From positions 41,694,976 through 41,758,975 of the forward strand of contig OX381718.1 of assembly GCA_947462335.1 (NCBI GenBank): DNA of 64,000 nucleotides, written 5' to 3'. The translations under genes and the position numbers were made by a program. The notes beneath the pieces were generated by a model. That model worked only from the letters and a program-made list of their open reading frames with translations, was not told the origin of the DNA and did no database searches. Of the stretch, positions 1 to 64,000 are shown in pieces. The DNA comes from Harmothoe impar (taxonomy: Eukaryota > Annelida > Polychaeta > Phyllodocida > Polynoidae). The stretch's first letter is position 1, and every line of letters begins with the position of its first letter.

Positions 1-47
1 CCTTAGAGGACTCTGCACTAAGGTCCCTTCTAGCAGAACTTGTCAAA
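1..47. mobile_element. Family B palindromic MITE, partial copy
   Basis: The window opens inside a copy of a small palindromic element. The core GCACTAAGGTCCCTT and the end CTTGTCA match the complete copy at 27997-28071. The left half is cut by the window edge and the copy is degenerate. Confidence 0.5.
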
Positions 48-320
48 TATATCCAGATGTACTTAGCTGCTTAAGGGAGTCAGGTTAAGGTCTTTACTTC
101 TGAAGTAACATCAACTTACCTGTGAGGAGAGAAAAGAGAATCATGGTCAGTTCAAAGTTGAGGCATTCACCAAAAATGAGACCTACACAATACAGTTTTT
201 ACAGTATAACAGACATAGTACAATATGTCACAATAGCATACCAGTCCTATATACACATTTTCTTATCAGACGCACTCAAGAATGGTGTATTTATAGCCGA
301 AATTACAAGGCGGTTGATAA

Positions 321-1460
321 TTGTGACGAAACCTGGGAAATTGCAACATTAGGGGGAATGGCCATAAATGCTCTAAACATGATATTTCAGGAGATATAGC
401 TAAAAATGTGAATACTTGAGAGAAAAATAAATTAATGATCTTAGGCTAACTTTTCCCAAGGAATCTTTTGAAGCTATCATCAAAATTCTTATTTCATTCT
501 AAATCGGTATTATTTGGAATGTAAAAAGAACGTTTTTAGACATTTTTAGCCCATTTGTTGACATTTGGTTGCCATGGCAACCATCACTTCATTCTTTTGG
601 TATAAAAATTATCCCTATTTAATTGTCCCATCCATGAGGATTTCAATACTGAAAACAGAATGCCAATATTCCCACCAGATCTAAATCTATGTACAATAAT
701 ATGCATTTATTGGTTTAATTTCTAATAATTATGATTTATATGGATTATTTGAAAATAGATTGATATGTGATTGCATTGCAGTCTATTCTGAATTCCTACA
801 TGTCCCTACCATCCCATGTTTGAGATGACATTTCTTGGCAACTATTTCAAATATTTTGATGCTTGAAGCATCAAACTATAGCTGAAGACGTGAACTCAAA
901 TAAAGGTGTTTTCCCCTAATGTCACATTTTCCCACGTTTTGTCACAAATGATCTTAGGCTAACTTTTCCCAAGGAATCTTTTGAAGCTATCATCAAAATT
1001 CTTATTTCATTCTAAATCGGTATTATTTGGAATGTAAAAAGAACGTTTTTAGACATTTTTAGCCCATTTGTTGACATTTGGTTGCCATGGCAACCATCAC
1101 TTCATTCTTTTGGTATAAAAATTATCCCTATTTAATTGTCCCATCCATGAGGATTTCAATACTGAAAACAGAATGCCAATATTCCCACCAGATCTAAATC
1201 TATGTACAATAATATGCATTTATTGGTTTAATTTCTGATAATTATGATTTATATGGATTATTTGAAAATAGATTGATATGTGATTGCATTGCAGTCTATT
1301 CTGAATTCATACATGTCCCTACCATCCCATGTTTGAGATGTCATTTCTCAGCAACTATTTCAAATATTTTGATGCTGGAAGCATCAAATTGTAGCTGAAG
1401 ACATGAACTTAAATGAAGATGTTTTCCCCTAATGTCACGTTTCCCGACGTTTTGTCACAA
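321..1460. mobile_element. TIR element with internal 513-bp tandem duplication
   Basis: The left end (321-355, TTGTGACGAAACCTGGGAAA...) is the imperfect reverse complement of the right end (1425-1460, ...CCCGACGTTTTGTCACAA). Between them a 513-bp unit is present twice head to tail, at about 435-947 and 948-1460, with only scattered differences. Each unit ends in the right-hand TIR, so a third TIR copy sits internally at about 908-947. There is no transposase-like reading frame, so the element is non-autonomous. I could not settle the target-site duplication. The AT-rich interior includes GGTTGCCATGGCAACC, a perfect 16-bp palindrome, once in each unit. Confidence 0.8.
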
Positions 1461-1737
1461 TTTTCCATTCAAAATCACAAAATCATAATATTTTGATTGG
1501 GGATGGGTATATATAATTGTGGGTTTATCAGGCGAGGCTGTTATTCATTTTTATTTTGAACACTGTGATGGACTAATTACGGTAGAAGATACTTTAATTA
1601 TGTTGCGTTGTTTTTTCACTTCTGTACATGCTACATGAACTAAGTGCTGAAGATAAACCACAAAGATTGAGTGCCTGTGTGGTTTGGCGTATTAAGCTAA
1701 ATTGGTTCCAACTCATTACATTCTTGCCCCAATAATA
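1461..1737. other. Unassigned AT-rich DNA
   Basis: No coding potential, repeat boundary or RNA-like structure is recognised here. Confidence 0.5.
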
Positions 1738-1915
1738 TGACTCATTGTCCTGTCACCTCAGCATAAAGCAGCTCTTGCAAGCAACTCACCATACCCATTG
1801 CCAATGGAGTTTATTCATTCCCAAAGTATAAGAGTTGTGCATCAACATGTGTACAGTACGAGTGAGTTACTCACAACTACTGCGTTGGTGCATCATGACG
1901 ACAAATATTGCCTTG
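1738..1915. mobile_element. Family A element, degenerate copy
   Basis: The right half keeps GAGTGAGTTACTCAC followed by GTTGGTGCATCATGACGACAAA, written here in two blocks (GTTGGTGCATCA, TGACGACAAA), which is the family A hairpin and flank. The left half is only loosely recognisable and neither TTAA end is intact. Confidence 0.5.
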
Positions 1916-2706
1916 AGAAAACATGGCGGCTTCATATAGGACTAAGCCACTTAACAATAGAAGCACAATTCAAAGAAGCACAATAAAGTATAGAGGGTTC
2001 AATCTAGTCCCTTTCCTTTGCTCTTTCTCAGCATTTCCTCTTACAAGTTAATCCCACGTGGGACTGGTCCCTACTGATCTAACTGCATCTAAAAAACAAC
2101 AACCTACCAGCAACCAGCTTACATACGGGCACTTCCCTGATACCCCAGTGCATTCTGGGGGGTTTATTAGTTCTCTCTAACACCAACTTGAGTCCTGGTG
2201 CGTCTACTGTATTATGGTGTACTTGGGTGATGCCATAATGGCAGAACATAGATCTATGCACAGACTGGAGCCAGCTTGGGTTTAGAATTGACTGACTTTC
2301 TTTTTTGTAGGCTGATGGCATGTGTTTATGCCTAATCTTTTTTTCTTTTAATTTTGGATATGTAATACAAGTATTGATAGCAATCCAATGTGCATATGCA
2401 TTGATATTAATAGGTATATACCATTTACCCAAATAAAACGGCTTTAAGATGACGTCGTGTACACTATAACAGACTGTGACCACCGACTCTAAGCGCCTGT
2501 TACAACCGGACTAGACAGATCAGGACGCTGACGATGACGTCATGTCAGCCCAGTAGATGGCGCCAACAAGCCACAGCCAAATTAAGTTGTACACCAACGC
2601 AGCTCGTTCCGCCTCACCGCGCCCAGCACTTTGATGCCAGGGGAGCAGCGGGTGCAAAATTAGATTAAAATGAAGCTAAAAGAGAATCCTCAATGGGGCT
2701 GTAGGA
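1916..2706. other. Unassigned DNA with a perfect CRE-type site
   Basis: Most of this stretch is featureless. At 2535-2542 there is a perfect TGACGTCA (CREB/ATF consensus), in a locally GC-richer patch (about 2500-2660). An 8-mer can occur by chance and there is no adjacent gene, so I do not call a promoter. Confidence 0.3.
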
Positions 2707-2974
2707 TTAACCCTTTAAGGGCTACATAGTCCTTTAATGCATTATGCCCTCGGTTGACTTGATGCATTAATGTATCCCTGGTGAGTAACTTGCCATGGCT
2801 GCCTTTAGGCATTGTACTGACCCTACAGGGGCTGATACACTCCCACAAGGTCTGCATGATGCATGAATGAAGCCCAGGCAAGTGGGCTCAAGCTCGCCTG
2901 GTTTGCACTTATGGATCATGCAGACAATGGACATACCTCATTAAAGAACTATGCGGTCCTTTCAGGACTAATTA
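2707..2974. mobile_element. Family A element (TTAA-ended double hairpin)
   Basis: The left end is TTAACCCTTTAAGGGC, followed by the family body: CATAGTCCTTTAATGC, GCATTATGCCCT, a degenerate hairpin around GGTGAGTAACTTGCC, the central GGGGCTGATACACTCCC, a second hairpin and CTATGCGGTCCTTTCAGG at the right end. The right terminal TTAA is degraded to CTAATTAG. Confidence 0.8.
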
Positions 2975-3687
2975 GTCATGTTTGCACCTGGACGGGGTGG
3001 TGGATCAGGGGGTGGCAGTTCAGGCTGCAGGGGTGTGTTGTCTTAGTAACCTTTGGTGGTGTCTGTTTGAGAAAGGTAAGTGGTTTTGAAAAGGATTAAT
3101 TATTTGTACTTAGAGAGACTGATTTCATTAATGGGTAAGGGTCCTTTTGGTTATGCTGACACTATTCTCATTCTAATCCCAGACTCAGATAGATTTATTA
3201 CGCCTTTAGTCCTCTATAAGCTTTTTCTCAATATTTTCACAATCTCAGGCTTTAGAACCTCAGGTTGCTCCCAATATGCAAACTATTCCCTGTTGTGTCC
3301 TCAGTAATTTTGGCCACGCACTCACGTGGAAGTCAAACTGGCTCCAAAACAATTCAAAGTAAACTTGAAACCCTAGAACTCTGGGTATCATCTAAAATGG
3401 CCGCGATTCATTCTAGACCTTGCATGCACGCGATAAAAGCTGATAGTGAATCGTTGAACTATGAGTCTATAATGAAATAGACCTGGGTGGGGTATCTTAC
3501 CCTTTGTACATAAACTCACTGTTGTTTTTGCTTCAAAAGGCTGTGTTTCTTATACATCTGACATTAAGTCAATATTTTAGTACTGAAAAGAGAATTAACC
3601 CCAAACTTTAATAAGCTAAGTACAAAGTCAAAAGGTCTTTGAATAGAATGCTCAGACGCACCTACTATTCTTAGCTTATTTCATTGA
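2975..3687. other. Unassigned DNA
   Basis: There are three short overlapping open frames of 71-78 codons with no recognisable motif. I see no repeat edges. Confidence 0.4.
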
Positions 3688-3747
3688 ATTTATTCATGCA
3701 TCATTTTTCATATATTATATGAAAAATGTCGACATGCATGAATAAAT
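3688..3747. repeat. Imperfect 60-bp palindrome
   Basis: ATTTATTCATGCAT and CATTTTTCATATA on the left are the reverse complements of TATATGAAAAATG and ATGCATGAATAAAT on the right. A 5-base interruption (TCGAC) breaks only the right arm. It could be a small foldback element or a hairpin transcript. It is followed by a short TA repeat. Confidence 0.7.
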
Positions 3748-5629
3748 ACATATATATATATGTTAACATATGAAAAGTGGTACTTTATATTTAGGGCAAC
3801 AAAGGTTTTGCCTTACGATTCAAATATCGTTTAACCCAGTATTACTTCAAACCAATATCATAGCATTTCTATGTTTGACAGCTAATATAATATGAATGTT
3901 GAAGGGCAGTGGTTTATTTTTTGCTATCGTTTTCCTTGTGAGCCTGAGCAATCTTATTTTTTGAGTTTACAATGTATTTTATTCATCAGATGATTTTCAA
4001 AAATACAATTACATTCAAAAAGAGACTTCTTGTCTCTATATCGTTGTACATCTCATTGCATTTCACGTCGTACAATAAATTGGTTTATCACATAGAAGTA
4101 GTGTGTTTAGGTACATTAGTCTACTTATAGATTGGAGTAAGTTATCTCAGAATACCCCGAGCTCTCAGTCGGTTCGCAGCCAACTTCAGCACAGTGGGTT
4201 TTGCTAGTTTATAGTGTTGCTAGTTTATAGTGTTTATTACCTAGCCTTCTTTCATCTGGATCACCATGCCTGACTTTCACCACTTTCTCTTTGCTTCTCT
4301 CCTTATCTCATTCTCACCCTCTTTGAATTTATAGTGGGCGGTAATCTACTCGGAATCTCAGAAATTCCGAAGGCATTTGAAACTGGCCCATAATGTGTGT
4401 TCTGATAAAGATTGCAGTGAAATAGTGCCCTTGAGTTCTAAACTGCAGGCTAAGTATACATTGGTGAGGAACACCCGGGTACCTGTACAAGGTCACATTA
4501 GGGTGACCTTAAGGTCACCTTAGGTCAGGCTCTATCTGACTCAGATTGAGATTAATTACTTTAACACCCACAGAGCATTGACAGTTACAAATCGGTGTGA
4601 CAGATAAACTAACGTTGGGGAGATACCTGTCAACATTCCTGAACCTAGTTCCGACAGCACCCTCCATGGGGGAGTCTCCAACATTCTGTCTGAAAATCAT
4701 TATTAATGCTTGAATGTGTGTATTAATAGTTTCATATGGACATGTAGAAACCATTGGTGGAAACTTGAGCTGCTACTGATTTAGGAAGGATGGAAATATC
4801 ATACAACAGTGACCGAATGGCAAGATAGTCTCCTCCTGGCCTGCCTAGGTGGATCGATGATCATAACTATATTTATACCCAATTAAATGCTATTTTTTTA
4901 TATATTCAAAATCATGAAATAGTTCCCCTCATTATGTCCCTGAGGAAACCATAGGAGGACACTTGAAATATTAACAGGTGGTTTTTGTTGGGAATATCCA
5001 GAACTAATGTACTCGTCGTAATAAAAGTTTAGCAAACGTATCTAATATCGATGAGGTGATATCATTTGCCATACTATTATCAGAAAATCACCCTGAGGAA
5101 TCAAACTCTCTTATTTGAAACCTAGAATCTAGAATCCATCCCTGAGATGCTGTAGAGATTTGTATCTAAGTGAGACCACGTTACAACACCATTGTCAATG
5201 CACCAGCTGCAGTGCGACTTTGATTTCACAGATCCACTTTTGAAAACAACTCTTAATTAAAGAGTCTAGGCCATGCAGTATCGTGTGAAGGCTTTTCCAT
5301 TACCAGACCTTGTCAGATTACGCTGCCATCTTCAAAATAAAACCAAATGAGGCCCTCCTCGTCTTACACTACCGGACACAAGGGTGAGGGCTTCTGAAAG
5401 ACGACATTATGCCGCTGTGTTCTTGTAAGGATAATGATGATTATTTTTAATAGAAATATCTACTTTTATTTTCATATTTTCATATTTTCATTTCAGAAGT
5501 ATCTGTGTTGCATTTCTATGTCGGACGCATGTTTGAAAAATAGATGACATGGACTTGAGGATTAACAATGGTTTAATTCCTGTCGTTGTGCTGTTGGTGA
5601 GGTTGACAATGGTTGCATACTCCCTCATT
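3748..5629. other. Unassigned DNA with a nuclear-receptor-like site cluster
   Basis: No gene is seen. It contains the AGGTCA half-site cluster at 4490-4527, annotated separately. The rest shows no repeat boundary that I can define. Confidence 0.4.
4490..4527. promoter_or_regulatory. Cluster of four AGGTCA half-sites (possible nuclear receptor site)
   Basis: Perfect AGGTCA hexamers occur at 4490-4495 (+), 4504-4509 (-), 4512-4517 (+) and 4522-4527 (+). The middle pair forms an everted repeat with 2-bp spacing inside the 18-bp palindrome GGTGACCTTAAGGTCACC (4502-4519). The last pair is a direct repeat with 4-bp spacing (DR4), the type bound by RXR heterodimers in animals. No gene is visible nearby, so any function is inference. 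Confidence 0.35.
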
Positions 5630-5737
5630 CCCAGTGGGCACAGAACATTGAATCAATGTTGAGGGATGGTTGTCAATGTTGGTTCAATGTTGATCCAATG
5701 TTGATTCAACGTTGACCTGAACTTTGTGCCCACTGGG
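5630..5737. mobile_element. Family C MITE (CCCAGTGGGCACA ends)
   Basis: The left end CCCAGTGGGCACA and right end TGTGCCCACTGGG are perfect inverted repeats around 108 bp. The interior is made of AATGTTGA/TCAACGTTGA-type repeats. A related copy lies at 41113-41225 inside a family A element. Confidence 0.85.
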
Positions 5738-5790
5738 TTGTTCTCTATTTAACGCTGACAGATGATTGTAGACTTCCTAGATTGTTAACA

Positions 5791-5874
5791 AAATGACATG
5801 GCCTGGGAAAAGGAACCTTAGTGTACCCTGCGCTGAGGTCCCTTTTCGCAGATCGTGGCACAAATGAATGTCTC
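5791..5874. mobile_element. Family B palindromic MITE
   Basis: ATGACATGGCC...GGGAAAAGGAACCTTAG pairs with GAGGTCCCTTTTCGCAGATCGTG...GCACAAAT. It is the same unit as 27997-28071 in the other orientation, with somewhat degraded outer ends. Confidence 0.75.
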
Positions 5875-6103
5875 TTGGTGTACTCTCAGTGATGTTGCAA
5901 AGGGTTTATACCATGTTCTTAGCTGACGAAGGCTACCTCTTTACAATCTTTTATATGCGCCGGGGGTAGGTGTGCCTTCAAATTCTCTCAAGCCCTATAA
6001 AACATGATCATGAATGATCTCCTGTATTGTATAAACACCTGGGTTATTATGCCGGCTATGGAATTGACAAAAATATATATTGATATATTATGTACTATAA
6101 ACC

Positions 6104-6285
6104 ATTCAGGCGGCAAATTTGTCGTTATGATGCACCAATGCAGTGCCGGTGAGTGACACGCAGCAACTGCATTGGTGCATCATGGCGACCTTCCGATAGT
6201 GTATCAACCCCAGAGTTTCAGTGAGGGGGCTGCATCTATGCATCATGACGATAAAGCACTTACTGCATTATGAGAACCGTGATGG
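6104..6285. mobile_element. Family A element, partial
   Basis: It shows TTTGTCGTTATGATGCACC, a hairpin (GCAGTGCCGGTGAGTG / GCAACTGCATTGG), the central GTGTATCAACCCC and the right flank GCATCATGACGATAAAG. The terminal CCCTTT/TTAA ends are degraded. Confidence 0.65.
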
Positions 6286-8914
6286 GCTAAATGAAAGTGA
6301 TTAATCTAATTCAAACGAAGAAACAAAACATATCTATTAGCAGAAAAGTTGAGCAATTCCCAGAGCAGATGACGATGTGTTGCCTCGTTATGCCTGTTTG
6401 GATGAGGATATAATTACATGTTTTCTACCACTGGGTGCGGGTAATTATAATTGATAGTTCCTTCCTCCCCGGGGCCATGTTTTAGTCTCTTAGACAGGTG
6501 CTTCGTCATGTGTTCTGCGGTTGGGATTGTCCCCGAGCTGGTTGAATTTGCTGATATTAGTGAACGCTTCAGGGGTCTTGAGGATAAGACAATTAAGGCT
6601 AGGTATTTAAGATGCTTTTTTCTTCAGTTCTTTTGAAAAGTAATTTTGGTACTTGGGACCGGTAAAAGGTCTGATTTGCTTATTTTGATAGCAGCTACAA
6701 ACCTGTAGGGTTAAAGTATATCTTTTAAGAATTGTGTACTCTGAATTGTACAACTGTTACGTCTGTCTGTCCATCCGTCTGTCCCTTTCTCCCTCTCTAT
6801 CGCAGATTTATATACATTTTTTGCCTGTCTATCCCTGTCCATACCTCTATTTTCATGGTCTAATGATCTGTCTGTTGCTAACTACCTCTCTTCCCTCTCC
6901 GTCTCTATTCATCACCCACTTTTAGACGCTATAGATAACATTTTCTCAACCGCTTCCCGTGTCGTCACAACTCTTTGTGTCGCTTAAGAAGACATCTAGG
7001 CCCGATTGTGCAAGGAGCCAAGACAAGTAAGCAATGGACAAACCGGAAACACTTACAGAAACACCAAAAGAGACGTCAGTGACCTGGGAAACCCGATACA
7101 ACAGCAGGACGCCAAACAAGGAGGGGAGTACCCTGGTTCCCCGTGTTTCAACTCACATGGAAGGCTCAGGTAACGGTCAACCCGAATAAGTAGGGCCTCA
7201 AGGGTAATTCGGGCAATATTTGGTCAAACCATGCACATACACAATTGATTCCTAATATTGTGAATGTCTAAACGGAGAAGAAAATGTGAGAGCCAAGTGT
7301 GCCAGTGACTAACAATTTCCTCTGTTTATGGTCCGAGTTTAAACATTGTGGTGACTGCCCAAAAGGGCAGTTCAGCAATTGCTGTTACTGGAGGTACCAG
7401 TGGTATTCTATTGGCACAGGAACCCCGCGTATTGAGTCTGGGGGTAGGGGCAGGTGCTGCCTGACTGGACACAAGCTGAACGACTTATTACGGTTCCTTG
7501 CGGACCAGCCTAACTGCCTTTGACCAATTGACCGTGACATTTCCAGCACCCAGCCCTCCAGATAGGCACCCTCAACCTTTTTACTGGGAGACTTGCTACA
7601 GCCTAAAATGCTGTGGTTCCATAGTTTCTTTACATCTTATTGCAGACATAACTGTATTTGGGCAATTGGGCTTTAGTACAGAAGAATTGAAAAAATAAAG
7701 GAAAATTTGTGTACGGTTACACAACTGAGCTAGATATTTCAGGCATGTGTTTCCCATGTTCAGAAATCTGTGGGCCGGACAAAAAATGTAATCTTTAATA
7801 AAGGAAAAGAATTCCTCATACTTTGTATTATAGACGTGAATAGCATGACTGTCTCAGTTTTTTTCTACTTCCATAATACATGTCCAAGCGAATCAGTTTA
7901 TCCTCCTAGAATTTTAAGGGTCCATTTCTATGGGCCACCCGGGCCCACAGAGGTCATTCCTGAGAGGTCTATGAGCCTTTACCTAACATTACAGGCCATT
8001 GACTCCAGGGCGAGCGCTCCCCTGTAAGCTCCCAGAAATGTCACACTTACACAGAAAGCATATTATGTCTTTTTGTGTGTGTTTTTTTGTCAGTATTTTG
8101 TGTACACGATTGTTTAAAAAAGAAGTAAGGGATTATCTAAGCACACAACTGTATAAGCTTAATCTTGCGTAATTCAGGCCGCTTCTAAATTATATTTTGA
8201 GACAATTTTCTATTGAATTACTGAATAGCTATACTGTGATACCCTATGCCTGTTCGACAAAGGTGCTTATTCAATACGCTGGTGCTCAAACAGGCCATTA
8301 ATGCAATATAGCTTAAGACTTGGACAAGACTTTCCACTTTGCCAACCTCAGAAGCAAGATGAATTAACGTGGAGTGAAAGGCATGCGGTACAGCCTGCGC
8401 TTGTGGTGGAAACTGTTACCATATTTCTTTCATACATTGTGGTATAATGTTTCCTTTATTTTTGACTCAGGTCCCTGCGATATTCTCACCTTCAAACCAA
8501 CTTTTTTTATAGAACATAGAGGAACACCCATCTACTTAATAATTGAATCGAAAGTGATAACAGAAATAATCTTTTCAGGAATTCATTTTTCTCCAGGTAC
8601 TATGATGTATGTCATTGTCCTGAAGGAGAGGACAGATGTCAAGGTCATCTATTCCTGAGGGTTGACCCCCATCAAAGGCAGGAACAGTAACACAACCAAT
8701 GTTTTGTTTGAGGTTTCTTCCCTTTTTCTCAACCTTTTTAATCTCTTGTTCTTCCCATTGCCTTCATTTTTTCCTCACCTGTTTGTCGCCTCTAGGTCGT
8801 AAACCAGGTCACTTCTGCCCTATTTCTAGGTTTCTAAACAATATTTTCTACCGGTTTTTTTTCTGTTCTTTTGGTGTTTTTTGTTTTTTATCAGGACCAT
8901 TTAAGGTCAGTAAA
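6286..8914. other. Unassigned DNA
   Basis: Open frames of 61-94 codons occur but none shows conserved motifs or a signal of selection visible by eye. Pyrimidine-rich patches lie at 6760-6910 and 8700-8800. No repeat edge is identified. Confidence 0.4.
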
Positions 8915-9066
8915 GTGCCCTAATGGACTATGTTATCATGTCAGCTTGATGGACAAATGCAGCCCTGGTGAGTAACTGACCAGAGTTACATTCATGCATC
9001 ATCACACCCATATGGATTTCACGGTGAGTCAGCATAATGCATTGGTGCATCATAACGTCATACATG
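8915..9066. mobile_element. Family A element, shortened copy
   Basis: It shows CCATTTAAGGTCAGTAAAGT, TGCAGCCCTGGTGAGTAACT, TTCATGCATCATC and TGCATTGGTGCATCATAACG. The second hairpin is mostly missing. It ends about 20 bp before the left TIR of the element at 9086. Confidence 0.6.
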
Positions 9067-9085
9067 GCCTGTACCTAGCGTACAT

Positions 9086-9806
9086 CCCAGGTAACAAGAA
9101 ACGTTTGGTTAACGTTGATCAACGTTCACCTTTGGTTGATTGGACTAACGTTTTTTGATTTGCATTATTCTAACGTTGACTTAACGTTTTTGTGGAAAAC
9201 GTGATTTGAGAAACGTTGGTTTAATGTTAAAAACAGTTTGCAAACTAACGTTTTTCAGATAACTCATACTGAACATTGCTCAACGTTTATTTGTGGACTC
9301 AAATCTACGTTGATTTAACCAATTAGCTTAACGTTAGTTTAACGTTTTTTGTAACTCCAGTCCATCTCACCAGGTGGTAGTTTAGTATGTAATGGAAAGA
9401 AAATATTAGCTGCACATCAGTATTTGTCTAATATTAGCTATAATAGTGATACTATATGATATCTTTATCAATACTATAGACGACAATTAGTGCTTGAATA
9501 TAATTTATCTGGGCTAAATATGTTGGTTAAATGATAATATAATGTGTTTATTGGGGTGTGCGGTATGGTAAACACCAATTTTGTAGCTGTATGAGATATA
9601 TGAATAGAAAATGTTCACATAGGTCTGTGAGTCAATACACTGCTCACTTATAAAGGAGTCCACCCATAGTTCAATGTTAATTCAACGTTTATTCAACGTT
9701 GAGTTGAGTCCACGAAATGGAATTAGGTTAGATGCATAAAAAACGTTATTTCACTCTGTAAATGACGTTGAAAGAACGTTAAAACAACTTCAACTTGTTA
9801 CCTGGG
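9086..9806. mobile_element. TIR element with dense AACGTT motif
   Basis: Perfect 13-bp inverted ends CCCAGGTAACAAG (9086-9098) and CTTGTTACCTGGG (9794-9806) enclose 721 bp. The palindromic hexamer AACGTT and close variants recur many times in both flanks (about 9098-9345 and 9670-9790), while the middle is ordinary AT-rich DNA. There is no coding sequence. The 6-bp TIR start and the repeated motif resemble family C but the sequences differ. Confidence 0.85.
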
Positions 9807-9807
9807 C

Positions 9808-10102
9808 AGCCATGGGAAACACACTATCTCTCACCCTAGGGGCCCTTGATCGGGGGTCCCCATGTCACATGTCGGTTTTCAGAAATTACCATGTTGCATG
9901 TCCGTATCACCTAATAATGCTCATGCCCATGTCGATTTTAAGTACTGTCCATGTCCCATGCCAGTATCTTTTTAAGCCTCATGTCGCATGTCACTAGGCC
10001 TCATCATGTCGCATGTCGATTTTAAGAAATGCCTATGTCGCCATATCGAATTTAGGGGTCTAGGGCCATAGCCATGGGCAGCACACTATCCCTCTATCCT
10101 AG
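9808..10102. repeat. Family D repeat flanked by a direct repeat of about 31 bp
   Basis: The core (9852-10055) is built from imperfect direct copies of CATGTCGCATGTCGATTTTA separated by short spacers. A second copy lies at 45534-45735. Here the core is bracketed by GCCATGGGAAACACACTATC (from 9809) and GCCATGGGCAGCACACTATC (from 10071), each followed by similar sequence to CCTAG, as if inserted with a long duplication or trapped between two diverged repeats. Confidence 0.75.
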
Positions 10103-10488
10103 TACCCTCCATTCTGCAACGCCCTCTACATTTTTGCCGCGCCCCCTGGGGTGCAACTCTCCACCTTTATTTACACAGATTTATTGCCACATCCGGGGAC
10201 CTTCCAGAGCGGACATTACTCCATGGGGAGCAGTCATTATTCACATCCTTCAGCTGGCCAGGGGAGCGGTTGTTATTTATATCCAAGGGCAGGAGAGAGT
10301 GTTGTTCGAGTTGAAACATCAAAGTTAAAATGGCTGCTCCCTTCATAACTCAAGGCTAAGCGGTCTGCCCCTGTATCATGAGGTATGGCTGCTGGCTTCT
10401 AGGGTCTGGAGTAAAGCATGGGCACTTTGCTGGTGATTAGATGCAACTGCATTCCATAATAGTGCATCTACATGGGTAAAATTCGACA
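10103..10488. other. Unassigned DNA
   Basis: Two overlapping frames of 65 and 84 codons have no recognisable motif. Nothing else is seen. Confidence 0.4.
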
Positions 10489-10645
10489 CGGGCGACACTG
10501 TCCTTGTAGGCCCATTTAAAAATCGACAGACAGAAAATCTAGGATAAAAATCGACCTACAGATATTTTTCTATTAATTCTTATGTAAAGATTGACACAGT
10601 GACACGTCTCTTTTGCTAAAAATCGACACTGCGACACGGTCAAAA
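10489..10645. repeat. AAAAATCGACA-rich repeat patch
   Basis: TCGACAC or AAAAATCGACA-like words recur about six times (TTCGACACGGGCGACAC, AAAATCGACAGACAG, AAAAATCGACCTACAG, AAAAATCGACACTGCGACAC). This recalls the CGAT/CGACAT vocabulary of family D but is not the same sequence. Confidence 0.5.
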
Positions 10646-11819
10646 CTGTGGGGACCCATGTGGAGGCACATAATATTTTAACCCTTTAATAATGGTATGA
10701 TGTCGTATGGAAAATTATGCCCAAAGCAATATCGCCTAAGCACTGCATTGCCCCCACACTGCACTGGTTAGGTGCTACGTGAGCGTTAATTGGTAGCATT
10801 TTCTCCCAGCCTTCTACCCCTATAAACCTAACTTTAACTTCTGCTGACACTGGCTGGACCCTTCCCTTCTTGTAAAAAGGGATCAGGAGCTGGACAAGAA
10901 GGAGGTTGTGAAGGGGAGGATAAGGTTGATTCCGGGGGTCCAGCTTGAAGTGGGGCGTGTATTATTTTATGTAGAATATAATTGGTATAATCGGCGAGTT
11001 TATGTGCTAGTGGATGTGATGCTACAGATAGTATGCTCCTGCAAACATTTACAAAGTGCCCATAAATCATATGAATGACTCAGGTAACTGCCTCACTAAG
11101 GTCAATGGAAAAGACATGCATGTACTCCGAAATAACCTCTACGTAGGGGATATACGAAGCTTCGCATTCACAATCGTATCAGATAATAAAATTAGATCTC
11201 ATACTTCTCCTCCATTTCAAGTGTCTTTGTAAAAGGTATTTAGGGTGGGAGGATGATTCAAAAGTTTGTAAATGAAATTCAAATAAGTTTTCTATAAAGG
11301 TCAGCAGTGACAGATGAAGACAGGACGATCCATGCACCACTATTTTAAGTATCCTTTCCGCGTGGCGGCTTACAAGCAATTTCAGCATGCATCATATATA
11401 TAAGGGGTTCTTCAGGTGACACTAGGACAACCATGGGAAACTGACACCCACTGTAGGTCCTCCTACAGCCCTTATAATAACTTCAAAGTGTCAAGCTGGA
11501 TGAGGACCAGCTACCACCTCCTGACCTTATAATATATCCTCTCACCTTTTTACCTGCAGTTTGTAACATACACAAAAACAGCCAGAGCTGTTCTGAGGAA
11601 GTGCTACTAGATTTAAGAGTATAGTACTGCCCCATTGGTTCTGGTTTCTTTTAAAAACAAGGTAAGGGTCCTGATGGTACAGCGTCCATTTTGTGTCAGG
11701 TAGCAATCAAACGAGCAGACACTCAAGAAACCATCCAGTACTGTAAAGCACTGTGGAGAAATTATGAGATTAAATCAAGATTATTTCCATTGGGAATTAC
11801 CTTCAAATTGGCTGCAGTT

Positions 11820-11821
<2 letters not shown>
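10646..11821. other. Unassigned DNA
   Basis: No gene or repeat edge is seen. A motif AGGTAAGGGTCCTGATGGTAC at about 11660-11680 is a single monomer-like match to the 50-bp minisatellite at 21895. Confidence 0.4.

Positions 11822-11858
<37 letters not shown>
11822..11858. repeat. (TA)n microsatellite
   Basis: Uninterrupted TA dinucleotides over about 37 bp. Confidence 0.97.
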
Positions 11859-11862
<4 letters not shown>

Positions 11863-12080
11863 AAAAGACAGACACTGGTGATGGAATGGCCCACCAATAG
11901 CCTGAGCTACCTATACCTTCCTCCAGCCCTTCCCCACATATATTAATATTACACTGGTAACCATCCTAACTCTACACCCTCTGTACCACTATGTAGGCTA
12001 CCAACCATGCCCCACGGGCAACCAGCTACAGGCACTTCACGGGTCACGTGACCTGAGTGCTCCAGGGGGCAGCACAGGTG

Positions 12081-12367
12081 TGTTGTACAGACACCACAAA
12101 GTCTGTCAGGGTGTATCCGGCGCCATCTTGTAAAGACACCAGAGTTTGTCACAGTGTACCCGGCGCCATCTTGTAAAGACACCAGAGTCTGTCATAGTGT
12201 ACCAGGAGCCTTCTTGTATAGACACCAGAGTCTGTCATAGTGTACCCGGAGCCATCTTGTAAAGACACCAGAGTCTGTCATAGTGTACCCGGAGCCATCT
12301 TGTAAAGACACCAGAGTCTGTCATAGTGTACCCGGAGCCATCTTGTAAAGACACCAGAGTATGTCAT
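12081..12367. repeat. 43-bp minisatellite, about 6.7 units
   Basis: Units start at about 12081 (diverged), 12129, 12172, 12215, 12258, 12301 and 12344. The consensus begins TGTAAAGACACCAGAGTCTG and ends GTGTACCCGGAGCCATCT. The middle units are almost identical. A degraded unit continues at 12395-12425 (GTTACGGTGTACCTGGCACC), and a lone related monomer lies at 52855-52905. Just upstream is a 12-bp palindrome GGTCACGTGACC (12042-12053) containing a CACGTG E-box. Confidence 0.95.
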
Positions 12368-12643
12368 CAGAGAGTGTTAGGGCCTGACTGCAGTCTGTTA
12401 CGGTGTACCTGGCACCATCTTGAGGGAGTGTTGCCCATCTGTTACTGTCTAGCAAGTAAGGTAGGAATATTCCATATTAAGTTTCAAACAAAGGGCGCCC
12501 CCCCCTCTCCTCCCCCCCCCCCAAACATATGATGGTTCTCTCACCAACATATACCCCCAACCCAGGCAGCTCTAGAAGCAAAGTCCTGGCATCCAAATTT
12601 CGTGGTGGGGAGGGTGTGCTGGGGCATAGTGTGTGTGTAAGGA
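12368..12643. other. Low-complexity C-rich stretch upstream of the LINE
   Basis: It contains two C runs at about 12498-12521 and a GT-rich patch near 12630. An in-frame TAA at 12638-12640 closes the LINE frame upstream. The 5' boundary of the LINE is not visible. Confidence 0.5.
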
Positions 12644-12688
12644 GTGGGTCTGGAGGGCCTGGGGACAAGGGTCTCTTCTCTTAACCTG

Positions 12689-13498
12689 ATGGGATCTGAA
12701 GGCCAACACGTATGCCACCTTAATATTAGAAGTATTTTCTCAGAAGAAACTTTTGATAACTTTCGCATATTTATGAGTAATAAATCTATTGATTGCCTAA
12801 CAATCTCAGAAACATGGCTGAAGGAAAAGGTACCTGACAACCATCTTTACATTGAAGGTTATAACTTCATTCGCCTTGACAGGCAAATTGATAAAAAATG
12901 CGGGGGGCTCATGGCGTATATTAGAGATGATATAACTATAGGCCAAAATCTGTCTGAAATATACAGTGTAAGCGTAGAGGACTTGGAAATGCAAGTATTC
13001 ACAATTAAAAAAGGAAATGACAAAAAGCTAACCATATTCAATGTATATAGGCCACCTTCCGGAAAAGTCAACGTTGCCATTGACACCATTACTAATAAAT
13101 TAACTCATTTCTTCAGATACTATCAAAACAATGAAGTAATAATACTAGGAGACTTTAACATTAATTATAAATTTACAAACGCAGGAGACGGTAAGAAGCT
13201 AAGGCAGAATATGTCAACGTTAGGTTTTAGGCAGCTTGTCAAAGGACATACTCATTTCAACCCAAATGGTGACCCTACTACTATTGACTTGATCTTTACA
13301 AACTCACCACATGTAAAAGAGAGTGACATAATTACCCCTGGTTTAAGCGACCATGAATTAGTATATATGACACGGCAACATATCCATGTCCCTATTGAAA
13401 GCTTATCTTTTAAAGGCAGATGTTACACAAACTATGATACTTATAGTTTCACCATGGGCATAAAAAACTCCAACTGGGAAGAATTATTAACCTGTTAA
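12689..13498 (+). pseudogene. LINE endonuclease domain, ended by a nonsense codon
   Basis: This is the AP-like endonuclease of a LINE ORF2, which nicks target DNA to prime reverse transcription. Numbered from the frame opening at 12644, motifs in order are HLNIRS (25-30), ISETWL (54-59, catalytic Glu 56), RLDR (77-80), CGG (86-88), NVYRPPSG (133-140), ILGDFNIN (167-174), TTIDLIFTN (212-220) and GLSDHELV (233-240, the SDH motif). All expected catalytic positions are present. The frame opens at a GTG after a TAA, and the first ATG is at 12689. It stops at TAA 13496-13498, but the same frame is open immediately downstream and runs straight into the RT, so the stop is a point lesion within a formerly single ORF2. 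Confidence 0.93.
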
Positions 13499-15451
13499 TG
13501 CCCTGAAAAGGCATGGGAGATATATATAACTCAACTGTATTTCCTGTTGGACATAACTTGCCCTATAAAAAAGTTTAACTTCAAGCAAAAAATGAAGCCC
13601 CGGTTAGACCGCCATATTATAACATTATTAAAGGACAAAAACTATGCGATAAATAAATATAGGAAAACTCAGAATATTGATGATGGACGCATATCAGATT
13701 ATCTTCAAGGTTTAGCAAGGGATGCATGCAGAGAGGCCAAGCAGGGATACTTCCAACAAAAGTTTGAAAATAATAAGAAGGACCCCAAGGATTATTGGAA
13801 GGCTATTAACGAGCTAGTAAACCCCCGCCCTCGTAATGTTAAATTTAATTTAATTGACCATAGCAACCAAAATCCAATAGCAGACAAAGACACAGCTGAT
13901 TTTATAAATAACTTTTTTGCAGAGATAGGTTCTAATTTAGCTAAAAATATGACATCCCCATGGACGTATCAGGGAGAGGAGCCGGACAGCACCTTTGAAT
14001 TTATGTCCTGCGATGAAACAGACATCATCCCACTAGTCAAAAAGCTAAAAATAGACAAATCCTCAGGGGTCAACCACATCTCAACAAAAGCCCTCAAAGA
14101 TGCTATGTTAGCAGTTCCATTTCTAATTACACATATAGTAAATTTAGTTTTAAAATCTAACAAATTCCCAACAGTCTGGAAAAAAGCCTTGGTATCCCCC
14201 CTCCCAAAGGGAGGAGACGCCTCAAATGTAAGCAACCTCAAACCAATATCAATATTGCCATTACCATCAAAAATCACGGAAAAAATCATGCACAAGCAAA
14301 TAATCACTTACCTAAACAGAGAAAACCTACTTAATGAAAACCAAGATGGATTTAGGCCAAATAGAAGTACCTTAAATAGTTTAACCAAATTCACAAACAA
14401 TATATATAGAGGACTAAACACTGACCAATGTACAACAGCTATTTTTCTGGACTTCAAAAAGGCATTCGATACTTTAGACCACAAAATTTTATCCAAAAAA
14501 GTAGAAAAAATAGGATTTAACCAAAGTGCAGTTGCACTGGTTACAGACTATCTCACAGATAGAACACGAACAACCAAAGCCAATAACATTACTTCAAAGG
14601 AGAAAATACTAACATGCGGCGTCCCTCAAGGTTCTGTATTAGGACCCCTACTATTTCTACTGTATATCAATGATATACACTTTTCCTTAAATTTCCTTAA
14701 TTGTCAACATTATGCTGATGACACTGTAATATACATAAATCACCCACCTGCTGACCCAACAATAGAAAGGAAAATAAACTTTGATCTTCAAAAAATATCC
14801 CTGTGGTGTTTATACAACAAATTATCACTAAATACAAAAAAGACAAAAGCCATGAACTTCTCTAAAAAAGCTTTAGACCATACCTGGATAAAACCAACAC
14901 TGAAAATTAATGGAGACGTAGTAGAATTTGCCCCTACATACAAATACCTTGGTATGACGCTAGACAATAAACTTAACTTCAAGAGGCATATTGATATTTT
15001 GGAAAAAAGTATTGATTATAAGACATATTTATTTAGGCATGCAAGAGAAAATATGACAGAGAATGCAGCAGTAGATGTTCTCAAAACTATGATTCTCCCT
15101 TTAACAGATTATGGGGACATCTGCTATATGACTGCAAATAAGACTCACTTGCTTAAGTTGCAAAATGCCATAAATAAGGGTCTAAGAACTGCTCTATGCC
15201 ACAGAGGGACTATAATTACTGAAAAACTATTAAAAGTTGCGGAGCTAAATTATCTAGAAGATAGGAGGGAACAGCATCTATCCCACAAAGCATTTCTTCA
15301 GTCGTTAAATATTGATTTAATAGACAGGAGACCCATAAGAACCAGGGCTCATGATGAAAGGTTACTTAAGGTCATCAGGGATCTCTTTCAGAACAACTGC
15401 CGTATCTGTCGGGCCGTCAAATATGTTGCCGATAATGAAAAATCAACTTGA
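13499..15451 (+). pseudogene. LINE reverse transcriptase, same frame as the endonuclease
   Basis: This part copies the LINE RNA into DNA at the nicked target. The frame is continuous with 12644-13495 apart from the single TAA. Numbered from codon 13547, the RT palm motifs are LVSPLPKGGD (215-224), LKPISILP (231-238), NENQDGFRPNRST (263-275), IFLDFKKAFDTLDH (299-312, catalytic Asp 302), GVPQGSVLGPLLFLLYIND (358-376), QHYADDTVIYI (387-397, catalytic Asp 391/392), KLSLNTKKTK (425-434) and YKYLGMTLD (465-473). The Cys-containing tail RDLFQNNCRICRAV after residue 609 is not the native end: it is translated from a 38-bp segment that is the inverse of DNA at 16192-16229 (see finding). No ATG is needed since it is the continuation of ORF2. 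Confidence 0.93.
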
Positions 15452-15535
15452 CGTGAGGTATCGCCAGCGGCAAACTAGTGCATAGTTACTGGTCGTCAAA
15501 CTACATATTTTGGGTCTTTCACAATGGGAAATGAA

Positions 15536-16027
15536 TTTTATACATCATCAGCGTTCTGGGATTTCAAAAGGACCCCCTTTCCACGGATTTCTGCCTTAAA
15601 AAAGTACCCTTTTCATGGCAAAATCACGGATTTTTTGAGCCAAAAAAGTACCCCTTTTTCAGGAAAACACTGACATCTTTAGAAACTCAAACCCTTTTTT
15701 TCAGAAAAACGCTGATATCATTAACATTTACCCCTTTCAGCAAACTAACAAATACAGATACTGTTATATTATATTTCAATTTAATACCCATGGTAAGATG
15801 ATGTGCATATATTTATAATGCCTTTCATAAACAAAACTTTGTATCTGTATCGAGGCCTACGTGGTGAGGGGGCTGTGGAAACAGACTACCAGGTATGCTT
15901 TAAAGAAGACCCCTTTTTCCTATTTTCACGGACTCTGCTTTGAAATAGACCCCCTTTTCTGTAAAACACTGATCAGTGCTTTATGACCCCTTTATCAGCG
16001 TTTTTTGAACGCTGATGGTGTATAAAA
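15536..16027. mobile_element. TIR element nested in the LINE 3' region
   Basis: TTTTATACATCATCAGCG (from 15536) and its reverse complement CGCTGATGGTGTATAAAA (to 16027) form 21-bp TIRs with one mismatch. Both sides carry TGAA (15532-15535 and 16028-16031), possibly ATGAA, as target duplication. The interior holds imperfect direct repeats of the type TTTCACGGATT...ACCCCTTTTTC, about six in all, and an unrelated middle. It is non-coding. It postdates the LINE. Confidence 0.85.
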
Positions 16028-16140
16028 TGAAGGGAGTGCGGGGGCCGGGGTCTCATCCCCCCCATCCCCCCCCCCCCCCACCCCCCATTGATGATCGGCC
16101 AACCTGTTGAATTCATACTTTTAACGATAGTATATTGTGA
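16028..16140. other. G/C-rich and poly-C spacer
   Basis: GTGCGGGGGCCGGGG is followed by a C tract at 16057-16086, then AT-rich DNA. This is probably LINE-derived or inserted low-complexity DNA. Confidence 0.5.
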
Positions 16141-16404
16141 AACGGTTTTGACGAATTACCTGATCGTCATCGTCAAACCTTAATTTATGTACCCGACAGA
16201 TACGGCAGTCGTTCTGAAAGAGATCCCTGGGATCTTAACCCTGCTTACAGAAAAAGCTTGGAGTACAGAATTTCTACAAGATGGAATTCTTTTGAGACTC
16301 AAACAAGAGGTATCAAAATAGAAAACCAGTTCAGGCAATGGAACGATGATATATACAAAAATAAAATTAAGGCCTTTCCAGATATCCCTAGGGTCGATCG
16401 TTGA
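16141..16404 (+). pseudogene. Displaced LINE C-terminal coding segment
   Basis: An open frame of 88 codons without an ATG contains YVPDRYGSRSERDPW and further YRKSLEYR, RWNSF and FRQWN motifs before TGA at 16402-16404. Its position right before the LINE 3' UTR and its fit after the ...RTRAHDERLLKV end of the RT frame suggest that this is the native C-terminal end of ORF2, separated from the rest by an inserted or inverted block and now in another frame. Family knowledge: LINE ORF2 ends of this group commonly have an aromatic/basic 'RWN' type tail. The assignment is inference. Confidence 0.6.
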
Positions 16405-16993
16405 CCCCCCCCTCACCCCCCCCCCCCCAGACTGAGACTCCGTTTTTCCCACACACACCCCTAGCACACCCCACCCCCTTGTTTTGTAGAAGAGTTTCTA
16501 AGCTTTAAGTATGCCCTTGCACAAACATACCCATATATATATATCTTATGATACACACCAGCATATATAGGGTACAAAAACTTATTTAGTTATATTTAAC
16601 TAAATACATAAGTCACAGAAACTATTACACTGTAGAGATTGTCTTACTCTCTACCCATTGCTATTACCTAGCATGGGTTCTATCCCTCTCTATTACTCTC
16701 TTCATATAGAAGAGAATATGCTTATGCTTATGAGTGTATAACCTATTCTTTAGTCAAAATGACTAAAAGACCTAGTAGAAAATTCTAACATGAAAATTTA
16801 ATAAAAGGTAGGTAAGATATACATAACAGGAACATGCTCCTGAATGCGCATTTTCCTGTTAGTAACAACATTGAAAGGGCTTAATTGCCTTATTACCTCA
16901 GCTCATCGGAAAATTGCTGGTGTCTGTGTAACACGACCTACCAGGTCATACATTCTTGCCAGGATAAATAAATGAAATACAAACAAACAAACA
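16405..16993 (+). other. LINE 3' untranslated region and tail
   Basis: After a C tract (16404-16428) the sequence is non-coding. GGGCTTAATTGCCTTATTAC (about 16878) and TTCTTGCCAGGATAAATAAA near 16952 are the kind of conserved 3' end seen in CR1/L2-type elements, followed by an (AAAC)n tail to 16993. Confidence 0.75.
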
Positions 16994-17045
16994 ATATATT
17001 GCATGGACACCAGACAGTTTGATGCCGGGCAGCAGTTTGTCATGG

Positions 17046-17090
17046 TGTTGTTGTTGTTGTTGTTCGATTTTATTTTGGCAAAAATCTTTT
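17046..17090 (-). mobile_element. Second retroposon 3' tail, opposite orientation
   Basis: Read on the minus strand, the sequence is TTTTGCCAAAATAAAATCGA followed by (AAC)n, the same layout as the LINE tail about 55 bp to the left but in the opposite orientation. The body would lie to the right (17091 onward), where I cannot recognise coding sequence. Confidence 0.5.
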
Positions 17091-19316
17091 ACGACATATC
17101 AACTTGATAAACAACGGAATTTCCAAACAAACTGGTCCGAACTATTAACTTGCAGATAAGGTACATTTAGGGATTGGCCCTCGCAGTCTGTAGACGCAGT
17201 AGTACCAGTGCCTGGTACACCCTAACTATAGGCACTACAGGGGCACAGGTGGGCGGAGGGTGAGACTGTGTCAAGCACGTGGGGCTGTGAGTACAAGGGG
17301 ATGGCCGTACATATAGGCGTTTACTCCCTGTAGATGCCACCAGGCTGAGGCTACTGTTTGTTGTTGTTGGCCTTAACATAATCAGTAGCTCCAGATGCTG
17401 CATAATATAGTTTTTTAATGGATCAGACTTAGAGTCATGGGCAGGTATGTGCCAGTCTCATGCCCTGACTCTATTATAGTAGAGTCTGGGCTAACTCATA
17501 TTTTAAACAAATGTTTCCCTAACTTGCCCTCAGGAGTTGACCAATCAAATTCTGTACACCAATTCCTGTGCACTGCCTGACAGGAAGTAGCAATCTAAAT
17601 ATAGCAGTTCCACCGGTCTGGGTATGTGCAGGTGCATTGGGGAAAACAAGAAAGAGGAGGATACACAATGGCGGGCTAAGCAATTTGAAAATGAGGGGGG
17701 AGAGGGAGCACCTGAGTATAGAAAAAAAGAGTCACTCGGCCATGGAAAAGAAAGTATCCCAAAAAAAGGAGATATATTTCCAAGAGCAATTTAGGGAGCA
17801 AAATAAGAAGGTAGAAAATGTACAGGAGGGTATGAACAGGGAGCCTATATCTAGGAGGATGTATGTAAGTGGTTAACTCAGAGGGAAGCAGGAAGCGAGC
17901 AGAAGAATTTACGATCTAAACAAACGGAAAAGCCCCATTATAAGCTCAAGGGCGCCTATAAATTCCAACAAGGCTTTTCCAATGGCGCTTGTTAAAATAT
18001 ACGAAACTTGCATTAATTCAAGACCTAGACATGATACATTTGTGTATCGCAAAACCCCTTTACCCATCGTTTACTCTCAATCAGACCCCTACACTTATAA
18101 TTACATGTCTATACATTCTATTGGAGGGTAAATACAAGCAGAATAGTCTAACTATTTATCCTCACGTTTATGTACCAACCAGTCTCTACACCTAGGGATA
18201 CTAACACACACCAGCCGCCATTTATTTACATTAACATCCACCAATAATCCCGTGGCACGCGCATGCTCTGTTGAGCCTTTGGGGTCTGGATGCGATTTGT
18301 CTGGTTGTCAGAGGGTGTGGGTGTGGGGACGGGTGGGGTTAGGGTAGGGTTAGGGTGGGGTTTGATCTGGGCAGGGGTTTGTGGATTGTTTATGGTGCAC
18401 TGAAGGCAGCACAGTGGGTGAGGTGGGGGGTGGGAGGGTGGGAGGGGGGATGGTTGGTACCAGGTGGAAGGCACATGTCTCTATAGTATAGAACCCTCTC
18501 CCTATAGTACACATGTATAGGGTGCTGGACATCTGGGTGCTGACTTATGACTGGTAGATGTATTGCTCCTCTTCTTGTCTAGCTTCCCTCTCCAAACCCA
18601 TGCAGTCTGTGGACCCCAGGCCATAATTTTTATGTTTAAAAAACTGATCCTTCCCTGTTTGCCCCTATTCCCTGAACCCCTACTGTCTACCTTAGACGTC
18701 CCTCTGCATGTTTTTCCTTTTTCCCTCTTTGTTTTCATGACTACCATAGTGGCTTGATTGACCGCAGGGGTCTAAAATAAGCACGGGTCCTGTATAAGCA
18801 CTGGGTTCATGAGGGTATACTTGAAAGAGAAATACTGGCCATCTTTGTATATTGAATGTTACCATCGAAATGTATGACTTTTAGCACAGGTGCGCTCATT
18901 CAAGAAACTACGGTACCTAGCCCTACCTTTTCATATTTTTACCAGTGCATACTATGTAAGCTCTAGACACCTCCCGGCCTTTTTAAGCACTCGGTATTTG
19001 AATCATATCCTGATCAATCGCCAATCCGGCTGTCACCATATTGATCGATCTTCTATGTGTATATTCCCGGCCCTAAACTTCACCATATAGTTTCCATAAT
19101 TTCGAGTTATTTTGAGGAGTTAAAGCTTCATGTTGAAACATAAAGTCGCTCTTTCCCCACCCTCTCAACACCACATTCAGCTCGTACAATATCCACTCAC
19201 ACAAGCTGGCTCTGTCACGCCACCCTCCCATCACCATTAACACCGCTACTCCCTCCCCCTCCAGTCTGCAATGCTATGAATAACTCTCTATGGCTTGCAT
19301 GCTATATAAATCTGCT
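17091..19316. other. Unassigned DNA
   Basis: An open frame of 102 codons at 17568-17876 (Lys/Glu-rich second half) has no recognisable domain. A G-rich patch at 18310-18450 includes GGTTAGGGTAGGGTTAGGG (two TTAGGG units, too few to call telomeric). No repeat boundary is defined. Confidence 0.4.
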
Positions 19317-19530
19317 TTGTCATTTGTGTCATGATGCATGAATGCATCCCTTCATTAACCAGGGCTGCACTCTTGCATCATATGGACTGTTCGGGGTTGA
19401 TACACTCGCTAAGGATCGTCATGATGCTTGCATGCAGTACTGATGAGTAGACCAGCCAGGGCTACATTTGTGCATTATGATTACGAAGGGCTTTGCAAAT
19501 TAAAGCACTATGCGGCCCTGTAAGGGTTAA
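19317..19530. mobile_element. Family A element
   Basis: It shows TTTGTGTCATGATGCATGAA, ACCAGGGCTGCA, GGGGTTGATACACTCGC, a second hairpin with AGCCAGGGCTACAT, TTAAAGCACTATGCGGCCCT and the right end GTAAGGGTTAA (TTAA 19527-19530). The left end is degraded. Confidence 0.8.
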
Positions 19531-20699
19531 GGCCTGCAGAGAAATTACTTTTTTATCATGCTTTATTACGAGCCTCCATTGATATCTATAGGGAAAGGTG
19601 CCAGGCCATATTGTTGAAATAAAAAACTAAAAGGAAATTATGTGCCCTACTTTTAATTCTCCATTCTTAGCCAGAATATTTATGTTTGTGCTAAACATGA
19701 ATGGATCTGTGATAAATACAATTTGGATAGAAAAGCCTGTGCCCTCTATATAAAAGAAAGTGAGGGTCTGTGTCTCCAAAACTATCCTTACCTAAACCTC
19801 AGACAAAGAGTACCCTAAACAATTCCCCACTTTTGAATGAATCCTTTACAACAATATTTTAACCACATACTGGATGGATAGTAGTTAGATATTGAAACAA
19901 TATAGATTTTGCCAGTCCAATTCTCAATAATTCAGTTTTTACCGCCTAATTTAGTACTGTAGTATTCTTATAAAAAAAACTAAATCGCCTGAGCCGATCT
20001 TAATACCGTACGCAAAATTAAAACGGGGTCTGATCTTCCACAGATTTTTGAGATATTCTAGGGCTAGCCTCAACGACCATATATATATAATAGGCAGTGT
20101 GATCTGGCCATTTTGATCGTGGTCCATTAGGGAAAATAGAAATAGTTAATTCCACAATTTTTAGTTGTACCACAATCTGACAATAGAGAGAACAGAGCTA
20201 CACATTTCGACCACACTCAACTTTATGACTGTGAAACAAGGTCACTCAAACTTTTCTTTTGGGCATACCCAACAATGATAATCCTAATTTTGGATTTCAG
20301 ATCCTTGTGTCTTGCTACTGAATAAGCCCCATTGAACACCCTGCAGATCTCCAAGGCTGAGAGAGAAATGGCTCCTGAGATTTTAATTGGGACAGAGTGC
20401 TTTGTAATTGTCAGGGCTACTCACTTCACTGGTGGTAGTCACGCAGGCACTTTAAATAGTGAGGTTTGTGGCAGTTTAAATATCAGAACGTTCAGTTCTC
20501 ATAATACCTTATACAATGGCTGATCCAGGATCTTTTAAATGGGGTAGGGGACATATGGAGTCTCTCCTTTAGGGCAGAATTAAACATTATATCATTTTGC
20601 GATAATCATAGCTCTACCATTGCAGTGGTGCGTTGGTTTGGCTTTTGGGATTTCAGATTGCATTTCATAATCTAATTTTAACCTGTCTGTATAGTGCTT
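19531..20699. other. Unassigned AT-rich DNA
   Basis: Nothing is recognised beyond short open frames. Confidence 0.4.
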
Positions 20700-20913
20700 C
20701 AAAGCGGTATGCTCTATGTGCTATGCGCATAAACTCTGCCCTAGCAATTTACTCGGTAGTGCTGCATTCATGCACTATGCAGACCTTACAACTGGGTTCG
20801 ATACACTTCCAAAGAATCGGTATGGGGCAGAAATACACTGGCATCGAGTTACTCACCTAAACTGCATTGGTGCATCATGACGATAAGTCAACATGCCATC
20901 CATAAAAGGTTAA
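20700..20913. mobile_element. Family A element, diverged
   Basis: It shows GTGCTGCATTCATGCACTAT, GGGTTCGATACACTTCC, GAGTTACTCACC, GCATTGGTGCATCATGACGA and the right end CCATAAAAGGTTAA (TTAA 20910-20913). Confidence 0.7.
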
Positions 20914-21894
20914 ATATACCAAGGTGCATAGTATAGTGTACCATAGATATGCACGCAGTATTGTTCACGGGAGTCTACTTTTGTATATCTAACCCCATAG
21001 ATGTGGGACCTCTAATTTGTTTATTCAACTCTTTTGAGCGCCTCAAACATTTCTTACCTTTCAGAGACAAATAAATAAAGTTTTATTACGTTTACCATGT
21101 GGCCACAAATAAACAACTTCCAAAAGCCACCCTCACAAAAAGAACACGCTCTCAAATGTCCCACAGTTGCATAAAAATAAACAGCTGCAATAAAAAGAAC
21201 CCATTCCTTTTGTCCTCAGTTCCCAAAGACAAACCAAAGACCTGAAGTCTTCAGTGCCAATCCCTTTGAGGCTTTTTGTGAGAAACACTCTCCAAGCGGA
21301 TTGTGTCATTTGTCACACTCTAGGAGGATGTCTGTGCTGTAAGAGTGACTAAGAGGGAGAATGGAGAGTGTTTTTTCTTGTATCTAAGCTACTGGATCAC
21401 AACTTGTTAAGACTATTTTATCAAACGTATTTGAAAGTCTGCATTTTTCGGGTATCCGGTTATATCTAACTTTCACATGAAAGCTTCAATTCTTACAAGT
21501 GTAGTATACCCTAAGTCTCTGCTTGGGTCTATCCCACTTTCAATGTCATATAATCCACTACAAATATGATCGGACTAGCCCTTTGCGACAGGACCTTGGC
21601 GTGGCAGGATAATCAAGAAGAACAATCAAGGTGAAACAGCAGAACAAGTTTCATATGAAATGTTTCATGAGAAAAGGTAGATCATTGAAATAATGATGAT
21701 AAGAGAGTTACAAAGTGCCCCTAATGGAAAACCCTGCTGTGAGATTGGGACATGGTGTGGTAGCCATTTTGGGTGTCCCCTTACCACCCCCTGTCCCGGA
21801 GGTCGGCCATCTTGGTGGTCGGGTCAAGGTCATTTGTTAAAATAATATGGGGTCAGGTCCCTCTGTGGTCTTACCCAGACCCTGTGCAGAACTA
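20914..21894. other. Unassigned DNA
   Basis: No coding or repeat signal that I can define. Confidence 0.4.
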
Positions 21895-22152
21895 GGTAAG
21901 GGTCCTACTGGTACCAAGTGCTACACAGACTTCTGCCACATCTAGGTGAGGGTTCTACTGGTACCAAGTGCTACACAGACTTCTGTCACATCAAATGAGG
22001 GTCCTACTGGTACCAAGTGCTACACAGACTTCTGTCACATCTAGGTGAGGGTCCTACTGGTACCAAGTACTACACAGACTTCTGTCACATCTAGGTGAGG
22101 GTCCTACTGGTACCAAGTGCTACACAGACTTCTGTCACATCTAGGTGAGGGT
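21895..22152. repeat. 50-bp minisatellite, five units
   Basis: The unit begins GGTGAGGGTCCTACTGGTAC and ends CTTCTGTCACATCTA. Starts are at about 21895, 21945, 21995, 22044 and 22094. Each junction reads CTAGGTGAGGG or CTAGGTAAGGG, which contains a good splice-donor-like AG|GTGAG. More diverged monomers follow to about 22260. Single monomer-like matches lie at 11660 and 62335. Confidence 0.95.
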
Positions 22153-24285
22153 CCCAATCGTCTCTACCACATCCAGGTCATGGTCCTGATGTACCTTGCC
22201 ACAACTATGTATGGTTCCTGTACCCAGCCTTCTGAAACAACCAGGTGAGCGTACCCATAGTCTTTAGGCCTAGCGAGACTGCTGTCACAACTATAGGTAT
22301 TGTATGCAGCATTTTACCTTCACCTGTTGGGAATTCCCAACAACATGGCAGGAATACAGTATAGAGCCTACCTACCAGCAGACTGGATGAATGTGGAACT
22401 ACTTGAGTGGTTACAGTAGGGGAGAGGGTTAAAATATCCTTCATAAAATATAGTACAAGGGGTGGTCTACTGGTCTGTGTCACTCGTCCTGGGGATTTCC
22501 CTGTGCTATATGACTTTTATTATGGATGAATGTATGGGAAAAATACCTTAGGACAGTACTATAGGTGTGGAGTCAAGTGAAAGGGATATTCTAAAGGAAA
22601 AAGACAACTTTAACATTGACATCAAAATCTTTCGAGTAAATCCCAATAAGCTCTAAGTCTCATATTTTCCCAGATATCCTTATCTAATTAGCATAATTAT
22701 GATAATGAGAAATATATGTCATACATATTCATTCTCTAGGTCGTAACCTAGGTAGTAACTGCCAGGGTGGTGACGATCGACTGTACTGCAATCTCTGTGG
22801 TAGTTAGATATTTCGCTCAGTGTGTCTGTATGATATTAGCTGGCAACCCGCTCAGTCGACTTCTGACATATTTCATCTTTTTTTATCTTCAAACAGACTA
22901 CAGTGATGAAGTCCCATGCTGCTAACAGATTAACTCCCCAGCAGTGACAGACTTATCTGTGGATGTGGGACTACACAGGACTTCACACCTACAAGTCATA
23001 TTATCTCTGATGTTTGAAGCCACATAGTCTGTCAGCACTACCTAATGTAAAAGGAAACCAAGCAAAAGATTTGCCTTTCTGTCTATCATAGAAAAAAGTA
23101 CAAAATATTTTCGCTTAAACTGCATAACCTGGTTGGTATATTTTCTTATTTAAATGATCTATACACGTGATGTTATGTGTCATTTGCAGTAGAATCATGC
23201 AGTTTAAAAAAGCTATGTGTGTATTTTTGTCTCCTAATCATTGTTTTGCTAAATTTAGGATCGAGGGGCCTCATTTACATGATTTCTAGAAAATGCCTAT
23301 ACTAGTGTGTGTTTATTTCGACTACGTATCTATACTATTTGTACTCTAACATTCCCGATCTCAACCTCTTGGGAAGCTGGAAAACCTTCTTGGTACCCAC
23401 TTCGACACATATATATTTTCTCTTCTGAAGGCCACATAAAATATAGCTGACATAGAAGATTATAATGGAGTACCTTTTTATATTTCTCTTGGGCAGCGCC
23501 CAAAGCCTTTCAGCATCAGCTATAGGCCTACTCTATGTAAAGCTGTCGGAAGCAATGCTCATATCATATAGTGGATGAGATAAATCTCATATATCCTTTT
23601 ATTCTTTCCCTCTTTCTATTTCTTCTTCTTTTCAGATGTCCACCTACTTCCTAACTGAACCCCATATCCCTTTTTATTCTTTCCTTCACTGTTTCTTTTC
23701 CTTTTCAGAAGTCAACCTACTTATAACCTAAACCTCTTGAACACTATCTTTGCATTTCTAGGCATCCAGAATGTGTAAAAACCCTACCTCTACCACATCA
23801 CTCCACTCCATAGAGCTTATTTACCCTGAATTATGGCCAAGATTGGCCGCCATCTTGAAATCTAATCCTCAGTTGGTGGCGCCGCCTGTTGACAGAGTGA
23901 GTGGCAGGCACGGTGTAACGGGTTGGAGGTGACCTGAGGCAGGTGAGACTTTTTACCCTTTGCAGACGGCGGAAACACGTGGCACGGATTTGGTAGGGAT
24001 TACTGCAGAGTGCTAGTTGGTGAAGTGCTTTAGTTTCAACATGACAAATACAATACAGCAACCTCAACATCTAACAGTAACCAAGTTTAGACTATAGGAC
24101 TTGAAGCCTTAATTCAAACTTAAAACACATTCCTGATACAATTCTGGAGAACAATGTATTAATATTTGCTATCACTATTTAGTTATATATAATTATAGTA
24201 GAAATACCAACCGTTAACTGTTGAGCAATGCATTTTACCTCAGGGCAACATTTTGTGGGCATGTTCTGTTTATTGACACTATATC
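22153..24285. other. Unassigned DNA
   Basis: Degenerate minisatellite units occur in the first 100 bp. The rest is AT-rich without recognisable genes; frames of 79-92 codons look like chance. Confidence 0.4.
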
Positions 24286-24456
24286 ATACCAATCCTTCGG
24301 GAATGTATCAACCCCGCACAGCTGTTATAATGCATGATTGCAGCCAGTGAGTTACTCGCCTGGGTGGCATTCATGTATTATGAGGATAAAGAAATATGCA
24401 GGTAACAGGACGGAAAAAAACACCATAAAAGCAGTATGCTGTCCTTAAAGGGTTAA
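24286..24456. mobile_element. Family A element, right half
   Basis: It begins in the centre (CCTTCGGGAATGTATCAACC), then shows TGAGTTACTCGCC, GCATTCATGTATTATGAGGA and the right end GTCCTTAAAGGGTTAA (TTAA 24453-24456). A 30-bp A-rich stretch interrupts the right arm. Confidence 0.75.
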
Positions 24457-24559
24457 ACACCATGACATTTGAATGACACAGATTACACATCTGAAGGTGG
24501 TTCTGTCAGGCTGCCAGCAGGAGACCCTTCTCCTATTTAATACCTATCTGGGACTGGTT

Positions 24560-24751
24560 TTAACCCTTTAAGGACTGATCTTGCTACATTGGTGCATCAT
24601 GCCGATCCTACTGGAGTGTCTCAACCCTGCAGGGTCGGCATGATGCTTGAATGCAGCACTGGCGAGTTACTCGCCAGGGCTGCATTCATGCATTATGACG
24701 ACCAAGGGCACGAATGCATTATAATGCATTATACCACCCTAAAAGGGTTAA
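24560..24751. mobile_element. Family A element, both TTAA ends intact
   Basis: This 192-bp copy has TTAACCCTTTAAGG at the left and AAAAGGGTTAA at the right. The first hairpin is deleted. The second is intact: GCACTGGCGAGTTACTCGCC followed by AGGGCTGCATTCATGC, with centre GTCTCAACCCTGCAGGGTC. The arms read CATTGGTGCATCATGCCGAT and GCATTATACCACCC, a variant of the CGCATAGTGC arm, so at least two subfamilies exist. Confidence 0.9.
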
Positions 24752-27225
24752 CTGAGGTAAGGGTAGCTGGTGTACAGTCAGCCAGGTGAGGGTTTTATAT
24801 TGGAAGCTGCTGTGAACTTTTCCCTCTTACAAAAAAGAATCTGGGTGAGAGCTGACTGTTCAAAGTGTAAGTTTATACTGTAAATCACATGTTATGAATA
24901 TATTTCTCATCGTAAGTCTATTTCATTGATTTTTTTTTATTGAATTGGTGGCACAACAATAATTTGTTATCTCCCAGGAAGGCCGGAAGTGAGATGGCAT
25001 TCTTTGTTCTACTTTTACAGGAGCTAAATCTGAAGTCTGAAACTATTTTGCAAAACAGGGAAATGCATTTATTTTGCTAGATATTTCTATAAAGCCAAAT
25101 ATAGGATATCAGAAATACTGCAGTCATGTCTAAAAATGATACGTGCATGATAGATATCAAGGACTATTCATGAAAATACCTGATGAGAGCTGGATGTGAC
25201 CTGGATGTGAGGTACAATAACTCAGTGCATTGCCTCCTGGTGGCACATCCTTTGTTACACACCCACAATAAGCTGCCCCTCAGCCTAAACTAGCCTCCTT
25301 CACACAGACCCTTGTCTCCATCTATACACTCATATTTACTGAGCATCTGTTAAGAGGAGGCCACCAAGGGGGACTCTCCAAACACACCCACTGCAGTGTT
25401 ATAGCCCTTATTGGACACTAGGGATCCGTTTGAAGAGTGGTACTACAATGTTGTATTGTACTAATGGATGGCATCTCAAGCCGCCAAAACAGTGGCCGAC
25501 TCGTGTAAACATCCCATAATGCAAACCAACCGGGGACCTCGCCCAGCATCTACAAGCTATATAGCCAGACTCATATAGTCCTCATATCCATGTAAACCTA
25601 CTTACCCTTGTTCTACCCTAACTTCGCTGTATTATAATGTAGATTGGGCTATTTTCAACTTGTATGTTATTGAGTCGAAAATTCACTCCTACGTAGTTGC
25701 GAGATAGGCAAAATGATTTTAACGTGCATTATTATTTTCGAACATTAAGTTTTGAATGTTTCACCAAATCACCTCACACCTTAGTTAGTCCTCTTTCTCT
25801 CATAAGCCTAACCTATTACATAATATACTCTATATACATGTGATGGTGCATCATGTTTTGTTTTAATATAATTGTTCTATGCCATGTGTAGATTAAAGGC
25901 TATATGCCTACCCTTCTGTCATAATGATGTCATATATTATGTATACGCTTCATCTCTTAGTTATGACGGTGATGTTCTTTTTAAAACATACTCCAATGGG
26001 TTAAGAAAATAATCAATATTACTTATCTGTTTAAACGGATAACTTCAGAAGTAGTCAAACATCAACTTACCTAAAAGAAAAAGGAAACACATCATTAGTT
26101 TATTTAAAGTCATACAAGCTTCAATATTTAGTCATGTAAGAGTGCACATCTGAAATAATCTTGATTCCATGGAATCAATTCTGGCCATATTTAAGTCACA
26201 TATAAACAGTATATATGAACCACATCCCCAGCTCACTACAACAGCCATATCTCCACCCGGACCACGTCCTCTGCTCCTCCCACCCCTATACACACATGCT
26301 TATCTTACTTTCATCCATGTTTTCATATCTTTTTCCCCCAAGCTTTCTCAGAAAACACAAGCTGAACCGTCCTCTGTCTGTGCAAAAACTGGGGCATGTT
26401 TCTCTATAACAGAAGAATACTCTAAAAACTAAGGATAATAAAAGTGTTGCTCAATGTAGATTAGGCAAAATTTACTATTAGTTGTGTGTCCTGTTTAAAC
26501 TGTTCAAAACAAATAATCTTGCATGATTCGGGTAATATTCTAAAAAGAAAAGCATTGTACATACAGATATGAAAATGAATATAGCAATTGGAAGGAAAAT
26601 GTTTTGCTTACTGTATTCATTCATAGACAAACATACATGAACCTGAAACACTGCACTACAGGTATGTGTCTTTTCCTATCATTCAAATCATGCCTCATCT
26701 TTTTTTAGTATGACCTCCAGTGCATCTTTATTTCCTGGTATGAATGGTTGACTGACATAACCTAGTGATATCCAAGCGCAGGGAAACAAAAAAACCCACA
26801 TCATCTATACAGTAAGAATCCTACTGTTGTGTTGAATAATACTCCAAGCAGAGGCAGTAGAAAGATATTGTGCATGGTTATATAGTGTCACCTTGTACCT
26901 AAGAACTTATCTAAACTTTCTCGAGTTAGCTCAGAAAGAATTGAGTTCCCAACGGGCAACTCAGATTTGCTCAGACCGGCTTGGGTCCATACCAATGCCT
27001 GCTGGTACCACTTGGTACTGGTAGACATTGGAGCAGCTCTAGAGCAGCTCTAGAGGTGTTGAAACATATTCCTGCACATGGGGAATAGTCCAGATCCATG
27101 TAGACCCCTTCCTTACTCTATTGGCAGTACCAGCTTGAGGATTTGACAAACTTGTTCTATGGCAGTGTATCCTCATTTATATTAATGTGCAACTTTTGTA
27201 GTGTCAGTGATATTTATGTGATCAT
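24752..27225. other. Unassigned DNA
   Basis: GTAAGGGTAGCTGGTGTACA and CAGGTGAGGGTTTT near 24760-24795 echo the 50-bp minisatellite monomer. GAGCAGCTCTA is doubled at about 27032-27053. Otherwise nothing is recognised. Confidence 0.4.
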
Positions 27226-27300
27226 AATGTGACACGATCTATGAAAATGGACATTAGTGCAGGGTGCACTAAGGTCCCCATTCCCAGTGCATGTCACATA
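27226..27300. mobile_element. Family B palindromic MITE
   Basis: TAATGTGACACGATCT at the left and GTGCATGTCACATA at the right bracket the palindromic core CATTAGTGCAGGGTGCACTAAGG (in part). About 75 bp, one of four copies. Confidence 0.85.
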
Positions 27301-27996
27301 TTATGTGACTATGCTTGTAAAGTCACCAAACAAGAATTACAACTGTATAAGCACTAAGGATAGAGCGTGTAAGGTCTTAATATCTCTTAAGCACTGAAAT
27401 TGATTTTGTATGAGTGAAATTATTGTATGAGTGCCTGGTAAATCAAGACTCTGACTATGCTCATTTGGTCACAGATAGCCATTTGTATGGTCACTGAGTT
27501 ATATTTGTATGGTAACATGGCCATAGCAGAATTCTAGAAGCTGTTTCAACCACCGGGCTTCTGCCTGGGAAGCAAATGCCCTCCCTTTCAGCCAGCCCCA
27601 CTCTCTGAAGCCATAAGTTGCCCCTGACCCGAGCACTCCACTCAGGATTTATAGCCTGTTATGGTATTTGCTGACAGTAAGGGCGCACTCCTGTGTTTTT
27701 CTACTTTTATTGTTCGTACCATGAGTATTATTGGTTTAATCAATCAACTCTGGAAATAACAGGACCACAGAATACAGTGCTTTTGGGATATTTATGTCCT
27801 GTCCTTTCATATTTCATCTATAGTTTAGGACTTACAAGCTCATACAATCTACCATGCAGAATTCTGGAGGAATGATGTTATTCTGAGTGGTCGCAGCCTT
27901 TTATTTTTAAGTCTTTTACTTATGTTACCTTATCTCTATTTTATAGGTCCCAGAATCACATTTGAAATTAAAGGAAATCACTTTTTTGCCATAACA
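27301..27996. other. Unassigned DNA between two family B copies
   Basis: About 700 bp with no gene or repeat edge that I recognise. Confidence 0.4.
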
Positions 27997-28071
27997 TATG
28001 TGACACGATCTGCGAAAAGGGACCTTAGTGCAGGGTACACTAAGGTCCCTTTTCCCAGTACATGTCACATA
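27997..28071. mobile_element. Family B palindromic MITE, best copy
   Basis: TATGTGACACGATCTGCGAA at the left; AGTACATGTCACATA at the right. The inner arms GGGACCTTAGTG and CACTAAGGTCCC pair around the centre CAGGGTA. The whole 75-bp unit is foldback, and the ends TATGTGACA / TGTCACATA are perfect inverted repeats. It is non-coding. Confidence 0.9.
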
Positions 28072-28580
28072 TATACATATTTATTTGTTTCTTTCCTCCA
28101 AGGAAATGCCTAAAATCAACATCAAATTTGTCTTCCTTTTTCTAATCAACATTGAAACTGCAAAAATTGCAGAATATAGAGTTCTATAACTTAACGGCAA
28201 TACAGAATTCAAGACAATAAATTCAAAGAAATAACCCATTTAGCTGCAAAAGACCTCATATATTCATGTATGTGTGTTCTCTAAGTTATATATAGTCTTT
28301 TAAACTGTATTTCATTTATTTATCTCTCCTTCCAAAGTATCATCATCCCTAAAGGGACTAGTGGGATAAAGTGGGATTAACGCGATAGCCGGGAAACACC
28401 CGATCGACACGCTTTAAATATTCAGACCTGTTTTCTGAATTCCATCGCATGCCAAGGGAGCCTTCTTTATTTTTAACCATGCTTGACGGTGGCAAAGAGG
28501 ATAAATGATGAAAAATGGCTTATTCAACGAGCTCCAAACCCTTTCTCTAAGTCCTCACGACCATTACCAGGATGGCAGCA
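28072..28580. other. Unassigned DNA
   Basis: No feature recognised. Confidence 0.4.
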
Positions 28581-28828
28581 TTAACCCTTTAAAGGCCGCA
28601 TAGTGTTTTTAAGTATTATGCCCTATGTCGTCATGATGCATGAATGCAGCCCTGGTGAGTAACCATCCAGGGCTGCATTCAGGCATCAAGCCGACCCTTT
28701 GGGGCTGTATGCATCAACCGAGTAGAGTCAGCCTGATGCTAGAATGCAGCACAGGACGGATGCATTCATGCATCATGACGACAAAGGGAATAGCACATTA
28801 AATCACTATGCGGCCCTTAAAAAGTTAC
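28581..28828. mobile_element. Family A element, near-complete reference copy
   Basis: The order is: TTAACCCTTTAAAGGCCG (28581); CATAGTGTTTTTAAG; CCCTATGTCGTCATGATGCA; hairpin 1 (ATGCAGCCCTGGTGAGTAAC / CATCCAGGGCTGCATTC); GCATCAAGCCGACCC; centre GGGGCTGTATGCATCAACC; second module with GATGCTAGAATGCAGCAC and GATGCATTCATGCATCATGA; CGACAAAGGG; CATTAAATCACTATGCGGCC; end CCTTAAAAAGTTAC. The element is a two-level palindrome, with hairpins inside a larger hairpin. TTAA targets and CCCTTT ends resemble piggyBac-type elements; no transposase is present. Confidence 0.9.
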
Positions 28829-29819
<991 letters not shown>

Positions 29820-30902
29820 TTTTCCATTTCTTTGCCCGTCTCTTTTGGCCTCTTTTCACTTCTCCTCTATTCTAAATCTGATGACATTTCATGAAGCCTC
29901 ACCTAACACCCTCACCCTCCCCCCTGCCGCCCACTCAGATCCCACCGTACAAGCTTCTGTGGATGAATATTTCATCATCTATGGTGTCTGTTGCCATGGA
30001 AACCAAAGATGTTCAACTGAAAGGCACTCTCAGTGACTCTTATCCCCGATTCCATCTCAAAAGGCTGTAGTATTGTAGGAGAGACATAGTAGCGTCATCA
30101 AAGAGGGGCTATACTACCCACAGTGTTAAAGGTGAGGGAAGGGGGAAGCTAAAGCATATACAGGAAAGCATAGCTAATGTTTAAGCTTAAACTTTAAGAT
30201 TTAAGACCAGAGTACCAGTCTCCGCTCCACTGTTGCTGGACAGATATCAACAACTAGGAATTTAAGAAAGAAAAAATCAAAAAGCATAGAATAATGATAT
30301 TGTGTACTCGGTAGGCTCTCCGGACCTCAGTCTTTGCAACCGTATAAAGGGTCCTGGAAGGGATAGTCCTTGCAACTATGATTCAAATATGAACTCAAAA
30401 TAGATAGTATTGATTACAATTCATCCATCTCTATGGTGAATAGAATCTAAATGTGTATGGTAATCCACTGCAAGTGCTGTGAGCTAGATGTAAGCAATAT
30501 GGATCTTACATAAATTTATCCTTAGTCACATTTCCTTCTATCAATATCTTTCTAAGTATCCAAGTATAATTACACTTGTATGGTTCTAAAAGGGGTTAGG
30601 TGAGAGCTGCTCTGCTTTAGATGATTAGACTCGCTGTCAGCGGGATTGCGGTTTTATCCATGGACACATCTTGGTATGGCCTGCACTGCATGAACATTAG
30701 CATTTAAGGAAGCTTTTCTTACTTAAAGTCACTATTTAATGAGCTTCAAGTTCAACCGGCGAAATTTTTAAATGGCGGACTTACTGGTTAGGACTCAGGC
30801 CTATGGGGCCGTGTGCCCAAAGATGCTCTATACCCTATCCCGGTAGGCAACCCTTTGTGCACCTGTACACTGGTGGCCTTGATCATTAAGGACACCAAAC
30901 CT
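29820..30902. other. Unassigned DNA
   Basis: A pyrimidine-rich flank is followed by ordinary AT-rich DNA. No feature recognised. Confidence 0.4.
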
Positions 30903-31155
30903 TTAGCAACAGCATAATTCCTCATTTATTCATGTTAGTTGGCGTCATGATGCACCTGATCGTAACTCGCTGCCCATGAGGAGTAACTCGCTGTCACCAT
31001 GTTGGTGCATCATGCTGACCATTTGGGAGCGCATCAACTCGATAGAGTCGATGTTTAGTATTGGCAAGCTAGCTACTTGTGCTCCATGCATGCATCATGA
31101 TGACAAAGTGCAGAGCGCATTAAAGCACTATGCTGCCCTTAAAGAGCATTTTAAG
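30903..31155. mobile_element. Family A element
   Basis: It shows GTTGGCGTCATGATGCACC, a duplicated GAGTAACTCGCTG, GTTGGTGCATCATGCTGACC, a degraded centre (GGGAGCGCATCAACTCG), CATGCATCATGATGACAAAG and GCATTAAAGCACTATGCTGC at the right. The left terminal end is degraded. Confidence 0.75.
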
Positions 31156-31943
31156 GCCATGATGCACATTAAGCATGATAGTCACCTATTTATATTCACC
31201 ACATCAAGGGGACTGTAGGCTGGATATAGCTGCTAATGGGAACACTAACACATATATGTAGGCCCGGGTATATAATGTCTTTGTAATTGTTTTTCTCTCA
31301 AGATAACCTAGTTCACCATAATGGCGTGATTAAAGCCCCATGTGTTGCAACTCTGGCAGTAAGAGTCGGAGTGGAGTACTCAAGCTTTTTATACCCTACC
31401 TATTGATTTAAGTAGAAGCTCCTTGAATAGTAAGCAGTTTCTGATACTAGTAAGCGTCTGGAGTAGAAAGGTGTCGAAATGGATTGAATAATTGGCGGTG
31501 TTGTATGATAACAGCTGGGGTAAAGTCTTATACTGGCCTGAATATTAAAACATCATTGTGATTTAATCAGCACCCACCATCCATAATGGGTTGAGTGCCT
31601 GTCCTGGCTTGGCTCGGACTGCAAGATGTGGCCATTTAAAAACTGATACCAAGTTTAGGTTCCTTGTGAGCCTTATCATCCCCCTTTACTTATCATGGTA
31701 AGGGAATATTTGAAATGCCTCCTTGAAGGTGCACTGTAGGACAGTTTCAAAGTGGCCACCCATTAGGGGTTTAGCCTAGTAGTACAAACAGGCACACAGT
31801 ATGAGTCAGTACACATTGGGTAACAACACCACGTCTTTGATCTTTGTGTTCTGCAATAAGCAGTGTTTGATCAATGAGGAGCAGTCAGCCCTGGGTATCC
31901 CATGACAAAAAGGGACACCACAGGTTGTGTAGTATCAGGGTGA
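31156..31943. other. Unassigned DNA
   Basis: No feature recognised. Confidence 0.4.
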
Positions 31944-32188
31944 CTAACCCGCTGAGGTCACATAGTGCTTTAGTGTGTTGAACCCTCTGTCGTCATGATG
32001 CAAGAATGCAGCTCTGGTGAATAGCTCATGCTGCATCCATGCATCATGCCGACCTTACAGTTTTGAAACACTCCTGCAGTTTCAGAGTGGTGATTAAATG
32101 CGGTACTGGCGATTGACGCCCCAGCGCTGCATTCATGACGACAAAGAGCATACCACATTAAAGCACTAGGCGATGCCTAAAGGGTTAA
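31944..32188. mobile_element. Family A element
   Basis: It shows CTAACCCGCTGAGGTCACAT, GTCGTCATGATGCAAGAATG, a shortened hairpin 1, CATGCATCATGCCGACCTTA, second hairpin remnants (GCGGTACTGGCG), TTCATGACGACAAAGAGCAT and the right end CCTAAAGGGTTAA (TTAA 32185-32188). Confidence 0.8.
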
Positions 32189-32645
32189 GGTACCAGAACA
32201 TGATGCACTGGTTGACCCCTGGATCCCTTTGCTACAAACCCCTTTGTCTCCTCCTTGTTGCATCTGGGGGAGCAGCTCAGGGGGAGCAGCTCAGGGGGGG
32301 GGGGGTCAGCTCATCGTGAGGACTAGATGTGACATTCATTTGACAGGTTTACACACTGAAGTTATACCTCCTGTCATATGAATATAGATATGACTGGAGG
32401 ACAGCCTGGCCATCTTAAATTAAGGGAGCCATTTGCAATCTCCATCAGACTTCCCGGTGCTGGAGTATCAGTCCCCGGCTGGTGCCAGCTTGTAATCCAA
32501 ATTAACCATTACATCTCATAATCCGCTAGATACCAGAGCATGCTGCACTGCACTGGTTGACCCCAAGAGACCCCTACTACGGATCAGGTGTGCTTAACTC
32601 CCTTTGTCTTCTACTGCATGTACCATCAGGAGCAGGGCAGGATAC
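32189..32645. repeat. Direct repeat pair of about 100 bp
   Basis: GGTACCAGAACATGATGCAC...CTGGTTGACCCC...CCCTTTGTCTCC...GGGAGCAG at 32189-32290 is repeated, diverged, at 32530-32645 (GATACCAGAGCATGCTGCAC...CTGGTTGACCCC...CCCTTTGTCTTC...GGAGCAGGGCAG). A third fragment near 33095 keeps GGGAGCAGCTCAGGGCAGG. An 11-base G run lies at about 32297. Confidence 0.65.
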
Positions 32646-34458
32646 AAGCTAGTGGTAATAGTGAACAGCCGAGTCTGCACCACTTGGTGGCGTATGGAAT
32701 ATACGGCAGTGTGGCCATATTAGAGTGTATTATATCGGTCTGTATATGAGGTTCAAAGCATTTCGCTATACCTCCACATCCTTATGCAATACCTGCGCTT
32801 ATTTATGACCAGATCATAGAGGATTCTTAGTTTGATACCACTACTCTTACACCAATGCGAAATGTGTTTTACACATAAATGACATCCAACTAAAGCACTG
32901 CAAATTCCATATTGGCCAATGCTTGGTCTTGGCTGTCTAATATTGTGTTGACCACGCATATATGATGTAGACGCGAAGGTAGAACAAAGCGTGCTAAGGA
33001 AAGCCTTGCATGTGAAGATGTGGAAAGTAGCAATAATCACACCCTGCCACCACCAGGACCCTTCCCTGGGTGGGACCGGACCAGGCTGGACGTGCGGGAG
33101 CAGCTCAGGGCAGGCAGTAGCTCAATGTGAAGCTCAATGAGCGTCTTTATGTCAAGGTGCTGTGGCAGAACGGCTCAACCCCCCCCCCCTCCCAACCCCT
33201 CATGCAGTCCCCCTCCACCATCTCACCTGCACCTCACCTACACCTGCCCCCCCCCCCCCACACACAGCACCTCACTCACCTCACATACAGCGCCCCCCCC
33301 CTACAATACAAACACACACACACACCTCACCTCACCCCTGTTACACCAGATAGTCTCAAAATACTATGGTTTTGTGACAACCTTGCTTGCAACCTTCAGG
33401 CTAGATAGTCTCAAAACTGCGAGATAGTTTTAAAACATACTTTGAGATATGGGCACCAGCCAAGAAGCGTATATATAATCCTTGCACCAGCTATCAGTGG
33501 GATGGACGGACAGCCTATCTACATGTATGGGATATGTACATGCATTGACTACTTAACCATTTTCTGATTGCTGGTGGTCACTTATAGCTGGACTGAAAGC
33601 AGCGGTGAGTTGGTGCTTTGGTCTCCAACACAGATACCAGTAAACCACCATTTTGGTGAGAATCCCTGCTATAACAGTGTACAGTGCCTCCGTGGAGGTG
33701 GGCAATAGGAAATATAGGTTTGGTAGAAATAGATTGCATCCTGCATGGCTGTAAAATTGCCTTTGCACCATGAACATAATTATCATAAAAACCTTGAACA
33801 ATTTCTTTTCACTCGATAGTAAAAGACAAAATGTTCCCCAATCCTTTTCAGGAATATCTATTTTCGCCTCAATGAATATGCTCGACTAACTGGACTGCAG
33901 GATTAGGGGGTGGCTTAATTTGAGAAGTCCATGCAAAATTGCGTTTTTATTTACCCCCCCCCCCCCCTTCCCGATGTGCCTAGAAGGTTTGGATAATAGT
34001 ATGATGTGTTTACTGTTGGCTTCCGTTGTGTTGAAGTAAAGACAGAGGATTATCTTAGTCTGGGGATTATCTCTTAATCCGAGCCTGATAAGCCTCATAC
34101 AGACTAACACAATGTGTTTAATTAGGAAGTCAGGTTTATCAGGTTATGGACCAAAGTCTTTGGTAAAGAGACAGTCCTTTGCATGAAATTTGTCATGTGG
34201 TAAAATGTACCCTCGGTAACACTCACACCTGTGACGAAACTATTCTGACTAATGTTCAGGATGAATAGAAAAGAAGGATTGAGAATTGAGCTTCCTGCGT
34301 GATGGTGCGGAAATAAAAGTAAAACCAAGTGACAATTGAAGAATCATTTTCGCTGTGCTTTATCAACCATTACCGTTCTAGTTATTGACACCAGTACTTC
34401 TTATGCTCATGTCTCTCCAGTTTAAAATAGTAGGCATTCTCATGCAACCTCAAATTTG
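32646..34458. other. Unassigned DNA with C-rich and CA-rich tracts
   Basis: 33178-33335 is a chain of poly-C and CACACA tracts, and its proline-rich frames are artefacts. A further C run is at about 33953-33967. No gene recognised. Confidence 0.6.
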
Positions 34459-34582
34459 AGGCCCATTTTTCATCCGCCGATTTGGAGGTGCTGCTGATCC
34501 GTGCTGTACTATCGGCAGGTATAGGGCCACAACAAATCACTGATAGCACATGCACCCTGTGTAATGTAGCTGTTGCGACTCA
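34459..34582. repeat. Dispersed 125-bp repeat, copy 1
   Basis: It shares AGGCCCATTTTTCATC, GATTTGGAGGTGCTG, CTATCGGCAGGTATAGGGCC, ACAACAAATCACTG and GTTGCGACTC with 37508-37629, in the same orientation. It is flanked by CTCAAATTT at the left and ACTCAAATTT at the right. No terminal inverted repeat is convincing. Confidence 0.8.
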
Positions 34583-35655
34583 AATTTTGCTTTGGTGAAA
34601 TCCAATTAAAAGTTTTTTTAAACCTTATGCACTGCCCAATAAGAACTTCAGCTTATCCCTGTTTCATGTTTGTAAAATTCTAGATCGAAGCCCATTAGAA
34701 GTCACGAATTTGACCAATTATTCAGAAAAATGGGAGGTTTGGAATCACACATATCTTAAATGGTCGCTGCCAAGACCAGACAGCGCTGAACGAAAACTGT
34801 GAACACGGTTTGGCTCCCGATAAGAAACCAACAGATAAAAGAACCAAACAGAATGAGACATTCGCTCGGGCGGAAGGATTCCCCGAGTTAAAAAGAAAGG
34901 GAAAATGAAAAGCCTCGGGTCCGAGCGATAAAAGGGACTTCAAAGCACTCGACACCCTTATGACGTTACAGCTGGATGAAACCGTCACAAGTTTTAGGCC
35001 TCACTGCAGAGAGTTGTTAACCAGAGAGATGTAACTTCTGGACTGAGAGGCTAAAAAGATGGACAAATGTCCCTTTGATGGAGTTTATGGACCAATGTAA
35101 TGGAATTAATGTGTTACATTTTGTAAACATGACATGACTTGAAAGCTAATTCTGTTTGAATTTGAATGACTTTAATGGAGGTAATGGATAGTGTAGGCCA
35201 TTTTGTCAGACAGTGAATCTACACACATTTAACAAAGTATCTGGAACAAATGGGCTTCATATAATCAATCTATAATACAATGTGTTTTTCAAGCATGTAA
35301 GCACCATTTTGGTAGGAATTCCTGCCTAATACCAAGCTGAATCTTGCGAGATATTCCGTTCACCGAACTAACATGGCCGCGTGTGCGGAGCCACCTGAAT
35401 CATCCCTATAGGTAAGAGCCTGGGTATATGGGCCTGCACAATTATAGAGTTGTGGCACCTGTGTATTATGGGGCCGCAGTAATAGACTGGGGCCCTGGGG
35501 GAGCCGTAGGAGGCAGTGGGAAGCAGCAGTAATCAAGTTTCCCGCAGGCCCCCGGCTGCACCGACGTATGTTTTTAGTCGCTTTCACTCTGCAGTCTGTC
35601 AGACACTGATGGGAGGGACCACATTAATATGCATTGTCAGTGTCACATTTAGCTA
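34583..35655. other. Unassigned DNA
   Basis: A minus-strand frame of 88 codons (34722-34988) has no recognised motif. Confidence 0.4.
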
Positions 35656-35901
35656 AGGCTTTAAAGGGCGCATAGTTCTTTGATGTACCAGACTTTCGTC
35701 ATTCTGATGCATGACTACTCGCCTGGCGATTAACTCGCCATGACTGCGTTCAAGCATCATACCGACCATAAGTCGTTCATATACTCCAGACAAGTTGACA
35801 TGAATGCAGCCTTGGCAAGTAAACTCACCATGGCTGCATTCTTGCATCATCATGATATAAATGGTTGACTATTAAAGCACTTGTGACCCTTAAAGGGTTA
35901 A
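35656..35901. mobile_element. Family A element
   Basis: It shows CTTTAAAGGGCGCATAGTTC, GTCATTCTGATGCATGAC, TCGCCTGGCGATTAACTCGC, GCATCATACCGACC, GCAGCCTTGGCAAGTAAACT, GCTGCATTCTTGCATCATCA and the right end CCCTTAAAGGGTTAA (TTAA 35898-35901). Confidence 0.85.
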
Positions 35902-37284
35902 AGGGAACAGCATAAGAACTGCTGACAAAAGCTGACAACGCCTCCCTCGCCGACTGCTTACCATGTATGCTGAATAAAGCTATATATAGTCTGCACAGAA
36001 AAGAAGGAGAGGGCCAGTATGACTCTCTTTTTAGGGTCAGATTTGCCAAAATGTCACCAAAGTAACTCTATTCGCAGAGTCCTATACTGCCTGAATGTTA
36101 GACAAAGAGGGCCAGACAAGCATGATCCCAGTAGTGCTCACTGGTAACAGCATTTGCACATTGTAATGCATATAAAAAGATCGAGGGGCCAGGCACAGAT
36201 GTAAAGAGCAACATCACAATGGCGGACGGGGATAACCAAATTTATCAATAATAAATAGAATAATTAACTAAAATAATTGGAGGCGGATGAAGGTAAGGTC
36301 TGAAACTGGGTATCCTTCATCCTTATCGGATTGTTGCCCAACACCCCTCATTTAAATAAGTAACACAATACTCAACACCGGTACAACATTGTTTCTGTGT
36401 CACTCTGTTTTTAGAGGTGATATTCTCTAGAGAAATCAGCTAGCCCATTAACAGTGCACAGTTTTAACACTGAACCCTCCTACAGGAATACTGCTTTCTG
36501 CCGATCAGCACATTTTAACACTAATCCCACTAAATGGAAAGCCATTTACATTATTTGTCACTTGTTAAAACTTAATGATGTGTCTCTGATTGATACCTTT
36601 TTATCGTGCCTCTGTCGGGGGCGGTTATCCTAATGGGCCAGATGAAATTGTATCTTGAATAATTACAGACCTAAACATGGGCGATCATTATCATTCAAAT
36701 CTGCCAGAGATTCCGTCATATCATGCTCAAATTAATTATCAGAATAATTTGTATAATTATCTTACCTACTTTTTGTTAAATCACCAAGGAAATATTATCT
36801 AGAATTTATTCACAGTCAATAATATAGGATTTCATTATTCTGCTTTATAATTTCCATTTTTATACTCTACCTAATGCCTTCCCATCTTTTTCCTCAAATT
36901 TTCCAATTTGATATTTATGTACACATAGCTGCATATCATTTTTCTCATTATTGTTAAAACTACTCAGATATGTTCATATTGTAACTCGAGGTTCGGATGA
37001 TAATCAGCTATGCACAGTGTACCAATGTTATTCCCCAATTTATGGAAATGCTCAGCGACATCGGATTTTATGTCCCGTGAAATAACATGAGCCTCGAGAT
37101 TCACCGAGAAGTCCCAAGCGATAAATCTGAGTCTGAGCTATGAAAAAATACAAGAAACACACCTCCAGGTACGCCATGAATAACGTTGTCTTATCAAATA
37201 TCCCATCTCATGCTTCCCTGCATTCCTTCCCCTCCCCTACCACCTAGTACCTATCATGTATCATACAGCTCTCTATGCCTTCAG
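35902..37284. other. Unassigned AT-rich DNA
   Basis: No feature recognised. Confidence 0.4.
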
Positions 37285-37375
37285 CTAGATTAGCATTTCC
37301 AGTACTATAACGCACTGTGGCACTTTGTCCTCGTGGTGCATAAGTGCAGCCCTGGTCCATAGTAACTGTACAGGG
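37285..37375. mobile_element. Family A element, left-end fragment
   Basis: CACTGTGGCACTTTGTCCTC, GTGGTGCATAAGTGCAGCCC and TGGTCCATAGTAACTG match the left arm and first hairpin. It then stops abruptly about 130 bp before the second copy of the 125-bp repeat. Confidence 0.55.
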
Positions 37376-37507
37376 TAACTTATTCATAGGTCTTTTACCG
37401 TATTGGCTTGTATAAACAACTGGGCCATTATTGATTTCAGCAAAGTTCAATCCAAAGTTCTTACACCCAAGACTCAGTGTTTGTTCACCGCTTAGTTCAT
37501 AGCGCTT

Positions 37508-37629
37508 AGGCCCATTTTCCATCAGCAGATTTGGAGGTGCTACAGATTGGTAGAGTGTCCTATCGGCGGGTATAGTGCCACAACAAATCACTGGTAGTAC
37601 ACTCTGTGTAGTGTGGTTGTTATGGCTCT
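37508..37629. repeat. Dispersed 125-bp repeat, copy 2
   Basis: Direct-orientation partner of 34459-34582: AGGCCCATTTTCCATC, GATTTGGAGGTGCTACAG, CTATCGGCGGGTATAGTGCC, ACAACAAATCACTGG. The two copies are about 3 kb apart. Confidence 0.8.
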
Positions 37630-40366
37630 ATACCTGCCTGGCTCCTGCTGATTCCACATCCAAATCAGCTGATAGAAAATGCACGTAATTTGGTGTATTT
37701 ACGGGACAATGCGGTAATACCAGTGTGTACAAACTACACTGGTTCCCTGCAAGCACTGATCCATCACTCAATGTACAGCGCGGCACGCACCGGGGACCAG
37801 TATACCACACCAGCACCACGGGTGGCTCCCCCTACAGCAATGAAGACTAATCGGCGGCCATGATGGATGACGAAAGCAACCCGGCGGCCATCTTGTGCAG
37901 ATCAGTTCCGGTATGCTGACAATCTCCTTACATATGTCCTCACTTTGGTGTATTACTTCATCTCTGCACCAGAGTCCTAGCCCCATTTACACACAATGTA
38001 TTCAAACACAGAGAATAGCGCCAGTGACTGTATTCAATAGTCATGCATTCTGGCACAGATGGACCTATATTATGGCACATTACTGAAAGATATGCATTAT
38101 GATATAGGGAGTGGTCATTTCATAGCATTTTCTACTGATGTTTTCGCCAAGATATTTTGGGCGAAAATATGTCTCTCTCCACCAGCTGGATTCAAATTTA
38201 TTGTGGCCAACTACTCTTTTTCACACAATAGGTGTACCTAAGTTTATATTCGATTACTTCATTGATTTGTACACAAGAACGCACAAATATTATAGCAAAT
38301 ATAGGCACAGTATTTGAATATAAGACATCAACTTGAAGCAAAGATTAAAGTCTATTAATGGCCTTCTTAAAACATCTTGAAGCAACCTTAGGCAGCCTCA
38401 ACCCGAAAAAGAATATTGCTTAAAGGTGCTAGATACTGCTTATAAAAATTAATCAGCTTTAAGTTTTGCATAAAATGGCTGAAATCTGAAGGTTCATGCA
38501 GTGCAAATTCTCAGGTTGGAGCAGAGCAACTGACATGAATAAGGAGTACGGTGATTGCAGTAGATTGCAGGTGTAGGCAGAAATTGGCTAAATCTGTTAT
38601 GAAGGGTGGTTGTTGTGGGGGAATGTGCTTGTCCCAAGGCATGGAGCATATATGATGGAATTTACAGCAGCTCTAGGTATCATCCATTATGTGACCCTAC
38701 AGGGGAAAATCAGCCATATGTCAATTTGTGACACAAGATGGATGATTTATAGATATGCAAGATACAGCATGTTGCCCATTTGCACCGAGTCTGAGGATTA
38801 TTGTTGCTCAAATTATGCAAATAATCTTGTATGGCTCAGTGCAATGCTGTCTAAAAGCTTGAGTAAATCTATTTGTTGACTGCTGCCGTCTGCATAGATA
38901 CATTAAAGTGATGACATACAGCTGGAGACTATGTATCGTATAATATGATACTGTTATGTCCTGTGTACGTGTAGTATTTGAATACATGTCAGTCTTGAAT
39001 TAAAACCTGGGGGTAGAATAATATTTAAAATATAGAGATACACTATATAATCTGCCCTGAATAAGCCAGTCTCACGAAAAAGTTACAGCCTAGCTATATG
39101 CGTAGTTTAGTTGGTCAGCGGGTTAAACCCTCACTTATGACCACAAAACTTTAGTTTTTAGGACCAAAGCATCTGGCTTTAGTAGCACACACCACCTGAC
39201 TCTGCCTCCGACCGTGGCCTCTACAGTTGCCTGCAGTGTGGTTTGACGGCCACTGGAGTGGTCGGCCGGGCCCGAGGGGTGTCACCAACTGCCAGAAGAG
39301 CCGCTAACCGCTGCCTTAATCTGCCCACCTCCCCCTGGAGACCCGCATTAAGAATTAAGTATTAATCCTGCACTGACAGAGAGGGATAAGGCCTGCCTGA
39401 GGAGCAGGGCTCCTGTCTGCCCTGCTGCCACAACATGATAAGGGTCCTGGAAGCTCATTCAGACCAAGGTCACAAGTTATCATGTGACGAGACCTGTTTG
39501 ACTATGATGAGTACTTTAGGAGGAATCTATCACAAGAAATCCTGTTGAAATCTATTCAAGAATATTATGTAAATGACATCATTGACATTCACGAGTACCC
39601 TTATCAGTTTTGAATATTACACTATTGCCAGAGATTCAATTCCCATGAGTCATGAATCTGCTTCGAAAGATCTCCCTGAAGATGTGGCCATTTTGTCTCA
39701 TATGACAATCCCATGGATATGATTGGGATAATGGAATTACCAATGCCTGCAGCGAAGAACATGCCCAGAAAATGTGTTAAAGTAGGGAGAGGATTCTGAT
39801 GGCATTGATTAAAAGTAGCATTAATATGTATTCAAGTTCATAACAGTAGGAAAAGTGATAAAACTGAAAGAGAGTAGTTTCTTTGATGCCCCACAATACC
39901 GCTGTCTGCAAATCAGTGCCATAGATTTTCTGGATACTTTCTTGGCCTAAGTATTTTTTAAAAAGCCCTGGATCTTTAGACTATGTAACCTGAAAGACAC
40001 TCACAATATTAACATTAATTTATTTTAACAAATATCCACAATGGCCACACTACCCACCAGTCCTTTCCTGCACCCAGCAGCAGCCCAGGCAGCTGGAGGT
40101 ACCAGGCCCTAGTCTACTAAAGCAGGGAGTCTCAGAGGGACAGGAGGAGGCAGACTTAGTTTGGTCAGCAACGTTTCTCAATATTTAAGTTGATGTTACT
40201 AGGACGACTCAAGGTGACAGCTCAGACTGGGGGTGTACAGCAACAGAATACTAACTTGCTGAGCTATAGAGTTAATGGATGTTAATATTGGATTATTTCA
40301 AAGCATTACTCTCCCTTATAGAGACTAAATAATCAGTTACATTGATCATAATTCAAATAATGCATA
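37630..40366. other. Unassigned DNA
   Basis: Short frames only (up to 89 codons, 38610-38879) with no recognisable domain. No repeat boundary defined. Confidence 0.4.
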
Positions 40367-40477
40367 CATAGACACTGCATGATTAATAAAAAAAATAGAC
40401 ACTGCATGATCAATCAAAAAAATAGACACTGCATGATTAATAAAAAGAAATAGACACTGCATGATTAATAAAAAAAC
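40367..40477. repeat. 27-bp tandem repeat, four units
   Basis: The unit ATAGACACTGCATGATTAAT plus an A run is repeated four times with one TCAATC variant and small changes in the A-run length. Confidence 0.97.
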
Positions 40478-40981
40478 AATGTAACGTTATGGAAATGAAG
40501 ATGTCCATACACTAATGCTGGACTGAAAAGGTCCCCCTCCCCTATACGACCTCAAGTTTCCTTATTAAAAATTCTTGGGTAAATGGATATGAATGAAAAA
40601 ATGAACAGAGCCGGTATCCAAAATTGTTCAGCACTGCCAATTTACAGCCCAAGATTTAAAGGATATGGTTTAAAAAGAAGAAAAACAATTAATATATATG
40701 TCTATGATGGAGCAAAACTGACTAATTAAATTAAAACTAGAATATGTTGAGTTTACCCTGTTGATGCTTAGATGAAATAGGAATCATGATTCAGTCCTGC
40801 TTCTGGCATGCATGTTTGGCCATATTGACTGATGCATGCAGGGAAATGAGAAGAAAACAGACACCGGCAAGCTGGCAGTGATGGGTAATAAGAGGGGCCG
40901 TATGATATGGAGTATGTGACAACACAGGATTGATTATCTGTGATATATGTTGGCTAGACATGCTAGTGTCTGTAACCCGAG
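40478..40981. other. Unassigned DNA
   Basis: No feature recognised. Confidence 0.4.
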
Positions 40982-41246
40982 GGATTATAATATATTTGTC
41001 ATCATGATGCACAAGTGCAGCACCGCCGATACTGTATGAGTGCATCATGCCGACCTCAAACCATTATGATGCGTGACAAGTAAATTGCTGATATTGCATC
41101 GGTATCATAAGGATTATGGGCACACAATTCAGTTCGATATTGAATCAACATTGAAATGAACATTGAATCAATAAATTATAGACAAGCAATTATCAATGTT
41201 GATTCAATGTTCTGTGCCCAATGGGATGCCCCCCTTAAAGGGTTAA
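40982..41246. mobile_element. Family A element split by a family C insertion
   Basis: The left part shows TTTGTCATCATGATGCACAA, GTGCAGCACCGCCG and GCATCATGCCGACC. The right part is only GGGATGCCCCCCTTAAAGGG then TTAA (41243-41246). The family C element at 41113-41225 lies between them and replaces most of the right arm. Confidence 0.8.
41113..41225. mobile_element. Family C MITE nested in family A
   Basis: The ATTATGGGCACA left end pairs with the TGTGCCCAATGGG right end. Inside, ATTGAATCAACATTGAA and TCAATGTTGATTCAATGTTC form long inverted arms. It is the same family as 5630-5737, with worn terminal bases. Confidence 0.8.
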
Positions 41247-42248
41247 TGAAGAAGACGTTAACGATTTATCAGAAGTAGAGTCAGCTCTCAGCTGTCAGAT
41301 ACCCATCAGTTAATTACATCCAATCCCGTTACACTAATTACTCTGCTCAGCCATTTTTGTGTGTGATATATAGAACCAACCATAAGTATAAAATCCGCTT
41401 TGAGCGATATAAGGGGAAACTGATGATTCAGCACTTTCTATGAGAGCATAGGGTAGCGAAAGTAAGTGAGTTTTAAGTTGACAGATGTTCCCTCACAAAA
41501 GGTACCAGACTACTGGCCCTCTGACAGCTGGTATATGGACTGAACAGGCAGACTGAGGGACCATGCTGGTAGTAGCAGTGGCAGGGAATGGAACTGATGG
41601 TACAAGATCCCCAACCTTCTTAGTATAGAATTGGCGCATCCTGCTCGGAGAACCATGGTGGCAGTAGCAGCTGCATAGAAGGGAACCAACATGTATACTA
41701 AGGATAATCCCTCATTCTAATGTATACTATAGGCCTATGATATAGTTCTGTGAATGTAAGTGAGAGTTATGTGTGGAGATCAGGAATATTAAACTGTGGC
41801 CTATACCAAAAAGAATGTATAGAATAATGCAATAACCTTCACTGCAACGCTATTGCTGCAGCGAAAGAGTCTATATTGAAATTAGGATTAGGATGCTCAT
41901 AATTATAGAGGTAAACTAGTAAATGCCCCCTTATGGTCTTAATCTTAGCACTACCATCGTAGAAACACACGATCTATAAGATAAACAAAATTGCTGCCAA
42001 CACATGGTAACTACCTATATCAGCATGGTAACCATATCCGGTTCACAGAGCTACATCAAGAATTGGGCTGATATCAGGAGAGGCTGGGGTTTGGATTGGG
42101 GGCGGACTCAAATCGATATATCCCATCTTGGAGCTGTCATGAACATAGAGACCCCTCAGATAACGTAGGTTTCTGAGCAGGTGCTGAGGTCCTATACTGA
42201 GCAGGTAATGGGACTAACAAATTGACCCTTTAAAAATCCACCAACATC
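41247..42248. other. Unassigned DNA
   Basis: No feature recognised. Confidence 0.4.
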
Positions 42249-42438
42249 ATCATAGGGCCATCATAGGACCATCAAAGCACCATTATAGCACCATCACGGG
42301 ACCATCATTGAACCATCATGGGACCATCATTGAACCATCATGGAACCATCGTTGAACCATCATGGGACCATCATGGGACCATCATGGGACCATCATTGGG
42401 CCATCATGGGACCACCATTAGGCCATCATAGCACCATT
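42249..42438. repeat. 11-bp minisatellite (ACCATCATGGG)n
   Basis: About 17 units of ACCATCATGGG and variants (ACCATCATTGA, GCCATCATAGG, ACCATTATAGC). GTCACCGTCATC-type words continue loosely at 42565-42650. Confidence 0.95.
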
Positions 42439-43799
42439 TCTGAAGAGAATTTACAGCTCAGACATTTATTGTCTAAAGTCACCCTCTGATTTCAGAGCTC
42501 AGAGATCTGTGTCAGTCTCCCCAACAGCTCCGAGACGTACTATAGAGTAAAGTAGTTCGGTCGCCGTCACGTCTAACATTTCTCACGTCACCGTCATCAT
42601 ATTGGACGTCGCCATCATCATTCCCATGCTGCATCGCGTGACGCCATATTGGATTCTATAGGACCAATCAAAACTCCCGTAACAGATCAATCTTGGTAAG
42701 GTGGTTTGGTATGAGAGCGTGTTGGAGTCTAGTGGATAGATTGAACAGCCATAAAAAATCTCGCCTATCGTGGTATATAGGGATTATTTTTTCTCGTGAG
42801 GTGCATGTTGCTACTTTTAAAGTTTAAGGCTTGTACTCTGTTCGCTGGGCATGAGCAATGAGACGCTTAATGTGTACTGATAGTTCAGGTTTTATGTATG
42901 AAGAAGGCTGTGAAGTTTCAAGATTTTATACATTGGGCCACTAATGTATCTGAATCATATAACCGATGTGAATAAGTGTGCAAATCCCAATGAAATTCAA
43001 ATAAAAATCATGAAACTATCAACACTTTGTCAAATAAGTCAATCTTTAAAGTATGTATTCTTTTATTCACAAGCATAAATAAGCTTCCCTTCATCTTGAC
43101 ACTTTACACATGGTCAGGTGATTTATTGGTCATGTGACCTGAGCTGTACGTTGAGGTATGGTTATCTAGGTCAGCGTATGACCTAGTTTCGTATCAGGTA
43201 TCACATAGGGTGTGCTTTTGATTATCCACGACAGGTTTTGATTCAAACTGGCTGCAATACATCAGATAACGAGGAACATTTAGCCTAAGGGAGGGCGGGA
43301 TGGGAGTTAGTATTTCCTCCCAGGGTATTTCCTCTATAGGCAACATTAACATCCTAAACTATGTGTTCTATATCGGTGGTATATAATGGCATGACATGAC
43401 AAATATGAATTCAAAAGGAGATGTAATCATAACATTTCCTTCTCCAATTGGTAATACATTAATAGTAATGTGGAATTATGTTCAGTCACACAGTAGGGCC
43501 AACTCTAGAGTACAGTTAAGGCAACGTTTCAACAACGCGTTAATGAAATTGAACTTTGATGAAGGCACATGTGCCGATACTTGTAGGTTCACTATAATAA
43601 ATATATCTTCGTCAAAACCCTGGTTGTGTTGTTTATTAATTTAAGTGCAGAACTTTATGAATACACTGTACTCTATATCCAAGAATCTATAGAGCAATGC
43701 AGGAAGAAAGGTTGATTTTTCAGAGAGGTTAAAAAGCAGGTAACCCTTTTAAAGATGATAATAATGAGTCTTTGACAGCCGTTTTGAAGGTTGTGTATT
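42439..43799. other. Unassigned DNA
   Basis: A frame of 82 codons at 43396-43644 has no recognised motif. CTAGGTCAGCGTATGACCTAG-like palindrome at about 43169-43189 holds two inverted AGGTCA half-sites with a 5-bp spacer (written here as AGGTCA, GCGTA, TGACCT). Confidence 0.4.
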
Positions 43800-43848
43800 T
43801 GACCTTCAGCTTACAAGGTCAAAGGGCTCTCCTGAAGGTCAAAGGTCA
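43800..43848. promoter_or_regulatory. AGGTCA half-site cluster with a perfect DR1
   Basis: TGACCT (43800-43805), AGGTCAAAGGGCT (43816-43828) and a perfect AGGTCAAAGGTCA (43836-43848) lie within 49 bp. The last is the consensus direct repeat with 1-bp spacing bound by HNF4 and PPAR/RXR-type nuclear receptors in animals. No target gene is visible in the window, so function is inference. Confidence 0.35.
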
Positions 43849-45533
43849 GAGTCTGCGTCAACATCTTTAAGTGTAAACACGAAGGGGTCCAAATCGATCG
43901 GAGAGCGAGACTGACAGGTTTTTAGTTTTATTATTTATTTGTGTCTTTCCTTTTTGACAAAATGTCACTAATGATCTGATGATGCCCAAATGGAACAGAG
44001 ACGGGAACGCTTATTGCCTCGTTCTATAACAACCTATTTTTGGTGAGAAATCAACAGCAGCCGTTTGTTGCTGTTAAAGTTGCCTTGTAGAAAATATTTT
44101 CTTTATGCTACATGCAGGGTTGCCTCGGCAGGCAGTAGGAGTTAAACACTGCATGAACCACTGCCTTTGAGCAACTTTAAAACAAATAATGAATGTTATT
44201 GATGGCCTTCCATTATGCAATTTGAATAAACTTAAAGGTTAAAGTTCTTCTAAAGTGTTTTTTTTTTCTGAAAGTTGCTTAAATCAAATGATTTATGCAG
44301 TGCAACGTCAGTAACACTGCATACACACTAGGAGGTTCATTTATTAAAAGCAGTTTCTCTCTTTCTCTCCAGGCTGTGATGCAGTCATTTCCTAATAGTC
44401 TTCTAAATCCTGGCTATATTACAATCCTTCCTTTTTACCACCCTCCCCATCATGCCCACCCACCTCTATACTGTCTCCCGTTTGATATCTACCCCTCTAG
44501 TAGGGCCATACCCTGGAATGTACATTCCATGCTGACCCCAGGGCCATGTCCATTTTATGGTTGGTTTACAGTTGGTCGTCATGGTTACGGCAGCCTAGTA
44601 ACACAACTGACCACCAGATGGCCTTCTGTATACTGCAGCTGGTTGCTGGCTGGTTGCTGCAGTGTTAGTTGTAGACCAATATACAGCAGACCAAGGCAGG
44701 TGGGGCACCAGCGTAGATAGCACACTCTCCAAGCAGAGTCTGTCTTCACTAAAATCTGCCATAGTTTCCAGGGTTTTCTGGGTAATAGTACTGTACTGTG
44801 ACGCAGACTGAGAAAAATGCAAATAACACTCTCCAAGGATTGTTATCTTTTTACTTGAAAAAGTTTCCTCTGCATTAGTCAATGGGACGTTAAACTACAC
44901 AAACACACACGCACACCTGGCGTATTTGTACAGTCCACTAAAAAACGGTGCAGACATTTGTTTCTCAGCAAAAACGTCCTTTTATGTGAGACGAAATATT
45001 CCGATCTATGAAGGCGAGATGTTCTCTCGTGAAAGCTGAACTTCGTCTCCTTTTGGGCCTTGTGCAGAGATTAACCATGCATTACTAGGAAAGTGGGGTA
45101 GTCCAGGGTTTGTGGACGAGGTATATGCATTGGTTGGGTGAGGGGGTGGGTAGGACTTTGGCAGAGCTATTCCCGAGCCGCCCACCGGCTCAGTAATGTA
45201 TTTCTCTCGCCTTGCCAAACCCAGGGGGGTCTGGTCATTTCGCTGGTCACCGTCAATCAGCAGAAAGCAAATGCTTGACCCACCGGAAACCAGCTTGGCA
45301 CTGACCACGCTGAGGCTTATGGGTATTGGTGAGCCCCCCTGTAACCTTTATGTGTGGCCGTATGTGGCCAGTGCTCCACCAATACTTGAATCCCCCACTC
45401 AATACAGTGCCTCATACAACCCTGCACTCCCCCTCCCCTATCCCTAACCAGAGAGATAGAGAGAAGTTGTTGTTACAGAAGTCTATCCCTCTGCCCTAAT
45501 CAACTCAGTTTGCCTCGATGGGGGGTATAGATG
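43849..45533. other. Unassigned DNA
   Basis: A 141-codon frame at 44295-44720 and minus-strand frames at 44585-44882 and 45006-45308 overlap one another and show no recognised domain. GCTGGTTGCTGGCTGGTTGC at about 44639 is a short tandem. Confidence 0.4.
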
Positions 45534-45735
45534 GGGGGTCCCCATGTCGCATGTCGATTTTAAGAAATGGCCATGTCGCATGTCAATGTCGCTTAATAAT
45601 CCCAATGTCCCATGTCGATTTTAAGAATTGCTCATGTCCCCTGTCACTATCTTTTCAAACCTCATGTCGCATGTCACTAAGCTCCATGTCGCATGTCGAT
45701 TTTAAGAAATGGCCATGTCGCCATGTCGAATTTAG
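45534..45735. repeat. Family D repeat, second copy
   Basis: GGGGTCCCCATGTCGCATGT followed by repeated CATGTCGATTTTAAGAAATG units, ATCTTTTCAAACCTC and a final CATGTCGAATTTAG, in the same order as 9852-10055. It lacks the flanking GCCATGGG direct repeats seen at the first copy. Confidence 0.9.
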
Positions 45736-46369
45736 CCATCCACCCCCATTCTATGAACGCCCTTCTGGATCCACCATATACTAAAGTAGGTGCATTTGTC
45801 TTGCCATTCACCTTTCTACCCAATCCTGAGGCCAATCCTTCCACCCCCTTCGTTTCTTCTCCCTCCCGTCAACTATCTTCCTTAAGCAAATTTACCTTCC
45901 CCTGCACTTCCTTTCCTTGCATATATTGCTTCTAGCCAGTCCCCTCAGCGTTCCGTCTGCTTTTCCCAATTGCTTCCCCTTTCTGTGATGGAATCTGCAT
46001 CCCTTCCTCAATTCCCCTCATTTAAACCACTTCCTTTCCCTCGATATCTCGTCGGTCCACCCCCCTCCCCCGTCTACATATTCCTCCCTCAGCCTCTAAC
46101 CTCCTCCCACCTGTCGTAGACACTCTCAATATGCCAGCACACGATCACAGCATCACCCCCCCCCCCCCTGCATGAATGTATACACGCCCCCCCCCCCCCA
46201 CCCACTTTCCTCCCACCTCGGCCCCTCCCTTCAGACCACCCCTCAATATTCCCATCTGAGTGCCGTGCCTGGACCGGTGACGTATAATCTATACTTATAT
46301 TCACGCCCCCTGCACGCCCTTTTCTGTGGCCTCTAAGGGCCCTGTGGAATTGGCCGGCAGCCCTAAGGA
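45736..46369. other. Pyrimidine-rich DNA with poly-C tracts
   Basis: The stretch from 45830 to 46320 is strongly C/T-rich, with C runs at about 46147-46158 and 46187-46199. Frames here are compositional artefacts. Confidence 0.6.
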
Positions 46370-46600
46370 CCTGCGGCTTTAGGTCATTGCCCTGGTCTTA
46401 ACCTTATTGCCTTGTACCTTTCTGGGGGTTGGGGCTAGTCTAATGCCCTTTACATTAAAGCGTTTCCCTACAGGCATTAAGGCTTTAGGTGTTTAGGCTA
46501 TTGCCATCACTCTGCCTCCACACGTTTAAACTTTAGGCTTTAGCTGTTGCTTTAGGGGTTTAGGTCTTTGCCATAACTGAGATATTTTAAACTACTACGT
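46370..46600. repeat. Degenerate GGCTTTAGG-type repeats
   Basis: GGCTTTAGGTCATTGCC, AGGCTTTAGGTGTTTAGGC, AGGCTTTAGCTGTTGC and GGGGTTTAGGTCTTTGCC recur at irregular spacing. This is a decayed minisatellite or a subrepeat-rich element without visible ends. Confidence 0.5.
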
Positions 46601-46809
46601 GATTCGGGCGTTGGGGTTTGCGCCATTGTCATTGCCATCGGAACCCTCACCTGGTTTGCAGTCCTTCTATTCAATGCTTAATCGAGCCAGGATTTTGAGA
46701 ACGAGGGTGCGGAGGTAGAGTAACCTTAGCAACTTCTAGACAATAATTGTTTACCTTCAAAAATTGCTTTTATGCTCGAATCTACTAAATTCAAACATGC
46801 AAACCGATG

Positions 46810-46901
46810 AGCATCCCTATAGGGTTGGCATGATTCTTGAATGCAGCGCTGGCCAGTTGTTCGAAGGGATTGATGCATTATGCCATCCTTAAAGAGCTAA
46901 C
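46810..46901. mobile_element. Family A element, right-half fragment
   Basis: It begins at the centre (GCATCCCTATAGGGTTGGCA), then shows TGATTCTTGAATGCAGCGCT and GATGCATTATGCCATCCTTA followed by AAGAGCTAA. The same GCCATCC-type end occurs at 24560-24751. Confidence 0.65.
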
Positions 46902-47124
46902 CTATATACTTGAGTTATGGCAGGGGGCCAATACATCGCAAAAACACCCTTTATACATATTGCCAGCCACTTCCCCCGGTCCATCTCCCCGACATACCTG
47001 TATAATAAAGAGCCATGTGCTAGCACTTATATCATTAGTAGCTCCTCATAGTAGACGTCAGTGACCTCTTACCGTACCCACCACTTCCATACCCATCACC
47101 TCTACCGGGCACACCTATAGAACC

Positions 47125-47496
47125 TAACCCTTTAAGGACGGCATGTCGCTAAGGCCGAAAAACAGAAGTTTGTTTCAGGTCACCCAACCGGCTCTATCAA
47201 AACAGGGCCGACCCTACGTTTTTAATGCAATTTTGAAGAAATTTTTATATTTATACACTTTTTGGGGGTCAATTTTAGGCTTACAAAAATTTTGAAAAAA
47301 TGTTCGCATATTTATACTTTTTTGTCCAATTTTAGGGTATCGTAGAGGGGCTAAGAAAAAAAATAAAAGTACGGTAAAAAATAAAAACCGAACTACCAAC
47401 CCCAGACTTTATTCTCATGTTACCTGAAACTAACTTTTTTTGGGCCTAATTCAGCCGAGTAACTTGCCGCTGCTATACTAGTGCATCATGCCGACA
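47125..47496. mobile_element. Family A fragment split by another TIR element
   Basis: The left piece CTAACCCTTTAAGGACGGCA (47125-47149) and the right piece GCCGAGTAACTTGCCGCTGC ... AGTGCATCATGCCGACAC (47453-47496) are family A. The element at 47150-47448 separates them. The remaining right half is missing. Confidence 0.7.
47150..47448. mobile_element. TIR element with TAAGGCC ends, nested in family A
   Basis: The left end TAAGGCCGAAAAACAGAAGT...TTTCAGGT (47150-47180) is matched by the reverse complement at 47422-47448 (ACCTGAAAC...TTGGGCCTA), with several mismatches. Inside, AATTTTGAAGAAATTTTTAT...TATACACTTTTT and AATTTTGAAAAAATGTTCGC...TATACTTTTTTG form a direct repeat. TA at both edges is the likely target. 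A lone TAAGGCCGAAAAA end occurs near 58478. Confidence 0.7.
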
Positions 47497-48141
47497 CTTC
47501 TCTCCTAGTGTCCAGTGCTAATGACATGCACACACATCCGCTGTTTCCTCTGGATTCTCAACTCTGTATAAAGATTTTCAAAACAGCTGTCACAATGTTT
47601 CCATGAACCTTTTCACAGTGCTGTTAATGATAAACCACAGATGTAGCCACTCTTTGTGCCGCTCTTTATCTTAGTACAATGGGTTCTCCTGGTCCCACGA
47701 CAGGAATCGTTGTCTAAGCCCCTGACCCTTGAACAGCTGTGTGGTCATTCTGCAACAGGGGGAGTGAACAGAAGGCCTCTCTGTGGGGTTCAACTCTTTA
47801 GCAGAGACATCGCACGCTCTGAGAATTTTGTTGGTCAATAATCAAACTCAATTGCATAAATTAACATACATCAGTGGGTAAATATGGCTGTATCCATACA
47901 GAGAGGGAATTGAGCTCAAAGAGTGGCGTTTGTTTTGGCTACACCATGCTGAGGTGCCTGTCATAGATTTGAGAATTACCAGATCACTGGCAGCTTCTGT
48001 CGGGGTACTACTGTCTCTATATATAAGAACATCGTATCTAATCGTGTTTCCACCCTGCAGCATGAGATATGGATCCTTGTAATGTCTTATTCATTTAAAT
48101 GACTAGCTAATATTGCACTTAAATGGCTGTGGAAATACTCG
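47497..48141. other. Unassigned DNA
   Basis: No feature recognised. Confidence 0.4.
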
Positions 48142-48235
48142 TACACCCTCAGAAAAGTGAGAGTCATTGTTGCTAAAACTACCCTCAGGTGAGGGTAGTT
48201 TTAGCGACAATGACTCTCACTTTTCTGTGTGTGTA
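48142..48235. mobile_element. 94-bp near-perfect hairpin element
   Basis: The 38-bp left arm (48150-48187, starting CAGAAAAGTGAGAGTCATTG) and right arm (48190-48227) are complementary except at one position, with only GG as loop. Outer sequences TACACCCT and TGTGTGTA extend the symmetry to TA dinucleotides at both ends. The 2-base loop argues against a typical microRNA precursor and for a palindromic TA-target MITE. Confidence 0.85.
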
Positions 48236-48280
48236 GTTACTGCTGATGCTGAATAAATTGTATTACAACAACAATAAGGG
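48236..48280 (+). repeat. Possible retroposon 3' tail
   Basis: GCTGATGCTGAATAAATTGT followed by ATTACAACAACAATAA resembles the tail layout of the LINE at 16993. There is no recognisable body upstream because the hairpin element abuts it. Confidence 0.35.
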
Positions 48281-49332
48281 ATCCAGGCAATATCACAATA
48301 TCATACCCTAGATTTTCATAATAAACCCCACCTTGACCTGGCGAAGCCTGCCTTTGACTTAAGCAATGTCTTCTACGTCTAGGGCCCCTCTCTTATACAC
48401 GACTGTTTTCTACATGTGTGTGTATATGTATAGAGATAGCAGCATGTGCCGTTTGTTGTGGTCTAGTCTGTGTCCTACAGCTTTGTATGTGGTACTCTAC
48501 GACCCCAAAACAACCCCAACCACCCCCACCCTCCAACCCTACACCCACCACAGGAGGGGAAGCCACTGTTCCTGATGGCTTCCACCCTTAGAGAACCCTG
48601 GTTAAACCACCGCTTACCCTCACAAACAAAGATCAAGGGCACAAGTGTCTCTAACTGTGAACTCACTCATCATAGGTGGCAGTTCCAATCCAACGCAACG
48701 CTACCTCCAACGCAGCGCTTTACAACCGACTCCATTTAATAGGTGGGATATAATTTTGAATGTAGATATAATTATGAGACCTCGATTATCCAGCCGCGAA
48801 TAATCCGGCACCCTCGATTATCTGGCTGCTATTAATAGTCAGGGACAGTTCTATACATAAGCATATAGATATACTACAATAATCCGGCCTAGTTTTTCCT
48901 GGAACGGAATGGTCGTTAATGAGGTCTCACTATTTTACCTACAGTAAATCCTTTCGTGTTTTTTTTTGCACTTTTCAGAGGATTTGGGATGAAACAGTAG
49001 AGTAGTGATACCTACATAACCCCGACCCATCGTCACTCCATCTCCACTCCTATACACCTCCTCTCTCTACACACACACCCCTCACCTCCCTGAAGCCACC
49101 CAGTCCATGATGACTTCCACACTGGGAGTTGAACCACCTGGTGTAGTCCTCCCTCACAGCACCTACAGCATGCCATACTGACAAGTGAGACATTGCAGTT
49201 GTATGTTCTCACTGACAATTCAAAATCAAGTTGCTCCTGGGACACCTGAATAGGTTCAGAATGACACATGAACGCAGCTCTGAAGATCTAGCACTATGCA
49301 CTATACGCTGTAGATAGTAAGCATAGGTACAC
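48281..49332. other. Unassigned DNA
   Basis: CTCGATTATCCAGCCGCGAATAATCCGGCACCCTCGATTATC-like words at 48780-48825 (here: CTCGATTATCCAGCC, AATAATCCGGCACC, CTCGATTATCTGG) repeat a short motif that recurs at about 48882 (AATAATCCGGCC) and may mark a small element bounded by GAGACCTCGATTAT and AATGAGGTCTCACT. Confidence 0.4.
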
Positions 49333-49573
49333 AGTAGAATCTACTGTAGTTTTACAGCACTACTGTAGATTTACAGTTTATTCTACTGTTTACACTGAAA
49401 ATATTGAATCTCAAATGTTAGTCAAAAGTTAGTAGGTTGTACTAACTTTTCACTAACTTTTGGTCAAACATTAGCGAAAATTACGTGCCCAAAGTTCCTA
49501 TCCTATCTTAGCGTTTTGCTGCTAACCCTTAGCTAAAAGTTAGCATTGCCCAGGTCACCTAAACTTATGAGGC

Positions 49574-49783
49574 TACCGTAAAACCTCGCGTATAAGCCGC
49601 ACCCTGACTTTGGGCCGATCCTATAAGCCGCACCAGAGATCTGATTATGGTGACTTTTAGTGCTGTAGCATAGTAGCAAAAACACGCGTATAAGCCGCAC
49701 CCTGACCATGGGCCGATCCTATAAGCCGCACCGCCGATCTGATTCGCGTACTAGCCGCGGCTTATACGCGAGGTTTTACGGTA
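49574..49783. mobile_element. TACCGTAAAACC-ended MITE (Tc1/mariner-pogo-like)
   Basis: TACCGTAAAACCTCGCGTAT and its reverse complement at 49764-49783 form about 27-bp TIRs, with TA at each edge. Inside, GTATAAGCCGCACCCTGAC ... CCTATAAGCCGCACC is present twice in tandem. TA targets and the TIR type fit Tc1/mariner/pogo non-autonomous elements. Confidence 0.9.
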
Positions 49784-49990
49784 CTATAAAATCTGGTGTA
49801 CACCCACATCTCACATATAACTCACACCCCGACTTTCATAGAATCCTATAACCTCTACCTAGGGCTTGAAAATTGTGATTTTAGTACTGTACTATACCTT
49901 CAAAAACCCTTGTTATTACCTGCCCATAGACCTGAGAATATTTTATAATCTGCACTAGAGGTTTGGTTCTAGTACAACCCACAAGTTACA
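49784..49990. mobile_element. Diverged copy of the TACCGTAAAACC MITE
   Basis: ACATATAACTCACACCCCGA, TAGAATCCTATAACCTC, GTGATTTTAGTACTGTACTA and CATAGACCTGAGAATATTTT align in order with the intact neighbour (TATAAGCCGCACCCTGAC, CCTATAAGCCGC, GTGACTTTTAGTGCTG). CpG sites are mostly decayed to TpG/CpA, as expected of an old methylated copy. Confidence 0.6.
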
Positions 49991-50599
49991 TGCAGAAATT
50001 TACGGCAGTCATTCATTAGTGATTAGTACATCTATAACCAGTCAGTGGCATGGCCCTGGTTAATATGCAACAACCACATCATGAGTTACCTGTGCAATGG
50101 TAACTCCATCCATTGAAGCCAGTTTGTCTACATAACAATTATTGTCCTGTAGAATTGGCCATATATGGACTTGAGTCTGTCTTTGATATATCCTTTTTTC
50201 AAAAACACAAAAAAGGTGTCCCATTCAGAAAACCTCATTGGAATAGGTTGATCAGTTTTTTTTTTTAAATCTGGCTAAGTAGATACATGCATACATTATG
50301 TTACACCCCATATCATATTCAAAATTAGAAAAGGTTACCTCTAAGCATGATAAAAAGTGCAATTACAATCTTATCATATAGATAAATATCTCATGATTTG
50401 CTTGTGCTGTCACCTGGTGTGGAGTTCCTGTGGGTAGCTGGTTAGTAAAAAGTTAGTCATAGTTTAGCAAAATCTTAGTTCAATTTAATAATGCTGATAA
50501 GTTAGTGGTTTTGACTGAGATATATTAGCATTGACTAACCCCCAGAATTTTCAGTGTACCTACAATAAGCTGTACACCTACTGTAGATTCTACTCTTCA

Positions 50600-50954
50600 G
50601 CTACAAAGGTGGCAACCAACTGTTTACAATGTATGCTTAAAGGTTTAACACCAAAATAGTGTAGACACTCCGTCTGTTTCCTTTCATTCCATCCCTGAAT
50701 TCTCCCCTGTCCCCAGCGGCTACCTCTGTATAAATTATATCACATGTTAGCAGGGTTCATCCTCAGCTACAAGCCTGCTGAAGGTTCATCCACTTAGGTT
50801 TCCAGTACCACCATGTAGCTGTGCTCATAGTTAGTGTTACAGCATAAATCTAGGTCCACCCCTCCCTAACTCAAAGCTGGACTCTCAGCGGCCCCTCTCT
50901 TCAACTCATCTTGCAGAAAGGGAAAGGTCGGGGAGAGGGGGACGGGACTGCTGA
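50600..50954. other. Unassigned DNA
   Basis: No feature recognised. Confidence 0.4.
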
Positions 50955-51290
50955 TGACATGGGGGAGGACCGAGAGGATTGACAGGTACAAAAAGCGAGA
51001 GACAGGCAAAGTGAGACAGAGAGACAGAAAGAGAGATAGAGAGACAGAGGCAGCCGGATGGAGAGATACAGAGAAGGAGAGGAAGAGTGCGAGAGACATA
51101 GCCAGAGAGAAACAGAGAGAGAGAAAGAGAGAGAGGGGGTATGGGGGAGAGAGAGTGAGAGAGAAAGACAGATAGACCCTGAGAGAGGGAGAGTGGGACA
51201 GACAGTCCGACCGACAGACAGACAGACATACAGACAGGCAGTGAAAGAGGAGTAGAGACGGAGAGGGGGGCAGACAGAGAAAGAAAGCAA
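50955..51290. repeat. GAGA/GACA purine-rich repeat tract
   Basis: Imperfect GAGA and GACAGACA repeats over about 330 bp. The long Ser/Leu-rich frames on the minus strand (up to 215 codons) are read out of this composition and are not called as genes. Confidence 0.9.
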
Positions 51291-51649
51291 GAGAATCCAT
51301 AATACCCCACAGTAATGCTCTTTAATCCCATATCCACCCATAGTAACCTGCTAACACGTTTAAACCAGATGCACCTGACTGCAATCATGCATACTGAAGA
51401 CCATGTTGAGGCACAATATACATAATCCTGCACACACAAAGAGTGCGAGGCAAGTAGCTGAGCAATCCCAAGGGAAACATAATAGTATAAACTACTGTAG
51501 CCTACTACTGCTGGCACAGATCTCTGCAGGTAAATATGACTTATTGCCGGCACTGCCTGTGAACCATGACTGCCTCAAAGCCTTCCTGAAACGCCGTGAA
51601 CCAGGCCGGCATTCCTCCCCGTTAACACCCCACTACTAACTAGGCACAT
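51291..51649. other. Unassigned DNA
   Basis: No feature recognised. Confidence 0.4.
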
Positions 51650-51902
51650 GGTAGCCCTCTATGGACAGCATGTCCCTTAAAAAATGACATTTATCTTTAT
51701 GATGTACTAGAGCAGTGCCAGCGAGTAACTCGTGAGGGCTGCATTGGTGCATCATACCAACCCTTCGGGAGTATCTAACACTATAAGGTTGGCATGATGC
51801 TTGAATGCAGTACTGGCAAGTTACTCGAAGGGGTGCATTCATGCATTATGACGACCAAGGGCATGATGTTTGATGCATTATGCTGTCCTGTAAGGGCTAC
51901 CA
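51650..51902. mobile_element. Family A element
   Basis: It shows GGACAGCATGTCCCTTAAAA at the left (GACAGCATG subfamily arm), GCCAGCGAGTAACTCGTGAG, GCATTGGTGCATCATACCAA, CCTTCGGGAGTATCTAAC, GGCATGATGCTTGAATGCAG, TGGCAAGTTACTCGAAGG, TTCATGCATTATGACGACCA and GCATTATGCTGTCCTGTAAG at the right. Confidence 0.85.
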
Positions 51903-52394
51903 CCCTGAACCCCTAACATGTAACAAATAGGCTGATGTAAACCACATAGAATGAGGGTTGTAGACCCAAGGTTCAGGGACCCTGGTCTACGTGAGATGGT
52001 AGATAGTGGGTGGCCCTGGAGAAGGTAAAGGTACACCCCCACACTCAACCCTACAGAGCTCCTCCAGAGCAGCTCCAGGGGATAGTAGTTGAGTTAGAGA
52101 TGGGGGAGTAGACCCTCATATACTGTGCTGACAGGTACAGGAGAGTTGGGGAGGTTAGAAATGGGTTGATGCATTGCATAGAAGCAGAGGTAAGTGGTGT
52201 GGGGTTCTAGGGGTGCTGGGGCTGGTATCTAGGAGGATGGATATGGAGTGGCCATAGTATGTACAGGTGGAGTAGGGGAAAGGTTCGCGAGATCAAATAT
52301 ATTCAGACAAAAATGCAATGATAGCTATGTAAGCACAGGCTTCACTCTACGGTATATCCCTTTCTCTCCCCTGTGCTTGTAAGACTTACAGTTT
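51903..52394. other. Unassigned DNA
   Basis: No feature recognised. Confidence 0.4.
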
Positions 52395-52631
52395 CAGCCA
52401 ACCCTTCAAGGATGACATAGTTATCAAAATTAATGTGCATTGCCCATTGACGTTCACAGTGCATGGATGCAGCCCTGGCGAGTAACTAGCTAGTGCTGCC
52501 ATGCATCATGTCAACCATGTGGGGTTGATACACTTCTGAAGGGTCAGCATGATGCACCAATGCAGTTACTCCATGACACTGTGTCAGTGAATCATGCCGA
52601 CAAAGTACATGTTGTCATTGAAGGGGTTATT
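52395..52631. mobile_element. Family A element
   Basis: It shows CCAACCCTTCAAGGATGACA, GCAGCCCTGGCGAGTAACTA, GCCATGCATCATGTCAACC, GGGGTTGATACACTTCTGAA, GGGTCAGCATGATGCACCAA and the right end GTCATTGAAGGGGTTATT. Confidence 0.8.
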
Positions 52632-53043
52632 TTACTTTTATATCATTGGAGTGACTCACAAGGAAGATCCTGAGACAGTCCTAGTTTTTGACTTCATCAG
52701 TGATGACCTAGACCCTTAGACCTGTAGAGGAGAGAGCCCCGGGAGAGAAGCCGACCCTTAGACCCCTATAGACTTGCAGGAGTTGCCTCTTTAGCCCCTC
52801 CCCTGCTGGAGAGTACCAGACCCCCTGGTCACGTGCACGGTACGACCACGTGCCACGTGTTATAGTGTACCCGGCACCTTCTGTATATTGTAGACTCCTG
52901 ATACAGATTGTTGTTGTTTGGGTGGTCTCTATTTGATTGGGGTTCAGTCTATTTCATCTATTTCCTTCTGATTTAATAGGGCTTCCCTTCTCCTTCTTTC
53001 GTTATGCTCTTTCCCTAGCTCCCCCTCTTTTGCTCTGTGTATA

Positions 53044-53048
<5 letters not shown>
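52632..53048. other. Unassigned DNA with E-box cluster and minisatellite monomer
   Basis: Three CACGTG E-boxes lie at 52830-52835, 52847-52852 and 52854-52859. They run directly into TTATAGTGTACCCGGCACC, a lone relative of the 43-bp minisatellite at 12081-12367. The upstream array also has a CACGTG palindrome next to it. Confidence 0.45.
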
Positions 53049-53129
<81 letters not shown>

Positions 53130-53178
53130 TTTCTTTCTCTCTCTCCCTCCTCCCTCTCTCTCTCTCTCTCTCTCTGTC

Positions 53179-53262
<84 letters not shown>

Positions 53263-53303
53263 CTTTCTCTCTCTCCCTCCTCCCTCTCTCTCTCTCTCTC
53301 TTG
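53049..53303. repeat. (CT)n tract with an internal duplication
   Basis: CT repeats interrupted twice by CTTTCTTTCTCTCTCTCCCT and CCTCCCTCTC, at about 53127-53155 and 53258-53285, so a block of about 130 bp is repeated in tandem. GTCTGTCTGTCTGT lies between the two blocks. Confidence 0.95.
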
Positions 53304-53950
53304 TCTGTCTGTCTATCGCGCTGTCTCTCTCACTGCTTTATGTCTCTCTACTTCTCTTGCGCTCTCTTCCTCTTGGGGATTCTCTTCATACATCGCTCCC
53401 TGGCTTATTTATTCCAAAATGAGTTACACAGTAGCTGGGGCACTTTGTTCCCCTTACTGAACAAAGGTATGCAATGTATAGCAGAATAGCAGCAAGACCA
53501 GCCATCCCATCTCCCTCACACCTAGCTAACGAGAAGGCACAGTGTGCAGGGGACAGATGCTAGACAGAGCAAAAACTGGGGCAAAACACCCTCTGCCTCC
53601 CTCCACCAGCAACACGTTTGTCTCCACTTGGTTGGGCACAGAGACTGAGTCGAACTTTAGCATTTTCTGCAGCACAACTCACTCAGCTTCTCTCTTCAAG
53701 CTCAATATATACGCGGATTGTACACTCTAGGTTGGTTTTCATGCCCCATGCCCTGGCCCACATCAATCTCCCCCCCCCCTTTCTTTCTTTCTTCCTTCCT
53801 TCCTTCCTTCCTTCATATCTGCCTCTATCCTTGTCTCACATTCACACAGTAAACCCTAGAAGCAGATTTTCTAAAATTGACCCCTCTTGAAGCCAATTCC
53901 AAATACTCTCGTCAAATATAGTTTGACATGCTAGTGTGCTCAGGAATTAC
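53304..53950. other. Unassigned DNA with (TTCC)n
   Basis: A TTCC/TTTC microsatellite lies at about 53777-53815 next to a C run. Nothing else is recognised. Confidence 0.6.
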
Positions 53951-54854
53951 TACACTGCAAAAATGGTGTTTACATCCTAAACATAATCCTAAACACATTC
54001 CTGCCCCGTTTTTGTCCACACAATATGTTTCTAAACATGTTTAGACAAATAATATGTTTAGCTCAGTGCTTAGACATTTATGTGTTGAAAGCAATGCGTT
54101 TAGGACAATGAAGCGTTTAGAATTCAAGAATTTAGCATATTATTGTGTTTATCTGTCAAGTGTCTAAGGATAAACGTGGTGTTCCTAGAGATATATATTT
54201 TTATTATGTTTAGATATTTATATTCAAATAGATAAATAATTTTATTTCTATATAGTGTATCGAAAAGACTTCTAGCAGCCCCCCCCCCCCCCCTTGGGGC
54301 AATATGTGCATCATTATTTCACATAGGTCTCTACTTTAACATAGACACAACCTTGAGTCAATACAACAGACCTTCAGGGAAGATAATGCTTTATCCATTC
54401 TTAGAGTTCTTAAAAGAGGTGTCTATGTAGCAGATGGATCGTCATTGCACCGTAATGTGATATAGCATTCAACCTTTGAATCCTGCAATGTGTATTATTA
54501 TCCTTTTGCATCCCATGCAATTTAGGTTAATTAACTCAGATTTAAGCACCTTTAGATCCACAATAACATGTGAGTGGTTGTAGAAACTACAGTCAAACAC
54601 AGAGCTGCCATCTGGTATATGTTTGATATACTATGATCTAAACACTACATGTTTACATCCTAAACACCAATTTTTCATACTGTTTAAATACTAAACATCT
54701 AAACATATTCAAGGAAACTGTTTAGGCGTTTAGAATAAAAGTGTTTAATTCCTAAACAGAAGGATTCAAAGACACAAACCTAGTAATATGTTTAGACTTT
54801 AAACATGTTTAGACCTAAACATGTTTAAAACCTAAGCACCTTTTTTGCAGTGTA
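53951..54854. mobile_element. TIR element with TAAACATGTTTA-rich ends
   Basis: TACACTGCAAAAATGGTG (53951) is matched by the reverse complement of CACCTTTTTTGCAGTGTA (to 54854), about 22 bp with few mismatches and TA at each edge. Words such as CCTAAACA, TGTTTAG and AAACATGTTTAG recur more than 20 times within about 230 bp of each end (TTTAAACATGTTTAGACC near 54792). The centre (about 54240-54630) is unrelated DNA with a C run. It is non-coding. Confidence 0.9.
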
Positions 54855-55869
54855 TTTAATTGTAACATTGCGGAACTATTCTTGTAAAATAGAGTTGGAC
54901 ATGCTGGTGTTAAGTAGTGTGCCTCCTCTCACTTCTCTGTCTCACTCTGTCTGTCTCACTCCCTGTGTTTTTCTTCTAGACCATAGAACAGGTTTCTCCT
55001 GTTCTAAGACCAGACCCTCCTATGCATTGAGCTGCTCACTCCCAGCTCTCCACACCTCTTCCTACCACTTGATCTACATGCTGTACCCTACTCTGTGTGT
55101 ACATTGTAAAACACAGTTCGACATCCTTGAACCATGCAGCCCCTACCCCTCCCCTCACCACCCTACCCCTGTGGGAGTCAGCATGGAGTTTGTCGGTGAG
55201 GGGGATGTATGGCAGAGGACTCGTGTGTATTTGTTTTACACAGGGCGATATAAACAGGCGAGCAGCTCCTGTGCTACAGCAGTCCGCTCCTACAGCTCAC
55301 CGACCTGCTTCTCAGGGGAATAGACTTGCTCATGTTTGTTGTTCTCATTTATAAACTATTACATGAGCCATGCTCAATTATTCCATCATGTTTAAATTTT
55401 ATTGGACATGCTGAGTCCCATTATTTTGATTTCTTCAATTTGGTCAGTCATACATACATTTATTAGAATGCTCACACATTTCTTATTGATCGATCAATAC
55501 TCTCTAGCGTATGTGGGGTCTTCTGTTATCCTATCATATTTATAGAAAAGAAAATATGTATAGAAACTCGGAATACAGAGAGTAGACATGCTCAGGCCTT
55601 CTGGCTCAAACTGAGCAGCTCGTGAACGTCTATTATTAAATACTTATGGGGTCAATCCTGCTCAAGACCTTGATGTGTTTTTTATACCCATGGGAAAATA
55701 CTTGCCTAAGGCTTGGATTAAAATTACATGAGATGCTCATGAGAAAAGAAATTTCCCAAGGCATTCATTATAGTACATGAGTTGTTTTCCTGCGAAACGT
55801 GGATCTGATCAGCTGGGCTCTGTGGGAATGTTCAGTCCTGACTCACTGTCTAGAGAGCTGCCAATAGTC
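54855..55869. other. Unassigned DNA
   Basis: The frame of 157 codons at 54850-55323 starts inside the preceding element's right end and shows no recognised domain, so I do not call it. Confidence 0.4.
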
Positions 55870-56275
55870 AGTATACTTTGAGAAGGATTCCAAGCTGACT
55901 CTGGATAGAGACTGCAGCTTTATCCAAGAATAGATTCAATCTCGGAGATGGGTTCATTAGACTCTGGAGAGAGTGTCCAGTTGTCTCCGGAAAAGAAAGT
56001 CCAGCTGTCTCTGAGAAGTGAGTTTAGTTGACTCTGAGAAGAAACTTCAGCTGTCTCTAGGAAGAGAGCGCAGCTACATGTTAAGATGTTCAAGCTGTCT
56101 GAGTCTTGAAAAAGGATATATCTCACAGTGAAGAAAGTCAAGCTGTCTCCTGGAAGGATGTCAGGCCCTCTCCCATAACTAAAGCGTCCAGAGTTCCAGT
56201 TGACTCTGGAAGAAGAGTCAAGCTGTCTCTAGGTAGGGAATGCAGCTACATCTGAGGAGGGAACCCAGCTCTACA
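55870..56275. repeat. Degenerate repeat of about 30 bp (AGTCCAGCTGTCTC)
   Basis: About 13 imperfect units of the type GAAGAGAGTCCAGCTGTCTC at variable spacing (for example 55990, 56040, 56120, 56215). They end about 230 bp before the palindromic element at 56507. Confidence 0.75.
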
Positions 56276-56506
56276 TTTAACCCCAAAGTGGAGTCATTTT
56301 AGATACCGGGTTGACACTTGAAAGACAGTCACATGACTCACCTCCCTGTGTCTGTGTAGGACTAATGATACAACGCTGGGTACTGGTGTGGGGTAGGAGT
56401 AGGGTTTGCAGAAGGAGGTGGGTACTAAGGGGTCCCTAGGAGCCGAGTAAAGGGGAGGGTGTGTTGTGCGACACGCTAGCTTTGAGCTAAATGACTTGGT
56501 CCATAC
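56276..56506. other. Unassigned DNA
   Basis: No feature recognised. Confidence 0.4.
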
Positions 56507-58016
56507 TATGGCAAGCCTAATGGGTAAACTTCCCTTAATCCTGGTATAAGGGACCAAAACCCTGCTTTTGGGCCCAAAAGCAGGGTTTTGGTCCCTTATA
56601 CCAGGATTAACACCCCTTAACCAGGGTTTAGAGCCCAAAACCCTGGTTAAGGGGCCTTAACCAGGGTTTACAGCCCAAAAGCAGGGTTAAGAGCCCAAAA
56701 GCAGGGTTTTGGTCCCTTATACCAGGATTAAGAGAGTTTACTCATGCATTGTCTAGTTAAACAGGGATTAACATACATAATCCTGGTATAAGGTCCAAAA
56801 TCCTGGTTTAAGTCCTTAACCCTGCTTTTGTCTACAATGTCCGGGTTTGAGCTATACCCAGCTTTTCTCCCAAATACCCATGCATTGTCCCTAAACCCTG
56901 ACTTTGTACACAATGTAGGGGTATTTGTACTTAATCCCATACTTAGTATACCAAATACCTGGTTTAAGTACTAATACCCCTGCATTCTCACAATGCATGG
57001 GTATGATACTACCCCTACATTGTAACAATGCATGGGTACCAGTACCCATACATTGTATACAATGTATGGGTAGTGGAGACCCATGCATTGTAGACAATGC
57101 AGGGGTACTGGTACCCATGCATTGTCTAGAATGCATGGGTACCAGTACCCCTGCATTGTTACAATGTATGGGTAGTGGAAACCCATGCATTGTATACAAT
57201 GCAGGGGTAGTATCATACCCATGCATTGTGTACAAAGTCAGGGTTTTGGACCTTATACCAGGATTATGTAGTCTGCATCTGCTTGTGCAGCTGTACTGAG
57301 GAGGGTATAGGAGGGGCAAGTTCCTTACCCATGCATTGTGACCAATGCATGGGTACTGTAGCGAGTACTCATGCATTGGTCACAATGCAGGGGTAGAGGG
57401 AGACTACCCAGACATTGTTACTAAAACCTGGTTTTTTGGAGTTAATCCTGGTATAAGGGTACATATACCCCTGCTTTGTATAGAATGTATGGGTAATGGC
57501 ACACTACCCATGCATTGTTCACAATGTAGGGGTAAGAGAATGCAGGGGTAGAGTGAAACCCCTGCTTTCTGCAGTAAGCATGGGTAGTGGGACATGTACC
57601 CAGACATTGTTACAAAAACCTGGTTTTTGGGAGTTAATCCTTGTACAAGGGTACATATACCCATGCATTGTGAAGAATGCATGGGTACTGGCACAGTACC
57701 CATGCATTGTCAGTTATACCAGGATTAAGTAGTACATGTACCCAGCCTTTGCTCTACCCCTACATTCTCTAGTTAATCCTGGTATAAGGGACAAAAGCCA
57801 GGATTAACTCCCTTAACCAGGGTTAAGAGTACCTTAACCCAGGTTTTGGTCCCTTAACCTGGGTTTAGGGCCTTATACCTGGATTAAGGTCTCTAAACCC
57901 TGGTTAAGAGAGTTAATCCTGGTATAAGGTCTCTAAACCCGGGTTTTGGGTCCAAAACCCGGGTTTTGGTCCCTTATACCAGGATTAACAGAAGTTTACC
58001 CATTAGGCTTGCCATA
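56507..58016. mobile_element. Large TIR element made of serial palindromes
   Basis: TA plus TGGCAAGCCTAATGGGTAAA at the left is matched exactly in reverse complement at the right (to 58016). Each TIR continues into TTAATCCTGGTATAAGGGAC. A perfect 76-bp palindrome (two 38-bp arms, centre GGGCCC) occupies 56535-56610. The middle third (about 56980-57240, 57330-57560 and 57655-57710) is a run of small palindromes of the form TACCCATGCATTGT / ACAATGCATGGGTA, with a one-base A/C variant (CATGGG versus CAGGGG). The outer thirds use AACCCTGGTTAAG and TTAATCCTGGTATA in both orientations. Frames of up to 161 codons on both strands are read through these repeats and carry no domain. Confidence 0.9.
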
Positions 58017-58629
58017 CCCTCCACCTCACCCACCCACTCGATCAACGCATGCTCCCCTGTCACTCCCCAGTCACAACACCAGAGCGCAGCTACACTCTCC
58101 ATGCCGATACTTGGACCTAATTTAGTGCTTATATGAGGACGGAGAATGTGTTGTGAGAATGAGCACCAGTTGATGAACGTGTGTAAGTATGTTAGATCAG
58201 GTGTTGGCCATTTCTCCGCCATCTTCTGCTGCTGGTATGTAAAGCCTAGACGCTATAGTGGCCATTTCAGGTGATTCTCTTGTCCAGCAACACAATGACC
58301 AACTTACCACTAAGACATGTTCCGTGTTGTTGAAGGAGTCGAGGCAAGACTGACACACTAGTATGACTTCAGTATGGGAAGATGGATTAGTTACATATAG
58401 CTTGTAACATGTTACATTTACAAAAGTTTGTTATGACCAGACTATGCTAGTCCAACAGATGACACCTGGTTGGTAAGGCCGAAAAATGTGTCCTATTACT
58501 GTCAATTATACCCTCCATGTTTTTCCTCTTCACTAAGTATATTCCTGTACAGTGTAGGTATGCTTGTCTCTCACTGCACTAGGTCTATTTTAGAATTGTG
58601 TTTATAGTATCGACTGTATGCAACCCAAA
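58017..58629. other. Unassigned DNA
   Basis: Nothing is recognised apart from a lone TAAGGCCGAAAAA near 58478, identical to the left end of the element at 47150. Confidence 0.4.
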
Positions 58630-58715
58630 GGTTATGTATAGGTAGTCTAACATCGAGGACAGGTTATGTATAGGTAGTCTAACATCGAGGACAGGTTATG
58701 TATAGGTAGTCTAAG
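58630..58715. repeat. 32-bp tandem repeat, 2.7 units
   Basis: GGTTATGTATAGGTAGTCTA plus ACATCGAGGACA, starting at 58630, 58662 and 58694. The first two units are identical. Confidence 0.97.
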
Positions 58716-59098
58716 AATGAGGATGTCACCTAAGAAGATCTTGAGATAATTTCTGGTAAAAACACATAACTTCAGATACTGTAACTGTTACTTTGGGAAA
58801 AGGAGGAGGAAAGACACACTTTAGAGAAAGTGAAAAAGATCTATATAATAAACTATTCTGACACTCATATGTATGATTTACTGAATTTTGGGAAGGATGT
58901 GGTTGACGTTCTATGTTTCTTTGTTCCCGTTTCAGGGATCTGTCCTCCTACTACAAGCTCCCAGAAAAAAAGAACACTGCCAAACCCCAATGAGAAATGG
59001 TATACAGACTATACAACGACAAAGCTATCAACACGTTGGCCTCTAATAAAAACGACAACTGTTTTACCAACCCCATCTCTTCCCATCCACAGCCCACT
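58716..59098. other. Unassigned DNA
   Basis: A 90-codon frame at 58830-59102 has no recognised motif. Confidence 0.4.
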
Positions 59099-59344
59099 TT
59101 AATCATTTAAAGGCCCCATGGTGCTTGAATGAATGCTGCCCTTTGTCGCCATGATGCATGGATGCAGCCCTATCTATAGTGACTCATCAGTGCTACAATC
59201 AAGCATCATGTTGGGTTGATACACACACTCTCAAAATGTCAGCATAATGCATAAATGCATCCTTGGCTGTCAGGAGACTCGCCAAGGCTGCAATATTACA
59301 TCCTGCCGTTAAAAGGGCATAGCATGCATCCAATAAAGGGTTAT
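59099..59344. mobile_element. Family A element abutting the next TIR element
   Basis: TTAATCATTTAAAGGCCCCA at the left, GTCGCCATGATGCATGGATG, GCAGCCCTATCTATAGTGAC, AAGCATCATGTTGGGTTGAT, GTCAGCATAATGCATAAATG, CCAAGGCTGCAATATTACAT and CAATAAAGGGTTAT at the right. Confidence 0.8.
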
Positions 59345-59349
59345 TTCCA

Positions 59350-60385
59350 TACACAGAGAGAAGAAACCGAGTCACAAGGGGAGTCTAGGCTATAAAAAGA
59401 GAGCCAGGGTCCCTTTGGCTCACTTTTCACACTGTCTGACTCCCCCTTCTAACAGCCTTGACTCCTTTTCAATTAGATCAAACAGAGTCCATGTCAGCTG
59501 AGGTGAGTCAATGGTTACCTGGACTCCCTAAGGGAGTCACAGAGGTGAGCATACAAAACGGAAATAGGAAACCCACTAGGTGACACTACTGTACAATGAC
59601 TGTAATGCCATCTAGCATATATGTTAAGAAGCCATCTGACTCTGTTTCTAATCAGAGTCAAGGGTCCCTACTCCCTTTTCTCCCAAGGGAGTCAAACAGT
59701 TGGTTACAGTTAAGCCTGCTAGGTGGTAGCACTATACCTAAAATGGTAATATTCTGCATGCTCAGATCTCTAGATCCATGTTATTTGTGACATTGATAAT
59801 TATGCTGATACGTGTATATCATTGTAGCATCAACATGTTATGTCAGAATTACATTTTATGAAATAATTACAGTTAATTTAAAACTGTAGCATGTGCATGA
59901 TGTATAAGGAATAGACACCCAATTTGTAGCAACATGAGAAAGTTAAATCCCAAAAGCTCATATGTTCCTTTGTATATCAACTAATGTGCTCTGAGGGATC
60001 TTTCTGAGATCCCTCCTCCTTGTGAGGCATTGCACCAACATAATGTAGAAACATCAGCTAGGGAGACAGCTATTGAAATGGTTATATAGAGGGTTAGGGG
60101 GTAGGAATTACCTATAAATTATGACTCTCTATTCCAAAGGAGCCATCCTGTGCCTAGACTCCCTTTCTAAAGGGAGTTGCAGCATAGACCTGGACTCTGT
60201 CTGTAGCAGGGAGTCATAAAAGGGAGTCATTTTGGAGGCAAAACCTGGGCTCTCTTAAGGGAGTCACATAACTCCCTTTTAAGGGAGTCAGGTTCATCAA
60301 GAGAGTCAGAAAGAGAGTCAGAAAAGGGAGTCATTCTGGAGGCAAGCCTGGACTCCCTTTTGACTCGGTTTCTTCTCTCTGTGTA
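59350..60385. mobile_element. TIR element with dense AAGGGAGTCA motif
   Basis: TA plus CACAGAGAGAAGAAACCGAG, then TCA, AAGGG and AGTC, is repeated in reverse complement at the right end, giving TIRs of about 36 bp with very few mismatches. GGGAGTCA / TGACTCCC and variants recur about 30 times in both orientations at 59370-59720 and 60125-60370. The middle (59730-60110) is ordinary AT-rich DNA. It is non-coding. Its left end lies only about 6 bp from the end of a family A copy. Confidence 0.92.
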
Positions 60386-60811
60386 GGTTATATAGCAGAT
60401 GTTCCTGACGCCTTACTTCCTCGACTTTAGCAGGTCTCCTGTTCTCTCACATATGTTTTATTCCACCCCCCACAGCAGTGTCAGTGTGTGTTTGTCAGTT
60501 TGTGTAAGTGTGAGACCACGGCAGACGTGTACAGCACGTACATACTGATACATGACTGTTATCTATGATAGAGCTACTTCAATATACACGTGTCTAATAT
60601 CTATAATATTGGTGTAGGGGGAAGTACTACATCATATATACTGTGGCTCCTGAACTTTTATGGACAACAGTGTAGTGCTGTAATGGCTTTCTATCGATTG
60701 ATCTTTCTTTCATATTATCCACACAGTCACAGAAAGATTATGTCTCTGTCTGTCGGTCAGTCGTGCTGTCTCTCTGTCGGTATGCCTGTCTAGCTATTTG
60801 TCTCTTTTATC

Positions 60812-60814
<3 letters not shown>
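60386..60814. other. Unassigned DNA
   Basis: GTCTGTCGGTCAGTC-type words at 60740-60790 lead into the CT tract. Nothing else is recognised. Confidence 0.4.

Positions 60815-60873
<59 letters not shown>
60815..60873. repeat. (CT)n microsatellite
   Basis: Uninterrupted CT dinucleotides over about 58 bp. Confidence 0.97.
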
Positions 60874-60876
<3 letters not shown>

Positions 60877-61546
60877 GCTTCTGAGTTTTTATCTCTCATG
60901 CTCAATTTCTCTATTATCACCGACATTAATGCCCCTTGCCTACCCCTCCCCCCCCCCCCCATGAAACCCCACATGAAGCTGCTTCAGCTGGGAGTTGTAT
61001 AACCCAGGAGGCTGGGGAGCCTGTTGTAATGGTCGTGTCACATTTCTGTGTCACTTTGTGGAAATTCTTCACAGGCCTGGCAGCCATAAACGTAACAGAA
61101 GCAGGCAGTACGTCATCACACCATCATATGGTACCCTGCCCCCCCCCCCCCCCAGCTCCCTAGTTCCTAAGCAGCAACATGCTGGCCACTACCTACTGAA
61201 CCCTTGTACAAGGGCACTGCCTTACACTTATAAAATTAAACATGGTTGGCATAGGGGATGATGATGTTCATATTATATCAATGGTATTTCATGGCTATTA
61301 CTAACCTAATTTGGAAACAAAAACACTTGTTGATAATACTAAATTAAAGCTTCATAGGTCAATAATTTGAGAAGAGTTAAGTTATATATAGCTACCTCTG
61401 CAAGGAGGTGACAAGAATATGTTTATTATTATCCTGATCTATCTTTTATACAATAGAATCCTGGGCACTGTCTTGCCCATCCGCATTCACCCCTGGGAAG
61501 CCCCTGTTATACAGATACATGATCTCAGGTTACCTACTGCTACATC
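60874..61546. other. Unassigned DNA with poly-C runs
   Basis: C runs at about 60946-60960 and 61139-61153. Proline-rich frames here are artefacts. Confidence 0.5.
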
Positions 61547-61668
61547 CCCTAATATCGTCCACTTGGTGGAAGTTAAACTACCCTAATATCGTCCACTTTG
61601 TGAAGGTCAAATAACCCTTATGATATCCCCTTGGTGGTCAAATAAACCATACCTTAGAGGTCAAGTGG
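61547..61668. repeat. Tandem repeat of about 34 bp, three degenerate units
   Basis: CCCTAATATCGTCCACTTGG, then CCCTAATATCGTCCACTTTG, then CCCTTATGATATCCCCTTGG, each followed by a GTGAAGTTAAA/GTCAAATAA-type half. Confidence 0.85.
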
Positions 61669-62967
61669 ATGTAAATCTGTCCAAGACAACCCCTTGCATC
61701 AGCATACATCACCGTCTAAGTACCTGGTAAGTAGTAAGGGTGTAGGGGGATGTGTGTGTGGGGTGTCGGGGTGTCGGGTAGGGGGTATCCTCCTAAACCC
61801 TTGAGGCTGATGTACTACAAATTGCATTATCTAGTGTGCTAAAGTAGTTTCCGTCCTTTCCCATCTCCCAGGTCACTACACATCTTGCATCTTGTGTTTT
61901 GTTTGCTTTGTGTTGAGATCAGTGGCAGAAAGAATTATTTCTGTCCAGTAATACATTCAACTGCTAAATCCATAGTCTGAGTATAGAGTCAGTAAGGCAA
62001 CTCCTGAGAGTTTCTCATCACCGAGCCGTGAGAAATATGACAGGGCACTTTTTTCACTGTTTATGCTTGGAGTAGCCATATAGTACAGCATGCTAGCTGG
62101 CCTGCCACTAGCCCTACCAACCCCCAATACGCCACCTACCCCCCCCCCCCTCTCCTCCCCACCATATTCTACTTTTATCTATCCACCACTCCTGACTGCA
62201 TGCCAGCATTCCTGACTTTATCTTCCAGGTAGAATAAGCAGTGTCAGGCTGGAACGTACACCAACGAATAAAGGATATTCTATGACCTCTGTCCTGACCA
62301 GAGCTAGGATACAGTCCTGCCCTGACCCCCGCCACATCTAGCTAAGGGCCCTGCTGGTACAAATGCATTGTCATCATCTTGTTGCTGGTAGCAATAAACG
62401 TGCGGGAAACCAGCTATGAATTCAGGAGCGAAATTAGGGGGGAGGCGGACCCGGCGTACGCCCCCAACACACTTTTGACCTAACATGTTGGTCTTTATTA
62501 ATGTAATTTTAATGCATTTTTTTACCAACTGCACCCCCCCCCCCTCCACATACACACACCCTTTTCCATATTCTGGGTTTCCCTCTGGTCAGTGTCGGAT
62601 CCAAGATGTGACAGCGGCCACTGAGAGATGCCACTGGAAAGGAAATGTCTAGGGAATGCAATCATGAAACCGACTACAAAATGGTTACGGTGGAAGCAAG
62701 TCCCTGCACACCCGCAACATACTCTAGTGGATGACCGGTGCATCATGTACATATCCCACCCATAGACTACCTGAGTCACCTAACTCACGGTACATGCATC
62801 AGGGTGTAAGTTACCATAATGTAGTTGGGTTTAAGTCGCCATGTGACGGGTTTAAGTCGCCCAGTGACGCCCAGTATGTCGCACCAAGACGGCTTGTGAT
62901 GTTTACTGCCAGGACAGGTACTTGTACACGGGAGGGGGGGGGGGGGGGGGGGGAGGTGGGTGGTGGG
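61669..62967. other. Unassigned DNA with C/G runs
   Basis: C runs near 62139 and 62536; a G run of about 21 bases near 62933. GGGTTTAAGTCGCC is repeated at 62827 and 62849. No gene recognised. Confidence 0.5.
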
Positions 62968-63363
62968 GGCAACTCTTTGTCGTTACGATGCATGAATGGG
63001 AGTACAGAGGGGTCCAACCCTGAGGTCGGAAAGTCGCTGAAATAAAGGGTCCCAGGTCACAAAGTCGGTTTTTGGGGGACCAAAATGCCTGCCTTCAATT
63101 TTGTTCAAAAGTTGGAAATTCGCTAAGATTAATGTGCCAGGTCGCTAGGTCACCTGGAAAACTGCTCAGGTCGCCAGGACCCCTCTGCAGTCACATGAAT
63201 GTAACCCTTGTGAGTCATTGAAGGGTTGTATCGTTGCATGCATCTCATGCCGACCTATTATAAACGTTTAATCGGTAGTGCATTGATTGTGCCCTTTGTA
63301 AATATAAAGCCAGGGCTACATTCATATAATTTAAAGCAATACACAGCCTTTAAAGGTGTAAGG
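62968..63363. mobile_element. Family A element split by a CAGAGGGGTCC-ended element
   Basis: The left piece is CTTTGTCGTTACGATGCATG. The right piece (from 63188) shows ACATGAATGTAACCCTTGTG, GTTGCATGCATCTCATGCCG, a degraded second half (CCAGGGCTACATTCAT) and CCTTTAAAGGTGTAA. ATGAATG flanks the insertion on both sides, consistent with a duplicated target. Confidence 0.75.
63005..63187. mobile_element. Small TIR element nested in family A (CAGAGGGGTCC ends)
   Basis: Perfect 11-bp ends CAGAGGGGTCC (63005-63015) and GGACCCCTCTG (63177-63187). The interior has repeated GGTCGCxAxGTCA-like words (GGTCACAAAGTCGG, GGTCGCTAGGTCAC, GGTCGCCAGG). The 5'-CAG start is compatible with an hAT-type element, but I could not confirm an 8-bp target duplication. 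Confidence 0.7.
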
Positions 63364-64000
63364 ACCTTCACCTAGTGGTTCAATAATGTACACTTTGAAA
63401 GAAAGTAGCAAATAACCTGAGGTGACAAATTTACACACACACAGGTGTGTTAATATACAAGATTAGCGCTATACATGCCTATAACCTTTTGTAGAGTGGG
63501 GAAAGGGGTGCTGTATATCGCCACAGGCCCGGTCGTAAAGTTCACCTGTGACTCATTATGCCCTATGTGTTTTAGATATATACAAGAACCATATAAACCT
63601 TGGTGTGTCTTTGACCTATACATTTTATTCCCGGAACTGCACATCTGTTGACGGGCATGTCTGGTCGACCTTCATTCCGTGTTTATGGTTGGTTGTTGAG
63701 GGAAGGCAGGAGTTTTCAGGTTTACATCTGACATCACCTCTGTATTTAGTGCTGCTGTGTTTTGGTGTGTATTTTCTCCTGTGACACCAGGTTGGTATCT
63801 GTGTGTTGTCCTGCATTTTATGCCCCCGTATATTATATATAACAATAAAGCATGGTCGTTTACTTTTCTAAATTTCTCATACACATTCTTCTGTGTCCCT
63901 CTGTCGTTGTCTCTTTCAGTTCATTATGTGTATCTGACTATCTGGCTCCTGGTCTTTCTGTCCCCTAGCCATAGTCTCTATCTCTCTGTCTCTTTCTGTC
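63364..64000. other. Unassigned DNA to the window edge
   Basis: A few short frames up to 78 codons without motifs, and a CT/GT-rich stretch at the very end. Confidence 0.4.

Follow-up and report, generated by a model that had tools for sequence, protein, structure and literature searches.

A 1.5-kb palindromic transposon of Harmothoe impar, likely derived from the ends of 27-44-kb IS3EU-like elements

Members of the IS3EU families terminate in TA..TA and as a rule duplicate 6 bp at the target (PMC10045372), and the fungal IS3EU families end in TAYGG..CCRTA (PMC12730594); duplications of 6 bp are also described for hAT6 elements (PMC12730594). The soybean CACTA element Tgmt* is 20.5 kb long, and its right border carries 24 subterminal repeats in 732 bp, which can form 12 palindromes and are of the kind bound by TNPA-like proteins; deletion derivatives of CACTA elements are moved in trans if the cis regions are kept (PMC2613891). 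For the palindromes of bacterial REP/BIME sequences, co-evolution with groups of TnpA-REP enzymes has been reported (PMC8266576).

The repeated 1.5-kb element of the polychaete Harmothoe impar described here shares with IS3EU/GingerRoot elements the TA..TA ends, the 6-bp duplications and, in its long relatives, an integrase-type transposase (PMC10045372, PMC12730594). Fungal TET+ IS3EU elements likewise carry another gene on the strand opposite to the transposase, an alpha-kinase gene there and a HECT-like ORF here (PMC12730594), whereas the available text of the IS3EU accounts does not mention palindrome arrays of ~0.7 kb at each end, a size of 27-44 kb or a HECT-like partner (PMC10045372, PMC12730594). 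Large size, subterminal repeats in serial palindromes and word differences between subfamilies are held in common with Tgmt*, but Tgmt* has CACTA ends and a 3-bp duplication, as opposed to the TATGG ends, 6-bp duplications and integrase-core enzyme found here (PMC2613891). REP/BIME sequences are alike in consisting of consecutive inverted pairs of short palindromic units; they differ in being bacterial and acted on as single strands, and the available text describes no terminal inverted repeats with 6-bp duplications for them (PMC8266576).

Structure of the element in the window

The window is a 64-kb stretch of H. impar DNA, in which the element occupies positions 56507..58016 (+ strand; 1,510 bp). 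It is predicted to be non-autonomous and belongs to subfamily a (A dialect) in the alignment of copies described below. The exact terminal inverted repeats and the perfect 76-bp palindrome reported in the initial annotation were confirmed: the left repeat, TATGGCAAGCCTAATGGGTAAA, spans the 22 bp at 56507..56528 (+ strand) and includes the TA, its exact reverse complement forms the right repeat at 57995..58016 (− strand), and the palindrome lies at 56535..56610. The flanks, CCATAC at 56501..56506 and CCCTCC at 58017..58022, share 4 of 6 letters and form no clean 6-bp duplication. No further copies of the 22-bp repeat were found in the window, and an ORF that occurs by chance in the element had no match in a protein search.

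A left word array (56529..57226) and a right word array (57276..57994) make up most of the sequence, with a central non-repetitive piece at 57268..57325. Inverted 8-mer pairs within 60 nt of each other number 206 in the element, compared with 5.7 ± 3.1 (largest 16) in 300 dinucleotide shuffles, in agreement with the serial palindromes first described. With up to 2 mismatches, 32 of the 33 window sites of ACAATGCATGGGTA (0.81 expected) and all 12 sites of TTAATCCTGGTATAAGG (0.04 expected) fall inside the element. Iterated weight matrices gave 49 inner-type and 36 outer-type hits, partly overlapping, and the orientation of the inner-type hits flips at 34 of 48 steps. We used 37 of the 49 inner hits, 12 outer-like ones being excluded by eye, and 34 of the 36 outer hits. 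The 37 inner words, which resemble TACCCATGCATTGT and mostly alternate in orientation, lie at 56739..57768; the outer words, of the AAACCCTGGTTAAGG and AATCCTGGTATAAGG types, extend over 56537..57986, are densest in the outer 250-300 bp of each side and are often spaced by 20 bp. The A/C variation between arms (CATGGG/CAGGGG) is real, and so are the two vocabularies, outer and inner, although intermediate words bridge them.

The window holds other elements. A second word-array element at 53953-54852 has ends CACTGCAAAAA[T/A]GGTG adjoining TA and words ATGTTTAG/CTAAACAT in both orientations, and a third at 59352-60383 has an exact inverted repeat, CACAGAGAGAAGAAACCGAGTCA, adjoining TA and words AAGGGAGTC/GACTCCCTT. 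At 9086-9806 the inverted repeat CCCAGGTAACAAG surrounds many AACGTT words, with no clear duplication. At ~5637-5740 and 41118-41228, reading by eye showed a pair of short palindromic elements that are related to each other, with CCCAGTGGGCACA-like ends and words of the form CAATGTTGA. A non-LTR retrotransposon with endonuclease (PF14529) and reverse-transcriptase (PF00078) ORFs lies at 12641-15451; the best relative of its reverse transcriptase among the matches listed (120 of 7,854) is 80% identical.

Genomic copies, target duplications and long relatives

We searched the window's own genome (1.51 Gb, 736 contigs) with the element and obtained 318 matches; since 40 of 244 candidates were scored, copy numbers are lower bounds. 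At least 17 near-full-length copies exist, the window copy among them. The 21-mer TGGCAAGCCTAATGGGTAAAC, the core of the inverted repeat, has 94 + 87 = 181 exact genomic sites, compared with 0 + 0 for the reversed control. Among 26 two-ended loci (with the 22-bp repeat matched at up to 4 mismatches, and several end pairs tried at L029-L031), 6-bp direct repeats immediately outside TATGGCAAG...CTTGCCATA are exact in 13 (for example GACGTC, GTCTGC, CTGGGG, TTCGGT, GTCGGA and CGCGTT), have one mismatch in 4 and are lacking in 9, which include the window copy. For the 17 aligned copies, the corresponding numbers are 8, 3 and 6. Because the 6-bp duplications lie outside TATGG..CCATA, the target duplication measures 6 bp and the TA is a component of the inverted repeat; the initial annotation, which had read the TA as the target duplication, is corrected in this respect. 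Its description of the element as transposon-like is borne out by the full-length copies, the inverted-repeat ends and the 6-bp duplications. The genome-wide search and the alignment of full copies that it had proposed were carried out here; the 7 aligned copies of subfamily a are 95-99% identical in aligned columns, which supports the suggested recent amplification.

Some loci show additional features. At L029 and L030, element copies are inserted into each other, and the inner copy of L029 has its own duplication, GCTTTG, adjoining word sequence of the outer copy. The left end of L019 (390-405) is degenerate, and this locus, scored as lacking a duplication, may have one, since placing the end a few bases inward leaves GGCTAG on either side. 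By coordinates only, two exact inverted-repeat ends lie within 63 bp at C2:106118595-106118657, a minimal form, and a second, similar close pair lies at C2:106237136-106237198. In IMG/VR viral contigs, the 20-mer inverted repeat matched two contigs, whose nearby stretches held neither a second end nor words, and these were taken as chance matches; the inner word pair, the outer word pair and the inverted repeat of a neighbouring element had no match there.

Many of the genome matches are half elements, covering query 1-720 or 770-1510. Contig C8 carries a left and a right half in like orientation, separated by 43 kb, in a span of 44.5 kb, and the left array of the window copy (query 1-720) corresponds to the left end of this element, which is 92% identical to the window copy and 97% to the consensus of subfamily a. 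From the positions of the inverted repeats we identified two further long spans, of 30.3 kb on C7 and 26.9 kb on C10. All three spans have the inverted repeats and, from query position 770, the right word array, and their interiors beside that array are alike. A long stretch of the left array was read on C8; on C7 and C10 the left end was compared over 118 bp, where it is 88-89% identical to the element. The outer flanks of the C10 span match exactly over 6 bp (ACCTCC/ACCTCC), those of C7 agree in 5 of 6 letters (CACAGG/CTCAGG), and those of C8 are unrelated, with no duplication. Three further inverted-repeat ends lie inside the C10 span, which thus holds nested insertions and is uncertain in its own length.

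An integrase-core gene lies 6-7 kb after the left half of C8, in two open pieces that we took as exons from the sequence alone. The predicted core matches PF24764 (E = 6e-57) and, more weakly, PF00665 (E = 0.0035), the upstream exon is weakly IS481-like (NF033577, E = 4e-4), and the catalytic residues were read by eye. The integrase piece has three close genomic copies (97-100% identity), all open and one per span, the next match being 56% identical. The predicted integrase is under purifying selection, with dN/dS of 0.13-0.15 for the three pairs among C7, C8 and C10. A neighbouring ORF on the opposite strand is weakly HECT-like (22.5 bits vs. a Pfam cut-off of 23.9), and its three near-full-length genomic copies (100, 90 and 89%) are all within the C7, C8 and C10 spans. 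Three other long spans (13.7, 10.8 and 9.6 kb) contain none of the genomic matches to the integrase piece. Partial HECT-like relatives (55-80%) occur elsewhere in the genome, mostly on C3 (cluster C3:76202705-76798073), where the genome search with the integrase piece gave no match. At C202:43712-46947, a diverged integrase (56%) and a HECT-like ORF (45%) are paired on opposite strands, which suggests a related transposon family.

The short element corresponds to the left and right arrays of the long elements minus their interior, as its halves match their ends, and is likely a non-autonomous deletion derivative of them, with the deletion junction probably at the central piece 57268..57325, the position where the long elements carry their interior. 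The initial description of an element built of palindromes is thus accounted for by two ends of much larger elements joined together. Foldback elements and MITEs are likewise short non-coding inverted-repeat DNA elements, but the interior here is a word array with subfamily dialects, and long gene-bearing relatives were found. Polinton/Maverick elements carry DNA polymerase B and capsid genes beside an integrase; neither gene was found in the ten ORF pieces of the C8 span, the interiors having been read in part.

In their ends (TATGG..CCATA on either side of the window copy and, within the mismatch limit given above, of the 26 two-ended loci), their 6-bp duplications (exact at 13 of the 26 loci and on C10, 5 of 6 letters on C7, none on C8) and the IS3/IS481-kind DDE integrase predicted in the long elements, both short and long elements fit an IS3EU-like assignment. 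The CACTA/EnSpm elements, with CACTA/CAC termini and 2-3-bp duplications, have different ends; what is shared with them is the subterminal arrays of short words able to form palindromes, and this likeness concerns the way of working and does not make the element a member. No transposon paper in the literature searched contained the element's inverted repeat or its words (the inverted repeat gave no paper, the words 13 that were unrelated by title), so that the statement of the initial annotation that no such family is described holds for these sequences but not for the IS3EU superfamily or for arrays of the CACTA type, which are described.

Word dialects and changes in the palindrome arms

The 17 aligned copies, near-full-length loci from L003-L042 chosen to be free of rearrangement, nesting, splits and insertions, fall into three subfamilies, with 7 members in a, one of them the window copy, 6 in b and 4 in c. 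Between a and c, 35 of the 37 inner words could be compared without gaps (those at 57146 and 57216 have gaps in c); the left array is partly rearranged in c, and the alignment there is uncertain. In 22 of the 35 words the same A changed to T at position 10 of TACCCATGCATTGT, while 8 kept A and 5 already had T; positions 2-5, 7 and 9 are unchanged in all 35. When the 45 changes were placed randomly in 100,000 runs, on the assumption that changes are independent, no position reached 22 (largest 15). Spacers next to many of the words are identical between a and c. Several outer words near both ends changed from CCCTGC or CCCGGG towards GCCGGC, and the inverted repeat is identical across dialects.

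The long elements show the same difference. C8 has the A dialect (20 A and 1 T in the left array, 11 A and 3 T in the right), and the right arrays of C10 (11 T, 2 A) and C7 (12 T, 6 A) have the T dialect; among the short subfamilies, C8 is nearest to a/b, and C10 and C7 are nearest to c. Two word dialects, with A or T at position 10, are therefore present in short subfamilies and long elements alike. The integrases of the T-dialect elements C7 and C10 have in common ten identical changes relative to C8 within the N-terminal 43 residues of the reading frame (residues 1 and 2 probably precede the exon), none in the next 149 residues and five in the second piece.

Two-sided changes were found in 15 of the 278 arm pairs between a and c, compared with 4.3 expected; 13 of the 15 lead from one Watson-Crick pair to another, and most are the word shift itself. 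The comparison of a and b adds little, with 3 two-sided arm changes (0.3 expected) of which only 1 goes from pair to pair. Changes that postdate insertion are one-sided in 170 pair cells and two-sided in 3 (2.1 expected), so that single inserted copies are not being corrected. Ongoing conversion between arms, one of the two causes first offered for the close match of the arms, is not supported by these private changes in inserted copies; the arms nonetheless change together between subfamilies a and c.

Fixed changes between a and c affect ~5% of word positions and ~14% of spacer positions, but the single-copy control goes the same way, with fewer changes in words (0.8%) than in spacers (1.3%; p = 0.001), and the low fixed rate in words therefore does not prove selection. 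Between a and b, inner words (3.5%) and spacers (3.3%) are alike. The contrast between fixed and private changes gave p = 0.03 for all columns, 0.48 without gap-adjacent columns and 0.08 in a further test, which makes this a weak test of constraint on the words. Binding-site selection and hairpin-templated copying both remain live readings of the word change.

Origin of the short element and possible role of the words

We consider it probable that the repeated 1.5-kb transposon represents the ends of 27-44-kb IS3EU-like elements, likely joined by deletion, that it would be moved in trans, and that its palindromes are likely a binding array. The integrase would cut at the TATGG ends, and its tail or a second protein of the element would bind the words of alternating orientation in both 0.7-kb arrays, in the way that TNPA binds the subterminal repeats of CACTA elements. 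A deletion derivative that keeps both arrays would stay mobile, moved in trans by proteins of the long elements, which would account for the almost wholly palindromic make-up of the short form. The words are likely docking sites for a predicted mobility protein and may change together through a joint drift of this protein and its sites, with hairpin-templated copying from word to word as an aid. Against this explanation, the helix-turn-helix-like region of the integrase, presumed to be its main DNA-binding part, is like the inverted repeat the same in both dialects, so that the shift in the words is not paralleled there but in the N-terminal tail of the integrase alone. Also against it, the C8 span and the window copy have no duplications and the length of C10 is uncertain.

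The palindromes might instead be a by-product of replication, in which hairpin-paired words are copied by template switching or mismatch correction, unpaired spacers are not homogenised, and nothing binds, a serious competitor that we nevertheless hold to be somewhat doubtful. It explains the alternating orientation and the matched arms, the confinement of changes to words while spacers are kept, and the excess of two-sided changes between a and c, and it agrees with the very strong folding of positions 56970-57240 (271 nt; z = -25.7 for single-strand DNA) and with the loss of significance in the stricter tests of fixed against private changes. Individual words point both ways. Those at 57326 and 57382, paired in one large palindrome, both changed, those at 57342 and 57366, paired inside it, both kept A, and the unpaired variant words at 57405 and 57597 are unchanged; yet the words at 56739, 56875 and 57755, which are in none of the 14 hairpins tested, changed as well, and the neighbours 57658 and 57674 became unlike. 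Nor would copying between paired words lead one to expect six positions (2-5, 7 and 9) without change in 35 words, or two-sided changes that are not in excess in inserted copies.

That the element is a transcribed chain of hairpins, a source of small or double-stranded RNA whose arms are kept for that purpose, appears improbable: the same folding value, computed as DNA, speaks for it, but words outside hairpins shifted too and private changes are uncompensated. No Rfam family was found in the window, a result that neither supports nor excludes a new RNA. A hAT6-type element, for which the 6-bp length of the duplications is as described (PMC12730594), is very improbable, since the ten ORF pieces of the C8 span, which cover the interior in part, gave integrase-core and HECT-like matches and no hAT transposase, and TATGG..CCATA fits the published IS3EU ends (PMC12730594). 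An independent, TA-duplicating MITE family of the Tc1/mariner kind with a novel palindromic interior is scarcely credible, for although the window copy taken alone has TA on both sides, the other copies have the TA inside the repeat and 6-bp duplications outside it, which contradicts Tc1/mariner membership.

Within the explanation by deletion from long elements with word-binding ends, we tentatively raise a further idea, itself rather unlikely: a giant IS3EU-type transposon may have independently evolved a two-part recognition like that of CACTA/Spm, with the integrase reading the ends and a second factor (the integrase tail or the HECT-like protein) reading dozens of palindromic words in both arrays; each dialect would switch its spelling as a whole along with that factor, and would thus mobilise only its own short derivatives.

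For an element that seemed to be made of palindromes, these results show a possible source, the arrays at the ends of a far larger relative. They also provide a natural record in which many copies of one word changed the same letter while the intervening DNA stayed mostly alignable, and this one genome could separate two causes of word likeness, co-evolution with a binding protein and hairpin-templated copying. If the words are indeed bound, the same solution would have arisen in two unrelated transposon superfamilies.
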